A stretch of DNA of 44,038 nt from a virus, in the IMG/VR virus record IMGVR_UViG_3300021962_008254, positions 1-44,038 of that record; one strand, 5' to 3'. The notes under the pieces were generated by a model. The model was given only the letters and a program-made list of their open reading frames with translations, did no database searches and was not told where the DNA came from. The translations under genes and the position numbers were made by a program. Each line of letters starts with the position of its first letter. The stretch's first letter is position 1. Positions 1 to 44,038 of the stretch are shown in pieces.

Positions 1-467
1 ACACGATTATTGACCGAATCAATAAACAGCGTATCTGTATCAAATGCTACGTTTCCACCAATTGTAGTTCCGCCAACGATTGAAAGATTTCCACCAATGG
101 TTGTATTACCGGAAATATTTGCTGTGCCTGAAACAACTAACGTCGCAGCTGCATTTGTGGTGCCATCAGGACCAATTACAATAGTATTGGTTTTAAACTG
201 ATCTAGGAAGTTATTAGCGTTAGTGATTACAACGGCGTTGGCAGTTAGTTTACCACCTTCATCGGTGCCGGCCTGAAGACCCGCCTGATGTAGGAAAGCG
301 TATTTACCACCAGCAATTCGTAACGGAGTACCTGGTACTACATTGCGTGGATCGCCGATCCACAATGTGTTGGATGATGTCGCAAACGAGTAGGCGAATT
401 CGCCGTTCGCTAGCGACGCTGGCGCAGTAGTTGAGCTACTGCGTTTAATCTGTATTAAGTTTGACAT
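1..467 (-). CDS. Tail-fibre-like structural protein, N-terminal part (runs off the left edge)
   Basis: The frame opens at an ATG at 467-465 and stays open to base 1, so only about 155 N-terminal residues are visible. It begins MSNLIQIKRSSSTTAP and then has GEFAYSFA, a start typical of fibre proteins of aquatic T4-like phages. Further on it becomes a low-complexity beta-rich repeat of the SGTANISGNTTIGGN type, the same texture as the fibre at 11193-12668. The start lies one base after the stop of the upstream 76-residue gene. A late-promoter-like GATAAATA at 509-516 would give a leader of about 36 bases. The probable role is a distal or side tail fibre. The receptor-binding end lies outside the window. 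Confidence 0.75.
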   Translation of the reverse strand, partial: MSNLIQIKRSSSTTAPASLANGEFAYSFATSSNTLWIGDPRNVVPGTPLRIAGGKYAFLHQAGLQAGTDEGGKLTANAVVITNANNFLDQFKTNTIVIGPDGTTNAAATLVVSGTANISGNTTIGGNLSIVGGTTIGGNVAFDTDTLFIDSVNNR

Positions 468-468
468 T

Positions 469-699
469 CTAGAACGTTCCCCCGTCCAAATTTAGTTCTT
501 GTACTACGTATTTATCTGTTGCTGAATTGTACACTAAAGTCATGTTATTAGCGACCGATACGCCTTCCACAACATCGTCAAGACCATCCAATCTATTAAG
601 AACTGCAGTAGTTCCTGATATTGTTAAAATATCAGTAGATTGGAACGTATCAACTGGTGTAAATTCAACAGTTATTTGATTCGTTGTATCAATTGCCAT
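469..699 (-). CDS. Small tail-module protein, unknown function
   Basis: A 76-residue protein starting MAIDTTNQITVEFTPVD and ending in LDGGTF. It has no cysteine, no signal peptide and no membrane segment, and its alternating polar/hydrophobic pattern suggests a small beta-rich domain. It sits between the BppU-like protein (4 bases upstream) and the partial tail fibre (1 base downstream), so all three are probably translated from one late mRNA. The ribosome-binding site is weak (GAG about 10 bases before ATG). A fibre connector or an accessory fibre protein is plausible from position alone. I do not recognise a named family. Confidence 0.6.
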   Translation of the reverse strand: MAIDTTNQITVEFTPVDTFQSTDILTISGTTAVLNRLDGLDDVVEGVSVANNMTLVYNSATDKYVVQELNLDGGTF

Positions 700-703
700 T
701 GCT

Positions 704-1033
704 TTATCTCGTTACATTTGGTGTTATTGTAACTGTACCCTCGATGATTCTGGAAATTCTACCAGCACCATCTATCAACTCAACATCATAAACATAACGT
801 CCAGCAATCAAATTAGCAGTGGCATTAGACGAAAGAGACAGGACAACAGCCCCAGTCGCCGGTGTAAGACTGACTGAGAACGAGGTTGAATTGGATGAAG
901 TGTAATGCTTTCTTATTTGAGCGGCAGCTGAATACCCCGTCAAATCCACAGCACTTCCATTTGCATCTGTAATGTTTAGCTTGGTTGCGTAGGTCGCGCC
1001 TTGATCAATTATTAGATTTGCTTTGATAGCCAT
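704..1033 (-). CDS. BppU-N-like small baseplate/fibre protein
   Basis: A 109-residue protein with the pattern MAIKANLIIDQGATY, then LTGYSAAAQIRKHY, then AGRYVYDVELIDGAGRISR and a final GTVTITPNVTR. This matches the Ig-like fold of the phage baseplate upper protein N-terminal family, commonly found as a small single-domain protein beside tail fibres in T4-like phages. It is the first gene after the DUF3050 gene, and an exact TATAAATA late promoter overlaps the end of that gene (1064-1071). This gene and the fibre genes after it can therefore be made independently of the enzyme cassette. The role is probably structural, at the baseplate rim or fibre attachment site. Confidence 0.7.
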   Translation of the reverse strand: MAIKANLIIDQGATYATKLNITDANGSAVDLTGYSAAAQIRKHYTSSNSTSFSVSLTPATGAVVLSLSSNATANLIAGRYVYDVELIDGAGRISRIIEGTVTITPNVTR

Positions 1034-1063
1034 GGTTTAACCGTGTAAATAGGATTCTAAGTG

Positions 1064-1071
1064 TATTTATA
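1064..1071 (-). promoter_or_regulatory. T4-type late promoter TATAAATA
   Basis: An exact match to the T4 late promoter core on the minus strand. With the element at -13 to -6, transcription would begin near 1058, 25 bases before the ATG of the BppU-like gene. It overlaps the last codons of the DUF3050 gene. The presence of a gp33-like late coactivator in the same window supports use of this promoter class. Confidence 0.7.
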
Positions 1072-1798
1072 AGACCAGAGATTCAATATGATCAAATAGT
1101 TTTATCCTGGCATTTATAGCCTCAATCGCTGCTTTTTCTGCCCAAAGAGCCTTGAACGGATCATTCTTGCAAAAATATTCAACTAGCATCTGAGCTTTTG
1201 GGCCGTGATCATCACCATCGACCTCGATATGACGTTCCAAGTAATAGTAAAACTTAGGAGCATCGAGGCTAGAAATATTGAGCTGTCTAAGGATTCGCTT
1301 AAACATTGCTGGGATTATTGTTTCTCTCCCATAGCAAAACGAAGCTGCAACGCAATGGGGTCCTTGATCTATTGTATGGAATGTTGTTTCAACAAATGCA
1401 CGGGACGGTTCCGGAATAACTGCAAAGTCTTTTGCTTCCAAAAACCGAACAATTGCTTCTGTATTTGCTCCAACTTCTTCCATTGCTTGGAGATATAAAT
1501 CAAAATGGCTTATTGAAGATTTACCATCAGGAGTCAAATCAGACTCTTCGCATAATACAATCTCGTTAATCGTTCTTGCTATTGAGCTACGAGTACCAGT
1601 TGTTGGTACCCAAAAATTAGTAGACGGACACGCACTATGCTGTAACGACTTGATCAAACTCATAAAATCCCAAACTGCAAATACATGGTGTTCCATGAAT
1701 ATCCGCAAATCGTCGATTGTTTGGATTGAGTTTGTGACTAATAATGAGTGATTAGATAAAGATTGCTGTTTAGCAATAATACGGGATGTGTCGATCAT
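1067..1798 (-). CDS. DUF3050 family protein, haem-oxygenase-like fold, putative metal-dependent oxidase/oxygenase
   Basis: A 243-residue protein. The true start is taken as the ATG at 1798-1796, which overlaps the radical SAM stop as ATGA; a longer open frame begins inside that gene and is unlikely. Visible family motifs are MEHHVFAVWDFMSL (residues 35-48), RTINEIVLCEESD (75-87), SHFDLYLQAMEEVGA (97-111), and RHIEVDGDDHGPKA (189-202). These are the hallmark blocks of DUF3050, a helical family in the haem-oxygenase-like superfamily, which includes non-haem di-iron oxidases. Candidate ligands are H38, E79, H98, E192, D194 and H198; this assignment is inference. Translational coupling to a radical SAM enzyme suggests both act on one substrate. 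The true substrate is unknown. Confidence 0.7.
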   Translation of the reverse strand: MIDTSRIIAKQQSLSNHSLLVTNSIQTIDDLRIFMEHHVFAVWDFMSLIKSLQHSACPSTNFWVPTTGTRSSIARTINEIVLCEESDLTPDGKSSISHFDLYLQAMEEVGANTEAIVRFLEAKDFAVIPEPSRAFVETTFHTIDQGPHCVAASFCYGRETIIPAMFKRILRQLNISSLDAPKFYYYLERHIEVDGDDHGPKAQMLVEYFCKNDPFKALWAEKAAIEAINARIKLFDHIESLVL

Positions 1799-3105
1799 AC
1801 ACTTGCAATTCCCGTTTCCTTCAATTCTACATCTGAACCAAATAACATCTTGAATCCTGCATTCTGTACGCTTCCATACCATATTTTTTCAACACGGCAA
1901 TTCTTCAGAAATACATCAGTCGGAAAATCAATCGGACATGAACTCTTACATAACCGGCGAACTTGACAATCAGAACAGTGTGTCTTTTTTCTATCCAAAG
2001 CAAGCGATACTATCTTTATCCCTTTGATATTAGATATATGGCCACCATTGTATTTTTCGTGTGTGTGAGGACATAATCTAGCGTTTCCCCTCAAATCCAC
2101 ACTCAATATATCTTTTGCATCAGCTCCGCAATTAGTTGTAATTGTTATTGGAAGCTCATTCTTCACAGATTGCGCAAACTTAATTGCACCAGTATCCCCA
2201 TCAAAAATATTAGATTGTAATATAGGTAAAGTTTTAGATCTTCCGTGCTTCTTCAACTGCTCTATTGCGGCATTCATGTAATCTTCTGTTATTATTTTAA
2301 ATGCTTTCAAATTTTCACCATGTATTACATGCTCAAAACTATTCTTGGAGTCTGTATCATCATATGTTCTACCGAGCGTAAAACTAATCTTACAATTCTT
2401 CAACTGGTTATCAACAGCCAGCTTATAAAAATAATCATTTATATCAAATAGATTAAAGTTTGTATTACTTACTACAGGATTAAAACTATATTGAAATTTT
2501 GGGTACAATAAATCTAGTTGCTTTAATACATCTACAACTTGCGGACGTTGGAATATATCCTCGCCCCGCAATGATTCCTGACCTGGTCCATCGTGACTTA
2601 TTCCCATTGCAACTGGCGACTTCAATTGCTTGAAGAAATCAACATGCTTCTGTCGTAGAGCACTTCCGTTAGTGGAAATATACCACGATATTTTCTCACT
2701 ATCAAAATGGGTCATTATTTTGACCATATCATTCCAATACAAAAATGGTTCTCCACCCCACAATTCAATACGAGTTAGCAGAGACGTATCAAGATACTTT
2801 TCTACCGATTCAAGGAAATCAGGAGTCCAGAAATTCTCTGGTCGCTCACTCGGATCTCCAATATCCTTCTGCATACAGTAGGAACAAGAATAATTGCAAG
2901 CGTGTCCTAATAGAATGCGAAGCCCAACAGGCTTATTAGTTTTTGTTATAACACCGTTTTGAGCTGCTTGCTCAGCATACCATTCTTCGGAGTGGATCGG
3001 TGAAGCGGATAACGACTGTCCTTCCGCGTTTACAATGGAGTTTCTATCGTTGTTATAATAGAATGTTTGACCGGTTTGTTTAATCTCAAATTTAGCAAAA
3101 GACAT
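1795..3105 (-). CDS. Radical SAM/SPASM peptide-modifying enzyme
   Basis: A 436-residue protein. The radical SAM cluster motif is C70-x3-C74-x2-C77 (HACNYSCSYC), followed by GGEP at 117-120 and STNGSAL near 144. The C-terminus has a full SPASM pattern: C326, G340-x4-C345, C377-x2-C380-x5-C386-x3-C390 and C403, giving ligands for two auxiliary 4Fe-4S clusters. SPASM enzymes install thioether, C-C or other cross-links or oxidise side chains in peptides and proteins (RiPP maturases, anSME). The N-terminal 55 residues could be a substrate-recognition part. It lies directly after the 130-residue HxH protein and is coupled to DUF3050. No clear ribosome-binding site precedes the ATG. Confidence 0.88.
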   Translation of the reverse strand: MSFAKFEIKQTGQTFYYNNDRNSIVNAEGQSLSASPIHSEEWYAEQAAQNGVITKTNKPVGLRILLGHACNYSCSYCMQKDIGDPSERPENFWTPDFLESVEKYLDTSLLTRIELWGGEPFLYWNDMVKIMTHFDSEKISWYISTNGSALRQKHVDFFKQLKSPVAMGISHDGPGQESLRGEDIFQRPQVVDVLKQLDLLYPKFQYSFNPVVSNTNFNLFDINDYFYKLAVDNQLKNCKISFTLGRTYDDTDSKNSFEHVIHGENLKAFKIITEDYMNAAIEQLKKHGRSKTLPILQSNIFDGDTGAIKFAQSVKNELPITITTNCGADAKDILSVDLRGNARLCPHTHEKYNGGHISNIKGIKIVSLALDRKKTHCSDCQVRRLCKSSCPIDFPTDVFLKNCRVEKIWYGSVQNAGFKMLFGSDVELKETGIASV

Positions 3106-3122
3106 AATATAAGTGTATTGGG

Positions 3123-3515
3123 TTATGCGTCGTCGATAGCGTGGTTGTGGCTTCGTAATACATTTGCTGCATTAACGTGACCATTGATATAAGATGTTGT
3201 AATCACATCTCCCGCAGAAACAGTACCTGGATCAGAATATCCTCCTAGTATAGAAGTGTCTACATCTCTTGATCCGGTGCTACCATTATTACCGTATGTT
3301 TGAATTCTATCGTAATCAGTGTATCTGTGATAATGTCTCTGAAAAGCATTCATCAACGTGCGCAAGTTATTCACATCGCTTGCTAAAACAGTGTTGTTTG
3401 TGACGAAGCGAGACCTCAGGTTGCTTCTTATGCTCGATTGTTCCGTGCTAAGTTCGTTACCTGTGTCGTTATTTTTTGGATATCCAGCTTGTTGACTTCT
3501 TTCTGATTGAGCCAT
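3123..3515 (-). CDS. Small HxH-module tail protein, candidate modification substrate
   Basis: A 130-residue, cysteine-free protein flanked on both sides by radical SAM genes. It has a polar N-terminus and two related modules: VLASDVNNLRTLMNAFQRHYH (about 43-63) and DVITTSYINGHVNAANVLRSHNH near the C-terminus, which ends AIDDA. The pattern D-x-I-T-x4-N/F-x-n-L-x2-H-x-H resembles the 64-residue protein at 7359-7553. HxH motifs coordinate iron along the trimer axis in the T4 gp37 needle, so a small trimeric fibre part is possible. Its ribosome-binding site, AGGAGG, is the strongest in the cassette, which suggests high expression as expected for a substrate or structural protein rather than an enzyme. 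Confidence 0.65.
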   Translation of the reverse strand: MAQSERSQQAGYPKNNDTGNELSTEQSSIRSNLRSRFVTNNTVLASDVNNLRTLMNAFQRHYHRYTDYDRIQTYGNNGSTGSRDVDTSILGGYSDPGTVSAGDVITTSYINGHVNAANVLRSHNHAIDDA

Positions 3516-3530
3516 ATTCCCCTCCTAAAG

Positions 3531-4652
3531 CTATTTATCCCACTGAATAATCGGGATCGTCTTAGCGCCGGAATTTGGTTTAATTAACCCGTATTGGAAG
3601 CTTTTAAACCCACTCTGTATTAATTTGTGGTAGAACTTACAATTAGATTTTAACATAAACTCAGGGACAAAGTTAAAATCAGGATTAAATTTAAACTTCT
3701 GAACTTCGTTGAAGTAATCGACAAACTTTTGCTCAACTTTATTTGTTGGTTTGATTTCATTAGCAAATTTACCGTATAGCTTTTTCTTGCCGCTCAACAT
3801 CTCATACATTAGTTCAGTAGGATTGAAGTCTTGATCTTTATCAAATATGAAAAACGGATCCCAATCAATATCGGTAGCATCATCAATACTATAAAAGAAG
3901 CGATCGTTGTACAAGTGGATTGCTTCTCTGTATATTTGGTATGTTTTATTATTGTGACTTAGAACGTATGTATTTTGGTAATCATACTTACCTTCTAAAT
4001 CATATCTTGCGTTGGCATCATCTCTAAGATCGTGTTGTAAGCAGTTATACAATCCCCGCTCATTCATCCAATTGACAATCTCCTCTACTTGAGGAGGAGC
4101 AGGTCCGTCTGTTGTTCGTATAATCTTTATTTTAGCAATGTTGTATTTGGAAGCATAATCATTCAACACTTCTATAATCTGTTTGTTTTTATTTGTCTTT
4201 ACAAGGAAGTGGTCGCTGAGACTGATATCCGCCATACCCTTCATTGTAATATTATCCATCAGCGTCTTACGATGAGTTAATACAGCATTATCAGTCATAC
4301 CATATTCAAATATCTCTCCGTGTGATTTGTACCACTCAAATATGTATGGATAATTGAGACGGAGGTACGTTAGATCATCGTTTGTACGAATTACGTAGAA
4401 GTGATCGAACACATCATACCAGCGCTGCTCATCTTTTGTTGATATGATAGAAGGAACGTTCTGAGGAAACGTAGAGAACCCTTGTTTTAACTTATCCTTA
4501 ATATAACAAATCTGACATCCAGCATGACAAGTATATTTGTATGTTGGAGTAAAGTAAAGATCAAACGTTAGAGGACTTAAAGAGTCTTCTCTGAGAAAGT
4601 ACGTAGTATGATCTTGGTATTGCTCAAAGTCTTCTCCGACATATTCACTCAT
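3531..4652 (-). CDS. Divergent radical SAM-like protein
   Basis: A 373-residue protein with a CX3CX2C motif at C42-HAG-C46-QI-C49, near the N-terminus where radical SAM proteins carry their cluster ligands. No GGEP motif is recognisable, and only isolated cysteines occur later (for example NC near residue 209 and SNC near 342), so there is no SPASM domain. It overlaps the stop of the preceding radical SAM gene by 8 bases and is clearly cotranslated with it. It may be a degenerate or specialised partner, for example a substrate-binding subunit of its neighbour, or an active enzyme with a private fold variant. The assignment rests mainly on the cysteine motif and context. Confidence 0.6.
   Translation of the reverse strand: MSEYVGEDFEQYQDHTTYFLREDSLSPLTFDLYFTPTYKYTCHAGCQICYIKDKLKQGFSTFPQNVPSIISTKDEQRWYDVFDHFYVIRTNDDLTYLRLNYPYIFEWYKSHGEIFEYGMTDNAVLTHRKTLMDNITMKGMADISLSDHFLVKTNKNKQIIEVLNDYASKYNIAKIKIIRTTDGPAPPQVEEIVNWMNERGLYNCLQHDLRDDANARYDLEGKYDYQNTYVLSHNNKTYQIYREAIHLYNDRFFYSIDDATDIDWDPFFIFDKDQDFNPTELMYEMLSGKKKLYGKFANEIKPTNKVEQKFVDYFNEVQKFKFNPDFNFVPEFMLKSNCKFYHKLIQSGFKSFQYGLIKPNSGAKTIPIIQWDK
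3532..3539 (-). promoter_or_regulatory. Late-promoter-like GATAAATA upstream of the HxH protein
   Basis: One base from the T4 late consensus (G for the first T). It lies 17 bases before the ATG at 3515, with AGGAGG between them, so the transcript would start at the ribosome-binding site. The same octamer recurs at 509, 12804, 19430, 39570 and 43609. Chance matches are possible in AT-rich DNA. Confidence 0.35.
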
Positions 4653-5709
4653 CTATTCCTACCCAATGTAATAATGAAGGTTTCTGGTTTAATTTGTTCA
4701 TATGCTTAACAAGCACGTTGATGGTTTGATAAAACTTAACGCAGTTTCCTTTTGGCTCTTCGTCAAACATTTTATAGAGATACTTCAAACCGCAATACTG
4801 ACGAGAGATGCAATTAGTGCAACCCGGTCTAATTAGAGACTCTTCATTTCCTTGTCTATACAATTCAATTCCGTTTCTCCATTTACCGACTCTAAATTCA
4901 TCTCGCTTATATTCGAGGAAATCAAATTCAGGATATAGATATCCGTCCGGTCCAAGTATTAGCTTTCCATGGTTGTCCAAATATTGTTTGTCAATATCCG
5001 TATAGTTTCCGTCAATATAACATACAACACCGTTTACATATAAAGTATGTAACATCTTAGAAAAGTCATACATGAATCTATCGAGATTTAAATCATCTAG
5101 TAGAACTTTGAACTTCTGTTTACCGCGATAATGTCTAAGAGGAATCAAGTTAACAACATTACAACGAAGGAGTTTACAAGCATTAACTATTGCTGTAGAA
5201 GTTTCTAAGTCTAATGCTCCGGGCGTAGAGATGGGAACAACAAATTGGAACAAGCAGTTTGTTCGAGTGCCATGCAATACCTTAGCAACAGCTTCTAAAT
5301 CAACCGGGGCTCTATTAATATCTTGATAGTTGAAATCGTAGCTGAAAGTAATCTGACATTTACCGGCCCACTTTTCAAAAAACCAAGCATTCTCTGCAAT
5401 CAACGAACCGTTGGTAGTCATTGCGAACTTACAACCAATCTTTTCCAAGTGGGGAGCTATCTTGTCAAGTATGTGATCCATCTTCTTAACATATAGCATT
5501 GGCTCGCCGCCATGGAAGCTCACATATTGAAGCGGATGCTCGCTCTCAACAACTGCATCCATAAAAGCAACAATATCATTAACAGCTGTACTCTTCATAT
5601 TCTGAGAACCAACATCTTCTCTTATGAATGCTCTATCACAATACACGCAATCAAAGTTACACGTATCGCCAAGATAGATTACTACACTTTTAATGTTAGT
5701 TAAATCCAT
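4645..5709 (-). CDS. Radical SAM enzyme with short C-terminal cysteine (twitch-like) region
   Basis: A 354-residue protein read from the ATG at 5709, which has GAGAAG 5 bases upstream; an in-frame ATG at 5721 lacks such a site. The cluster motif is C17-x3-C21-x2-C24 (DTCNFDCVYC), with GGEP at 67-70 and TTNGSL near 101. The C-terminus has GCTNC, a further C in RQYC, and a final NC, a reduced SPASM/twitch arrangement consistent with one auxiliary cluster. It overlaps the end of the 548-residue radical SAM gene upstream (14 bases) and the divergent radical SAM gene downstream (8 bases). The three therefore look like one translationally coupled enzyme set. Confidence 0.85.
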   Translation of the reverse strand: MDLTNIKSVVIYLGDTCNFDCVYCDRAFIREDVGSQNMKSTAVNDIVAFMDAVVESEHPLQYVSFHGGEPMLYVKKMDHILDKIAPHLEKIGCKFAMTTNGSLIAENAWFFEKWAGKCQITFSYDFNYQDINRAPVDLEAVAKVLHGTRTNCLFQFVVPISTPGALDLETSTAIVNACKLLRCNVVNLIPLRHYRGKQKFKVLLDDLNLDRFMYDFSKMLHTLYVNGVVCYIDGNYTDIDKQYLDNHGKLILGPDGYLYPEFDFLEYKRDEFRVGKWRNGIELYRQGNEESLIRPGCTNCISRQYCGLKYLYKMFDEEPKGNCVKFYQTINVLVKHMNKLNQKPSLLHWVGIDE

Positions 5710-7342
5710 GGTTCTTCTCATTAAATATCATAGTGGAAATCAATTGCAAATAAAATACTCTTATCTCAGGCGTATCTCCATCAACAACTTTTGGTAACAT
5801 ACCAGTTCTTTTGGCTAACGATCTATACAACTCAACTGCTTCCATCTCACCACTATCGTTCGATTCTCCACTTATGTGCGACCAAATATCTAATAAAATT
5901 TGCTTATATGGTTTATATTGTTTATCTTTAGAAGGATCGAACATTACTCTATGGCCAGTCTTCAAGTACTCCAACATATAGTCAGCTCCAGCTGCTATTG
6001 TTTGCTGCTCACCTTCAAGTTGTAGTTGTTGGAGTCTAATTTCAAACAAACGACGAAATTGTTTCTTTGCGACATCTGCTTGTAGATCAAGATATAACTT
6101 TACAATCTCTTGACACATATCATCTGGTCTGAACATACGTGGACCAGTATCAATATTACCAGCCGGACATTGGTAACACATACTTTGATAATCACAAGCC
6201 TTGCATTGCTCTTCTACTTCAAACATCTCGTTGTAGATTTTCTGAAACTTTATGTAACGGTCTACATACACTCTATCTTGTAATATGTTACCGAGGATAG
6301 TTTCGTGAGCAGCAGCTTTTTGGTTTGTAAAGAAATAACAACCTGAGAAGTCTCCACTACCATCAATAGCAATCATATCAGAACCAACCATACAGTTGTT
6401 ATCTTGCTTCTCTCCTACTCCCTCACTAAACAACACGGTCAAGTCTTGATACTTGTCTAAACATCCGAGTATTGCCTCGCGCATCATACTCCAATTATCC
6501 TTACTCCATTTAATATACCCGCGTTTTGAGTCGAGAACTAAAGGGTGAATAATTAAACGCTTAACTCCCTTTGAGTAAATTGATTCTATAAATTCGTGTA
6601 GACTATCAGCAGTCTCTTCAGATAATGTACAGCGGATTGTCAGTCTTGCTCCGACGTTCGGTATCTTAGTGATACGTTCAACATTGTGAAGGATTGTATC
6701 TAATTGCTTTTGTGTGATCTCTCTGTAGTCTTTTTTGAGATCCATTGTATCGAGGCTAATCAACATATACGTGTACTTTTTGTTAAAGTACATATCAATA
6801 AAATCATCATCTAGTAACAACCCATTCGTACAAATAGAGATCCCTGTACCAATATAATTATTCCAATTAGCGTTCAACTCTTCATCATACGTCTTAATGA
6901 AGTCTTGAATTAGTGGTTTGTGTATTAGTGGCTCGCCTCCGAAGAACTGGAGAATCTTTAACGGCTGTTTGTTAATATTGCTGAGCCAGTCGTATGATTG
7001 CTTTACAGATTCAACCGTGAATCTACCATAATCTTTTTTATGCTGTTCGTAACAATAGCTACAGCTCAAGTTACAAGCATTTGTCAGCAACAAATTCATA
7101 TGAATTAAATTACTGAATAGATGCTTTGCTTGATCAAAACTCTTTACTTGTTCCTCTTCCGACGGAACAATAGTTATTAGTTTATTTTGTTTTTCTAAAC
7201 CGGCAGGGGTAATAATTGTATCGACGGTTGTCTTCAACGTACCATCTTCCAGCTGAACTACTGTTGCAGCATGATTGGCAATACGTTCTTTTTGAGCATC
7301 ATTTAATGTTCTGTATATTTTTACTACGTTCACTTGACTCAT
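5696..7342 (-). CDS. Radical SAM/SPASM maturase
   Basis: A 548-residue protein. The first 80 residues precede the barrel and contain DGTLKTTVDT, and could be a recognition domain. The cluster motif is C90-x3-C94-x2-C97 (NACNLSCSYC), with FGGEP near 134-138 and CTNGLL at 171-176. The SPASM pattern is C317, G330-x4-C335, C380-x2-C383-x5-C389-x2-C392 and C410. Beyond it is a helical C-terminal extension of about 130 residues, longer than usual for RiPP maturases. It starts 16 bases after the 64-residue C-x-C-x-C protein, the layout usual for a maturase next to its precursor peptide. The reaction type (thioether, C-C or other bond) cannot be told from sequence. Confidence 0.88.
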   Translation of the reverse strand: MSQVNVVKIYRTLNDAQKERIANHAATVVQLEDGTLKTTVDTIITPAGLEKQNKLITIVPSEEEQVKSFDQAKHLFSNLIHMNLLLTNACNLSCSYCYEQHKKDYGRFTVESVKQSYDWLSNINKQPLKILQFFGGEPLIHKPLIQDFIKTYDEELNANWNNYIGTGISICTNGLLLDDDFIDMYFNKKYTYMLISLDTMDLKKDYREITQKQLDTILHNVERITKIPNVGARLTIRCTLSEETADSLHEFIESIYSKGVKRLIIHPLVLDSKRGYIKWSKDNWSMMREAILGCLDKYQDLTVLFSEGVGEKQDNNCMVGSDMIAIDGSGDFSGCYFFTNQKAAAHETILGNILQDRVYVDRYIKFQKIYNEMFEVEEQCKACDYQSMCYQCPAGNIDTGPRMFRPDDMCQEIVKLYLDLQADVAKKQFRRLFEIRLQQLQLEGEQQTIAAGADYMLEYLKTGHRVMFDPSKDKQYKPYKQILLDIWSHISGESNDSGEMEAVELYRSLAKRTGMLPKVVDGDTPEIRVFYLQLISTMIFNEKNHGFN

Positions 7343-7358
7343 GTTATAATCGATTCAT

Positions 7359-7553
7359 CTATAGCGAACCGCGTCCACACTGACACTCACAATTAGTTGA
7401 ATAATCATCATAGAATGTATGGCCATGACTGACCAACGAATCTACAATATCCAACATTTGGGTGAAGTGGGCAGCCGTGATCGTATCTACGGTTGTCTTG
7501 GTACCTTGGGCGCCGGTCCCTGACGTAAATGTCGATGTTGTATCTGCTGTCAT
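7359..7553 (-). CDS. 64-residue HxH protein with C-x-C-x-C tail, candidate radical SAM substrate
   Basis: Three parts are visible: a Thr/Gly-rich leader (residues 1-20), a module ITAAHFTQMLDIVDSLVSHGH (25-45) followed by TFYDDYSTN, and a C-terminal tail CECQCGRGSL with C55, C57 and C59. The middle module matches those in the 130-residue protein at 3123-3515. The cysteine tail is absent there and is unusual for a cytoplasmic phage structural protein. It lies immediately upstream of a SPASM radical SAM gene and has a good AGGAG site before ATG. A modified tail-fibre component or RiPP-like precursor is inferred. Alternatives are a metal-binding tail tip or a fibre connector with no modification. 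Confidence 0.65.
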   Translation of the reverse strand: MTADTTSTFTSGTGAQGTKTTVDTITAAHFTQMLDIVDSLVSHGHTFYDDYSTNCECQCGRGSL

Positions 7554-7554
7554 T

Positions 7555-8523
7555 TCATACTCCTAAAAGAATATATTCTAATGTTATTTTTCTATCTTCT
7601 GCTGTTACATATTGTTTTGTCATATCAATACAAGGGGTTATAATTTTTATATAACCAACACCGGGCTGTCTTTTAACTCTAATAACGTTATCAACCACAT
7701 TATATTCCCATGAACATTCTACTGTAAAATCTAAATTCTCAACACCACGGAGAGTTGTATATTGTATTATGGACGCCCCTCCAATAGCAAGCTCCAGTTC
7801 TCCCCTATTTACAACAATAGTATTATTATTAATAAGATTGCAGTTTAGTCTGGGAGCAAAAGCAAACCACGGTACAATATTAGAAAAACTAGCACAAGCT
7901 GCTACACTTCGTTGCTCATTAACGCTTCCAAGTTCTCCATGTAAACTAACAATATTAGGATTCACAACAAGGATGTAAGCGTTTGTTCTTCCCAATTTAA
8001 AAGCGACAAATAACAACAGGGACTTAACAGGACTATCCAATCCACACAGTTCATTTGTATCAGCAAACAACAATCTATATTGATCGTCTCTAACAATATA
8101 ACGTGAGTCTCGTAAGAGAGCAGTTTGGGTGACTGGTTCATCTCCTTCAACTAACATTCCCAAAGCACACCATCCTTTTTTATCTAAAGTGCGCTCGAGA
8201 AAATCTAAATCTATTATTCTACTATTATACTCATCTCGCAATACTTCCGGAATATATGATTGCGTAATTGTTGCACCATCTTTATGTTTTACAACAGCAA
8301 GAGACGTTACATCTTTATCAAACTGCATTAGCGTTTGACCGTGATGCCATTGTTTTATATAATGATGTTTTGATTCAGGAACAAGTGTTTTATTAACAGG
8401 AACGGTATAATATCTTTCCTCCGTTTCTGATTTTACCACAATCGGAGTAAGATTCACACTATCCGCTATACGTTCCCAATCAGGAGGTCTACTTTGGGCA
8501 CGTGTAAAAAGCCAATGCTTCAT
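7555..8523 (-). CDS. Unknown protein of the radical SAM cassette
   Basis: A 322-residue protein starting MKHWLFTRAQSRPPDWER. It has no signal peptide or membrane segment. The C-terminal half reads as beta-rich (TLRGVENLDFTVECSWEYNV, then VGYIKIITPCIDM), and could be an Ig-like or jelly-roll domain of a virion protein. The start overlaps the preceding 198-residue gene as ATGA, and the stop lies one base before the start region of the small Cys-tail protein. The tight packing ties it to the modification genes. I do not recognise a family; a structural partner of the small HxH protein or a carrier for modification are both possible. Confidence 0.6.
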   Translation of the reverse strand: MKHWLFTRAQSRPPDWERIADSVNLTPIVVKSETEERYYTVPVNKTLVPESKHHYIKQWHHGQTLMQFDKDVTSLAVVKHKDGATITQSYIPEVLRDEYNSRIIDLDFLERTLDKKGWCALGMLVEGDEPVTQTALLRDSRYIVRDDQYRLLFADTNELCGLDSPVKSLLLFVAFKLGRTNAYILVVNPNIVSLHGELGSVNEQRSVAACASFSNIVPWFAFAPRLNCNLINNNTIVVNRGELELAIGGASIIQYTTLRGVENLDFTVECSWEYNVVDNVIRVKRQPGVGYIKIITPCIDMTKQYVTAEDRKITLEYILLGV

Positions 8524-9116
8524 AATCCCTTAATATATTGAATTACTTCTTGAGAAGTAGCTCCATCAAAAAATTTATCATATTGTTGTTGATTTTCTCT
8601 CATCCAGCTATTATGAGCTTCAGATAAATGCAGCGCTGCTTCTTTTGCAATTCGCTCGTGCTCTTCCATATGCTCTATTCCAAAATCTTGGGGATTGACA
8701 GCCCAACCAATAAAATGATCAACGCCTTTGGGCTTGTAACTCACGGCAGGATATACCAATAACGTCTTTTGATCTGCAGGAAGTTGTTGAATAACATATG
8801 GAAATAATTGATCGAATATTTTTTCAAAACAAAAGATAAATTTTGATTGCAATGTTCCATCTTCAGCTGCTTGTAATATGGTCGTAGCAAAATTTCCTTG
8901 CTGCCATTGGTCTCCTGCACCTTGTCCGTATATTTCTGGATGTTGTCTGGCGACGTCTATTAAACGATCTTTTATCTCACGAGAAGTATCGCCTTGAAAA
9001 AGAGCTCTGCGCTGATGAAGCGATTCGATAAAAGAATTCTGCTCAGAAGTATTAACGACTTGCTGTACATTGAAAGCTGTTTGGGATTCTAATGTATGAG
9101 ATAATAAAATAACCAT
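8520..9116 (-). CDS. Unknown protein of the radical SAM cassette
   Basis: A 198-residue, mostly helical protein starting MVILLSHTLESQTAFN. It contains a central segment KFIFCFEKIFDQLFPYVI and a charged C-terminal helical region rich in E, H and Q. It has a single cysteine and no recognisable catalytic motif. A ribosome-binding site AAAGGT precedes the ATG. An exact TATAAATA late promoter lies inside the upstream B12-radical SAM gene (9232-9239), giving a leader of about 110 bases. The stop overlaps the next start (ATGA). I do not recognise it; its fixed place between the B12 enzyme and the other cassette genes suggests an accessory role. Confidence 0.6.
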   Translation of the reverse strand: MVILLSHTLESQTAFNVQQVVNTSEQNSFIESLHQRRALFQGDTSREIKDRLIDVARQHPEIYGQGAGDQWQQGNFATTILQAAEDGTLQSKFIFCFEKIFDQLFPYVIQQLPADQKTLLVYPAVSYKPKGVDHFIGWAVNPQDFGIEHMEEHERIAKEAALHLSEAHNSWMRENQQQYDKFFDGATSQEVIQYIKGL

Positions 9117-9139
9117 GTTTTTACCTTTTATTATTTTAT

Positions 9140-11191
9140 CTATTTTTTTGGATATGACACTTTTATTTTTTCAAAAAGTTTTGTCCCATTCATATTCGAA
9201 CAAATAGATAAAAAATGTTGTTTTATTCGTGTATTTATATCTGTCATTTCACCCCAAAGCACTAAGTCGTTTGGTTGGTATGTTGTTGGTCGTTTAACAA
9301 AAACGCCATTGGTCCTGTATTTTGACCAATCATATTCAGTAGAAAAAGTATATTGATTAGGGGTGTAGTTTATATTTTTAATCATAGAAGAAGTATATAC
9401 AATTAAATCATCCCGAATCGGATCTTCACCAAACTGCATGTTACACCATCTAGCAAGTGCAATATAAAACGCTTTAATATTACTATACAGCATAATGTTA
9501 AACAATGGGCCAGCCAAGCAGCGAACTTGGAATGGGAAGTTTTCCGGAACATCGAAGTATTCAAAATCAACAGCTTCGTCTTTTTGTATTTTTTCTAAAC
9601 CCTGCTGCCACATAGATTGAAGCAAGATATTCTGAGTAGGTGTAAGGCCATTTCCTTCTGCAAAAAGAAAAGAATCCCACAACTTTCTATAAAATACGCT
9701 ATGAGGAATACCGGTACTAGCCATGTATTTTGTAATAGAAGAAAGTAACTCTCCAACTTCTGCTTGGTGAACAACATAGTCCATTAAAAACATTGTCAGC
9801 CATTCTTCTTTAGAATAAGACATCGTCTCAATTACAATTTCTGTAGGACACATCCATTCCGGATCAACTACAAGATCTCGAGCAACATTTAAATTTTCAA
9901 CAAAATGCTTTTTTAAAATTGTAAAGGTACCATCGTTCGTACTTCTCATACCAAAGCTTGTTTTCAGAGTTTGTATTTTAAATTTTTCTCGATACTCTGC
10001 TTTTGATGCTGGCGTTGTAGGTAGCAAGTGCCAAACATACCTCTTGCCAAACGTATCCATTGTACACGAGTAATCTAAGGCTTCGTAGTAACTATCTAAA
10101 GTAGCACCTGGCAAGCCAAGAATCATCTCGAGTCGGATTTTGCCACCATGCTTTTCTCTAATCTTAATATAGTTTTCTAATTGCAATTTCCAATCTTCAT
10201 CTGTTCTGTCAATATTCTTCAACACATCTCTGTTTAGATCTTGTACAGGGACTTTGTAGTCGGAAAGCATTCCATATTCTGCTGTCAGAGATTCAATCTC
10301 ATATACGTTGTGTTTGTTGACTTTTGACGGGCCAAAGAAGTACATAATACTAGGAACCGAAGCACGTTTTCTCCATGCACATATATGTTTAATAATGTCA
10401 ACATCTCGGTCAATAATTCCGAAATTGGCGTCTGTAAATGAAAAGAAAAATGGCTTTACATAACCAAGTATAAAATCTATATCTTCTATAATTAACTCAG
10501 TTGGTTTGAAAGTGACCTTAGAATTGATCCCCCCACCCCACTCACAATAAGTGCAACCAAATGGACATCCTCGCGACGTCTCATAAGCTACGTAGAGTTT
10601 TTTATTTTCTTTAATTGATTTTTCTATACGACGATCGATGTAGGCCTTGTTGTGTTTGTAAATTCGAACAGGCCATTTAAAATCTCGTTTGTAGAAACTT
10701 GCAAATGATTCTTTCCACATTCCGTTGTGCGGATATATGCAGTATGGGACTTGGGTAAGATCAGGAGTCGGTTGTTCGAGTTGGTACAAGTACTCCGTAA
10801 GGAATACCTCACCATAACCATCTTCTTTACATACAGCATCGATAAAATTATTTACTTTAAAGTAATTAATATCTTCTTTGTATGTTATGTGAGGACCCCC
10901 TACAATAATCTTGCAATTAGGGAGTTTGTTCTTTACTTGTTTTGCTATCTGTAGAGATAGTCCAACGTTCCAAACGTAAAGAGAGAATCCTAGAACATCA
11001 GGTTTACGTTCTATAATTTCATTAACGAGATCGTCTACGTGAAAAGCATAAGACTCAGTGATTGGATCTAACCATTCCCACTGAGTCTTGTGTTTATTGT
11101 TTTCTTCGAAGTACGATTTGAGAGTTAACCAAGCATAATCAATTCCAAGAACCTCTGCGGCCATGGAATAATTCACAAATTGTATTTTCAT
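9140..11191 (-). CDS. B12-binding-domain radical SAM enzyme
   Basis: A 683-residue protein. Residues 1-140 fit a Rossmann-like cobalamin-binding domain (IQFVNYSM, then PDVLGFSLYVWN, then KIIVGGPHITY). The radical SAM motif is C209-x3-C213-x2-C216 (SRGCPFGCTYC), followed by segments typical of class B enzymes (FSFTDANFGI, LEMILGLPGATLDSY). No DxHxxG motif is visible in the B12 domain, which is common in this class. Many relatives are methyltransferases acting on unactivated carbon or phosphorus; others do ring contraction or other chemistry. The C-terminal 250 residues are not assigned. It follows the 491-residue tail fibre directly, with no clear ribosome-binding site, so it is probably coupled to fibre translation. 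Confidence 0.85.
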   Translation of the reverse strand: MKIQFVNYSMAAEVLGIDYAWLTLKSYFEENNKHKTQWEWLDPITESYAFHVDDLVNEIIERKPDVLGFSLYVWNVGLSLQIAKQVKNKLPNCKIIVGGPHITYKEDINYFKVNNFIDAVCKEDGYGEVFLTEYLYQLEQPTPDLTQVPYCIYPHNGMWKESFASFYKRDFKWPVRIYKHNKAYIDRRIEKSIKENKKLYVAYETSRGCPFGCTYCEWGGGINSKVTFKPTELIIEDIDFILGYVKPFFFSFTDANFGIIDRDVDIIKHICAWRKRASVPSIMYFFGPSKVNKHNVYEIESLTAEYGMLSDYKVPVQDLNRDVLKNIDRTDEDWKLQLENYIKIREKHGGKIRLEMILGLPGATLDSYYEALDYSCTMDTFGKRYVWHLLPTTPASKAEYREKFKIQTLKTSFGMRSTNDGTFTILKKHFVENLNVARDLVVDPEWMCPTEIVIETMSYSKEEWLTMFLMDYVVHQAEVGELLSSITKYMASTGIPHSVFYRKLWDSFLFAEGNGLTPTQNILLQSMWQQGLEKIQKDEAVDFEYFDVPENFPFQVRCLAGPLFNIMLYSNIKAFYIALARWCNMQFGEDPIRDDLIVYTSSMIKNINYTPNQYTFSTEYDWSKYRTNGVFVKRPTTYQPNDLVLWGEMTDINTRIKQHFLSICSNMNGTKLFEKIKVSYPKK
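9232..9239 (-). promoter_or_regulatory. T4-type late promoter TATAAATA inside the B12-radical SAM gene
   Basis: An exact late-promoter octamer on the minus strand near the 3' end of the B12-dependent radical SAM gene. Transcription would start near 9226, 110 bases before the 198-residue gene. It would drive the remainder of the cassette late in infection. It lies in coding sequence, so chance occurrence is possible. Confidence 0.45.
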
Positions 11192-11192
11192 A

Positions 11193-12668
11193 TCATAAAA
11201 TTACAGCCTCAATCAGCCCTTCTTTTGTAAAGTCTTCATAATCTTCTAGTGCAATAGCAAAGTAGTTAATTGCACTCATTGCTGCGACGCCCGGAATAGC
11301 ACTTGCAGCTAATCCTTGGCCTTTTTTAACTAATCCAAGCACACGAACAGGCACACGACCTTTTAATGCAACTGGAACGCCACCTTCTAAGTCTTTATTC
11401 ATTAGATAAGCCGGTTTATCAGATATTGTACCTAAAGCGCGAATGTAGTCAATAGCCGTATATGCAGTAACTTCTTTTGAGCCGCCAACTTTAACAACTG
11501 TTCCTACTGGATAATCTTGATCAGCCAAATACATCTCAGCCAAGTCAGCATATCGAGCTGCGGTTGCTGTACCAACAAACAAGTTGGTAGTAATATTTCC
11601 ACTACTATCTCTTAATGCTACCGTACTTCCAATAGAAGTTAGGGCTCCAGGATATGCAGTTCCGCCAAATAAGATATTATTAGATTGAGTAATTGTACCA
11701 CTAACGTTTGATGTTAGAGTGCCAGAAGATATTGTAATGTTGTTGACAGTTACAACGTTAGCAGAGAAACTACCATTAGCATCTCGTGCTACAAGAACGC
11801 TTGCTGTGGCAGCTGCTGAAGCATTAGCATTCAATGTGATGTTTGTCGATAATGTTCCACCACCAGACATATACGAACCAGCAGTTACTGATCTTGATAA
11901 AGTATTAGCATTGCCAGTGACGTCCCCTACAATATAAACCCCACTGCCCACCCCGGCTCCTAGTGTAACGTTTGCAGCTGCAGTAATTGCGTTTGCTATT
12001 AACGTGCCTTGTACAGCAACGTTTGCAACAGCAAACACATATTGGGAAGCATCGTATCCGAGGTAGCGTAAGTTTGTATTACCAAAGAACAAATAACCGC
12101 TATTGGGAACACTCGATAGAGTTAGAGTTGTATTTGCTTGGATGTTGACGTTAGCGCCAAGAGTAACAACACCAGAAAACTTAGCATTACCAGAAACGTT
12201 TGCAGTACCAACTACAGACAATGTTGCGTCAGGCGATCCAGTATTAACCCCTAAACGACCTGCCGTATTAATAAAGATTGTATTGCTCTTGAAGTTAGCA
12301 TTTGAGGTAACAGTAAGAGTACCACCGCTAATTGTTGTAACAGCAGAATCAATAACAACGTTAGAAGACGATAAGTTGAAGTTTGTAACAGATCCACCAA
12401 CGTTTGCTCCTGAGAATACAACGTTAGATGTAATTGCAAGGTTGGCTGCGGTTGTTACAGTACCGCCACGTAGACTTTCCCCCACAGCAATTACGTTAGC
12501 AGAAAATATTCCATTAACACTTGCGTTACCAGCCGTCAACCCGCCAGCAGTATTAGCAGCGGTAGTGACAACGACGGTAGATACCTTATCCAATACTTGA
12601 TTGGTTTTATCCAACCAGTTTTGGAATGTATCTGTAGATAAATTTACGTTAGCGATTGATACCGACAT
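11193..12668 (-). CDS. Tail fibre protein with conserved C-terminal domain
   Basis: A 491-residue protein. The N-terminus (SIANVNLSTDTFQNWLDKTNQ) is the attachment-type segment seen in fibres of aquatic T4-like phages. Residues about 40-365 are low-complexity beta repeats rich in N, T, S, V and G (for example SNVVFSGANVGG). The last 120 residues form a distinct domain: ARYADLAEMYLADQDYPVGT, then GRVPVRVLGLVKKGQG, then AIALEDYEDF. This C-terminal block recurs on many phage fibres and resembles trimerisation/intramolecular-chaperone heads. The start overlaps the 72-residue gene upstream by 20 bases. It is probably a side or long tail fibre and, by position, a candidate target of the modification cassette. 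Confidence 0.78.
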   Translation of the reverse strand: MSVSIANVNLSTDTFQNWLDKTNQVLDKVSTVVVTTAANTAGGLTAGNASVNGIFSANVIAVGESLRGGTVTTAANLAITSNVVFSGANVGGSVTNFNLSSSNVVIDSAVTTISGGTLTVTSNANFKSNTIFINTAGRLGVNTGSPDATLSVVGTANVSGNAKFSGVVTLGANVNIQANTTLTLSSVPNSGYLFFGNTNLRYLGYDASQYVFAVANVAVQGTLIANAITAAANVTLGAGVGSGVYIVGDVTGNANTLSRSVTAGSYMSGGGTLSTNITLNANASAAATASVLVARDANGSFSANVVTVNNITISSGTLTSNVSGTITQSNNILFGGTAYPGALTSIGSTVALRDSSGNITTNLFVGTATAARYADLAEMYLADQDYPVGTVVKVGGSKEVTAYTAIDYIRALGTISDKPAYLMNKDLEGGVPVALKGRVPVRVLGLVKKGQGLAASAIPGVAAMSAINYFAIALEDYEDFTKEGLIEAVIL

Positions 12669-12867
12669 TTTGTGCTATCTGTCCTAAAAGTTGTTTAATA
12701 TCGCTGAGGTCTTGTTTTAACATATCAACTTCAGCCTTTAATGTTTGGTTGCTTACAATGGTGTTGCGTTGCTGTTTATACAAATCATATGCTGTCTTAT
12801 TTGTATTTATCAGCGCGGTAGTATCCTCATCGCGCATAAAACTGGCGTCGTTTGTTTTGATAAGCAT
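12649..12867 (-). CDS. Small coiled-coil tail protein
   Basis: A 72-residue protein starting MLIKTNDASFMRDEDTTALINTN. Its second half, with LKAEVDMLKQDLSDIKQLLGQI at about 43-64, is a clear heptad-repeat coiled coil. Small proteins of this form lie between the large baseplate proteins and the fibres in T4-like phages of aquatic bacteria. It has a good ribosome-binding site (AAGGTGAGGG) and overlaps the fibre start downstream. A GATAAATA octamer at 12804-12811 inside it could start transcription of the fibre. The likely role is a fibre connector or assembly factor; this is inference from size, coiled coil and position. Confidence 0.6.
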   Translation of the reverse strand: MLIKTNDASFMRDEDTTALINTNKTAYDLYKQQRNTIVSNQTLKAEVDMLKQDLSDIKQLLGQIAQNVGINR

Positions 12868-12875
12868 CCCTCACC

Positions 12876-15800
12876 TTATACTGATACCGCTAACACTCGA
12901 ACATCATTCAATGTTGGCACCAAGTAATTGTATGGAGATAACAATACAATCTTTACTGCCATGTATTTGTATGTATCAAATGCAGCATTGTTTGAATCGT
13001 GGTAGCGAGTAATATAATTGTTACGTGTATATTTGAACGCAGCCTTCTTCTGGGTTACAAGCTCAATCGTGTTACCAGTCCCAGTAAACGATGTGTTAGA
13101 TGTTACTTGTAGTGACGTATTATTCGCTACAGATACAACAGGGAACAAATCATAGTCTGTTAATGTGTTGGATTTAACAATCTTGACCAAATCCCCAGCA
13201 ACAACTGTTGTAGAGAATGTAGTATCTACGCCTGTAATAGTAGTGTTCGAGTATGTTGTAACGACCCCAGACAATAATGTTGATGGAGGAGTTTTAGGGA
13301 ATGTGTACTCATATTCTCTATAGTCTTCCTCATTCAATGAATCACTGTATATGGCACCAGATGTCACTTGATCCATCAATGTCCAGTCTTTATCCTCAAA
13401 TGCCTCTCCATCCGTGAAGTTAAGGATCTTAGCATACACTTGAATTGTAGTACCGCTTGGCTTATATGCTGTAATGAATATTTTAGCATCCTCCGCATCT
13501 AAACCGTCAGCTAGCGCAATACGCTTGGAGACATACTTAGATGTAGCACTACCAAAACGACCGGTCTCATTAGTATAATCGTTATTGACTAAGTTTCTTG
13601 TCAGAACAACACTTGATGGGTTCATATCCACTAATGGAGATATGTCAGTAGTTGCTCCTGACATTTGCAAGTCAGCAGTGAATGATTTTGTAATTGTAGA
13701 TCCTACAATCTCATTAGACTTACTCTTAATGATAGCATCATCTCCCAGATCCAATCTGCTTGAAGCAGTTAAGAAGTAAGATTTAGTGTCTGTAGAACCA
13801 GCATTGGTTGTTAGTGTTCCAACCAACGAAACAGTTGTACCAGGTATTTGTAATGTATTAATTAATGGTCTAAAGATATTAGCTTTTATGTTATCGACTG
13901 TACTTACAACACCAAGCGCTTGACTTGTATCTCCAACGATCGTACCTCTATAAGCAGAGTTAGATGTTTGAATCTTGAACGTATCATTAGCAGACGTTGA
14001 AGAACTGATATAGATCTTTGTATTACCATAATCGTAAGCACTCACAACACCACGAACTACTTTTTGACCATTAACAATAATAGAAGCATTGCTTGTTAAC
14101 TTAGGTACCTTATTAATAGTAATTGTGGAAGAGTTGGCTGCAGTTACGCGGCTAACATCAAACACAGGATCCATACGGTAATGAGTTGAGTTAGAAGCAC
14201 TAGTGCTCAACGCAGAGTCAATTGTTATCGATGTTGAGTTAGTGACAGCAACAACTTGTCTGATATCGCTACCAATGCGGATGAAATCCCCAGCGGAATA
14301 TTCTGTAACGAAGTCTGTTGTTTGACCGCCGCCATTAGAAACAGTAACAGTCGTTACATTAACATTACCAGTACCTATAGCAGCATTATTAGAATACACA
14401 AACAATACATTATCGCCAACTGATAGAGCAGCCGCTTGACTTGAGCTTGTACCTACAACAACGTTCGCTACATTAGTCGTAAAAGTACCACTCAAATATG
14501 TGTTACTTAATTGCGCAACAGTTTCGCCCCCAGTAAAGTATCCTTCTGTATTTGCTAGTGTTAGGAACTCATAATCTCCGTTGTGTACTTTTGCTGTACC
14601 ACTTAGATTATTAAACAGAGCGCGCTTGACTGTAAACTTCAAGTCCTCGTCTTGTACTGGCGTCCAAGCTGTACCAGAAGTTGAATAGAACATCGTTCCC
14701 AGTCCCCAGTTCTGGTTACTGATCAACGAAGTGTTGGCTACGTCTTTAACGCCTGTCTCAGCCGTCCAAATCGTATATTCAGGAGAGTTAGCATCAGGGT
14801 AAATGACGATTGCATAGTCCGTTTCTGTTTTCAGATATACAGGAGAAGCAAACGTAAATGAAGTTGCATTTGAAGCTGTCTCGCTTACGCTAACGTTTGC
14901 AGGGGACAGTCGTGTACGAGAGAAAGGAACAATAATATGTGAAGGTACACCATTATTTGTTTCGCGTAATTCTAAGGTAACGCCTTGCGTTGCATCCTTC
15001 GCCCTAAAGAATACATCAATGCCAGTAATGAATACGCCATCAGTATCAGCCAATTGACGTTGCACTCTAAACGTTTGTGATAGAGGGTCCGGACGTTCAA
15101 ATCTTACTTTATCAGAAACAACATAGGTGTTTGTATAGTTAGCTACTCCAAACGAATTATCATACGTTACATCAATAGTCTTCGTAGAGAGTGATAGGTT
15201 TGTTTTGTTAACACCATAAGCGTACGCTACAAATGAACCAACGGCTTTAGATGTAGCTGATGTCTCCGAAGCTGTAGCATCGACGTCCATAATAACAACA
15301 TTACGCTCACCAACAAAGAATGTACCGCCAGGAAGGTCGATATAACCAGCTAACTGACCATTATCGCCCGCTACTAATGCAGCCCCCTTCGCTCCAGTTA
15401 CAGTAAATGAATTTTCCGTAACATTTGTAAAGACAGTTATGCTGGCTGGTGTGACGTAGCTCGATACGTTGACGTTATCGAAGAACACGTAGTGGGTTGC
15501 TCCTGGACGTAATCCAGCTGTAAAGAAGTATATTCTTTGTTCCCGTATGTAAGGTCTCAACGTAAAGTCAGTAACATAATCCCCGAGGTTCTGTTGAGTA
15601 ATTAACTCTTGACCAGGATTGATTTTGACTTTTGTATCTGTAAACGTTTTAAGAACGTCTTGCTCAAATACACGGTTCGTACCATTCATACCAACAAATA
15701 TTGCATTACCAACGTTAGCCACGCTGTCTAAGTTGGTAGACACGTTAAGTTGGGAAAGCGCACTACTTGTTGCTCTAGCCAATGCATTCAACGGAGTGGC

Positions 15801-18800
15801 AATATCAACAGTAATAGATACACCCTTGCGTGTAATATCATAGTAGTTGTCATAAGGAGGATACAAACTAACGTTTGCTTTATACTTCCAGAACTGATCA
15901 ACAAGAGTACGAATCTTATTTGCTATCGGTTGTTGTACGAGATTTTTCTCTGTAAAACTTAGCGTTACAATATCTCCCGTCTTGGTAGTATTTGTGCTAT
16001 TAGCCGAATCGTAAACTAAATCAATTTTTACATCGCTGAAGTTTGGTCTAGCAACTCCTTTGTTTGTGTCAATAATAACACTATACTCAGCATCGTTAAG
16101 ATTGGATACGTTGTAATCTGTCAATGGATCAACAAAGAAGCCGTTTTTAAATCTTTCGATTGAGCTATTTGCTTCTCCAGGCAACACAAGTTGCTTAGTA
16201 TTTTGCTCTAGAGTATTCAGTAGAGCATAATACTCTAGTCTATTAATACGACGCTCGATGTCGGAAATATCCTTCATCGTATAGCGTTTGTTTTGCATCG
16301 GGTTAATATAAACACCGAGATCAGTACGGCTCGAATCAGCTGCATCTTTAGCAGATAAGCTAGGATACGGTGCTACATTGACCATACCAATTGTCATTGT
16401 GCCTTTAGGCTCTGAAGGACCAGAAGGGTTGTTTGCAGGAATGCCTTCTGTTACAGTAATACCACCGTATGTGTCAATTACTACTCTATCTTGTCTTGCC
16501 AGATATGAGTTTACGCTAGCGGTAAATTCTCTTGTAGGAGAAGGAAAATATTTCTCTGCGGAAGCAAATGTAATTGTCGTAGATGGATCGATTGTAGCTC
16601 CTGCAACTGCAGTTGCATTTACGTTTGCCGTATTAGAGCAAATAGGTCTAAAGTCAATTACATCACGCAAGTCATATGCTTTACCAGTTTTTGGAGATGT
16701 GTAAACAGGAACGTCTTGCGTACGAATCTTATTAGATGGTAATGGCTCTGTAGCATCATCGATCGCTGAAGCGTATGATTCTGTAGAGATGTATTTGCCA
16801 ACACCATGTGTGAATGCTTTCAACGATACTAACAAGCAGTTTGTATTAGCAATTGCTAGCGTTGAGCCTGGACGCTTCTTCAAATATGACAAACCATAAT
16901 AGTTGTCGTTCTGACCGCTATCTAAGAAGAATTCGTTTACGTAGTTTGTTGTTGTGTTGCTATATGTGTTAGCAGAGCCGACGTATACTCCAGTTACTTC
17001 ATATGCATCAGGAATACCTAAGCACCATGGTCCGGTTGTAGATGTTGTTGTAGCAGCTGTGGACAGCTTAACAAACACTGGGCTTTTAACTGTCTTAACT
17101 TTAACAGCTGGGCTTTCATTTTGAATATCATGGTAGATAGAAACTGTACCAGTTCCTGTTAGACCGTGGCCAAGATTCAACGTCAGTGTTGTTTGTGTTC
17201 CATCAATAGCAATTGATTTTCCTGCTTGGTTCTGGAAATCGATTGGAACGTTTGCTGGATAAGCAATAGTATGAACGTTTGCAGACAAAGAAGCAGCAAA
17301 GTTGTTAGCCACTTGAATAGATGTATTGCTTGAAATCTTAACAATACGTAATGGATCTTGTGTACCAACTTTAATAAACTGACCAACAGAATATTCGGAA
17401 GTGAATAATGTACTTGTACCAGTTACAGTATTTGCACCGCTTGTTGTAGCAACAGTTCCAGTCTTGTTTGTTGAAGAAACAAGAGTTGTCTGAGGGATAA
17501 CAATGAAGTCGCGTTCTTGTACGCTATTCAATGTCGATCCAGCAGAATATGGAAGAGTATTACCACCAGAGAATGATGTGCTTAAGGTTCCCCCAACCGC
17601 AAATGCAGCGTTAGTCTGTGATCTACTAATGAACGTTTCGTTTGTAAGAGTTTGAACACCAAACGTACCAGTATTAAAAATCAACGAATCATACTGGATG
17701 TCGTTTATTACAGCTAAATTATCAGCGTTCAATACAACGTCCGCGACACCGACGCCAGCAACTGCAATAGATCTTACATCTTTGAACGAGAACCCTGAGC
17801 TCATCTTCACATCATAAATGTAAAGTCTATATTGGCAATCAGGAGTACCTGGAGTGCCGGCATCAAATACCAATGAACGTACTTGAGCTGTACCAATCTG
17901 GGTACCAGGAGTCGTAGGAGAGCCTCCGGCATTATCTGATAAGTCTGTTCCTGCTGTACTACGTAGCGTGACAGTCGTTCCTAACTTAATATCAAAGTTA
18001 CCAAGCAATTCTTTAACATAAACGTAGCCACCATAGTTGGTAGATATTGTTTGCGCATCGTTAGTAATCGTATTAGTTGACTTACGTAGAGGAATCTTAG
18101 TATTATTGTAAATTTGAACGCGATTGCCTTCCACGTATGCTAAACCAGCACCAATCACCAAATTCAAATGGGTTGTGTTTCCGCTAATCGATTCAGTGTA
18201 CATCGGAATCGGATCCACAACATAATTACCTGACTCTTCAAATGTTCTCTTAGAGAGTTCTTTGTTGATCGAATTAAATTGTGTAGTGGTTCTGTCCTTA
18301 ATAATTCTTCCGTTTTCAAACTCATACAATGCAAGGAAGTCATTATTAGATGCAGCGTTAGCAGTCGAAAGAACAACTAGGTTAGCAGTAAGTTTTAGAC
18401 GATCAGCACCAGGAGCTGTGTAGTTAGTAGAGTTATTAGCATTATCCAGCAATGTCTGATCGGAGTTGCTGTTAACAACTGCCTCTGTTGTATGGAAGCC
18501 AATTACGACGTTATTTGGTGATGTGTTATACTTGGATACAACTTCCTCATGCGAGCCAACACGAATAAAGTGGCCCTTTTGATAGATAACCCCCTCGGAC
18601 GTTTTAACTGCATAACCACGTCCTGTTGGTGCTGTGTACAGGCTATTAGCAACAGCGATCTGAGCGAGATAGTTGAACGATGTTAAATTAGCCCCAGAGC
18701 CTGTGCTTGTTGTTACTGTGACTGTTGGAGAAGTAGTATATCCACTACCATTATCTGTAATCTCAATTGACTTAAGCGTACCGTTAGCGTAAGTAGTAAC

Positions 18801-19373
18801 ACCAGCAACTGCGCCAGCACCACCGCCACCACTGAATGCAATAGTGTCACTGTTTGAGTATAGGGTACCGCCACTATTGATAGCAATAGTCTCGACGCGG
18901 TAATTACGATTGTATATTGTTAATGTTGCACCATTACTGAAAGCTTTCTGGCCACCAGTACCGGTATTCAAATACTTAATATACAGTGTATTTAAATCAG
19001 GATCCGTTTGCTGTCCGCCAGTTTTATAATTTACTGATACAGCGGTTAGGTTAGAAGACGATTCTGTTACGTAGGTATTAGTAAGTGCAGATAGAGTATA
19101 TGAATTGCCGTTGATTTGAGTATCAAACAATTTAACATAGTAATATTGATCATCAGTCGTTAAAGAACAACCTTTAATAATGGTACCAGTTCTAAAAATA
19201 TTATCCCCAAATCTTTCAATCTGGTTTTGTAATATTGTTTGAAGTTGAGTTAGCTCACGTGCTTGTACGGCGACGGAAGGTTTGAAAAGAACTCTGTGAT
19301 AGTTCTTCGTCTCATCATAATCGTCAAAGTATGGTGTCTGGGCTAATGTTGTTGTTTGCTTGTCAAGTGGCAT
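12876..19373 (-). CDS. Giant DUF4815-type baseplate/fibre structural protein
   Basis: A 2165-residue protein, the largest gene here. The N-terminus (YDETKNYHRVLFKPSVAVQARELTQLQTILQNQIERFGDNIF, shown in parts: KPSVAVQARELTQLQ at about 32-46) matches DUF4815, a domain that anchors large virion proteins to the baseplate. The middle contains DVRSIAVAGVGVADVVLNAD and KRYTMKDISDIERRINRLEYY, the latter near 1005-1025, characteristic of gp10-like or fibre-anchor proteins of marine T4-like phages. The C-terminal third is beta-sandwich-like with modules such as EGYFTGGETVAQLSNTYLSG. The ribosome-binding site is GAGGAAG. It probably forms the peripheral baseplate hub for fibres. A GATAAATA lies 57 bases upstream. 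Confidence 0.75.
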   Translation of the reverse strand: MPLDKQTTTLAQTPYFDDYDETKNYHRVLFKPSVAVQARELTQLQTILQNQIERFGDNIFRTGTIIKGCSLTTDDQYYYVKLFDTQINGNSYTLSALTNTYVTESSSNLTAVSVNYKTGGQQTDPDLNTLYIKYLNTGTGGQKAFSNGATLTIYNRNYRVETIAINSGGTLYSNSDTIAFSGGGGAGAVAGVTTYANGTLKSIEITDNGSGYTTSPTVTVTTSTGSGANLTSFNYLAQIAVANSLYTAPTGRGYAVKTSEGVIYQKGHFIRVGSHEEVVSKYNTSPNNVVIGFHTTEAVVNSNSDQTLLDNANNSTNYTAPGADRLKLTANLVVLSTANAASNNDFLALYEFENGRIIKDRTTTQFNSINKELSKRTFEESGNYVVDPIPMYTESISGNTTHLNLVIGAGLAYVEGNRVQIYNNTKIPLRKSTNTITNDAQTISTNYGGYVYVKELLGNFDIKLGTTVTLRSTAGTDLSDNAGGSPTTPGTQIGTAQVRSLVFDAGTPGTPDCQYRLYIYDVKMSSGFSFKDVRSIAVAGVGVADVVLNADNLAVINDIQYDSLIFNTGTFGVQTLTNETFISRSQTNAAFAVGGTLSTSFSGGNTLPYSAGSTLNSVQERDFIVIPQTTLVSSTNKTGTVATTSGANTVTGTSTLFTSEYSVGQFIKVGTQDPLRIVKISSNTSIQVANNFAASLSANVHTIAYPANVPIDFQNQAGKSIAIDGTQTTLTLNLGHGLTGTGTVSIYHDIQNESPAVKVKTVKSPVFVKLSTAATTTSTTGPWCLGIPDAYEVTGVYVGSANTYSNTTTNYVNEFFLDSGQNDNYYGLSYLKKRPGSTLAIANTNCLLVSLKAFTHGVGKYISTESYASAIDDATEPLPSNKIRTQDVPVYTSPKTGKAYDLRDVIDFRPICSNTANVNATAVAGATIDPSTTITFASAEKYFPSPTREFTASVNSYLARQDRVVIDTYGGITVTEGIPANNPSGPSEPKGTMTIGMVNVAPYPSLSAKDAADSSRTDLGVYINPMQNKRYTMKDISDIERRINRLEYYALLNTLEQNTKQLVLPGEANSSIERFKNGFFVDPLTDYNVSNLNDAEYSVIIDTNKGVARPNFSDVKIDLVYDSANSTNTTKTGDIVTLSFTEKNLVQQPIANKIRTLVDQFWKYKANVSLYPPYDNYYDITRKGVSITVDIATPLNALARATSSALSQLNVSTNLDSVANVGNAIFVGMNGTNRVFEQDVLKTFTDTKVKINPGQELITQQNLGDYVTDFTLRPYIREQRIYFFTAGLRPGATHYVFFDNVNVSSYVTPASITVFTNVTENSFTVTGAKGAALVAGDNGQLAGYIDLPGGTFFVGERNVVIMDVDATASETSATSKAVGSFVAYAYGVNKTNLSLSTKTIDVTYDNSFGVANYTNTYVVSDKVRFERPDPLSQTFRVQRQLADTDGVFITGIDVFFRAKDATQGVTLELRETNNGVPSHIIVPFSRTRLSPANVSVSETASNATSFTFASPVYLKTETDYAIVIYPDANSPEYTIWTAETGVKDVANTSLISNQNWGLGTMFYSTSGTAWTPVQDEDLKFTVKRALFNNLSGTAKVHNGDYEFLTLANTEGYFTGGETVAQLSNTYLSGTFTTNVANVVVGTSSSQAAALSVGDNVLFVYSNNAAIGTGNVNVTTVTVSNGGGQTTDFVTEYSAGDFIRIGSDIRQVVAVTNSTSITIDSALSTSASNSTHYRMDPVFDVSRVTAANSSTITINKVPKLTSNASIIVNGQKVVRGVVSAYDYGNTKIYISSSTSANDTFKIQTSNSAYRGTIVGDTSQALGVVSTVDNIKANIFRPLINTLQIPGTTVSLVGTLTTNAGSTDTKSYFLTASSRLDLGDDAIIKSKSNEIVGSTITKSFTADLQMSGATTDISPLVDMNPSSVVLTRNLVNNDYTNETGRFGSATSKYVSKRIALADGLDAEDAKIFITAYKPSGTTIQVYAKILNFTDGEAFEDKDWTLMDQVTSGAIYSDSLNEEDYREYEYTFPKTPPSTLLSGVVTTYSNTTITGVDTTFSTTVVAGDLVKIVKSNTLTDYDLFPVVSVANNTSLQVTSNTSFTGTGNTIELVTQKKAAFKYTRNNYITRYHDSNNAAFDTYKYMAVKIVLLSPYNYLVPTLNDVRVLAVSV

Positions 19374-19382
19374 GACTTCCTC

Positions 19383-21152
19383 TTAGAACTCGATAACTGC
19401 TTTAATTTTTTCTGTTTGGCCTGCATTTTTATTTATCGCGGTAATATTCTCTATATAGACAACATCTCCGCTACCAACAACAAAGTCTCCGGGACGAGTT
19501 GTTGTTATTGTTGCAGTTGCACCGCTATCGGCGCCTGTTAATGTACCCCCGAAAGTACCCTTAACGTTTGTAATGTGTATTACGGAACTATTGGCTTTAT
19601 ATAATACAGCATTCGATGTTGCTGTATTTCCTGTTCCAGTAACAATTTCATCTTCAGTAAATGTCCCCGTCACAGCGGATACATTTAAAGTTGTTGTTTG
19701 GTTGATGTAAGCAAGGTTTGCTGATAGATTGGCACTACCGTTGTTTCTAACCGAAACTACCTGAGCAGTCGTGGCGGTGTTTCCCCCAGTTATTACTCCG
19801 TATATTGAATTTCCCGGTACAAACCAGTTATTGCTAGAGCTAACATTTGCCATTCTCAATACTGTAGTGTTTGCAAATGTAACATATCCACTCGCGCCTG
19901 TGTTTGATTGAGTTATTTGCTCACCAACTTCAAACGTTCCAATTGACCCAGTGTATGTAAGCTCTAAGTTTGCGAGTAGAGGACTACTTAGAACCCCTAT
20001 CACTCTAAAATCATTAACATCAAATACTTTACCATTTGCGATTGCTTCAGATGTATCGAACTTAACGCTTAGCCCCATATAATGAGCCCCAAGCTCTTCT
20101 GTAGCATCGCTACCATGTCCTCCGGGAGGACTGATAATAACTCTACCAACTGCTGTGTTGGAAATGCCACCTGTATTTCCTGTAAATGTTAGCGATCCAA
20201 ATGTATAGTCTGTACCCCGATCAGTAATCTCAACTTTATATATTGAGTTAGATGTAGAGTTTACTATTGCTCTTCCAATAAAGCCAGAACCATCTCCTAC
20301 AACGACTGCATTTGGAGTTATTTCATACGTTGAGGAAGTAGTAGGATTGACATCAAAAGCTGTATTGATAACAATCTGTCTTGTCGAACCACTTACTGTG
20401 TAGCTTTCTACAGTACGCTGCTGACCGGTCCCTGTTCCCGACGTTACTTTGATTGCACATCCGTTATAAAAATTAGAATTAGCAGAAGCGGTTGATTGAA
20501 TATAAAAAACTTGAGTATTACCAGCTACTGTGACAGACTGGAAAGCTCCATTAGTGTACGAATCATAGTTAGATCCCTCATATGACACATCAATATAATC
20601 TATAGAACCATGTACAGCATTTGCTACAACGTTTGCATTAGTTATAACAGGAATAAAATCTGCTGTGGCAAATTTATCAAACTGGGCATTAGTAATAGAG
20701 TACATATACTTCCATTGGTACCCGTCCGATGTTTCGTATATGTCATCGCTAGCAGACGTTTGGGCCAAATCAGGAGCAATAGTAGAAGGAATCCCTCCTG
20801 CATTACTCAAACATTTGAATACATCATATCCACTACCAGAGTCAACGCTTACATAAAACGATGTATCATATAGAGCAGTCGATTGGTGGTCATATTGGTT
20901 ATAAACGGTACCGTATGTCCAATCTACTCTCGGTACCATGAATGATACATCCGTTTGCTCGACGGCTTTAGCAAAGAGCATTTGGTCGTAGACGTCAACG
21001 TATGTTGTCTGAATGTTATCGACGAGGGTAGGAGGTATAGATTCGTTATCATAAGGCGTATGACGGCCAACAAAAATAAAATACGCAGGCTGAGATGCAA
21101 CTAATGCATTAATTGCATTAATTTTAAAACGATTCGTGAAAATCTTTGACAT
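19383..21152 (-). CDS. 8: Baseplate wedge protein gp8 homologue, extended
   Basis: A 589-residue protein. The N-terminus (SKIFTNRFKINAINALVASQ, then YFIFVGRHTPYDNE) and the segment SDGYQWKYMYSITNAQFDKFATADFIPV at about 141-168 are the gp8 signature. T4 gp8 has 334 residues, so this version carries about 250 extra. The extra length includes two beta modules, GTFEVGEQITQSNTGASGYV (near 405) and GTFTEDEIVTGTGNTATSNA (near 500), related to modules in gp7, gp53 and the giant protein. gp8 joins gp7 and gp10 in the baseplate wedge. The gene follows gp7 by one base and precedes the giant DUF4815 gene. Confidence 0.85.
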   Translation of the reverse strand: MSKIFTNRFKINAINALVASQPAYFIFVGRHTPYDNESIPPTLVDNIQTTYVDVYDQMLFAKAVEQTDVSFMVPRVDWTYGTVYNQYDHQSTALYDTSFYVSVDSGSGYDVFKCLSNAGGIPSTIAPDLAQTSASDDIYETSDGYQWKYMYSITNAQFDKFATADFIPVITNANVVANAVHGSIDYIDVSYEGSNYDSYTNGAFQSVTVAGNTQVFYIQSTASANSNFYNGCAIKVTSGTGTGQQRTVESYTVSGSTRQIVINTAFDVNPTTSSTYEITPNAVVVGDGSGFIGRAIVNSTSNSIYKVEITDRGTDYTFGSLTFTGNTGGISNTAVGRVIISPPGGHGSDATEELGAHYMGLSVKFDTSEAIANGKVFDVNDFRVIGVLSSPLLANLELTYTGSIGTFEVGEQITQSNTGASGYVTFANTTVLRMANVSSSNNWFVPGNSIYGVITGGNTATTAQVVSVRNNGSANLSANLAYINQTTTLNVSAVTGTFTEDEIVTGTGNTATSNAVLYKANSSVIHITNVKGTFGGTLTGADSGATATITTTRPGDFVVGSGDVVYIENITAINKNAGQTEKIKAVIEF

Positions 21153-21153
21153 A

Positions 21154-24100
21154 TTAAGAAATAGTAATCTCTATGGTTGTTGTGTTACCTTGAGCAGAAG
21201 AGTTTGCTCCTGTAACAACGTTGGACGTTACAAATGTCCCTACAGTGTTTATAAGTTGTAAGGTATTTAGGGTGTTACTAAACGATAATACATAACCGTT
21301 TGCTGTATTTGATGTACCGTTGGATTGATTGACCAATTCTCCTGCAGTAAAGTCTCCCACAATACTACCTAAACTTAGCGTAGTGATTTTTGGGTATGTG
21401 GCCTCTACACGTACCGGAGCGTTTTGTCCTACTAAATCTTTATAGAATGATCCAAACATCCTTGTGCCAGCAACGTGCACAGTGTTTTTAACAAAATCAT
21501 TATATTTATTCTGATCGATACCAGATTGAATCTCATATGAGTATTCTTGGTAGTAATGATTGTCCTGGATATACTTATTGCTGTCCAAGAAGCCGTCCTG
21601 ACCCTTCCAATACCCTTCGCTTGAACCTTGCGTACCAAGAGTAACCAATCCAGCACCCTCGATTGGATTATTGTCGGCATATAGTGTGATGTATTCGCCG
21701 CTCTGATAAGAGAATCCCGAATCGACTACTTCTACAGATCGGAGTGTTCCGTTTGTAATACCGGCCGCGGCTTCTACGACAGCATTATTGCCAAGAACAT
21801 TTGCTGACGCATCTTCCGTAATATAAACAACATTGGCCGTCGAGCCAGATTCCGCTCCAACAAGAACTGTTCCTGTAATGAAATTAACAAACGATATTCT
21901 TCGTAGTGTAACTAAACTGCTGTTTGAAGATTCAATTATACCTTTAGCACTAATAGTAAGATTGTTTGCCACAATTGCATTTGGCGTAGCAACTGCTCCC
22001 GAATATGTTCCCACAATGGTATTGGATACATCGAACGTATTTGCTGTATTTGATACGAGGATACGTAAAGATCCATTCGCTCCAATTACAGCAGCGGAGT
22101 AAATCTCACCATAGACTGTATTACCATCGGAGCGAACTTGAGTGACAACTTCTCTACCAGCAGTATCGAACGTACCAGAAACACTACCAACGTTTGCAGA
22201 AATTCCTGGACTTATGATTGATTGAGTTGCGAGTTCTCCGTCTCTAAATCCAGCCGTTTGATTGGTAATGTTTAAATTAATTATTTCTCGCTTGCCATAA
22301 GCAGCAATCGCTTTCTCTATTTCCACAACAAAAGGCTGAGCTGTATTATCGTTACCAGGATTACGTTCTGTCAATGAAATAATAGAACCGATTGTTAATG
22401 GTATTTTAGTAAGAGCTGTTCCTATTACGGAAGAACTATTTGCAGCAGGAAGGCGGGCAAACCCATAGCCAGTATTTGACGCAGCATTAGAATTATTAGC
22501 ATTCAAATTAATGGACATAAAAGATACGTTACCGCTATTATTTCCGTTAAGCCTATCTGCTCCTATGAAAACAATTTCTGTATTTGAAATACCACCAATT
22601 TTAAATCCGCCAGGGCTACCAGAACTTATGATGGTAACAACTGCTTGTGCTCCTGTCGATGTATCGTAGATGTAATTGCGGTTTGAAGCATCAGCAACAA
22701 ACGCATTTGTGATGCTGTAAACGCCTACTGCTTGGGAATTACTTCCAACAACAGTACCAACTGCTGTTATATCCGTAGCTGTAGATTTGACAGCTCCGTT
22801 TGTTGTGGCGTTTGCATATATTTTTGTGATAGACGCATTACTGAAGTTTGTATTATCAAATGCTAGAGTACTAACAGTAGTGACGTTAGCAGTACAATGT
22901 GACGTTTTGCCAACTAGCAAAGTATTGGTAGTAAAAGGACCAAAGCGTTGGTCTAGTGTTGCAGCAGAGCTGTTAGCATATACCACAACACCGACAGCAG
23001 CATTACCTGAAGCATTTGCTTGATATACCATCTCGCCTACAACGAATGATCCAGATAAAGTGTTTGCGCTCGTTATTGTATCTAAACCGACATTAGCAAC
23101 ACTATGTGGAGATATCAGCAACCAGCCTGTTGTCGTTACTTGGTTTGCCCCAAGAATGAATCCCCCAGCAACGTAGCCCCCTGTGGAATTGACTCCATAC
23201 ACTAAACTACCATTGGCAAAAGTAACGTTAGCACTTGAGAAAGCTACGTTTACGAGGGGCTGTCTTACGGTACTAAATTCACTGTAGTTTGTTATAGAAG
23301 TGTTACTGGTTGTGAACGAGGTTATTGAAAGAACGTTTGCTGACACATATACTTTCTGAGTGTCGCCGAACACATTAGCATTCAGAGTATATCCAAATCC
23401 ACCATCTTGAAGTCTGTAGTTAACTTCACCAGTTCTAACACCAACGTCTGTAACGCGGACTTTTCCTAAACGGCCTGTTCGATCTGACGTAACATTCAAT
23501 ATTTGACCGATTTCAAAATCGCTACCAGCTGTTGTTACTTCTATTGACGTTAATGATCCTACGATTCTAGGACTGCCTTCAACGACATTATCGCTACTCA
23601 CTAATTCATCGGTAATAAATTGACCGCGAACATTAGATAGATATGCAACATCAATGACGTTACCGTTGTGATTGCGTCGTACCACACTTTCTACAAAAGC
23701 TCTTGCTCCCGATACAGTACCGGTTATATCTTTTCCTACAAACCCAACTGTCTTACTGCTGATAGACAATTCCAAATAAATTGGTACAGTCCATTTGCCG
23801 TCTGATGTTCTCAGAATATCATTACCAGGATAATAAACGTTTACCGCTTCATCAAAAAGCAAACGAAATACAAGACGTAGAGCTTGAATCGTTCCTTTTG
23901 TTCTGTGAATATCTAATGCGTGTTTTATAACATCGCGTTTTTGTTCTACACCAGTAAGAGACACTCCATCCAAATACATTGTTTGGAAATGAGGAAGAAA
24001 TTGATCAAGGGTTGTGTCTATATCCTTAAACGATAAAAGGTTTCTTGAGTAATAAAGAGGGTTCCCGCTTGATTCTAGCCATTCATAGTAGGCTTTTACA

Positions 24101-24189
24101 AACGATACAAATAGAGGACCTTCTTCTCTATAGAAAGCAGGAAACTGTGTTTCTACTAAAGGAGAAATTTTTCCATACGTGTACTTCAT
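21154..24189 (-). CDS. 7: Baseplate wedge protein gp7 homologue
   Basis: A 1011-residue protein, close to T4 gp7 (1032). The N-terminus (KYTYGKISPLVETQFPAFYR, then FVSFVKAYYEWLESSGNP and RTKGTIQALRLVFRLLFDE at about 95-113) is the conserved start of the gp7-like wedge protein of marine T4-like phages. The rest is a string of beta modules (GSFVVGEMVYQANASGNAAV, GDFTAGELVNQSNGTSNTA) in which NTS-rich loops alternate with glycine turns. Its start overlaps the gp6 stop as ATGA, so the wedge proteins are translationally coupled. gp7 starts wedge assembly by binding gp10 and gp8. The repeats may be mobile add-on domains facing outward. Confidence 0.82.
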   Translation of the reverse strand: MKYTYGKISPLVETQFPAFYREEGPLFVSFVKAYYEWLESSGNPLYYSRNLLSFKDIDTTLDQFLPHFQTMYLDGVSLTGVEQKRDVIKHALDIHRTKGTIQALRLVFRLLFDEAVNVYYPGNDILRTSDGKWTVPIYLELSISSKTVGFVGKDITGTVSGARAFVESVVRRNHNGNVIDVAYLSNVRGQFITDELVSSDNVVEGSPRIVGSLTSIEVTTAGSDFEIGQILNVTSDRTGRLGKVRVTDVGVRTGEVNYRLQDGGFGYTLNANVFGDTQKVYVSANVLSITSFTTSNTSITNYSEFSTVRQPLVNVAFSSANVTFANGSLVYGVNSTGGYVAGGFILGANQVTTTGWLLISPHSVANVGLDTITSANTLSGSFVVGEMVYQANASGNAAVGVVVYANSSAATLDQRFGPFTTNTLLVGKTSHCTANVTTVSTLAFDNTNFSNASITKIYANATTNGAVKSTATDITAVGTVVGSNSQAVGVYSITNAFVADASNRNYIYDTSTGAQAVVTIISSGSPGGFKIGGISNTEIVFIGADRLNGNNSGNVSFMSINLNANNSNAASNTGYGFARLPAANSSSVIGTALTKIPLTIGSIISLTERNPGNDNTAQPFVVEIEKAIAAYGKREIINLNITNQTAGFRDGELATQSIISPGISANVGSVSGTFDTAGREVVTQVRSDGNTVYGEIYSAAVIGANGSLRILVSNTANTFDVSNTIVGTYSGAVATPNAIVANNLTISAKGIIESSNSSLVTLRRISFVNFITGTVLVGAESGSTANVVYITEDASANVLGNNAVVEAAAGITNGTLRSVEVVDSGFSYQSGEYITLYADNNPIEGAGLVTLGTQGSSEGYWKGQDGFLDSNKYIQDNHYYQEYSYEIQSGIDQNKYNDFVKNTVHVAGTRMFGSFYKDLVGQNAPVRVEATYPKITTLSLGSIVGDFTAGELVNQSNGTSNTANGYVLSFSNTLNTLQLINTVGTFVTSNVVTGANSSAQGNTTTIEITIS

Positions 24190-25982
24190 CGTCTTATACC
24201 ATTAGCCGTTACAAAAATATCCTCATCTTTTATTCGGATAATGTTATTTAACATAGCATCAATATCATGCAAATCAGTTACGGCTCTCATTTTAATATAT
24301 GGTCCCTCATAGGAAGATATATTTAAACCGTTAATGAATACTGTACCGGTATCATAATCTACAGTACCGATATTAATTACAGTGACATGCTGACCGTCTT
24401 GGGTTTCTAATGAAACAAGACGCATTACTCCATTACCATCATCTTCCATTCTACATAAAACCCCATTATATGTAAAGTATGTAGAGGTCACGGCGTGGTT
24501 AGACACGTACGGATGAATGTAAGCAGAGTTCAAGATCTTTAGTTTATTATTGAACCGTACGGTAAATGGTGAAGGGCTATTCAATACAGGATTGAGAGCT
24601 TTATATGGTACTACCTCTGTGCCATTACTTAAAACACTAGTACTAACACTATCAATGCTTTCCACTAATTTGGAATATCTGAATGTAGTATTGAAGTCGT
24701 TTAAATTTTGTTCGTTGAAAACACGTACTTTAGATTTAACCGTGGATAATAGATCGTTTTCGGAAACAGTTATTGTGTTAATGTTATAAGTTACAACACT
24801 ATACACTTCTAAGTTTAAGTATTCCGGATCGATGAATACCGGATCGATGGTAAGCGGGCAACGCTCTTTTAGAAATTTCTGATATACAGTTTTATTGCTT
24901 TCTGAAACTCCATCTGAGTCTACAATATCTAAAGAGACAACGACTTTGCCGTAGCGAGGTGGATCTTCTTCCTCACCCCCATAAACGTGAATGGCATTAA
25001 TTTCTGGGTAAGCTAATTGTAATAACGTTTTGTAATCAGCTGCATTAACTGCACGCTCTTGGGTTTGAAAATAGCGAGGCGCGTTCTTACGAATCGATTG
25101 TGTTGTTTCATGTACGAGACCGCCAGTAGCCACGGAGACAGTTGTAATAGCAACATTATTGTGGCCATCAATTGCATCATCGGAACTAAACAGAGCACAT
25201 CCGTTTGGAAGCTCTCCGTTACCTACTCCATATACAACAGAAACTGCGGCGCCATGAGAAGGAGGACGTCCTTGTGTACCGTTACCAAAAACAACTTCAT
25301 ACAAATCGTTCTCTGCTGATTGTAAGAAGAATACTTGAGAAGTTGAATCAATGTTTAAATATGAATTGGCTTGTGTATAAGATAAAACGTTAGAGCCATT
25401 ATTTTCTGTAACATATACTCTCAGCGTGGTTGTATCAACAGTTGGATTAGAAATAATAAAACGCTGATCGCTGCTTGTTTGGTTGTATATGAACGTATCA
25501 GTCATCAATACGCCTTCTTTTATTTCAACGTTTGATACGCTAAACACACCATTACTCGATCCAGTTATAACGTGGTTGTCTGGTAATGTGAATGTATATG
25601 TGTTTGAACCAACCTTAGACGTGAACGATGTGCCACGTGGAATTGTCACCGTCGTTGTGTTGGAAGAAACAGAAGGCGTGACCGCAATGTTAATTCTAGC
25701 TGTAGCTGATCTGAAAGAGCGAGGAGTATAGTTTAATGTCTTGGCATGGGATATAACGCTATCTCTTAACTGAGCTGAATCTAAAAACATCTCACTTGCT
25801 ACCATATTGAGATAGAAAGAATTGATGTATGTGTTGTAAGCCAATAGATCCAACAACACGGCCATGTTCGAACCATCAAAATCATAATCTTGAAAAGCAG
25901 CTTGGCCTGAGAGATGAGTTTTAAGAGATGACTTTAATGCATTAAAGTCTAAATTTACTAAGTTGATTGATTCGTTTGCCAT
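24186..25982 (-). CDS. 6: Baseplate wedge protein gp6 homologue
   Basis: A 598-residue protein (T4 gp6 is 660). The N-terminus NLDFNALKSSLKTHLSGQ, then FQDYDFDGSNMAVLLDLLAYN and YLNMVASEMFLDSAQLRDSV (residues about 58-77), is diagnostic for gp6/baseplate J-like proteins. VVFGNGTQGRPP near 230 and a repeat of mixed beta domains follow. gp6 dimers form the continuous inner ring of the baseplate and bind gp53 and gp25. It starts with TAATG on the stop of gp25, and its end overlaps the gp7 start. Confidence 0.9.
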   Translation of the reverse strand: MANESINLVNLDFNALKSSLKTHLSGQAAFQDYDFDGSNMAVLLDLLAYNTYINSFYLNMVASEMFLDSAQLRDSVISHAKTLNYTPRSFRSATARINIAVTPSVSSNTTTVTIPRGTSFTSKVGSNTYTFTLPDNHVITGSSNGVFSVSNVEIKEGVLMTDTFIYNQTSSDQRFIISNPTVDTTTLRVYVTENNGSNVLSYTQANSYLNIDSTSQVFFLQSAENDLYEVVFGNGTQGRPPSHGAAVSVVYGVGNGELPNGCALFSSDDAIDGHNNVAITTVSVATGGLVHETTQSIRKNAPRYFQTQERAVNAADYKTLLQLAYPEINAIHVYGGEEEDPPRYGKVVVSLDIVDSDGVSESNKTVYQKFLKERCPLTIDPVFIDPEYLNLEVYSVVTYNINTITVSENDLLSTVKSKVRVFNEQNLNDFNTTFRYSKLVESIDSVSTSVLSNGTEVVPYKALNPVLNSPSPFTVRFNNKLKILNSAYIHPYVSNHAVTSTYFTYNGVLCRMEDDGNGVMRLVSLETQDGQHVTVINIGTVDYDTGTVFINGLNISSYEGPYIKMRAVTDLHDIDAMLNNIIRIKDEDIFVTANGIRR

Positions 25983-26410
25983 TATCGAACTCTATTAAGA
26001 ATTAGGTTAATTGTTATTGGTTTGGGTATGTTAACAGTTGAGAAAATCAACGTAACATTAATACGCTGCTCATCAGCTGAGGCTCCTATATTCAAAGATA
26101 ATATTCTGATCCTTGGTTCGAACTTTGTAAGACAATTCTCTATATGCTCACGCATGATAGACAACGTTTCCCCGTCAGCTGGTTCAAACAGCAAGTATTT
26201 TAAATTAGCCCCTAAGTTTGGTTGATATAAGCGCTCGTCAAAATCAGTGAGAAGTAAGTTAGTTATAGCTCTTTTAATAGCAACTTCGTTTGTGGCCCGC
26301 GCCAAATCTTTCTTACCAGGATGGATATCCAATCCAACAAAAAAGTCACTATACAGCTCTGCTTTTAAAGAGGTAGTAGTGTATTTTTCAGCTGTGGTTA
26401 TTGTGGTCAT
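25982..26410 (-). CDS. 25: Baseplate wedge protein gp25 homologue
   Basis: A 142-residue protein (T4 gp25: 132). The core KKDLARATNEVAIKRAITNLL, then DFDERLYQPNLGANLKYLLFEP (residues about 57-78) and MREHIENCLTKFEPRIRI, is the gp25/TssE-like fold. It forms the EPR-type contact that initiates sheath polymerisation from the baseplate. The start follows the PAAR stop as TAAATG, and the stop is shared with the gp6 start. Context and length agree; nothing is unusual in it. Confidence 0.92.
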   Translation of the reverse strand: MTTITTAEKYTTTSLKAELYSDFFVGLDIHPGKKDLARATNEVAIKRAITNLLLTDFDERLYQPNLGANLKYLLFEPADGETLSIMREHIENCLTKFEPRIRILSLNIGASADEQRINVTLIFSTVNIPKPITINLILNRVR

Positions 26411-26677
26411 TTAATTTACAAATACGTTAGAAGTTGAAACAAGTAGGTGGCCGCACGTAGCAGCATCTCCAGCTCCACATACAGGCAATCCTCCTGCAAA
26501 TACATTACCACTACCTATAGCCATCTTGACAGCATCGTGAGGAGTTTTGCCATGATAAGCTACAATTGTTCCAACCACAGCAATGGGTAATCCATTCACA
26601 AATACATTAGGAACTAAAGGAGTATTCAATAACCCCCCTGCTGTATCTAATCCTACACGGCCTACACTTTTTGGCAT
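26411..26677 (-). CDS. PAAR-repeat spike tip protein (T4 gp5.4-like)
   Basis: An 88-residue protein with the PAAR layout: MPKSVGRVGLDTAGGL, then NVFVNGLPIAVVGTIVAYH (about 24-42), GSGNVFAGGLPVCGAGDAATCGHLL and NVFVN at the end. Conserved H42, the C67 and C74 cysteines and H76 could bind the iron or zinc ion at the tip. PAAR proteins form the sharp cone on the gp5 spike. The gene lies next to gp5, as gp5.4 does in T4, and has a good ribosome-binding site (AAGGA). Confidence 0.9.
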   Translation of the reverse strand: MPKSVGRVGLDTAGGLLNTPLVPNVFVNGLPIAVVGTIVAYHGKTPHDAVKMAIGSGNVFAGGLPVCGAGDAATCGHLLVSTSNVFVN

Positions 26678-26686
26678 ATATTGTCC

Positions 26687-27598
26687 TTAGAGATTACCAC
26701 CAGCTGTGGCCACGTCAACAGAACTACTCGAAGATCCAGGATTGAGATATAATCCCAACAAACCAGAGATTGTGGTGGTAGTAGTTCCAGAAATAGTAAC
26801 CAATCCCCCGTTTATTGTTGTTCCCAATGTTCCTGATATATTTATCAAGGGGGCAGACATTGTTATTTGCTTTTTAGACTCCATCGTAATAGCCCCATCG
26901 GATAAAATACTAGTGGTGCCGTCAACGATAATTGCCATATCTCCTCGAACCTTAATGTATCGAGCTTGCATAGAAATCTCAATATGATCTCCATTAACTT
27001 TATCTGTTCTTAATCCTGGAACCATTTCCGTATAATGACCAGCATTATGGTAAATGTGTATTCTCTCCGCTCCTGGCGTATCATCAACTTCAATTACATG
27101 GCCGCGCTCCGACTCAAATACTTTATTGAATGGATATTGAGCTCCAAAGAAAGCCCCTGGAGGAGCCTCTACGTTCTCGTCAATCCCTACTTCTAATTTA
27201 GCTTGGGATAGCTTGTTTATTCCTCGAGCCAATTTATTAACATCGTGACTTTCAAGAGATATATTTTCCGAATCCACAAAATCAGGACTAGGTTGTGGAA
27301 TTCCTGGCAGCGTACCAAACACAACTGGCATTTGAGCACTTTCCCCATCAGCAAAGAAACCCACAACAGTCGTTCCTTCTCGCATGAATGTAGGAGATAT
27401 TCCTTTTCCCTGATAACTAGCAGATGTTGTAGGAAGAACAACATGGGCCCACGGCAGTTCATTTGTAGGCAAAACCGTATCGCTTATATTGTGAAAGTTA
27501 TGACATCTAACTCGGACACGTCCTACTTGTAGGGGGTCCATAACATCCTCTACAATACCAAAAAACCAAACAAAACCTTGTTTACCCATTTCAGCCAT
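26687..27598 (-). CDS. 5: Baseplate hub spike gp5 homologue without lysozyme domain
   Basis: A 303-residue protein. Residues 8-110 form the OB-fold: FVWFFGIVEDVMDPLQVGRVRVRCH, then PWAHVVLPTTSAS and REGTTVVGFFADGE. A central region with NPFN-type ...GAQYPFNKVFESERGHVIEVDD follows, then a beta-helix spike from about 200 with repeats such as GAITMESKKQITMSAPLINI and GTTINGGLVTISGTTTTTISG. T4 gp5 (575) carries a lysozyme domain between these parts, which is missing here, so penetration of peptidoglycan must rely on another enzyme, perhaps the M23 domain of the tape measure. It overlaps gp27 by 8 bases, consistent with the gp27-gp5 hub complex. Confidence 0.85.
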   Translation of the reverse strand: MAEMGKQGFVWFFGIVEDVMDPLQVGRVRVRCHNFHNISDTVLPTNELPWAHVVLPTTSASYQGKGISPTFMREGTTVVGFFADGESAQMPVVFGTLPGIPQPSPDFVDSENISLESHDVNKLARGINKLSQAKLEVGIDENVEAPPGAFFGAQYPFNKVFESERGHVIEVDDTPGAERIHIYHNAGHYTEMVPGLRTDKVNGDHIEISMQARYIKVRGDMAIIVDGTTSILSDGAITMESKKQITMSAPLINISGTLGTTINGGLVTISGTTTTTISGLLGLYLNPGSSSSSVDVATAGGNL

Positions 27599-28892
27599 TT
27601 TTTTGCAACCCTCTCAATGTATCATTCATAGCACCTTTAATGCCTGTAATATGGCATTGGTACGTATTCTGCGTTCCGAATATAATATTATGTCTTATAC
27701 GCGATATTAAATATGTTCCTGAAAGTGTATTGTCTACCTCAGGTATCTTCATCTCATCCGTAGGCTTATATATTGTCACGGTTAATGTTTGACCGGACGT
27801 TAAATTAGAATCCCCATACAACAACATCCGCACTTCTTGTTGTCCAAATAATCCCAAGTAAGCATTCATCTCTCCAACAGCATCCGGTAAGAAATCTGTT
27901 TGAGTACCTTCTAATTCTACACTGAAATCAGTTGGCCTGTATTCTACATAACAACGACTATTATTGAAGTCTTGCAAAAACCCATCTGTGTTAAACTCCC
28001 CAACACTTCCTAATTGAAATTTTGATTTATTTTCACTCAGGTTGAATTGTTTTCTTAATGTGAATTGTTTTGTAGTCAAATCAAAACTATAACTCGTTGT
28101 GCTGTACGTTCCTCTATCAATTTTATTAACAGAGTTGTACTTATTTTGAGGCTCGAATGATATTATATCATTGCGAATATTTCTACCCCCAACAGTATCA
28201 TTATCATCAGCAGTGGGATTGGGTGAAGGAGAACCAAACGTGTGGATAACATTTTCGCTTGAGTTGCCTGCTAGCTGAAATAAACTGTTAAATGATATAA
28301 AATTATATCCACGAGAATTTCTAAAGAACGTATACGGGCTAAAAACGTTACCGGCTGGCACAGCTCTTTTCTTGCAATACTCTATAGCTTTTAAAGGAGA
28401 TATCTGAGGTACAATATATCGAGCTACACTCTTTGACCCTTCGTAGTTGAATTCTTTTCCTGTATCTTTTTTAATAAAGTCGTCGTAAATTTGGCCAGCA
28501 ATGCTAGCATATGTTCCTTTGTAGGACCTCGAAACAGTTTTAGCTGTATCAAAAGCTCGCTCGAGCGTTACTCCGTGCAACGAGTATCCTTGCGACTTAT
28601 TATTAGTTATAATTGCGCCATTATCTTGCTGGTACAAATAAAACTGATAACTAATAATCTGACCGTCTTCAGTTTTAAAATCTATTAACAAAAACTCTTC
28701 TCCTACAAGTGGCAAAGAAGAGGCCAGTTTATTGTAATCGATAATTAACAACTCACAGTACACATAAGGTGTGTATATGTCTTCAAATATATCAATTGAT
28801 AATAGATTGTTAACAATTGAATTCGTACCAAGACTGTTGTATACTTCAGCGCGCTGTATTACAACCTTGCCTGGAAAATCATTAAGCGCCAT
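27591..28892 (-). CDS. 27: Baseplate hub protein gp27 homologue
   Basis: A 433-residue protein (T4 gp27: 391). The N-terminal part MALNDFPGKVVIQRAEVYNS, then IDIFEDIYTPYVYCELLIID (33-52) has the two-layer hub-domain pattern. SPLKAIEYCKKRAVP near 165 and the C-terminal YLISRIRHNIIFGTQNTYQC are typical of gp27/VgrG-like hub barrels. The gene sits between gp53 and gp5. gp27 trimers dock gp5 onto the tail tube. The assignment rests on position and these weak motifs, since gp27 is poorly conserved. Confidence 0.7.
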   Translation of the reverse strand: MALNDFPGKVVIQRAEVYNSLGTNSIVNNLLSIDIFEDIYTPYVYCELLIIDYNKLASSLPLVGEEFLLIDFKTEDGQIISYQFYLYQQDNGAIITNNKSQGYSLHGVTLERAFDTAKTVSRSYKGTYASIAGQIYDDFIKKDTGKEFNYEGSKSVARYIVPQISPLKAIEYCKKRAVPAGNVFSPYTFFRNSRGYNFISFNSLFQLAGNSSENVIHTFGSPSPNPTADDNDTVGGRNIRNDIISFEPQNKYNSVNKIDRGTYSTTSYSFDLTTKQFTLRKQFNLSENKSKFQLGSVGEFNTDGFLQDFNNSRCYVEYRPTDFSVELEGTQTDFLPDAVGEMNAYLGLFGQQEVRMLLYGDSNLTSGQTLTVTIYKPTDEMKIPEVDNTLSGTYLISRIRHNIIFGTQNTYQCHITGIKGAMNDTLRGLQKNG

Positions 28893-28893
28893 A

Positions 28894-29769
28894 TTATCCC
28901 ATTAACTCAGCTAGGTTATTTTCTGCTAGCGGCGCATACTCAGCCCCAACCAACTTAACGTGTTTCTTGCTCTCGTTTATTTGATTTTCATAATCATAAT
29001 AAGACACAGCCTGCCAGTATATTAACTCTTCTGTTGGAATGTTCTGTTTTAATACAATTGGGGTATCAGTAAGAGTTGTATTAGCAATTGAATCAGCGCC
29101 TAGAATGCTTCGTGTAGTAACAAACGAGCCACTAACGTGCTGTGCCGTCATGTAAGTAGAGTTAGCCGTTATCAAAGAAGCAGAAGATGTTATAATACCA
29201 TTGTCTTGTTGATATATGTCTTCTCCTTCAGTAAACGTACCATTAGTATTGTTTATCTTTAAACTAATTACTTGGTTTGTTGTTGTGGTTAAGGATAAAT
29301 TTTTACGACCATACGAAATAGCTCTATCATACTCATCAACAATTGGCTCCCAATACTTCTTTAAATTCACAGTAGTATTAGCAGTTAGTAAACTATACGT
29401 ATCAGGACTGATTCGTGTATCGTCTCCAAGCCAAAGGGTTTCGTAATGGTGAGTGCGAGTTTGAGCTATAGCAATTGAACCATACTTGCTGGTAATGTAG
29501 TTATTAAATTGTTCGCTACTCAGATACCAATCATAATAAGGATCAATAATATCGTTAGCAAAAAATACAAGCCACTCCAATTCCGGCTTCGAATAATACA
29601 AGAACGATAGCGTATCAGGTCTTTCCCCTTCTTTCAGAGTGTAGGGATAGAAAGCAGTTGATTGCTTTAAAACACTTTGCGCAATATTTGCGCGAGTAGT
29701 CAACGTACGACTGACTTCTTTATTCTCTCCATATTGTTGAAGAGCAAAGGTTTCAAAATAGTTTGCCAT
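28894..29769 (-). CDS. 53: Baseplate wedge protein gp53 homologue
   Basis: A 291-residue protein (T4 gp53: 196). YPYTLKEGERPDTLSFLYYSKPELEWLVFFANDIIDPYYDWY (for instance SKPELEWLVFFANDI, about 58-72) is the gp53 LysM-like signature. The following segment YWEPIVDEYDRA also fits. About 80 extra residues between 170 and 250 include GTFTEGEDIYQQDNGIITSS, the same module type as in gp7 and gp8. The C-terminal WQAVSYYDYENQINESKKHV matches gp53. This protein clamps the gp6 ring in the baseplate wedge. Confidence 0.88.
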   Translation of the reverse strand: MANYFETFALQQYGENKEVSRTLTTRANIAQSVLKQSTAFYPYTLKEGERPDTLSFLYYSKPELEWLVFFANDIIDPYYDWYLSSEQFNNYITSKYGSIAIAQTRTHHYETLWLGDDTRISPDTYSLLTANTTVNLKKYWEPIVDEYDRAISYGRKNLSLTTTTNQVISLKINNTNGTFTEGEDIYQQDNGIITSSASLITANSTYMTAQHVSGSFVTTRSILGADSIANTTLTDTPIVLKQNIPTEELIYWQAVSYYDYENQINESKKHVKLVGAEYAPLAENNLAELMG

Positions 29770-29772
29770 ATA

Positions 29773-31083
29773 TTAGCGGTTTGTTGTGCCTTGAGTTGAA
29801 GGTAGATTAGCAGGATCAGAAAAGTTTTGAAGATTACGAATAGTCTGATAGTCAGAATCTGATGCTGTGTGGATATCAATTTCTCGTAATGATATGCTCA
29901 ACTCAATTTCAGTTGGATACCTATCAAATGAATCATCTCCTCCTCTAAAGAAAGAAGGAGAACCGGACGGAGCATAATTAACAGATACGTTATCTATCAT
30001 CATTGGTTTAAATATAAACAAGTTGCTAGGCATCATTTCAATTTTTACAACATCAGGGAACGTTAGCAAAAACTTACCATTTTTTTCTGGTAAAGCGCTT
30101 GCTTGTAAATTACGGACAACTTGTTCAAGGATTTTACTTTCTTTTTCGTTGTTTGGCGATAGTCTCCAATTGAATTGGTATTTTTTCAACGCCACACCTT
30201 GGAAAGATACCGTCATATGAGGATTAGGAGCAGTACCAGTCGCTAAATCAAAAGCAGCTCCCAAACCCGGATCTACGTTTGCTGCAAGACGCCTTGCTAC
30301 AGCAGTCATAAAATTAGGATCGTTTGTCAAGTCAATGAGACTTCCGACCGCAGCAGTTGCGTGTCTCATAATCTCTCCTTGGCCATTTCCAGAAGCTTGC
30401 TGTCCCCCTGGACCCATTCTAGTCATCAAATTTTCAAACGCTGCTCCCCCGAACATGCCTAACCCAACATCTTGATATGCTAGACTAATAGCATCAATTA
30501 AATTTGCAGGGAGCGGTAGCCGAATCGTTGTATGAGGAGATGATTGGCTAAGAGTTTTGTTAGCTTTATCCAGACGCTCGTAGCGATAGAGACCAAACCT
30601 AATATAATAATTTGTAGTAAGGTCGTCTGGATATACAAGCCTATGCGTTTGCCTTGCTTGTCGTTTAGTAGACGTCATAACACTAGGATCTTCAACATAC
30701 GGAGAACGTAGTGCTACAGGAGGTCCAATTTTACTTGATATATCTTGACCTGCCTTACCTTGCGCAAGAGATGCAGCAGCAGCCTTACCTTGTTGGATAA
30801 GATTGGAAACATTTAACGCTACGGCCGCTGTTGCTGCTAAGTTAGGAAAACTTAGCGATGGTCGCTTGGATCCAGAACCTAATGCCACAGCAGCCAATCC
30901 CAAGCCAACTCCGGTTAAGAAAGCTGGATTGGAGACAGCTCCGGTTGCTGTAGATGTAGCTGCATCAATACCGCCAGCTACCGTTCCTCCCGTTGAGAGA
31001 GCCGTAGAAATGCCTTTTGTCACAGCAGCTACACCGACACCGGTTGCAACGACTGCTCCATATTGAACGTATTTGTTTGCCAT
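29773..31083 (-). CDS. 48: Baseplate tail-tube cap gp48 homologue
   Basis: A 436-residue protein (T4 gp48: 364). An Ala/Gly-rich N-terminal region of about 110 residues contains hydrophobic stretches (VQYGAVVATGVGVAAV; FLTGVGLGLAAVALGS). Then come TIRLPLPANLIDAISLAY, PHMTVSFQGVALKKYQFNWRLSP (about 285-307) and EIELSISLREIDIHTAS. These fit the tube-like fold of gp48, which caps the baseplate hub and starts the tail tube with gp54. It is the first gene of the minus-strand baseplate operon and diverges from gene 4 across only 12 bases. The hydrophobic N-terminus is an addition relative to T4. Confidence 0.78.
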   Translation of the reverse strand: MANKYVQYGAVVATGVGVAAVTKGISTALSTGGTVAGGIDAATSTATGAVSNPAFLTGVGLGLAAVALGSGSKRPSLSFPNLAATAAVALNVSNLIQQGKAAAASLAQGKAGQDISSKIGPPVALRSPYVEDPSVMTSTKRQARQTHRLVYPDDLTTNYYIRFGLYRYERLDKANKTLSQSSPHTTIRLPLPANLIDAISLAYQDVGLGMFGGAAFENLMTRMGPGGQQASGNGQGEIMRHATAAVGSLIDLTNDPNFMTAVARRLAANVDPGLGAAFDLATGTAPNPHMTVSFQGVALKKYQFNWRLSPNNEKESKILEQVVRNLQASALPEKNGKFLLTFPDVVKIEMMPSNLFIFKPMMIDNVSVNYAPSGSPSFFRGGDDSFDRYPTEIELSISLREIDIHTASDSDYQTIRNLQNFSDPANLPSTQGTTNR

Positions 31084-31090
31084 CTAAATA
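31083..31090 (+). promoter_or_regulatory. Possible late promoter TCTAAATA before gene 4
   Basis: One mismatch from TATAAATA, 5 bases before the gene 4 ATG at 31096. A start at the usual distance would put +1 on the A of ATG, a leaderless message. The same geometry is seen at 42486-42493. With one mismatch this is tentative. Confidence 0.3.
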
Positions 31091-31095
31091 TTGAT

Positions 31096-31542
31096 ATGAG
31101 TTATAAAGGTTTTTTTAAGCCCAAGCATCCGAACAAGTATAAAGGTGACGCGTCAAACATTGTGTTCAGGTCTTCATGGGAATTGAAGTTTATGAACTAT
31201 TTAGACGCCCACCAAGACGTCATTACTTGGTCCAGCGAGGAATTTTGTATTCCATACCGCTCTCCCGTTGACGGAGCGGTGCATCGCTATTTTCCGGATT
31301 TTTGGTTAAAACAACGTAAACCTGACGGTACCATTGAAACAGTAGTCGTTGAAATAAAGCCCAAAAAGCAAACAATGCCACCAGAACCTCAGAAAAGAAA
31401 AACCAAAAAATATATCAATGAGGTTATGACTTGGGGTGTAAATAATGCTAAGTGGCAAGCAGCTAAAAAGTTCTGCGAAAGCAAGAACTGGAAATTTGCC
31501 ATATTTACCGAAAATCATTTAGGAATATCACTCAATGGCTAA
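31096..31542 (+). CDS. 4: Head completion protein gp4 homologue
   Basis: A 148-residue protein (T4 gp4: 150), read from MSYKGFFKPKHPNKY. An upstream in-frame ATG at 31063 lies inside the divergent gp48 gene and is rejected. FRSSWELKFMNYLDAHQDVITWSSEEFCIPYRSP (for instance FRSSWELKFMNYLD, 25-38) and HRYFPDFWL with VVEIKPKKQ are the gp4 signature. E and D/E-x-K residues are arranged as in restriction-endonuclease-like nucleases. gp4 trims or seals DNA at the portal during head completion. It overlaps the next gene by 8 bases. Confidence 0.9.
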   Translation: MSYKGFFKPKHPNKYKGDASNIVFRSSWELKFMNYLDAHQDVITWSSEEFCIPYRSPVDGAVHRYFPDFWLKQRKPDGTIETVVVEIKPKKQTMPPEPQKRKTKKYINEVMTWGVNNAKWQAAKKFCESKNWKFAIFTENHLGISLNG

Positions 31543-32128
31543 TATATTTGCTACTTTGTTAGACAAAGCAGCTAAACAAGGGATTACATCCACAAAGACA
31601 GAAGAAGCGAAACAATGGTTTCGGAATGAAGCCTCTTCAGTCAAACGAGCCAATCCCGCAACGATTATCCAAGATTCTCCATCTACATCTTCCAACTCTG
31701 CTATTGGTAAAATGTTTTTGTTTGGTTATTTACCAAAGCACGCCAACAAACTGCCATACTACGATAGATTCCCTTTAGTATTTCCGTTTGCCAAAACCCC
31801 AGATGGTTTTTATGGAATCAACATGCATTACTTGCCTTTGCCTATGAGAGCGGCTTTGATGGACGGGTTGTATGATTATGTGATAGAAAACAAATACGAC
31901 AAAAACGTTAGATTGAAAATGACATATCAAACGCTTAGTAGTGCATCGAAACTAAGATTCTTCAAGCCATGCGTTAAACACTACCTAAATAGTCAAGTAC
32001 AGACAGATATGGCACAGGTGCCAGCGAGTTTATGGGATATAGCATTATTCCTACCGCTTGAGCGTTTTACTAAAGCCTCGAAAACTCGAGTTCATGCTGA
32101 TAGTCGAATGGCGATTATTCAAAGATAA
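31535..32128 (+). CDS. Conserved T4-like late protein, unknown function
   Basis: A 197-residue protein starting MANIFATLLDKAAKQG. The block KLPYYDRFPLVFPFAKTPDGFYGINMHYLPLPMRAALMDGL (for instance FYGINMHYLPLPMRAAL, about 91-107) is a distinctive conserved-looking segment. It is followed by LRFFKPCVKHYLNSQV and WDIALFLPLERFTKAS. It has no signal peptide or membrane segment. It lies between gene 4 and the gp54-like gene, so it is made with head and tail completion proteins. A DNA-end or neck role like T4 gp2 was considered, but I cannot support it from the sequence. Confidence 0.65.
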   Translation: MANIFATLLDKAAKQGITSTKTEEAKQWFRNEASSVKRANPATIIQDSPSTSSNSAIGKMFLFGYLPKHANKLPYYDRFPLVFPFAKTPDGFYGINMHYLPLPMRAALMDGLYDYVIENKYDKNVRLKMTYQTLSSASKLRFFKPCVKHYLNSQVQTDMAQVPASLWDIALFLPLERFTKASKTRVHADSRMAIIQR

Positions 32129-32130
32129 AA

Positions 32131-33081
32131 ATGGCAGATTTCAATAAAACCCTACAACAAGTAATTGGATACACCAGCCTTCTTGGCGTGCTTAATAGAA
32201 GTACTCCGAAGGAACTAAATTACAGTCAGCAAGAATATAAGAGTTTTTCCGATTCCGTTCGAGCAAACATTCGTAAGCACGGAATACAAAAAACCTCGAT
32301 GGCTCATATCGTATTCACGCCCCCAAAGATCTTTGGTACTTCTTTTAAGGTGGCGGGAGCTGCAAAAATAGCATCTCTTGCAACATATAGAGCTGACACA
32401 TTTACCCAGCCTGGCGTGAGTATGGCTACAACGGAAATAAAAAGATACGGCATCGGGCCCATTGAGCGCAAGCCATATCTCCCTATATTCACCGATCAAC
32501 AATTTTCCTTCATTAATGATAGCGATGGTTTGATCCATAAGTTTTTTTATCTGTGGATGAATGGCATTGTTGGATTTGATGAGTTGCCGCGTGGTAACTC
32601 TTCTAACGATCTTTTTGGTAAGCTCCCTTTCGAGGTTGAGTATAAAGATCAGTACAAAACAACAATTGACATATACGTGTACAATGAAGCGCAAAGTAAA
32701 GTCGGCGTATTAAAGTTGCACAATGCTTATCCAATTTTTCTAGGGGACGTGCAGCGTGGTTGGAATGATACAAACCAGTTAGTAAGATTTCCAGTAACAT
32801 TTACTTACAGCAATTGGCAATATGAAGATATACCAAGTACACTAGATCCTAAAGCATACAACAACAATACAGCAAGCAAAAACTTACAATTAGGACAATC
32901 TATATTGAAGTATGCATCTGTATTGCAAACAATCTCTTCAACAAAGAGACCACAAAATGTCAATGATATTCTAAACGTTGTCAATAGCGGTACAACATTG
33001 TTGAAAACATTATTTCCTCCGAAAGTGGAGGATAGTTACAGCGATTACTATAATAATTGGTATTATGGTAGCGGCGAATAA
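32131..33081 (+). CDS. 54: Baseplate tail-tube initiator gp54 homologue
   Basis: A 316-residue protein (T4 gp54: 320). The core has the tube-protein fold pattern: TQPGVSMATTEIKRYG, then FTDQQFSFINDSDGLIHKFFYLWMNGIVGFD (for instance FSFINDSDGLIHKFF), then LPFEVEYKDQYKTTIDIYVYNEA and VRFPVTFTYSNWQYED. gp54 extends the gp48 cap and nucleates the gp19 tube. Here gp48 and gp54 are on opposite strands, although in T4 they are adjacent. Similar folds occur in gp19, but the N-terminal extension and the position favour gp54. Confidence 0.75.
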   Translation: MADFNKTLQQVIGYTSLLGVLNRSTPKELNYSQQEYKSFSDSVRANIRKHGIQKTSMAHIVFTPPKIFGTSFKVAGAAKIASLATYRADTFTQPGVSMATTEIKRYGIGPIERKPYLPIFTDQQFSFINDSDGLIHKFFYLWMNGIVGFDELPRGNSSNDLFGKLPFEVEYKDQYKTTIDIYVYNEAQSKVGVLKLHNAYPIFLGDVQRGWNDTNQLVRFPVTFTYSNWQYEDIPSTLDPKAYNNNTASKNLQLGQSILKYASVLQTISSTKRPQNVNDILNVVNSGTTLLKTLFPPKVEDSYSDYYNNWYYGSGE

Positions 33082-33117
33082 TTATATTTGAATTTATATC
33101 CTGAAAGGTGAAATGAA

Positions 33118-33825
33118 ATGAGTCTTCCTAAAATTAATTATCCACTATTTGATGTAGTGATCCCATCGACGGGTCAAAAAATTAAGATGCGCCCGTTCTT
33201 GGTCAAAGAAGAAAAGATTCTTCTAATGGCTCAGACAACTGGCAATTCTCAAGATATTGTATTATCAATTACACAAGTGGTTAATAATTGTATTATTGAT
33301 AATGTTGATGTCAATACATTAACAACGTTTGATCTAGAGTATTTGTTTATTAAACTAAGAGCAAAATCAGTTAATAATAAAATTGATGTGTTCTACAAAG
33401 ATGATGAAGATGGACAACAGTATAAGTTAGAAGTAGATCTAGATTTGATTGAGATCTCTAAAAATCCAGATCACAACAACAACGTCAAGATTAATGAGAA
33501 CTTAGGATTGATTCTGTGCTATCCAAGAACGGATATGATGAATAAGTTGGCCGAAGCTAAGTCTGAGGTAGATTTGTATTTTGAAGTTGTTAAGTACTCC
33601 ATTGAAAAAATATATGATGCTGACAACATATACAATGTAAGGGATTATACAGAAGAAGAGTTGGATGAATTCCTTGCTACATTAGACGTATCATCGTTTA
33701 AAGAGGTACAAAAGTTTTTAGAAACTATGCCAAAACTAAAGTATGAGACAACTTATACAAACAGTTTAGGAAACGAGAAGAAGGTGGTGTTACAAAATCT
33801 TAACGATTTTTTTATGTTGGGCTGA
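33118..33825 (+). CDS. 26: Baseplate hub protein gp26 homologue, probable tail assembly chaperone
   Basis: A 235-residue protein (T4 gp26: 208). PSTGQKIKMRPFLVKEEKILLMA (about 16-38) and VNNCIIDNVDVNTLTTFDLEYLFIKLRAKSV with CYPRTDMM are the T4 gp26 family signature. A ribosome-binding site AAAGGTG precedes the ATG. The last codons are GAT TTT TTT ATG TTG GGC TGA, so a run of seven Ts (33807-33813) sits just before the stop. A -1 slip there leads into the gene 51 frame without an intervening stop. The gene therefore resembles the G half of a G/GT tail assembly chaperone pair. Confidence 0.85.
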   Translation: MSLPKINYPLFDVVIPSTGQKIKMRPFLVKEEKILLMAQTTGNSQDIVLSITQVVNNCIIDNVDVNTLTTFDLEYLFIKLRAKSVNNKIDVFYKDDEDGQQYKLEVDLDLIEISKNPDHNNNVKINENLGLILCYPRTDMMNKLAEAKSEVDLYFEVVKYSIEKIYDADNIYNVRDYTEEELDEFLATLDVSSFKEVQKFLETMPKLKYETTYTNSLGNEKKVVLQNLNDFFMLG

Positions 33826-33850
33826 GTCATAATAGTATATCAAACTATTA
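33807..33850 (+). promoter_or_regulatory. Candidate -1 programmed ribosomal frameshift site between genes 26 and 51
   Basis: T7 slippery run at 33807-33813, placed as T TTT TTT relative to the gene 26 frame, so tandem -1 slippage keeps full pairing. After the slip the frame reads YVGLSHNSISNYYQT and enters gp51. A stem of 7 A/U-rich pairs (33830-33836 with 33844-33850, 7-base loop) lies 16 bases downstream; it is weak as a stimulator. The fused product would have 291 residues. Confidence 0.65.
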
Positions 33851-33857
33851 CCAGACA

Positions 33858-33992
33858 ATGTTCAGTATGGCTCAGCACCACCACTACTCAATAAGTGAAA
33901 TAGAAGATATGTTACCTTTCGAAAGAGACATCTATATCGACTTACTAAAGAATTACTTAGAACAAGAATCAGAAAAACAACAGCAACGATAA
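33858..33992 (+). CDS. 51: Baseplate hub assembly catalyst gp51 homologue, probable frameshift extension of gp26
   Basis: A 44-residue frame from ATG at 33858: MFSMAQHHHYSISEIEDMLP, then FERDIYIDLLKNYLEQESEK. The block HHYSISEIEDMLPFERDIY is the conserved heart of gp51 in T4-like phages. No ribosome-binding site precedes the ATG. The frame is open for 45 further bases upstream to the T7 run in gene 26, and those codons (YVGLSHNSISNYYQT) look like coding sequence. It may therefore be made only, or mainly, as a gp26-gp51 fusion. The stop abuts the tape-measure ATG. Confidence 0.75.
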   Translation: MFSMAQHHHYSISEIEDMLPFERDIYIDLLKNYLEQESEKQQQR

Positions 33993-36371
33993 ATGGCAAA
34001 ACGACTAATAAACGCAATCGGCAAGGGTCTGGGTAAAACTACCGCTGACGCAGCCAAAGGAACAGCTCGACGTGCTACACGTGATGTTCCTTCCGCTAAA
34101 TCATTCTACAACCTCGGAATGGGTATCGGGCCGTTTATTCGTAATACAGTACAGTCTTATGGACAAGATACTGGTGGCAGTACTGGGGATGCAAAAAGTG
34201 CTAAAGCCAGTCTTGGGTTTGCAAAAGAAAACGTAGTCAACCAAAAGAACATGGCTAGTCAGTTGAGTGCTTTGACTTCCATTATGAGCGATATTAGAAA
34301 AATATCTTTAGCTCAACTAAACTTGCAGCGCGCAACCCTTAATAAGAAGTTTGGGGATCGTTCCGATTATCTTAGTACGGAAAGTGCTTTAGAACAAAAA
34401 GGATCAAGAGCGTCCATATCCGGCACACAAGATCCTAATAAAAAAGAAGGATTGATTGGTAGCGCGTTAGGGTTTCTTGGAAACAATCCGTTAATTGCAG
34501 GTAGCTTGATGGGGTTACTAGCTCTTGCAAATGCAAAAGACATAAAACGTTTCATGGACGACTCGGGGCTTACTAAAGCTCTAAAAGAAGGAACGAAAGC
34601 TGCTGTATCAGGTATAGCGACGTTGATTAGTGATACGATCAAAAATGCAATCCTTACTGGGTTACCTAATTTATACAACAGCATGAAAAAAGACCTCCAG
34701 ATGGCCTGGGAGGACTTAAAAGCAGGAAACGCAGCTGGCGTAACGACAAATGTAACCAAAGCTGCTAAACCAGTCGGCGCTCTCGCTGGAATGTATGCGG
34801 GTCTTAGATATACTCCGGGAGGTCTTCTTGGTAAGGTAGTTGGAGGAACGCTTGGCGGAATTGCAGGATATACAGGAGTTGAGCTAGGAGGAGAAGAACT
34901 AGCTGACTTACAAAGAAAAGCTGCAGCGGGCGATAAAGAGGCAATTGATACTCTACAAAAGCTTGGCGTCGGAGCTGGAGTAGCTGCTTCAGCATATGGC
35001 ATCTCTAAAGTTATTAAAAATACTAAGGCAGCTGCAGTAACTCCCACAGCTGCTCCTGGGGTTACAGGCACCCCTTCTTCTGCTCCCCCAAGTCCCAAAG
35101 TAATGGAGGGCAAACCTCTAACCCAATTTGGATCTGTTGGGGAAAACAGAGAGATGGCTAAGAATAAGACATTACTTGAAAAATCCAAGGCTAGTTTCTC
35201 CAAGACATTACAATTACTCCGTAAGCTAGTTGCAAAAATAGGCATGCAACGCGTCGCCGCATACATTGCTGCAAGGTTTGCTGCAGCGGCTGCAATAGGA
35301 GCAGCAGGATTTGCTGCAGGACCAGTTGGGTTTATTACAACAGCATTAACTGTCGGGTTGACAATATACGAATTGTATAGTTTATTAAGCGATCTCGATA
35401 AAGAGTTGGAAGAAAATCCAGCCGCCGATGCATCACCATCTTCATCAACAACCACACCAGCTCAAACGCCAGCCGGATCTCTCCCTGCAACAGGAGCTGG
35501 AGCTGGCCGCGGCAATCAGGGAGGAGCAACAGCAGATCAATCAAATGGTAATCAAGCAGCTGGCAGTGATTTTACTAATCCTCTTCCAAGCGCCACTAGA
35601 TCGAAAGGTAGATTTGGCGAGCAACGTAGTGATCATTTGCATAGCGGAGTTGATTTATCTGCAGAGCTGGGAGCTCCTATATTGACGGCTGGGGAAGGCG
35701 AAGTAATTGCTACAGGAGATCAAGGTAAGGGTGGCCTAGGAAAGTTTGTTACAATAAGACATCCCAACGGAATGACCAGCACATATGGTCATATGTCGTC
35801 AATTGATGTTAAGCAAGGAGACAAACTTAAAAAAGGTCAGAATATTGGAAAAGTTGGTAGTACAGGAGCTTCTGAAGGCCCCCATCTTCATATAGAAATG
35901 AAGAACCAAGCTGGCGACTTTGTTAATCCAAGAGATTATATACAGGGATTGCCAGCCTACAGCGGTACCGACAATGGAGCTAATCCGGAGGGTAGTTTAA
36001 AAACTATTCCAGGAAAAGGAGCGGTCAATGTTAGTGGGACTCAAAACGCTGCCCCTGGATCAGGAGATTTAGGAAGTACGTTTGCGTCTGCTTTTGGATT
36101 CGATCCTTCAAGGATGGGCGTTGACCTATCGAAGACTATGACAGGGGACCAGATTGCAAAGCTCAACGCATTACAGAAGGAAATGGGTGGAGGATCAGCT
36201 ATGATTGCTGATGCAATAGGTAAGGTGAATCAAGCTCAACAAAGTAGAGCTCCTACTCAGCCAAGCGCGCCTCCAGCTCCAATACAGAAAACTGCTGAGA
36301 CGCAATCCAAAGAAAAAGATTTCTTGTGGATGCACTATAACAATACTCCCCAATCATACTATGCAGCTTAG
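33993..36371 (+). CDS. 29: Tape-measure/baseplate hub gp29-like protein with M23 peptidase domain
   Basis: A 792-residue protein. The N-terminus (GPFIRNTVQSYGQDTGG) and long Ala-rich helices fit a gp29-like hub/tape-measure protein. Hydrophobic stretches include AAYIAARFAAAAAIGAAGFA (about 425-445), continuing through GFITTALTVGLTIYELY. Residues about 540-645 are an M23 zinc metallopeptidase: HLHSGVDLSAELGAP with the H-x3-D pair, STYGHMSSIDVKQGD, and GPHLHIEM with the H-x-H pair, so all zinc ligands are present. M23 enzymes cut peptidoglycan cross-bridges and could open the wall during injection. Its place after the 26/51 pair supports a tape-measure role. It is longer than T4 gp29 (590). Confidence 0.78.
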   Translation: MAKRLINAIGKGLGKTTADAAKGTARRATRDVPSAKSFYNLGMGIGPFIRNTVQSYGQDTGGSTGDAKSAKASLGFAKENVVNQKNMASQLSALTSIMSDIRKISLAQLNLQRATLNKKFGDRSDYLSTESALEQKGSRASISGTQDPNKKEGLIGSALGFLGNNPLIAGSLMGLLALANAKDIKRFMDDSGLTKALKEGTKAAVSGIATLISDTIKNAILTGLPNLYNSMKKDLQMAWEDLKAGNAAGVTTNVTKAAKPVGALAGMYAGLRYTPGGLLGKVVGGTLGGIAGYTGVELGGEELADLQRKAAAGDKEAIDTLQKLGVGAGVAASAYGISKVIKNTKAAAVTPTAAPGVTGTPSSAPPSPKVMEGKPLTQFGSVGENREMAKNKTLLEKSKASFSKTLQLLRKLVAKIGMQRVAAYIAARFAAAAAIGAAGFAAGPVGFITTALTVGLTIYELYSLLSDLDKELEENPAADASPSSSTTTPAQTPAGSLPATGAGAGRGNQGGATADQSNGNQAAGSDFTNPLPSATRSKGRFGEQRSDHLHSGVDLSAELGAPILTAGEGEVIATGDQGKGGLGKFVTIRHPNGMTSTYGHMSSIDVKQGDKLKKGQNIGKVGSTGASEGPHLHIEMKNQAGDFVNPRDYIQGLPAYSGTDNGANPEGSLKTIPGKGAVNVSGTQNAAPGSGDLGSTFASAFGFDPSRMGVDLSKTMTGDQIAKLNALQKEMGGGSAMIADAIGKVNQAQQSRAPTQPSAPPAPIQKTAETQSKEKDFLWMHYNNTPQSYYAA

Positions 36372-36383
36372 CCAATATCCATA

Positions 36384-37424
36384 ATGTCAGTTCAACAAAA
36401 CGTTACCAATTTCAGACAAACTCTCCGCGACCGTATTAGTGAGCTAGGAGGAGTTGCTGAACCCATACAAGTAAGTCAGGAAATAGCCCCAACCGGCTCT
36501 TCTTCTACAGATGTTGAAATATTAAACAACATTGTATCGAGCTTTACTGCGTCTCCTGAGTTTACTGGCATTGCATCTTTCCAGAACATAACAGTATCAA
36601 ATTCTTTAACAGGAAACATTATTGCTGCAAGTGTAATAACTGCAACTAATGTACAATCTAATACAATCACTGCCAACGGTTCAGTTGGAGCAGCTTCCCA
36701 AGTTCTTATGTCAGGAGGAGCAAGTGGTAATTTATATTGGTCGACAATAGCTTCTCCTACAATTACCTTAGATGCAACATTAGCGAGCGGTAGTACATCT
36801 TCCCGTACAATAGGAGTCGGTAACACAACTATTACTGGCTTTGCTAATGTCACGTCAACGATCCAGGGGGGTTCTAGTCTAACAATTGCTGGTGCAGCTT
36901 CTGGCATTACTACGTTGGCTGCTGGTAATACTACTATTACCGGATTTGCAAATGTAACGTCCACTATCCAAGGTGGAGCTGGTTTAACAATCGCTGGTGT
37001 AGCATCATTCAGTAACACTGTTCAAACGACATCCTTCGGTGTAGGAACCAGTCCTTCCGGTACTGCTGGTGAGATTAGAGCTACTAATAATATTACTGCT
37101 TATTATAGTTCCGATAAACGTTTTAAAGAGAACGTCCAATCAGTAATAGATCCACTTGGTATAGTGACTGCTATCGGTAGTAAAACGTTTAACTGGACAG
37201 ATGCTTACATAGATGAGCATGGAGGGGAAGATGAATACTTCCTACAGAAAGCAGACTTTGGCGTTATTGCTCAAGACGTAAAACGCGTGTTTCCACAAGC
37301 GGTACGCACTCGTTCAGATGGATCCCTGGCCGTTGATTATGGAAAGCTGGCCATACTATCCTTTGGAGCCATCGAACAACTACTAGCTCGTATTGAACAA
37401 CTAGAATCTAATAAGAGCAGTTAA
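36384..37424 (+). CDS. Tail fibre/spike with C-terminal S74 intramolecular chaperone
   Basis: A 346-residue protein. Residues 1-60 are polar. The middle is a beta-rich repeat region with a 35-residue near-exact repeat starting GNTTITGFANVTSTIQGG (twice). From about 235 comes the Peptidase S74 domain: ITAYYSSDKRFKENVQSV with the S-D cleavage dyad, then FGVIAQDVKRVFPQAV and VDYGKLAILSFGAIEQLLARIEQLE, ending in a coiled coil. S74 domains trimerise fibres and then cut themselves off. It follows the tape measure and is coupled to the propeller adhesin (stop and start share an A, TAATG). Confidence 0.88.
   Translation: MSVQQNVTNFRQTLRDRISELGGVAEPIQVSQEIAPTGSSSTDVEILNNIVSSFTASPEFTGIASFQNITVSNSLTGNIIAASVITATNVQSNTITANGSVGAASQVLMSGGASGNLYWSTIASPTITLDATLASGSTSSRTIGVGNTTITGFANVTSTIQGGSSLTIAGAASGITTLAAGNTTITGFANVTSTIQGGAGLTIAGVASFSNTVQTTSFGVGTSPSGTAGEIRATNNITAYYSSDKRFKENVQSVIDPLGIVTAIGSKTFNWTDAYIDEHGGEDEYFLQKADFGVIAQDVKRVFPQAVRTRSDGSLAVDYGKLAILSFGAIEQLLARIEQLESNKSS
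36819..37010 (+). repeat. Tandem 105-base repeat in the S74 fibre gene
   Basis: Two units start at 36819 and 36924 (105 bases, 35 codons apart), both beginning GGTAA(C/T)AC and encoding GNTTITGFANVTSTIQGG. The second unit is shorter at its end. Many differences are at third positions, so the repeat is old enough to have drifted while the protein was conserved. Confidence 0.75.
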
Positions 37425-38500
37425 TGGCGTTACCATCTTCCGGTGCAATAAGTCTGAGCGCTGTTAATACTGAGTTAGGTCAATCTTCTACAGCAACAAT
37501 CTCAATGAACGATACGAACGTTCGTACCCTATTCGGAAGAAGTAGTGGCGCTATATCAATGAGTGATGGTTATGGAAAGAGTAGTCTTAGTGTATTCGTG
37601 GCTTTGGGCAGTACTGCCACTGCCATCTATTCAACAGATGCAGGAGTTAACTGGAATACTACAACTCTTCCGGGCGGTGCAGGTAACTGGTTTGCTGTAG
37701 CTTGGGGTGGGGGTTCCACTGGTAAGTTTTTTGCAGCAAAACAAAATACCACTCAGGCTGCATACAGCTCTGACGGACAAACATGGACTTCAGCAACCTT
37801 ACCGGTTTCTAACAACTGGCGATGTGCGGCTTATGGTGGCGGCTATTGGGTTATCCTGGCTACTGGAAGTCCGACCAACAACATATTAACGAGTACCGAT
37901 GGTGTCAATTGGACAGCAAGCAGTTATAACCCTCCGGGCGGTGCGTCTTTCTCATCTGTCGTATGGAGTGCCACTCAAAGTCAATTTGTCGCGATAGACT
38001 CGGGCAGAGCGGCTGCTTACACCAGCCCAACTGGGGTTACTTGGACACAATCAAGTACTCCCCCGACTAACAGCTCGTGGAATCAGGTTGCTTGGGGAAC
38101 AGCTAATGGTGGTCTTTATGTTTCAGGTGCGCCAAGTGGTGAAGGTAAGTTAACTTACAGTAGTAACGGAAGTTCTTGGACAACTACTGGTAGTGGGACT
38201 CCTTTCAGCAGTCACGTGATTGCTAACATGGTTTATAATCCTACATATAACCGGTGGATAGCATTATCAGGATCAAATCTTGGTTACTGGAGCACCAATG
38301 GGACATCGTGGACTAGCGCATCAACTTCAACAGGCGGAGGACCATGGTATATGTCTGCCGCTGGTGCTGGAACTGTCGTATGCGTAGGATTTAACGCCAC
38401 CATAAAAGTAGCAACTACAACTGACGGTACGGCTTGGGTAAATCGCACCACTAATATTCCAAGCCAAAACTTTTTCTGTGTTGCCTATGGACCTTCATAG
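37424..38500 (+). CDS. Seven-Asp-box beta-propeller tail adhesin
   Basis: A 358-residue protein. The N-terminus (MALPSSGAISLSAVNTELGQ, then SGAISMSDGYGKSS) is the virion-attachment segment shared by small fibre proteins of aquatic phages. Residues 55-358 carry seven Asp-box-like repeats S-x-D/N/T-x-G-x-x-W: 70-77, 115-121, 157-163, 201-207, 246-252, 290-296 and 332-338, spaced 36-45 residues. Seven such repeats predict a seven-bladed propeller like sialidases or BNR proteins. No sialidase catalytic triad is evident, so binding rather than cleavage of glycans is more likely. It is the last gene before the convergent terminator and would be a receptor-binding protein. Confidence 0.75.
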   Translation: MALPSSGAISLSAVNTELGQSSTATISMNDTNVRTLFGRSSGAISMSDGYGKSSLSVFVALGSTATAIYSTDAGVNWNTTTLPGGAGNWFAVAWGGGSTGKFFAAKQNTTQAAYSSDGQTWTSATLPVSNNWRCAAYGGGYWVILATGSPTNNILTSTDGVNWTASSYNPPGGASFSSVVWSATQSQFVAIDSGRAAAYTSPTGVTWTQSSTPPTNSSWNQVAWGTANGGLYVSGAPSGEGKLTYSSNGSSWTTTGSGTPFSSHVIANMVYNPTYNRWIALSGSNLGYWSTNGTSWTSASTSTGGGPWYMSAAGAGTVVCVGFNATIKVATTTDGTAWVNRTTNIPSQNFFCVAYGPS

Positions 38501-38536
38501 GCTAGGTCGTATTAAGCCAGCATATCTCCCAATAAA

Positions 38537-38562
38537 AAAGCCCCTTTCGGGGCTTTCTTTTT
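38537..38562. terminator. Bidirectional intrinsic terminator between convergent operons
   Basis: An 8-bp stem AAAGCCCC/GGGGCTTT (38537-38544, 38549-38556) with a TTTC loop. T-rich bases follow on the plus strand and an A-run precedes it, so it works for both directions. It lies between the propeller gene (ends 38500) and gene 32 (ends 38561). Confidence 0.88.
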
Positions 38563-39499
38563 ACTCTTCAGCAGCGAGCTTCTTGAAGAAGTCCATATTA
38601 TCATCGTCCTCTACGAACGACTCATCTAGAGACTTTTTAGGAGCAGGCTTTGGTGCCATTGTCTTAGCGACAGGGGCAGCAGCTGTTGCAGGCTCATCAT
38701 CCCATGGTGGGGTAGTAGCTTGTGCAGCAGTTGTACGAGCAGCAGCTGGATTACCATCTAATCCAAGAGCTTTGTTTAGACGAGCTTTCAACTCATCATA
38801 AGACTTAAACTCTTTAGGAGCAACAAAAGATTCTAACGAATGCTCTTGCTTCCACAATGCTTCCAACTCTTCATCGTCATTGAATAGAGCTGTTGCTGGT
38901 TCAAACTCAGACTTATCGTAATTGCGATAGCCTTCTACATTACGAATCTTCAACTTGAAGTTTGCACCTTCCCAGAAGTCAAATGGATTGATTTTCTGTT
39001 CATCTTCAAACTCTGGGTTCATAGCGAGTTCGATCTTGTCCCAGATTTTCTTTCCATACTTGTAAAGCATTACTTTGCCTTCGTTTTCAGGATGGGCAGG
39101 ATCTTTCACAACATAGATGTTGGAGATGAAAGAGAGACGGCGCTTGTATTTGCGAACCAATTCTTTGTTCGCTTCAATACCAGAGTTCCACAATTGAGAG
39201 TTGTATTCTGATACTGGATCTTTCTCACCGAGAGTGGTAAGAGACTTTTCGATATACCAGCCACCAGGACCTTGGAATCCATGATCCCAAATACGTACGT
39301 ATGGTTTATCTTCACCATCAGGTGCAGGCAAGAAACGGATGATGGCATAACCATTACCGGCTTTATCTACTTCTGGTTTCCAGAATCGATTATCTTCTTG
39401 TGAACCTTGGGTGGGGGCGTTCAGTTTCTGAACTTCTGTAACGAGCTTGTCGAATTGTGACTTGCTGTTTTTCTTGAGTGAGGCAAATGATGAGCTCAT
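38561..39499 (-). CDS. 32: Single-stranded DNA-binding protein gp32 homologue
   Basis: A 312-residue protein (T4: 301). NRFWKPEVDKAGNGYAIIRFLP (38-59), KPYVRIWDHGFQGPGGWYIEKSLT and KYKRRLSFISNIYVVKDP, then NPFDFWEGANFKLKIRNVEGYRNYDKSEF, form the gp32 OB-fold core. The acidic C-terminal tail (SFVEDDDNMDFFKKLAAEE) is the protein-interaction domain. The sequence contains no cysteine at all, so the T4 zinc site (three Cys, one His) is absent. gp32 coats ssDNA in replication, recombination and repair. The ribosome-binding site is GGAG. A 78-base gap upstream has a GATAAATA and a 12-base palindrome. Confidence 0.93.
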   Translation of the reverse strand: MSSSFASLKKNSKSQFDKLVTEVQKLNAPTQGSQEDNRFWKPEVDKAGNGYAIIRFLPAPDGEDKPYVRIWDHGFQGPGGWYIEKSLTTLGEKDPVSEYNSQLWNSGIEANKELVRKYKRRLSFISNIYVVKDPAHPENEGKVMLYKYGKKIWDKIELAMNPEFEDEQKINPFDFWEGANFKLKIRNVEGYRNYDKSEFEPATALFNDDEELEALWKQEHSLESFVAPKEFKSYDELKARLNKALGLDGNPAAARTTAAQATTPPWDDEPATAAAPVAKTMAPKPAPKKSLDESFVEDDDNMDFFKKLAAEE

Positions 39500-39550
39500 G
39501 TATTTCTCCGTATAAGCGTTGTATAAAATGTATTAAATCGTCGTATCCAC

Positions 39551-39577
39551 ATTATGCATAATATAGAAGTATTTATC
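39551..39577 (-). promoter_or_regulatory. Gene 32 leader: palindrome and late-promoter-like octamer
   Basis: The perfect 12-base palindrome ATTATGCATAAT lies at 39551-39562, and GATAAATA at 39570-39577. The latter would start a leader of about 65 bases before the gene 32 ATG. T4 gene 32 is autoregulated through its mRNA leader, so the leader could hold an operator; no pseudoknot was identified by eye. Confidence 0.35.
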
Positions 39578-40165
39578 TTACTTCATTGTTGAGAATTTGT
39601 CAACAACAATTTGTTTTAGTTTATCCTTATCAAATTTAAGGAATGGTCTGTACTTCTTGCACTTCTTGTACACCATTGGCCAAATAACATCTTCTTCGAT
39701 TTTCTTGTTCCAATGTCTAAAGAAACCACAAAGGTCATTAAGGATAACAATAGTTTCCAATGACACTTTTTTCTGCATCAATAACTTAAGCAGTAAAGGA
39801 TGGTTGGATCCTTCCACTACAAGGTTATCGTTGTAACTCGGGCTGAGATTGTCAAGATCATTTGTGAACACATAGGACAACGATTCCTGACGCTTCAACC
39901 ACGTCTTGTAATTGTTCTCAGCTTGCTGTTCGTTTGCTAAATCACCAACCCAAACATTAGGATTATCTTCAACAATATTAGCAAGGACAAACCTTTCGGT
40001 GTCCTTGTGCTTTGCTAGTTTATTGAAGAAGTATTTGTCATGGCGCATTTCAAAAGACTTGGCATTAGCCCTTGTCTTTCCTCCATAACGAAAGTAATCG
40101 TATGTGTCTGAATTAAAATGATTCTTCAAAGCGACATACAGTTTGTATGCCTCATAACCAGTCAT
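39578..40165 (-). CDS. 59: gp59 helicase-loader homologue
   Basis: A 195-residue protein (T4: 217). YEAYKLYVALKNHFNSDTYD (4-23), MRHDKYFFNKLAKHKDTERFVLANIV (for instance KYFFNKLAKHKDTERF) and NVWVGDLA match the gp59 family. gp59 loads the gp41 helicase on gp32-coated forks. The order 33-x-59-32 is as in T4 except for the inserted cytidylyltransferase gene. The start is 1 base after the stop of that gene. Confidence 0.88.
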   Translation of the reverse strand: MTGYEAYKLYVALKNHFNSDTYDYFRYGGKTRANAKSFEMRHDKYFFNKLAKHKDTERFVLANIVEDNPNVWVGDLANEQQAENNYKTWLKRQESLSYVFTNDLDNLSPSYNDNLVVEGSNHPLLLKLLMQKKVSLETIVILNDLCGFFRHWNKKIEEDVIWPMVYKKCKKYRPFLKFDKDKLKQIVVDKFSTMK

Positions 40166-40166
40166 A

Positions 40167-40622
40167 TTATCGCTCTAAGTGTTGTTTAATGGATTCCGCT
40201 AGGAACACTCTTTGTCTCAAGTCCGTTGTGGAGAATGAGTGAGTTCGTTTATTATACACTATTTGAATATTATTGTCAATGCAATAATCTTTTGCAGTGA
40301 ATTCTCTATCCTTATAATCAGAACCAATCACACGAACATCGATCGGCAATGTTTTGAATAGGTCTTCTAAGTCTTTCTCAGTATCGTAAATTACAACTTC
40401 GTCTACATGACGGCATCCTTTAACCTGAACTTGTCTCTCGACAATGCTCTGTACTGGTTTATTCTTAGATGCTCTATCAATAGAAGGATCAGATTGCAAT
40501 CCGACAATTAAATAATCACAGTGTTGCTTTGCTTCTTCCAGCATTAGCACATGGCCAGCATGAAAAAGATCAAAAGCTCCACACGTAAACCCAACTACGG
40601 GCTTTGGTGTAAAAGGTTTCAT
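40167..40622 (-). CDS. Cytidylyltransferase-like nucleotidyltransferase
   Basis: A 151-residue protein. GAFDLFHAGHVLMLEEAK (15-32) contains the H-x-G-H motif that binds the nucleotide triphosphate. DYLIVGLQSDPSID and RTHSFSTTDLRQRV (with the S-T-T-x-x-L-R signature) complete the glycerol-3-phosphate cytidylyltransferase/RfaE-like fold. It transfers CMP or AMP to a phosphorylated sugar or alcohol. In a phage it may feed CDP-linked precursors for host surface or DNA modification; the substrate is not evident. It overlaps gene 33 by 4 bases and is followed by gene 59 after 1 base. Confidence 0.85.
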   Translation of the reverse strand: MKPFTPKPVVGFTCGAFDLFHAGHVLMLEEAKQHCDYLIVGLQSDPSIDRASKNKPVQSIVERQVQVKGCRHVDEVVIYDTEKDLEDLFKTLPIDVRVIGSDYKDREFTAKDYCIDNNIQIVYNKRTHSFSTTDLRQRVFLAESIKQHLER

Positions 40623-40861
40623 ATAGGTAGTTTTGCAGTTTTAGGAAAATACCCAAGACCCTCAGCATCAAGACGTACCCGCGCTTTCATCTTCGCATTA
40701 CGTCTTATCAAGTCGGCTGCTGTTTCAATCTCAAGTCCAGTCTGACTACAGTAATATAATACTGCGTCAAGATATTCCATTCGTTTTTCCTCAGCGATTT
40801 TTTCAATCGTGACGAGAAAGTCTTGAACGTTTATAATTTCATTAATTTGATCTTCAATCAT
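40619..40861 (-). CDS. 33: Late transcription coactivator gp33 homologue
   Basis: An 80-residue protein (T4: 112). RMEYLDAVLYYCSQTGLEIETAADLIRR (27-54, for instance EYLDAVLYYCSQTGLEIE) and ARVRLDAEGLGYFPKTAKLPI fit the gp33 family, which binds the RNA polymerase flap and bridges it to the sliding clamp for late transcription. Its position beside gene 59 matches T4. Its presence supports use of the TATAAATA promoters in this window. It starts on the stop of the membrane protein gene (ATGA). Confidence 0.75.
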   Translation of the reverse strand: MIEDQINEIINVQDFLVTIEKIAEEKRMEYLDAVLYYCSQTGLEIETAADLIRRNAKMKARVRLDAEGLGYFPKTAKLPI

Positions 40862-41169
40862 TTAAACACGACCAGTGCTAGTAAGAACGCTTGGATAAAA
40901 AATCCAACGCCAATTGTAATAATATTAAGCATGTCGCGTTGTATCAAAGATTTGATAAACATCAACAACAAGCCACCCCATGCAAACATAACAACATCAA
41001 GAGATGGCAGCTTATCTGATAGACCAATTATTAGTGAAAGGATCGATGGAATTGTAGCACAATGAATAAACACTATTGCTAGCCACCCGACAGCTTCCGA
41101 TGACAGATGTGAGAACTTTTCAGCTACGAACTTCTTACACGCCATTAGAATTAAATCGAACTTTTCCAT
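40858..41169 (-). CDS. Small membrane protein, candidate holin
   Basis: A 103-residue protein with three predicted membrane segments: about 28-48 (GWLAIVFIHCATIPSILSLI), 57-75 (DVVMFAWGGLLLMFI) and 80-101 (NIITIGVGFFIQAFLLALVV). The short N-terminus carries Lys. It starts one base after the stop of the SleB lysin gene (TAAATG), a typical lysin/holin pairing. It could therefore make the membrane lesion for lysis. Unpaired phage membrane proteins also exist near gene 33, so the function is a proposal. The stop overlaps gene 33. Confidence 0.6.
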   Translation of the reverse strand: MEKFDLILMACKKFVAEKFSHLSSEAVGWLAIVFIHCATIPSILSLIIGLSDKLPSLDVVMFAWGGLLLMFIKSLIQRDMLNIITIGVGFFIQAFLLALVVFK

Positions 41170-41742
41170 TTATCTATCCTTATAAAAAATATGTTGACCT
41201 ATTTTAGTAACTCGCTCTTTGTTCCATTTTGGATTGACGTAATCCGCATGGTAGTATAGAGCCTCTTTCAAACCATCGAGTCTAAACCCCTCGAACAATA
41301 CTTTCTTTGCTACAGCCTCACTCTCATCCCACATTTTAGGATGAACTGGTCTTGTCTTATATGTCGATTCACAAAACCACGAAAACTGGCAAACGACTTT
41401 ATCGTAGAATATATTTCGTTGTTGTACCACACCGCAAACAGTTTCTGGAAATTTGCCACTATTCATTCTATTCATAGTGACTTGTGCCACAGCGACCTTG
41501 CCTTCAAAAGGCTCTGATGCTGCTTCCCAATAAATGTTCTGCGTCAGGCATTGCATTTGTTGCTCTTTCTCCTTGACGGACATATGAGCTGGTAGGCCTG
41601 TCATTTTAGTGTAGTTGTCCATTCTGACGTTGACTGCTGTGTTAAGTAACATAGCGACTACTAAAAGACCTACGATGAAGAAAAATCCTTTGAACATAAG
41701 TTCGAAGTTTTTAAGCATAGGCGCATAAGATGTCCTATTCAT
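41170..41742 (-). CDS. SleB-type cell-wall hydrolase (endolysin) with N-terminal membrane anchor
   Basis: A 190-residue protein. Residues 18-36 (KGFFFIVGLLVVAMLLNTA) form a membrane segment or signal anchor. The catalytic domain begins CLTQNIYWEAASEPFEGKVA (65-84), with E73 as the likely catalytic glutamate, and continues VAQVTMNRMNSGKFPETVCG, QFSWFC and YYHADYVNPKW. This is the SleB/lytic transglycosylase-like hydrolase family, common in aquatic phages. A signal anchor suggests export by Sec and release by holin or membrane loss. The ribosome-binding site is a full AAGGAGGT. It is the first gene of a run with the candidate holin, gene 33 and the cytidylyltransferase. Confidence 0.85.
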   Translation of the reverse strand: MNRTSYAPMLKNFELMFKGFFFIVGLLVVAMLLNTAVNVRMDNYTKMTGLPAHMSVKEKEQQMQCLTQNIYWEAASEPFEGKVAVAQVTMNRMNSGKFPETVCGVVQQRNIFYDKVVCQFSWFCESTYKTRPVHPKMWDESEAVAKKVLFEGFRLDGLKEALYYHADYVNPKWNKERVTKIGQHIFYKDR

Positions 41743-41772
41743 AATACCTCCTTAATTTTAAAAGCTCCAATC

Positions 41773-41801
41773 ATTGTACCATTAAACGGCACAAAAGTCT
41801 A
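41773..41801 (-). promoter_or_regulatory. Predicted sigma70-type promoter upstream of the lysin
   Basis: -35 TAGACT at 41796-41801 (4 of 6 matches), 17-base spacer, and -10 TACAAT at 41773-41778 with a TGG extended -10. It directs transcription toward the lysin gene. The upstream hairpin GGCAGA/TCTGCC (41804-41818) may end the preceding transcript or bind a regulator; no clear T-run follows it. Confidence 0.5.
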
Positions 41802-41856
41802 CTGGCAGATGTTCTGCCTAGTATGTGTCTATGTACTTGGAATTTGTTTGGTACTG

Positions 41857-42480
41857 TTAGTACACTAGAGCTTTGTGGGTTAGTTCTGCTTTAGGGAAGC
41901 CAAAAAATCTAGCTTTCCAATCGTTCTGCGCAAATCCGATTAAAGAAGACCATTCGTCCTTCCTTGCAATCAATCGCTTTGCTGCGTCTTCCCAATCAAT
42001 GGCAAAGACAAACTTCTCGATGTTTTCCTTATAGGCAGTACACTCCTGTAAAGTATTGAAATCTTGTTCGACGTGTAGTACTTCGTACATATCTTCTCCA
42101 TCGAAGTAGTCGAGTGCAAGATCCAAACCCCATTTTTGTTTACACTGTAGCAACTGGCTTAGTGTTGGGACTTGGTGTTTGTAAAAAAGAAGCTGCTCTT
42201 TTGCTGCTCCCTCGAAATTGCATCTATGGAGTATGATGCAATGGTCCAATAAAAAATTATCGGACTTAACTGTCATCCATGGTTGTTGACAGCATGTGTG
42301 GTTGAGTATGTCCGTTATTGTATACCCATTAACGTAGTAGAATTCTCTTTCTACGTGTGTTAATTCAAATCCGTCTTTATCAAAGTAGTGAGAGCTTTTG
42401 GTGAACACCTTGTGTTCGTCTATTGCCCTACTACAAGTTGGATTTTCGTATACCTTTGTTTGCTTATTTACAGTAAACAT
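41857..42480 (-). CDS. Unknown protein, possibly leaderless late gene
   Basis: A 207-residue protein starting MFTVNKQTKVYENPTC. It is rich in Cys and aromatic residues, with HTCCQQPW near 61 and no membrane segment. YFDGEDMYEVLHVEQDFNTL (about 124-143) and EDAAKRLIARKDEW lack a known motif. An exact TATAAATA at 42486-42493 lies 5 bases upstream, so the transcript could begin at the ATG itself. No ribosome-binding site is seen. The next downstream ATG is far (near residue 130), so the start is probably right. I do not recognise the family. Confidence 0.6.
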   Translation of the reverse strand: MFTVNKQTKVYENPTCSRAIDEHKVFTKSSHYFDKDGFELTHVEREFYYVNGYTITDILNHTCCQQPWMTVKSDNFLLDHCIILHRCNFEGAAKEQLLFYKHQVPTLSQLLQCKQKWGLDLALDYFDGEDMYEVLHVEQDFNTLQECTAYKENIEKFVFAIDWEDAAKRLIARKDEWSSLIGFAQNDWKARFFGFPKAELTHKALVY

Positions 42481-42485
42481 AAGGT

Positions 42486-42493
42486 TATTTATA
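42486..42493 (-). promoter_or_regulatory. T4-type late promoter TATAAATA directly before ATG
   Basis: An exact T4 late consensus on the minus strand, 5 bases before the ATG at 42480. With the standard -13 to -6 placement, +1 falls at the A of ATG. A terminator of the preceding gene lies immediately upstream (42495-42513). Confidence 0.7.
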
Positions 42494-42494
42494 C

Positions 42495-42513
42495 AAAAGG
42501 GGCTTGACGCCCC
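42495..42513 (-). terminator. Intrinsic terminator after the 71-residue gene
   Basis: Stem GGGGC/GCCCC (42509-42513 with 42499-42503) and a 5-base loop, followed on the minus strand by TTTT (42495-42498). It ends transcription from the 71-residue gene before the following late promoter. Confidence 0.7.
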
Positions 42514-42518
42514 CCGAT

Positions 42519-42734
42519 TTAGCTTTTGTCAGCTTTATCTACGAATTGTTTCAGCTTTTCAGCCTCTAGTAACAATTGTTCAGTGCTTGGAAAATCAGGC
42601 ACTTCGTTCAAGGGTGCGCTAGCAATCTGTGCGTTGTGTCTTGCCACTTCGAACTGATTGTAGTACCTTTGGTTAAGTTGGTCTTGAGCCATCTTAATTA
42701 GATCGAGACGAATCTCGTATGGAGTTTTAGACAT
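42519..42734 (-). CDS. Small conserved T4-like hypothetical protein
   Basis: A 71-residue helical protein: KTPYEIRLDLIKMAQDQLNQ (3-22), then QFEVARHNAQIAS and FPSTEQLLLEAEKLKQFVDK. The SPYEIRLD-type start is recurrent in small proteins of aquatic T4-like phages. It has no cysteine or membrane segment. The ribosome-binding site AAAGGAG is good. A TATAAACA, one base from the late consensus, lies at 42756-42763. Its function is unknown. Confidence 0.6.
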   Translation of the reverse strand: MSKTPYEIRLDLIKMAQDQLNQRYYNQFEVARHNAQIASAPLNEVPDFPSTEQLLLEAEKLKQFVDKADKS

Positions 42735-42755
42735 TGTGTGTCTCCTTTTTGTGTG

Positions 42756-42763
42756 TGTTTATA
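42756..42763 (-). promoter_or_regulatory. Late-promoter-like TATAAACA
   Basis: One mismatch from TATAAATA; it would start transcription about 15 bases before the ATG at 42734. It lies 42 bases after the end of the outer membrane protein gene. Confidence 0.4.
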
Positions 42764-42804
42764 AAATGATGGTTTTATTGAGATCCATCAACTCCTCAAT
42801 GTAT

Positions 42805-43257
42805 TTAGAACGAATACTTCAAGCCAGCAGTAACGTTGCTACCGTTGAATTGATCTACTCGCTTTTGACCTATCTGATATTTATAGTCAGCAGTCAATGC
42901 TAATTGTTTAGATAGTGGGTATGATGCACCAGCACCAACAAGAGCGGTGTAGCCATCACTTGTCGTACCTTTGTTGTCTAGCCATGCACCGCCGGCTTTA
43001 ACAGCAACGGTTGTGCCAGCAACTTTAGTAACATCATAGGAGCCGATCAATGACCAACGGTTTTGATCTACACCACTACGGAATGCATCAAACCCAGCTT
43101 CAATTCCAACTGCGCCAGTCTTTTGGCCAATTGTGATACCGGTGTTGTTACGATCAGTACCAGTGAATGAGCGGCCTGCGTTGATACCTACTTCGATTGC
43201 TGATGCAATGCCGGATGTAGTAAGCAAGGCAATAACTAATGCTAATTTCAATTTCAT
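42805..43257 (-). CDS. Outer-membrane beta-barrel protein (Ail/OmpX/Lom-like) with signal peptide
   Basis: A 150-residue protein. Residues 1-20 are a classical signal peptide (MKLKLALVIALLTTSGIASA, cleavage after SA). The mature part is alternating beta-strand sequence (EVGINAGRSFTGTD, GITIGQKTGAVGIEAGFD, QLALTADYKYQIGQKR, NVTAGLKYSF). It ends in the aromatic F that marks a BAM-targeted outer-membrane barrel of about eight strands. Phage-encoded barrels such as lambda Lom alter the host surface, for example to block superinfection. It has a ribosome-binding site AAAAAGGT and lies after the tmRNA. A host-derived receptor decoy is also possible. The function is inferred. Confidence 0.75.
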   Translation of the reverse strand: MKLKLALVIALLTTSGIASAIEVGINAGRSFTGTDRNNTGITIGQKTGAVGIEAGFDAFRSGVDQNRWSLIGSYDVTKVAGTTVAVKAGGAWLDNKGTTSDGYTALVGAGASYPLSKQLALTADYKYQIGQKRVDQFNGSNVTAGLKYSF

Positions 43258-43289
43258 AAAAAATACCTTTTTTGTTATTAAACATAATG

Positions 43290-43321
43290 GCTAGTTGATT
43301 CTGTTTCCAAGTTCAACTAGC
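43290..43321 (-). other. 9-bp hairpin after the tmRNA tag region
   Basis: A perfect 9-bp inverted repeat GCTAGTTGA/TCAACTAGC (43313-43321 with 43290-43298), 14-base loop, about 19 bases after the tag stop. It has no adjacent T-run, so it is more likely the 3' structural stem of the coding piece than a terminator. Termination may occur downstream near 43270. Confidence 0.5.
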
Positions 43322-43339
43322 AAAACTCATGCAGTGCAA

Positions 43340-43372
43340 TTAAGCAGCTGCTAGGAATAACTCATCGTTTGC
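43340..43372 (-). other. tmRNA tag reading frame
   Basis: Ten codons GCA AAC GAT GAG TTA TTC CTA GCA GCT GCT and TAA, encoding ANDELFLAAA. The resume codon GCA is preceded by ATAACT, analogous to AUAGUC in E. coli tmRNA. The tag resembles ANDENYALAA of proteobacteria and ends in hydrophobic Ala residues suited to ClpXP-type recognition. Confidence 0.88.
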
Positions 43373-43608
43373 AGTTATTAATTTTGCTTGATTTACGGTC
43401 ATCGCCTACCGTGTTGCCGTCTCTGCTATCTAACCCTGTCGAAACCATGGCAGGCCCATTAGGAAGAATACTATATCCAGTTCAAGGGCACTCTTTAGAA
43501 TGCGACTCATACTTGCGAACCCACTATAATACTCTTTCTGGTGGACCTGGTGGGAGTCGAACCCACGTCCAGAATTCCTTCGCTTTGAAGGGATTACAAC
43601 AATATCTT

Positions 43609-43616
43609 TATTTATC
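43609..43616 (-). promoter_or_regulatory. Late-promoter-like GATAAATA and sigma70-like -10 upstream of the tmRNA
   Basis: GATAAATA would place +1 near 43603, at the proposed start of the tmRNA transcript. A little upstream, TTGCCC and an extended TGGTATCAT -10, 17 bases apart, form a possible sigma70 promoter just after the terminator of the DUF932 gene. Either could drive the tmRNA. Confidence 0.45.
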
Positions 43617-43631
43617 CAGTATGATACCACA

Positions 43632-43656
43632 AAAACGAAAAGGGGGCAACGCCCCC
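43632..43656 (-). terminator. Intrinsic terminator after the DUF932 gene
   Basis: Stem GGGGGC/GCCCCC (43651-43656 with 43642-43647), 3-base loop, followed on the minus strand by TTTTCGTTTTT. It lies 19 bases after the DUF932 stop. Confidence 0.85.
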
Positions 43657-43675
43657 TCTTGACCGTTTGTTTGAG

Positions 43676-44038
43676 TTATGCTGCTTCAGCAAACTCTACT
43701 GCAGTCTCGAGCGCTTTCAGTTTTAGGTTCTTATTAGCACCAAACCAAGCAGACTGTAGACGAGTATCTTGTGAGCGACCGATTTCGTGGTCGGTCAAAT
43801 ATGTCACAGCGTTGAATGCTTGCCACCACGAACCCTCAGCAAAGCGAGCGCCGGGTTGAGTGCCGAGTACTTCCAAAGCACGGGTAGCAGACTTGGACAA
43901 CTCTTTGCGTTGTGGTCCTTTTTCCTTGTTGTATGCAATAACAGGGAACACGGCGTTGAAGTATTGTTTAGCAGTTTCTTCAGTATAGCGCTTACTGCCC
44001 AAGAATGCAGCCATCTCTTTATACTTAGCGAGCTTCTC
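43676..44038 (-). CDS. DUF932 family protein, C-terminal part (runs off the right edge)
   Basis: The frame is open to the right edge of the window (the codons before the ATG at 44014 read EKLAKYKE), so the start is outside. The visible 120 residues contain FAEGSWWQAFNAVTYLTDHE (in the 112-residue part from MAAFLGS), then IGRSQDTRLQSAWFGANKNL and KLKALETAVEFAEAA. This is the C-terminal signature of DUF932, a family frequent in phages and plasmids, with no established function. A strong terminator follows. Nothing odd is visible. Confidence 0.8.
   Translation of the reverse strand, partial: EKLAKYKEMAAFLGSKRYTEETAKQYFNAVFPVIAYNKEKGPQRKELSKSATRALEVLGTQPGARFAEGSWWQAFNAVTYLTDHEIGRSQDTRLQSAWFGANKNLKLKALETAVEFAEAA

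Follow-up and report, generated by a model that had tools for sequence, protein, structure and literature searches.

The window, which is the whole 44,038-base virus record that was analyzed, is a fragment of a T4-like myovirus. Its PHROG matches include baseplate wedge proteins, a PAAR protein, a gp32-like single-strand binding protein, and a DNA end protector, and when cultured phages are compared by their gp6-like wedge protein, Caulobacter phage Cr30 and Sinorhizobium phages come nearest, at ~38% identity. On the minus strand, in a setting identified by PHROG matches as a late T4-like baseplate/tail-fiber operon, lie ten genes in the order B12-rSAM, p198, p322, s64, rS548, rS358, rS373, s130, rS436, and DUF3050. 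This cassette is preceded by a gene for a tail-fiber-like protein of 491 aa (11193..12668, minus strand; phrog_19602 tail fiber, E 2e-7) and followed by an L-shaped tail fiber assembly homolog (704..1033, minus strand; phrog_3304, E 3e-24). A sequence-only reading of this DNA had described one late minus-strand tail block of ten genes with start/stop overlaps, and all ten were present at that place and on that strand. Overlaps were found at four junctions, p198/p322 (4 nt), rS548/rS358 (26 nt), rS358/rS373 (8 nt), and rS436/DUF3050 (4 nt), the last of which follows from a revised DUF3050 start. The same cassette was found at 100% identity on an 86,561-base IMG/VR contig. No peptidase or transporter/exporter gene was recognizable in the cassette by Pfam, NCBIfam, or a comparison of 31 loci, and there is therefore no sign of a secreted peptide.

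Five cassette proteins, all encoded on the minus strand, carry a CX3CX2C motif: rS548 (5696..7342; C90NLSCSYC), rS358 (4645..5721; C21NFDCVYC), and rS436 (1795..3105; C70NYSCSYC), each with GGEP, as well as rS373 (3531..4652; C42HAGCQIC, without GGxP) and B12-rSAM (9140..11191; C209PFGCTYC), a B12-binding radical SAM protein of the KedN5-like C-methyltransferase family. Pfam Radical_SAM matches above the cut-off were obtained for rS548, rS358, rS436, and B12-rSAM, and no Radical_SAM match in Pfam was obtained for rS373. The full SPASM cysteine set is canonical in rS436 (C326-x13-G-x4-C345 ... C377-x2-C-x5-C-x3-C390 ... C403). The seven SPASM cysteines of rS548 (C317-x12-G-x4-C335 ... C380-x2-C-x5-C-x2-C392 ... 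C410) show one spacing change, CX2C replacing CX3C. Both sets are invariant among relatives. Only the last four SPASM cysteines are present in rS358, in a twitch-like arrangement expected of an auxiliary cluster (C301-x2-C-x5-C310...C327). The earlier count of five such proteins, three of them with GGEP, two of these with full SPASM sets, and the remaining two of B12 type and divergent, was therefore borne out. In the divergent protein rS373, the CX3CX2C motif is invariant in 29 aligned sequences, and the predicted fold (pLDDT 93) has MoaA as its nearest PDB match (prob 0.99), with an E of only 1.3e-3. Because that E is so modest, we regard rS373 as a probable member of the radical SAM superfamily.

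The best NCBIfam family for rS548 was the PapB ranthipeptide maturase (NF047865, E 3e-34), at 118.6 bits against an equivalog cut-off of 340 bits. The next matches included maturases of nif11 peptides, CXXX-repeat peptides, and SCIFF, all likewise below their equivalog cut-offs. An AlphaFold model of rS548 (mean pLDDT 83) gave CteB (5why) as the best PDB match (E 3e-15), spanning 453 columns with its limits within rS548 not given, followed by SkfB, ChlB, anSME, and SuiB. A check for an RRE showed two strands and a helix at ~36-76 of the N-terminus, a short element with mixed model confidence. The enzymes matched by the model are of SPASM type and modify peptides or proteins. By these comparisons, the known enzymes that rS548 most resembles are peptide maturases that form thioethers, PapB in sequence and CteB in predicted fold.

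The putative substrate of these enzymes, s64 (7359..7553, minus strand), is a 64-aa protein in which a helical HxH module (HGHTFYDDY) is followed by a cysteine tail (CECQC-GRGSL), and its C-terminus in the window reads ...HGHTFYDDYSTNCECQCGRGSL. The CxCxC-x-RG tail, on which the earlier reading did not remark, is the most informative feature of the cassette. Relatives reached through rS436 and rS548 encode such a protein, and the s64 family comprises 46 distinct sequences, which end with C(xC)2-5-x-RG. The tail holds five cysteines in 33 of these proteins, three in seven, four in four, and six in two, its spacers are Q, N, A, E, or D only, and no cysteine was found outside the tail in any of the 46. 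The alignment invariants are HxH, D[DN][YF], and the tail C(xC)n-x-RG-x-x. The cysteine codons vary synonymously (TGT, 123; TGC, 91), indicating that the residue and not the DNA is kept. A fixed Cys-X3-Asp/Glu acceptor is absent from the tails of the 46 proteins, in which acidic residues have no fixed positions. For this reason, and because rS548 scores below the equivalog cut-off, the chemistry of PapB cannot simply be transferred to rS548. No signal peptide was visible in s64 on inspection by eye. As in a RiPP system, the gene of the putative precursor s64 adjoins that of a maturase-like enzyme, and its core residues are conserved. Judged from its sequence, the cysteine tail is suited to SPASM chemistry, and s64 is very probably a substrate of the cassette enzymes.

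The second small HxH protein, s130 (3123..3515, minus strand; phrog_31780), is fiber-like and contains two HxH modules, compared with one in s64. Homology links the s64 module to the C-terminal one in s130 (hhalign 95.5%, E 1.4e-8), and s130 usually lies upstream of s64 in relatives. It has no cysteine and, on this sequence evidence, is not an evident substrate. The suggestion that the small HxH proteins are precursors thus holds for s64, with its cysteine tail and constant association with rS548, but not for s130. A proven virion homolog of s64 or s130 was not found among 50,697 annotated phage records. A conserved partner of s64 is p322 (7555..8523, minus strand), which had no Pfam or PHROG match. 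Its family, with identity down to 11-23%, was present in 31/31 loci though it was not a selection criterion. It normally lies beside s64, and in one locus with s64 at the opposite cassette end (L091), p322 had moved along with it.

We next examined co-occurrence with a degenerate DNA pattern for s64 (HxH-D-[DN]-[YF]-x3-CxCxC) that used no enzyme. Among 2.9 million viral contigs, 50 carried the signature, and rS548 was present in 50/50, 43 in the rS548 search and the other seven at E<1e-160. The conserved neighborhood of SPASM genes and the 64-residue family, for which the sequence-only reading had proposed a search, is seen in these contigs. One of 25 matches to an earlier DNA pattern (L035) was discarded as chance, having no open frame of 40 aa across the match and being missed by the longer pattern. 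From the reverse side, rS548 relatives of >~34% identity with no s64 in view were found at three loci; the contig ends are too close in L075 and L092, and L094 has a 758-aa frame, with s64 missing from the 17 kb of its locus. In 31 loci chosen for a visible s64 and an uncut neighborhood, six genes, s64, p322, rS548, rS358, rS373, and rS436, recurred in all. The order rS548-rS358-rS373-rS436 was constant, with genes usually overlapping, often by 4 nt. The usual order in relatives is fiber, s130, s64 and p322 in either order, and then the enzymes.

The contigs carrying the cassette vary in length from fragments to 190, 280, and 379 kb, showing that the carriers are varied. A search with the rS548 profile that covered 84,980 species of bacteria and archaea, one genome apiece, found only one contig, in an Alteromonadales MAG. 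It is most simply a phage contig, since fiber and tail-assembly genes lie on it, and rS373 was absent from 294 other genomes of the order Alteromonadales. In the 50,697 annotated phage records, queries with s64, s130, rS373, and two rS548 variants gave no cassette ortholog and remote SPASM proteins only. A remote SPASM match from a gut sample (L179) was set aside, as its Cys-rich peptide resembles a bacterial SCIFF precursor.

The remaining genes vary in presence among loci, and B12-rSAM, p198, and DUF3050 were rejected as core genes on that ground. The heme-oxygenase-fold (CADD-like) DUF3050 protein (1067..1798, minus strand) noted earlier was recovered by Pfam PF11251 (E 4e-72, 243 bits against a cut-off of 22.2) and by a solved relative, PDB 9vwb (E 3e-65). 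Its start, originally set at 1882, is better placed at 1798, in an ATGA overlap with the rS436 stop, because relatives begin there. Several Glu, His, and Asp residues, including those of an HIxxDGxxHG segment, are invariant in 14 relatives. They are in line with the ligand set modeled for the CADD-like di-iron fold (PMC4520260). The 379-kb and 191-kb contigs lack the gene, G013 has it in another place, and L098 has two copies; being absent, relocated, or doubled among carriers, it is considered accessory. A tie between DUF3050 and tail type (present with CECQ/CQCN, absent from many CNCN loci) broke down in L096, L089, and L098. This apparent association is confounded by ancestry. B12-rSAM, also accessory, and p198 (8520..9116, minus strand), which co-occurs with it, mostly mark a subclade with three-Cys tails; a B12-rSAM relative is also present in L079, downstream of rS436.

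In the proposed scheme, s64 would be made as a small fiber-like protein whose body is helical and contains HxH and whose C-terminus is the C(xC)n-x-RG tail. The PapB/CteB-like SPASM enzyme rS548 would bind s64 and act on the cysteine tail, and rS358, rS373, and rS436 would take further steps on it. The product would most likely contain Cys-thioether cross-links or related radical modifications; for thioether chemistry itself, we see even chances. In some clades, the putative di-iron-fold oxidase DUF3050 and the B12 radical SAM methyltransferase may add steps. The modified s64, with p322, would then be incorporated into the tail fiber or baseplate, where it would serve as a tip or adhesin. HxH motifs are frequent in fibers, and their presence alone does not prove a virion location. 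A virion role is suggested by the module homology between s64 and s130, the fiber-adjacent gene order, the HxH motifs, and the lack of a peptidase or exporter, and on these grounds it is quite likely that the s64 product is a virion component. The reading as a whole, that the cassette is a phage-borne RiPP-type system whose modified s64 stays with the phage and is built into the tail, we consider likely. A receptor-binding or metal-binding role of the modified protein is speculative. The earlier proposal that the phage modifies its own tail proteins stands as regards the precursor/maturase logic in a tail module, but B12-rSAM and DUF3050, which it had included, are only accessory.

It is conceivable that s64 is modified but non-structural, an intracellular or released peptide acting on the host in takeover, exclusion of rival phages, or counter-defense. 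RiPPs are often bioactive peptides, small proteins for host takeover occur in phages, and s64 has only 64 aa. However, s64 shares a module with the fiber-like s130 and lies within the tail operon of diverse phages, and neither a signal peptide visible by eye nor an exporter or protease gene alongside was found, making this alternative unlikely. We consider it rather unlikely, too, that the cysteine tail and HxH/DDY form a metal- or Fe-S-binding tip while the enzymes act elsewhere, on a tail protein, sugar, or cofactor, and are merely co-inherited. The linkage of the tail to this enzyme set in 50/50 contigs, the grouping of rS548 with maturases of Cys-rich peptides, and the pairing of different Cys-rich tails with PapB-like enzymes in other phages all argue against such a division, even though CxCxC tails could chelate metal and HxH binds iron in T4 gp37 and is reported in marine phage fibers (PMC11705849). 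The radical SAM cluster of phage CP220 also fits it, adjoining sugar-nucleotide genes and, over the stretch read, lacking a Cys-tailed protein. Modification of s64 and metal binding are compatible and not mutually exclusive.

A metabolic role would follow the existing literature, in which up to 12 radical SAM genes in T4-like ocean phages were proposed to help with Fe-S clusters or cofactors (PMC5332604) and phages with several such genes were read as carrying Fe-S or host metabolism genes (PMC5332604; PMC2853527). That the genes of this cassette are auxiliary metabolic genes for host Fe-S or cofactor metabolism is, however, very improbable, given that their order is fixed with s64, p322, and fiber genes, that their families are those of peptide maturases and not metabolic enzymes, and that the cassette occurs in phage contigs and not in the 294 other genomes of the MAG's order.

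Because the Cys-tailed protein always occurs with radical SAM enzymes of a cross-linking type, dozens of uncultivated phages probably make chemical changes to part of their tails, in a way undescribed in the open-licence literature. Searches there for CXXX repeat, thioether with phage, and SPASM with virion gave nothing on point, and no description of the system was found in open-licence papers (preprints outside the scope), in agreement with the earlier impression that it was undescribed.

Distant SPASM loci in other, unrelated phages adjoin different Cys-rich proteins (L101, L104/L114, L105, L116-L120, L122, and L126). In L118, the order is Baseplate_J, Mu gp48, a Cys-repeat ORF, a tail-collar fiber, SPASM, and a second Cys-rich ORF, and L119 and L126 encode proteins of 847 and 994 aa with long QCxxCQxCxxC tails. 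PapB was the best family for 10/10 enzymes scanned at such loci. Cys-rich C-termini were found in 16/139 genes lying no more than 2.5 kb from a radical SAM gene and in 2/175 farther away (p 9e-5), a count that is a description and not a test because the criterion was chosen only after an initial inspection of the data. Whether there is a general class of virion RiPPs, in which tailed phages and prophages cross-link the Cys-rich tails of tail or fiber proteins by dedicated SPASM enzymes before assembly, appears to us equally balanced. The window cassette would then be one lineage, alongside independent ones in L101, L104/L114, L117, L118, L119/L126, L120, and L122, and the products could be chemically hardened or receptor-binding tips. 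If the proposal for s64 is correct, phages install radical-chemistry modifications in their encoded tails as bacteria do in RiPPs. This could explain why some T4-like ocean phages have so many radical SAM genes, hitherto read as Fe-S metabolism. It could also reveal a further level of chemistry in host recognition, perhaps linked to receptors for metal uptake, and yield new maturases whose substrate is repetitive and easy to score.

Among known systems, PapB acts on Cys-X3-Asp/Glu motifs, joining the Cys to the Asp/Glu and tolerating variation in the spacing (PMC9413430). As in PapB ranthipeptide maturation, a Cys-rich putative substrate lies beside the enzyme, and rS548 aligns across the PapB core and SPASM region. 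Unlike that system, the s64 tail alternates as CxC, and the cassette has four radical SAM enzymes and is located in phage tail modules. The six-cysteine ranthipeptide system SCIFF/CteB is similar in the match of the rS548 model to CteB and in its small Cys-rich precursor. The SCIFF precursor, however, is a short peptide without a fiber-like body, served by a single maturase on bacterial chromosomes, whereas s64 has a fiber-like body, several enzymes, and a phage setting. CXXX-repeat maturases (TIGR04115, TIGR04119), which gave weaker matches to rS548 (E 2e-22) and also to the enzyme of L120, likewise pair repeating-Cys targets with SPASM enzymes; the cassette differs from them in repeat period and gene set, and we know of no tail-module context for these maturases.

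On the phage side, HxH also occurs in fiber-like proteins with iron-binding motifs, as in T4 gp37 and the marine alterophage R22Y (PMC11705849), for which neither a Cys tail nor a radical SAM cassette is described. The T4-like Campylobacter phages CP220 and CPt10 likewise have a block of several radical SAM genes (PMC2853527), which in CP220 comes shortly after baseplate-lysozyme and PAAR genes. Unlike in the window, the neighbors of that block are sugar-nucleotide and amidinotransferase genes. CP220, with 11 radical SAM genes, was considered as a cultured example and rejected, as no Cys-tailed protein was present in the stretch read, and the radical SAM clusters of phages are therefore not all of this kind. 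What the window cassette clearly shares with known systems is the RiPP logic, and what is new is its viral-structural setting.

The haem-oxygenase-fold protein DUF3050 is mobile inside the cassette. It is sited between the SPASM enzyme rS548 and the twitch-type radical SAM protein rS358 in one relative (L096, 11710-12447) and duplicated, with two copies, in another (L098, 15076-16690). Elsewhere in the window, a cytidylyltransferase-like nucleotidyltransferase (GAFDLFHAGH; 40167-40622), possibly a surface-sugar or cofactor gene, lies near gp32, and a 150-aa protein (42805-43257) has a signal-peptide-like start and an outer-membrane beta-barrel-like sequence.

At distant SPASM loci in other phages, very long QCxxCQxCxxC repeats were found in a protein of 994 aa at the L126 locus (1723-7066) and in one of 847 aa at the L119 locus (3000-7241). 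Each protein precedes a free Cys-repeat ORF and a PapB-like SPASM enzyme; the L126 enzyme itself also starts with repeats of this type. Immediately downstream of the PapB-like enzymes of L104 and L114, proteins (11296-12120 and 11282-12430, respectively) end in NGRCxxxCQxxCxxxCQxSCQGCNxxQCHxQHCGS. The prophage-like tail module of L118 (5569-12680) comprises Baseplate_J, Mu gp48, a Cys-repeat protein of 133 aa, a tail-collar fibre, a PapB-like SPASM enzyme, and a protein of 507 aa whose N-terminus is rich in Cys. In L122 (2116-13188), seven radical SAM-like genes surround two small proteins whose tails are rich in Cys, Gln and Asn; one of the two proteins contains a HINELR-type module.

Shortly past the baseplate-lysozyme and PAAR genes of cultured Campylobacter phage CP220 lies a cluster (L182, 10691-19274) in which radical SAM genes are interspersed with genes for amidinotransferase and sugar-nucleotide transferase. 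This cluster is a different system, perhaps one for glycans.

Follow-up and report, generated by a model that had tools for sequence, protein, structure and literature searches.

A complete two-piece tmRNA gene of betaproteobacterial type in a T4-like phage lineage

tmRNA is a bacterial RNA that releases stuck ribosomes, and its circularly permuted form, which matures as two pieces, is rare. In phages, two-piece tmRNAs are already known and frequent: one survey found 53 of them among 133 distinct phage tmRNAs, 50 of the 53 coming from marine or aquatic samples (PMC9004378), and the study that introduced the Rfam family RF04321 listed 79 phage tmRNAs of all forms (PMC11915505). The Methylophilales phage Melnitz, a T4-like myovirus (MZ577097; PMC9004378), carries a permuted ssrA gene, which is described as being of the alphaproteobacterial type with a glutamine riboswitch, immediately precedes gp33-gp59 in the vicinity of gp32, encodes the tag ANDNYVPVDYALAA, and has been proposed to serve ribosome rescue or the tagging of host proteins (PMC9004378). 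The betaproteobacterial two-piece tmRNAs, for example those of Cupriavidus and Rhodocyclaceae, are represented by RF01850. Permuted tmRNAs over the cut-offs of both RF04321 and RF01850 are also present in two isolated phages, Alcaligenes phage vB_Af_QDWS595 (OK149171.2, near 55013-55288) and Synechococcus phage BUCT-ZZ01 (ON615601.1, near 116901-117217; tag ANDETFSMALAA), whose records bear no tmRNA annotation at those stretches; annotation thus misses phage two-piece tmRNAs.

The stretch of DNA analysed here (the window) spans a 44,038-base record classed as viral and is a fragment of a T4-like myovirus. A well-supported new example of a phage two-piece tmRNA gene occupies its minus strand from about 43603 to 43275; the gene is complete, circularly permuted and of betaproteobacterial type. 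A sequence-only reading, naming no strand, had proposed a phage-encoded permuted tmRNA at this place, to be given up if covariance models rejected the segment. Two Rfam covariance models match it over their full lengths and far over their curated cut-offs: RF04321 (tmRNA_permuted) at 43601-43340 with 145.2 bits (cut-off 47 bits; E 8.7e-29; model 1-213), and RF01850 (beta_tmRNA) at 43646-43275 with 141.8 bits (cut-off 84 bits; E 1.8e-43; model 1-331). ARAGORN, which is independent of Rfam, agreed with them, calling a permuted tmRNA at 43249-43631 on the minus strand with the tag ANDELFLAAA and a stop. The half with the T arm, acceptor strand and CCA lies 5' of the half that opens the acceptor stem and bears the tag. 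A one-piece tmRNA (RF00023), which is colinear and yields one mature molecule, is ruled out, as the permuted models match over the whole length. The gene comprises the following parts.

43539-43603, minus strand: acceptor piece, the 5' half of the gene (full-length RF04321 and RF01850 alignments, sequence; exact 5' end predicted)
within 43539-43603, minus strand: 5' side of the pairing with the coding piece (RF04321 and RF01850 alignments, sequence)
43566-43550, minus strand: T arm (RF04321 and RF01850 alignments, sequence)
43549-43543, minus strand: acceptor 3' strand, CAGGUCC (sequence)
43542, minus strand: discriminator A (sequence)
43541-43539, minus strand: encoded CCA (sequence)
43458-43538, minus strand: intervening segment, 81 nt (removal expected from known two-piece tmRNAs)
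43275-43457, minus strand: coding piece, from its 5' start to the 3' hairpin (ARAGORN, Rfam; the predicted 3' end is the end of the RF01850 match, 43275)
43457-43451, minus strand: acceptor 5' strand, GGGCCUG, with G3-U70 (sequence)
within 43275-43457, minus strand: UGGUUUCGAC motif of the coding piece (ARAGORN, Rfam, parse)
43340-43372, minus strand: tag frame GCA AAC GAU GAG UUA UUC CUA GCA GCU GCU UAA, ANDELFLAAA-stop (ARAGORN; same tag in viral contig L032)
43290-43321, minus strand: 3' hairpin of the coding piece, GCUAGUUGA ... UCAACUAGC (sequence; aligned to the RF01850 3' stem)

Read on the minus strand, the acceptor stem is complete in the permuted order that had been described, with 7 of 7 pairs between 43451-43457 and 43543-43549, and the G3-U70 pair and the encoded CCA are likewise where the earlier reading had placed them. 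The same GGGCCUG/CAGGUCC stem occurs in the Cupriavidus tmRNA, and the whole model of the betaproteobacterial form is matched by the window; in this the gene differs from that of Melnitz, although both are permuted, phage-borne and carried by T4-like myoviruses. The tags also differ between the two. Melnitz provides a published precedent for the same place in the genome, though several genes lie between the tmRNA and gp33 in the window.

At least 120 stretches in viral contigs matched the betaproteobacterial-type core pattern in a pattern scan, and ARAGORN called a tmRNA in nearly all of those listed. Among the matches listed, 87 distinct viral genes were parsed, 16 unparsable rows being left out. 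Every one of the 87 keeps a full 7-bp acceptor stem with G3-U70, a count to be read with caution as the parse left the spacer after the acceptor stem free (2-5 nt) and chose it for best pairing. Ten different stem sequences occur across these 87 listed genes, and pairing has thus been kept while the sequence changed. CCA is encoded in 84 of the 87 viral genes among the matches listed vs 23 of 63 distinct bacterial copies, 40 of the 63 being without it; its near-constancy would fit a gene independent of CCA addition by the host. These relatives point to selection on the gene, beyond what the E-values of the window matches convey.

The stem reported earlier in the intervening segment was confirmed: GAAAGAGUAUUAUA and UAUAGUAUUCUUCC, within 43538-43458, pair at 13 of 14 positions, two G-U pairs counted. 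In the RNAfold structure, the first 25 bases of the segment form 17 pairs with the last 25, and the stretch of acceptor piece and intervening segment folds better than its shuffles (z -2.73). Across 81 viral relatives among the matches listed, the ends of the segment pair at a mean of 12.1 positions compared with 5.0 in shuffled copies, and the end stem is thus a recurring feature, which seems to belong to a common architecture that holds the halves of the precursor together. The segment has a median length of 83 nt in phages (81 nt in the window) and of 29 nt in bacteria.

The tag frame of the window has a resume codon, a stop and a hydrophobic end (ANDELFLAAA-stop). Its last four residues are LAAA and its last three AAA, an end that could weaken the degradation signal; bacterial copies end in LAA in 34 and in IAA in 19 of 63 distinct cases. 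The ANDELFLAAA coding pattern matched nothing in the bacterial contigs scanned and recurred in the diverged viral contig L032, which differs from the window in its acceptor stem (GGGGGUG/CACUUCC). Conventional bacterial tags have 10 residues in 89 of 94 rows, mostly of the form ANDE-x-F/Y-A-L/I/V-AA, and the five longer tags seem to come from miscalls or unusual genes. Viral relatives mostly carry tags ending in LAA, IAA or MAA.

The phage RNA may instead act as a decoy or inhibitor, binding SmpB and entering ribosomes so as to disturb host trans-translation, or adding a tag poorly recognized by host proteases. Consistent with such a role, mycobacteriophage DS6A has a tmRNA-like RNA that is CDS-less and inhibits tmRNA in E. 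coli (PMC11915505), and the window tag ends in LAAA rather than ALAA and was absent from the bacterial contigs scanned. However, the tag frame is intact with its stop, and the LAA end found in 73 of the 87 viral relatives among the matches listed looks like selection for degradation, so that we regard inhibition as unlikely. An inhibitory RNA of the DS6A type itself was rejected as a candidate, the tag frame being present. A rather unlikely further reading is that phage tmRNA has been re-aimed and is not a spare copy: the altered tag, LAAA here and 22-33 residues in a related phage clade, might switch the protease or adaptor that receives tagged proteins, or let the phage choose which proteins are spared or destroyed.

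Tags of 22-33 residues, for example ANADTFDFSAMSFTGNTVRGAANESRFALAA, were observed in some phage-borne permuted tmRNAs (L004, L005, L013, L018, L020, L028, L029, L031, L036, L040, L042 and about 20 more viral loci), which form one mainly phage clade of 32 rows on the tmRNA tree. The pN/pS ratio of 0.15 over the first 18 codons of 13 distinct long tags points to protein-level selection on the long frame. The 94 bacterial rows contained no convincing counterpart, and the long tag could carry a second function.

A tree of 150 tmRNA sequences (87 viral, 63 bacterial; 184 columns), built by a quick method, requires 3 changes of label between phage and bacterium compared with about 48 in shuffles, though many of its inner branches are weak and the viral and bacterial sets were partly gathered by the same pattern. 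Because of the few label changes, the phage copies appear to form mostly their own lineages, passed on mostly within phages and not as fresh host copies. The nearest rows to the window are the viral contigs L032, L071 and L073, the latter two differing from it by the tag ANDELFAIAA. No more than about 6 kb away from its tmRNA, L071 also carries several tRNAs and, at 120-579, a GOLLD RNA (RF02032, 182 bits). The permuted tmRNA of vB_Af_QDWS595 is set apart from that of the window by its Schitoviridae phage, a different gene order and the tag ANDNVYAAAA. One tmRNA that falls among the phage ones belongs to L170 (CALMJT010000228.1), which is filed as an uncultured Alteromonadales genome and may be a contig of phage origin within a metagenome bin; the proteins of the window phage had no match in the 8 kb of L170 searched.

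The closest bacterial copies found are partial matches at about 80-89%, the best reaching up to 89% over about 85 nt. No hexulose-6-phosphate synthase scored over the cut-off in the three nearest bacterial genomes of the first search, and these three thus do not appear to be methylotrophs using that pathway. The tag, with no match in the bacterial contigs scanned, did not lead to a host. The RNA type makes a betaproteobacterium the likely host, though, as Melnitz illustrates, the type does not always match the host (PMC9004378).

The genes around the tmRNA, all on the minus strand, and a tentative promoter are as follows.

43609-43616, minus strand: GATAAATA, which resembles the T4-type late promoter TATAAATA and is placed to start transcription near 43603 (tentative)
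42805-43257, minus strand: OMP beta-barrel-like protein, 150 aa, with a signal-like N-terminus; next gene downstream of the tmRNA (Pfam OMP_b-brl, YfaZ)
41170-41742, minus strand: endolysin, a cell-wall hydrolase (PF07486, E 1.2e-25)
40619-40861, minus strand: gp33-like late-transcription coactivator (PF16805, 42.0 bits, cut-off 25)
39578-40165, minus strand: gp59 helicase loader (phrog_269, E 3.6e-57)
38561-39499, minus strand: gp32 single-strand DNA-binding protein (phrog_224, E 2.1e-121)

Besides T4-type gp32, gp59, gp33 and the endolysin, the window encodes baseplate wedge and hub and tail tube proteins. Among the matches listed, the relatives with flanking sequence have these neighbours on the tmRNA strand throughout: the endolysin in 49 of 49 with a match, mostly downstream; gp33 in 31 of 31, mostly 1-4 kb downstream; gp59 in 31 of 31; and gp32 in 20 of 20. 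The four genes mostly lie 0.3-6 kb downstream of the tmRNA in these listed relatives. A beta-barrel homologue was found just downstream of the tmRNA and on its strand in 10 of the 10 listed relatives having one; in the window its product scores just under the cut-off for OMP_b-brl (E 5.2e-6) and reaches 23.9 bits for YfaZ (cut-off 23), matched no isolated phage record, and is possibly co-transcribed with the tmRNA. In 35 of 110 viral loci, the protein encoded immediately before the tmRNA has ...ASNIQPA, a CspA-like motif, at its C-terminus, which suggests that a cold-shock-like gene is often co-transcribed with the tmRNA. Elsewhere in the window (1795-7342, minus strand), three radical-SAM-domain proteins (phrog_1802) stand beside unknown proteins at the tail-fibre end, an unusual cargo for a T4-like phage.

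That the gene is phage-encoded, as the sequence-only reading had it, is borne out by the virus record, the T4-type genes on the same contig and a gene order shared by dozens of viral contigs. One might suspect a piece of bacterial DNA that was wrongly assembled or wrongly filed as viral, as the contig is a metagenomic fragment known from its sequence alone. This seems hardly conceivable, however, given the T4-type genes within kilobases of the tmRNA, the second viral contig of 86.6 kb that agrees with the window at every one of the 4,634 bases compared, the synteny in dozens of other contigs, and the merely partial resemblance of the closest bacterial copies found. A functionless remnant of a host chromosome, left for example by imprecise excision at an ssrA attachment site, would agree with tmRNA genes being common integration sites (PMC11915505) and with the ssrA fragments that occur in prophages (PMC9004378). 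Nevertheless, the gene is complete, the acceptor stems have all been kept, the phage lineages stand apart from the sampled bacteria, the genome site is conserved across diverged phages, and no integrase was found in the subset of window proteins scanned; a remnant is thus very unlikely, and a host copy or remnant was rejected on the tree and the synteny.

Late-promoter-like octamers number 12 on the minus strand of the window and none on the plus strand, and for 8 of the 12 a gene starts no more than 150 nt downstream (binomial p 3.5e-5). As a general feature, a T4-type late promoter was rejected, the octamer being upstream of just 12 of 80 relatives' tmRNAs. Other relatives have a sigma-70-like promoter or none that is evident, and no own promoter conserved across relatives was found in the upstream regions of the 80. 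Several start right after the stop codon of the upstream gene, and those tmRNAs are thus probably cut from a longer message. Excision would then split a polycistronic message, and the processed structure might serve mainly to control the transcript of gp33-gp59-gp32 or of the lysis genes in cis, its work as a tmRNA coming second; the conserved position upstream of gp33-gp59-gp32 and the lysis genes, and the many relatives that start directly after a stop codon with no evident promoter, are in line with this. All parts of trans-translation have been kept, however, including a tag that a cis element would not need, which makes a mainly cis-acting role highly improbable.

Considering these results, we propose that the window holds a complete and, most probably, functional two-piece tmRNA gene of betaproteobacterial type, inherited in a T4-like phage lineage and rescuing ribosomes via the SmpB of the host. 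In this scenario, a single precursor would be made, in which the acceptor stem and the long stem of the intervening segment would bring the halves together. Host tRNA-processing enzymes would excise the 81-nt segment, leaving an acceptor piece that ends in CCA and a coding piece that starts with GGGCCUG, base-paired to each other, and host alanyl-tRNA synthetase would charge the product through G3-U70. Host SmpB would carry the charged tmRNA to ribosomes stalled on broken mRNAs, which would be plentiful during infection; the nascent chain would gain A-ANDELFLAAA and then be degraded, and the ribosome would be freed for phage translation, to the presumed benefit of the phage. A model that found SmpB in 10 of 14 controls detected no SmpB gene in 24 phage records, the window and the 86.6-kb record among them, and host SmpB would thus be needed. 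A phage SmpB may lie outside the window fragment, though the matching 86.6-kb record has none.

In the open-access papers searched, we found no description of a conserved betaproteobacterial-type phage lineage with a fixed site or of a long-tag clade. The window gene adds a betaproteobacterial-type example to the two-piece tmRNAs of phages. In many T4-like phages, such genes have stayed at one site, upstream of lysis and late-transcription/replication genes, and what phages gain from a ribosome-rescue RNA of their own could be tested by deletion in a cultured relative.
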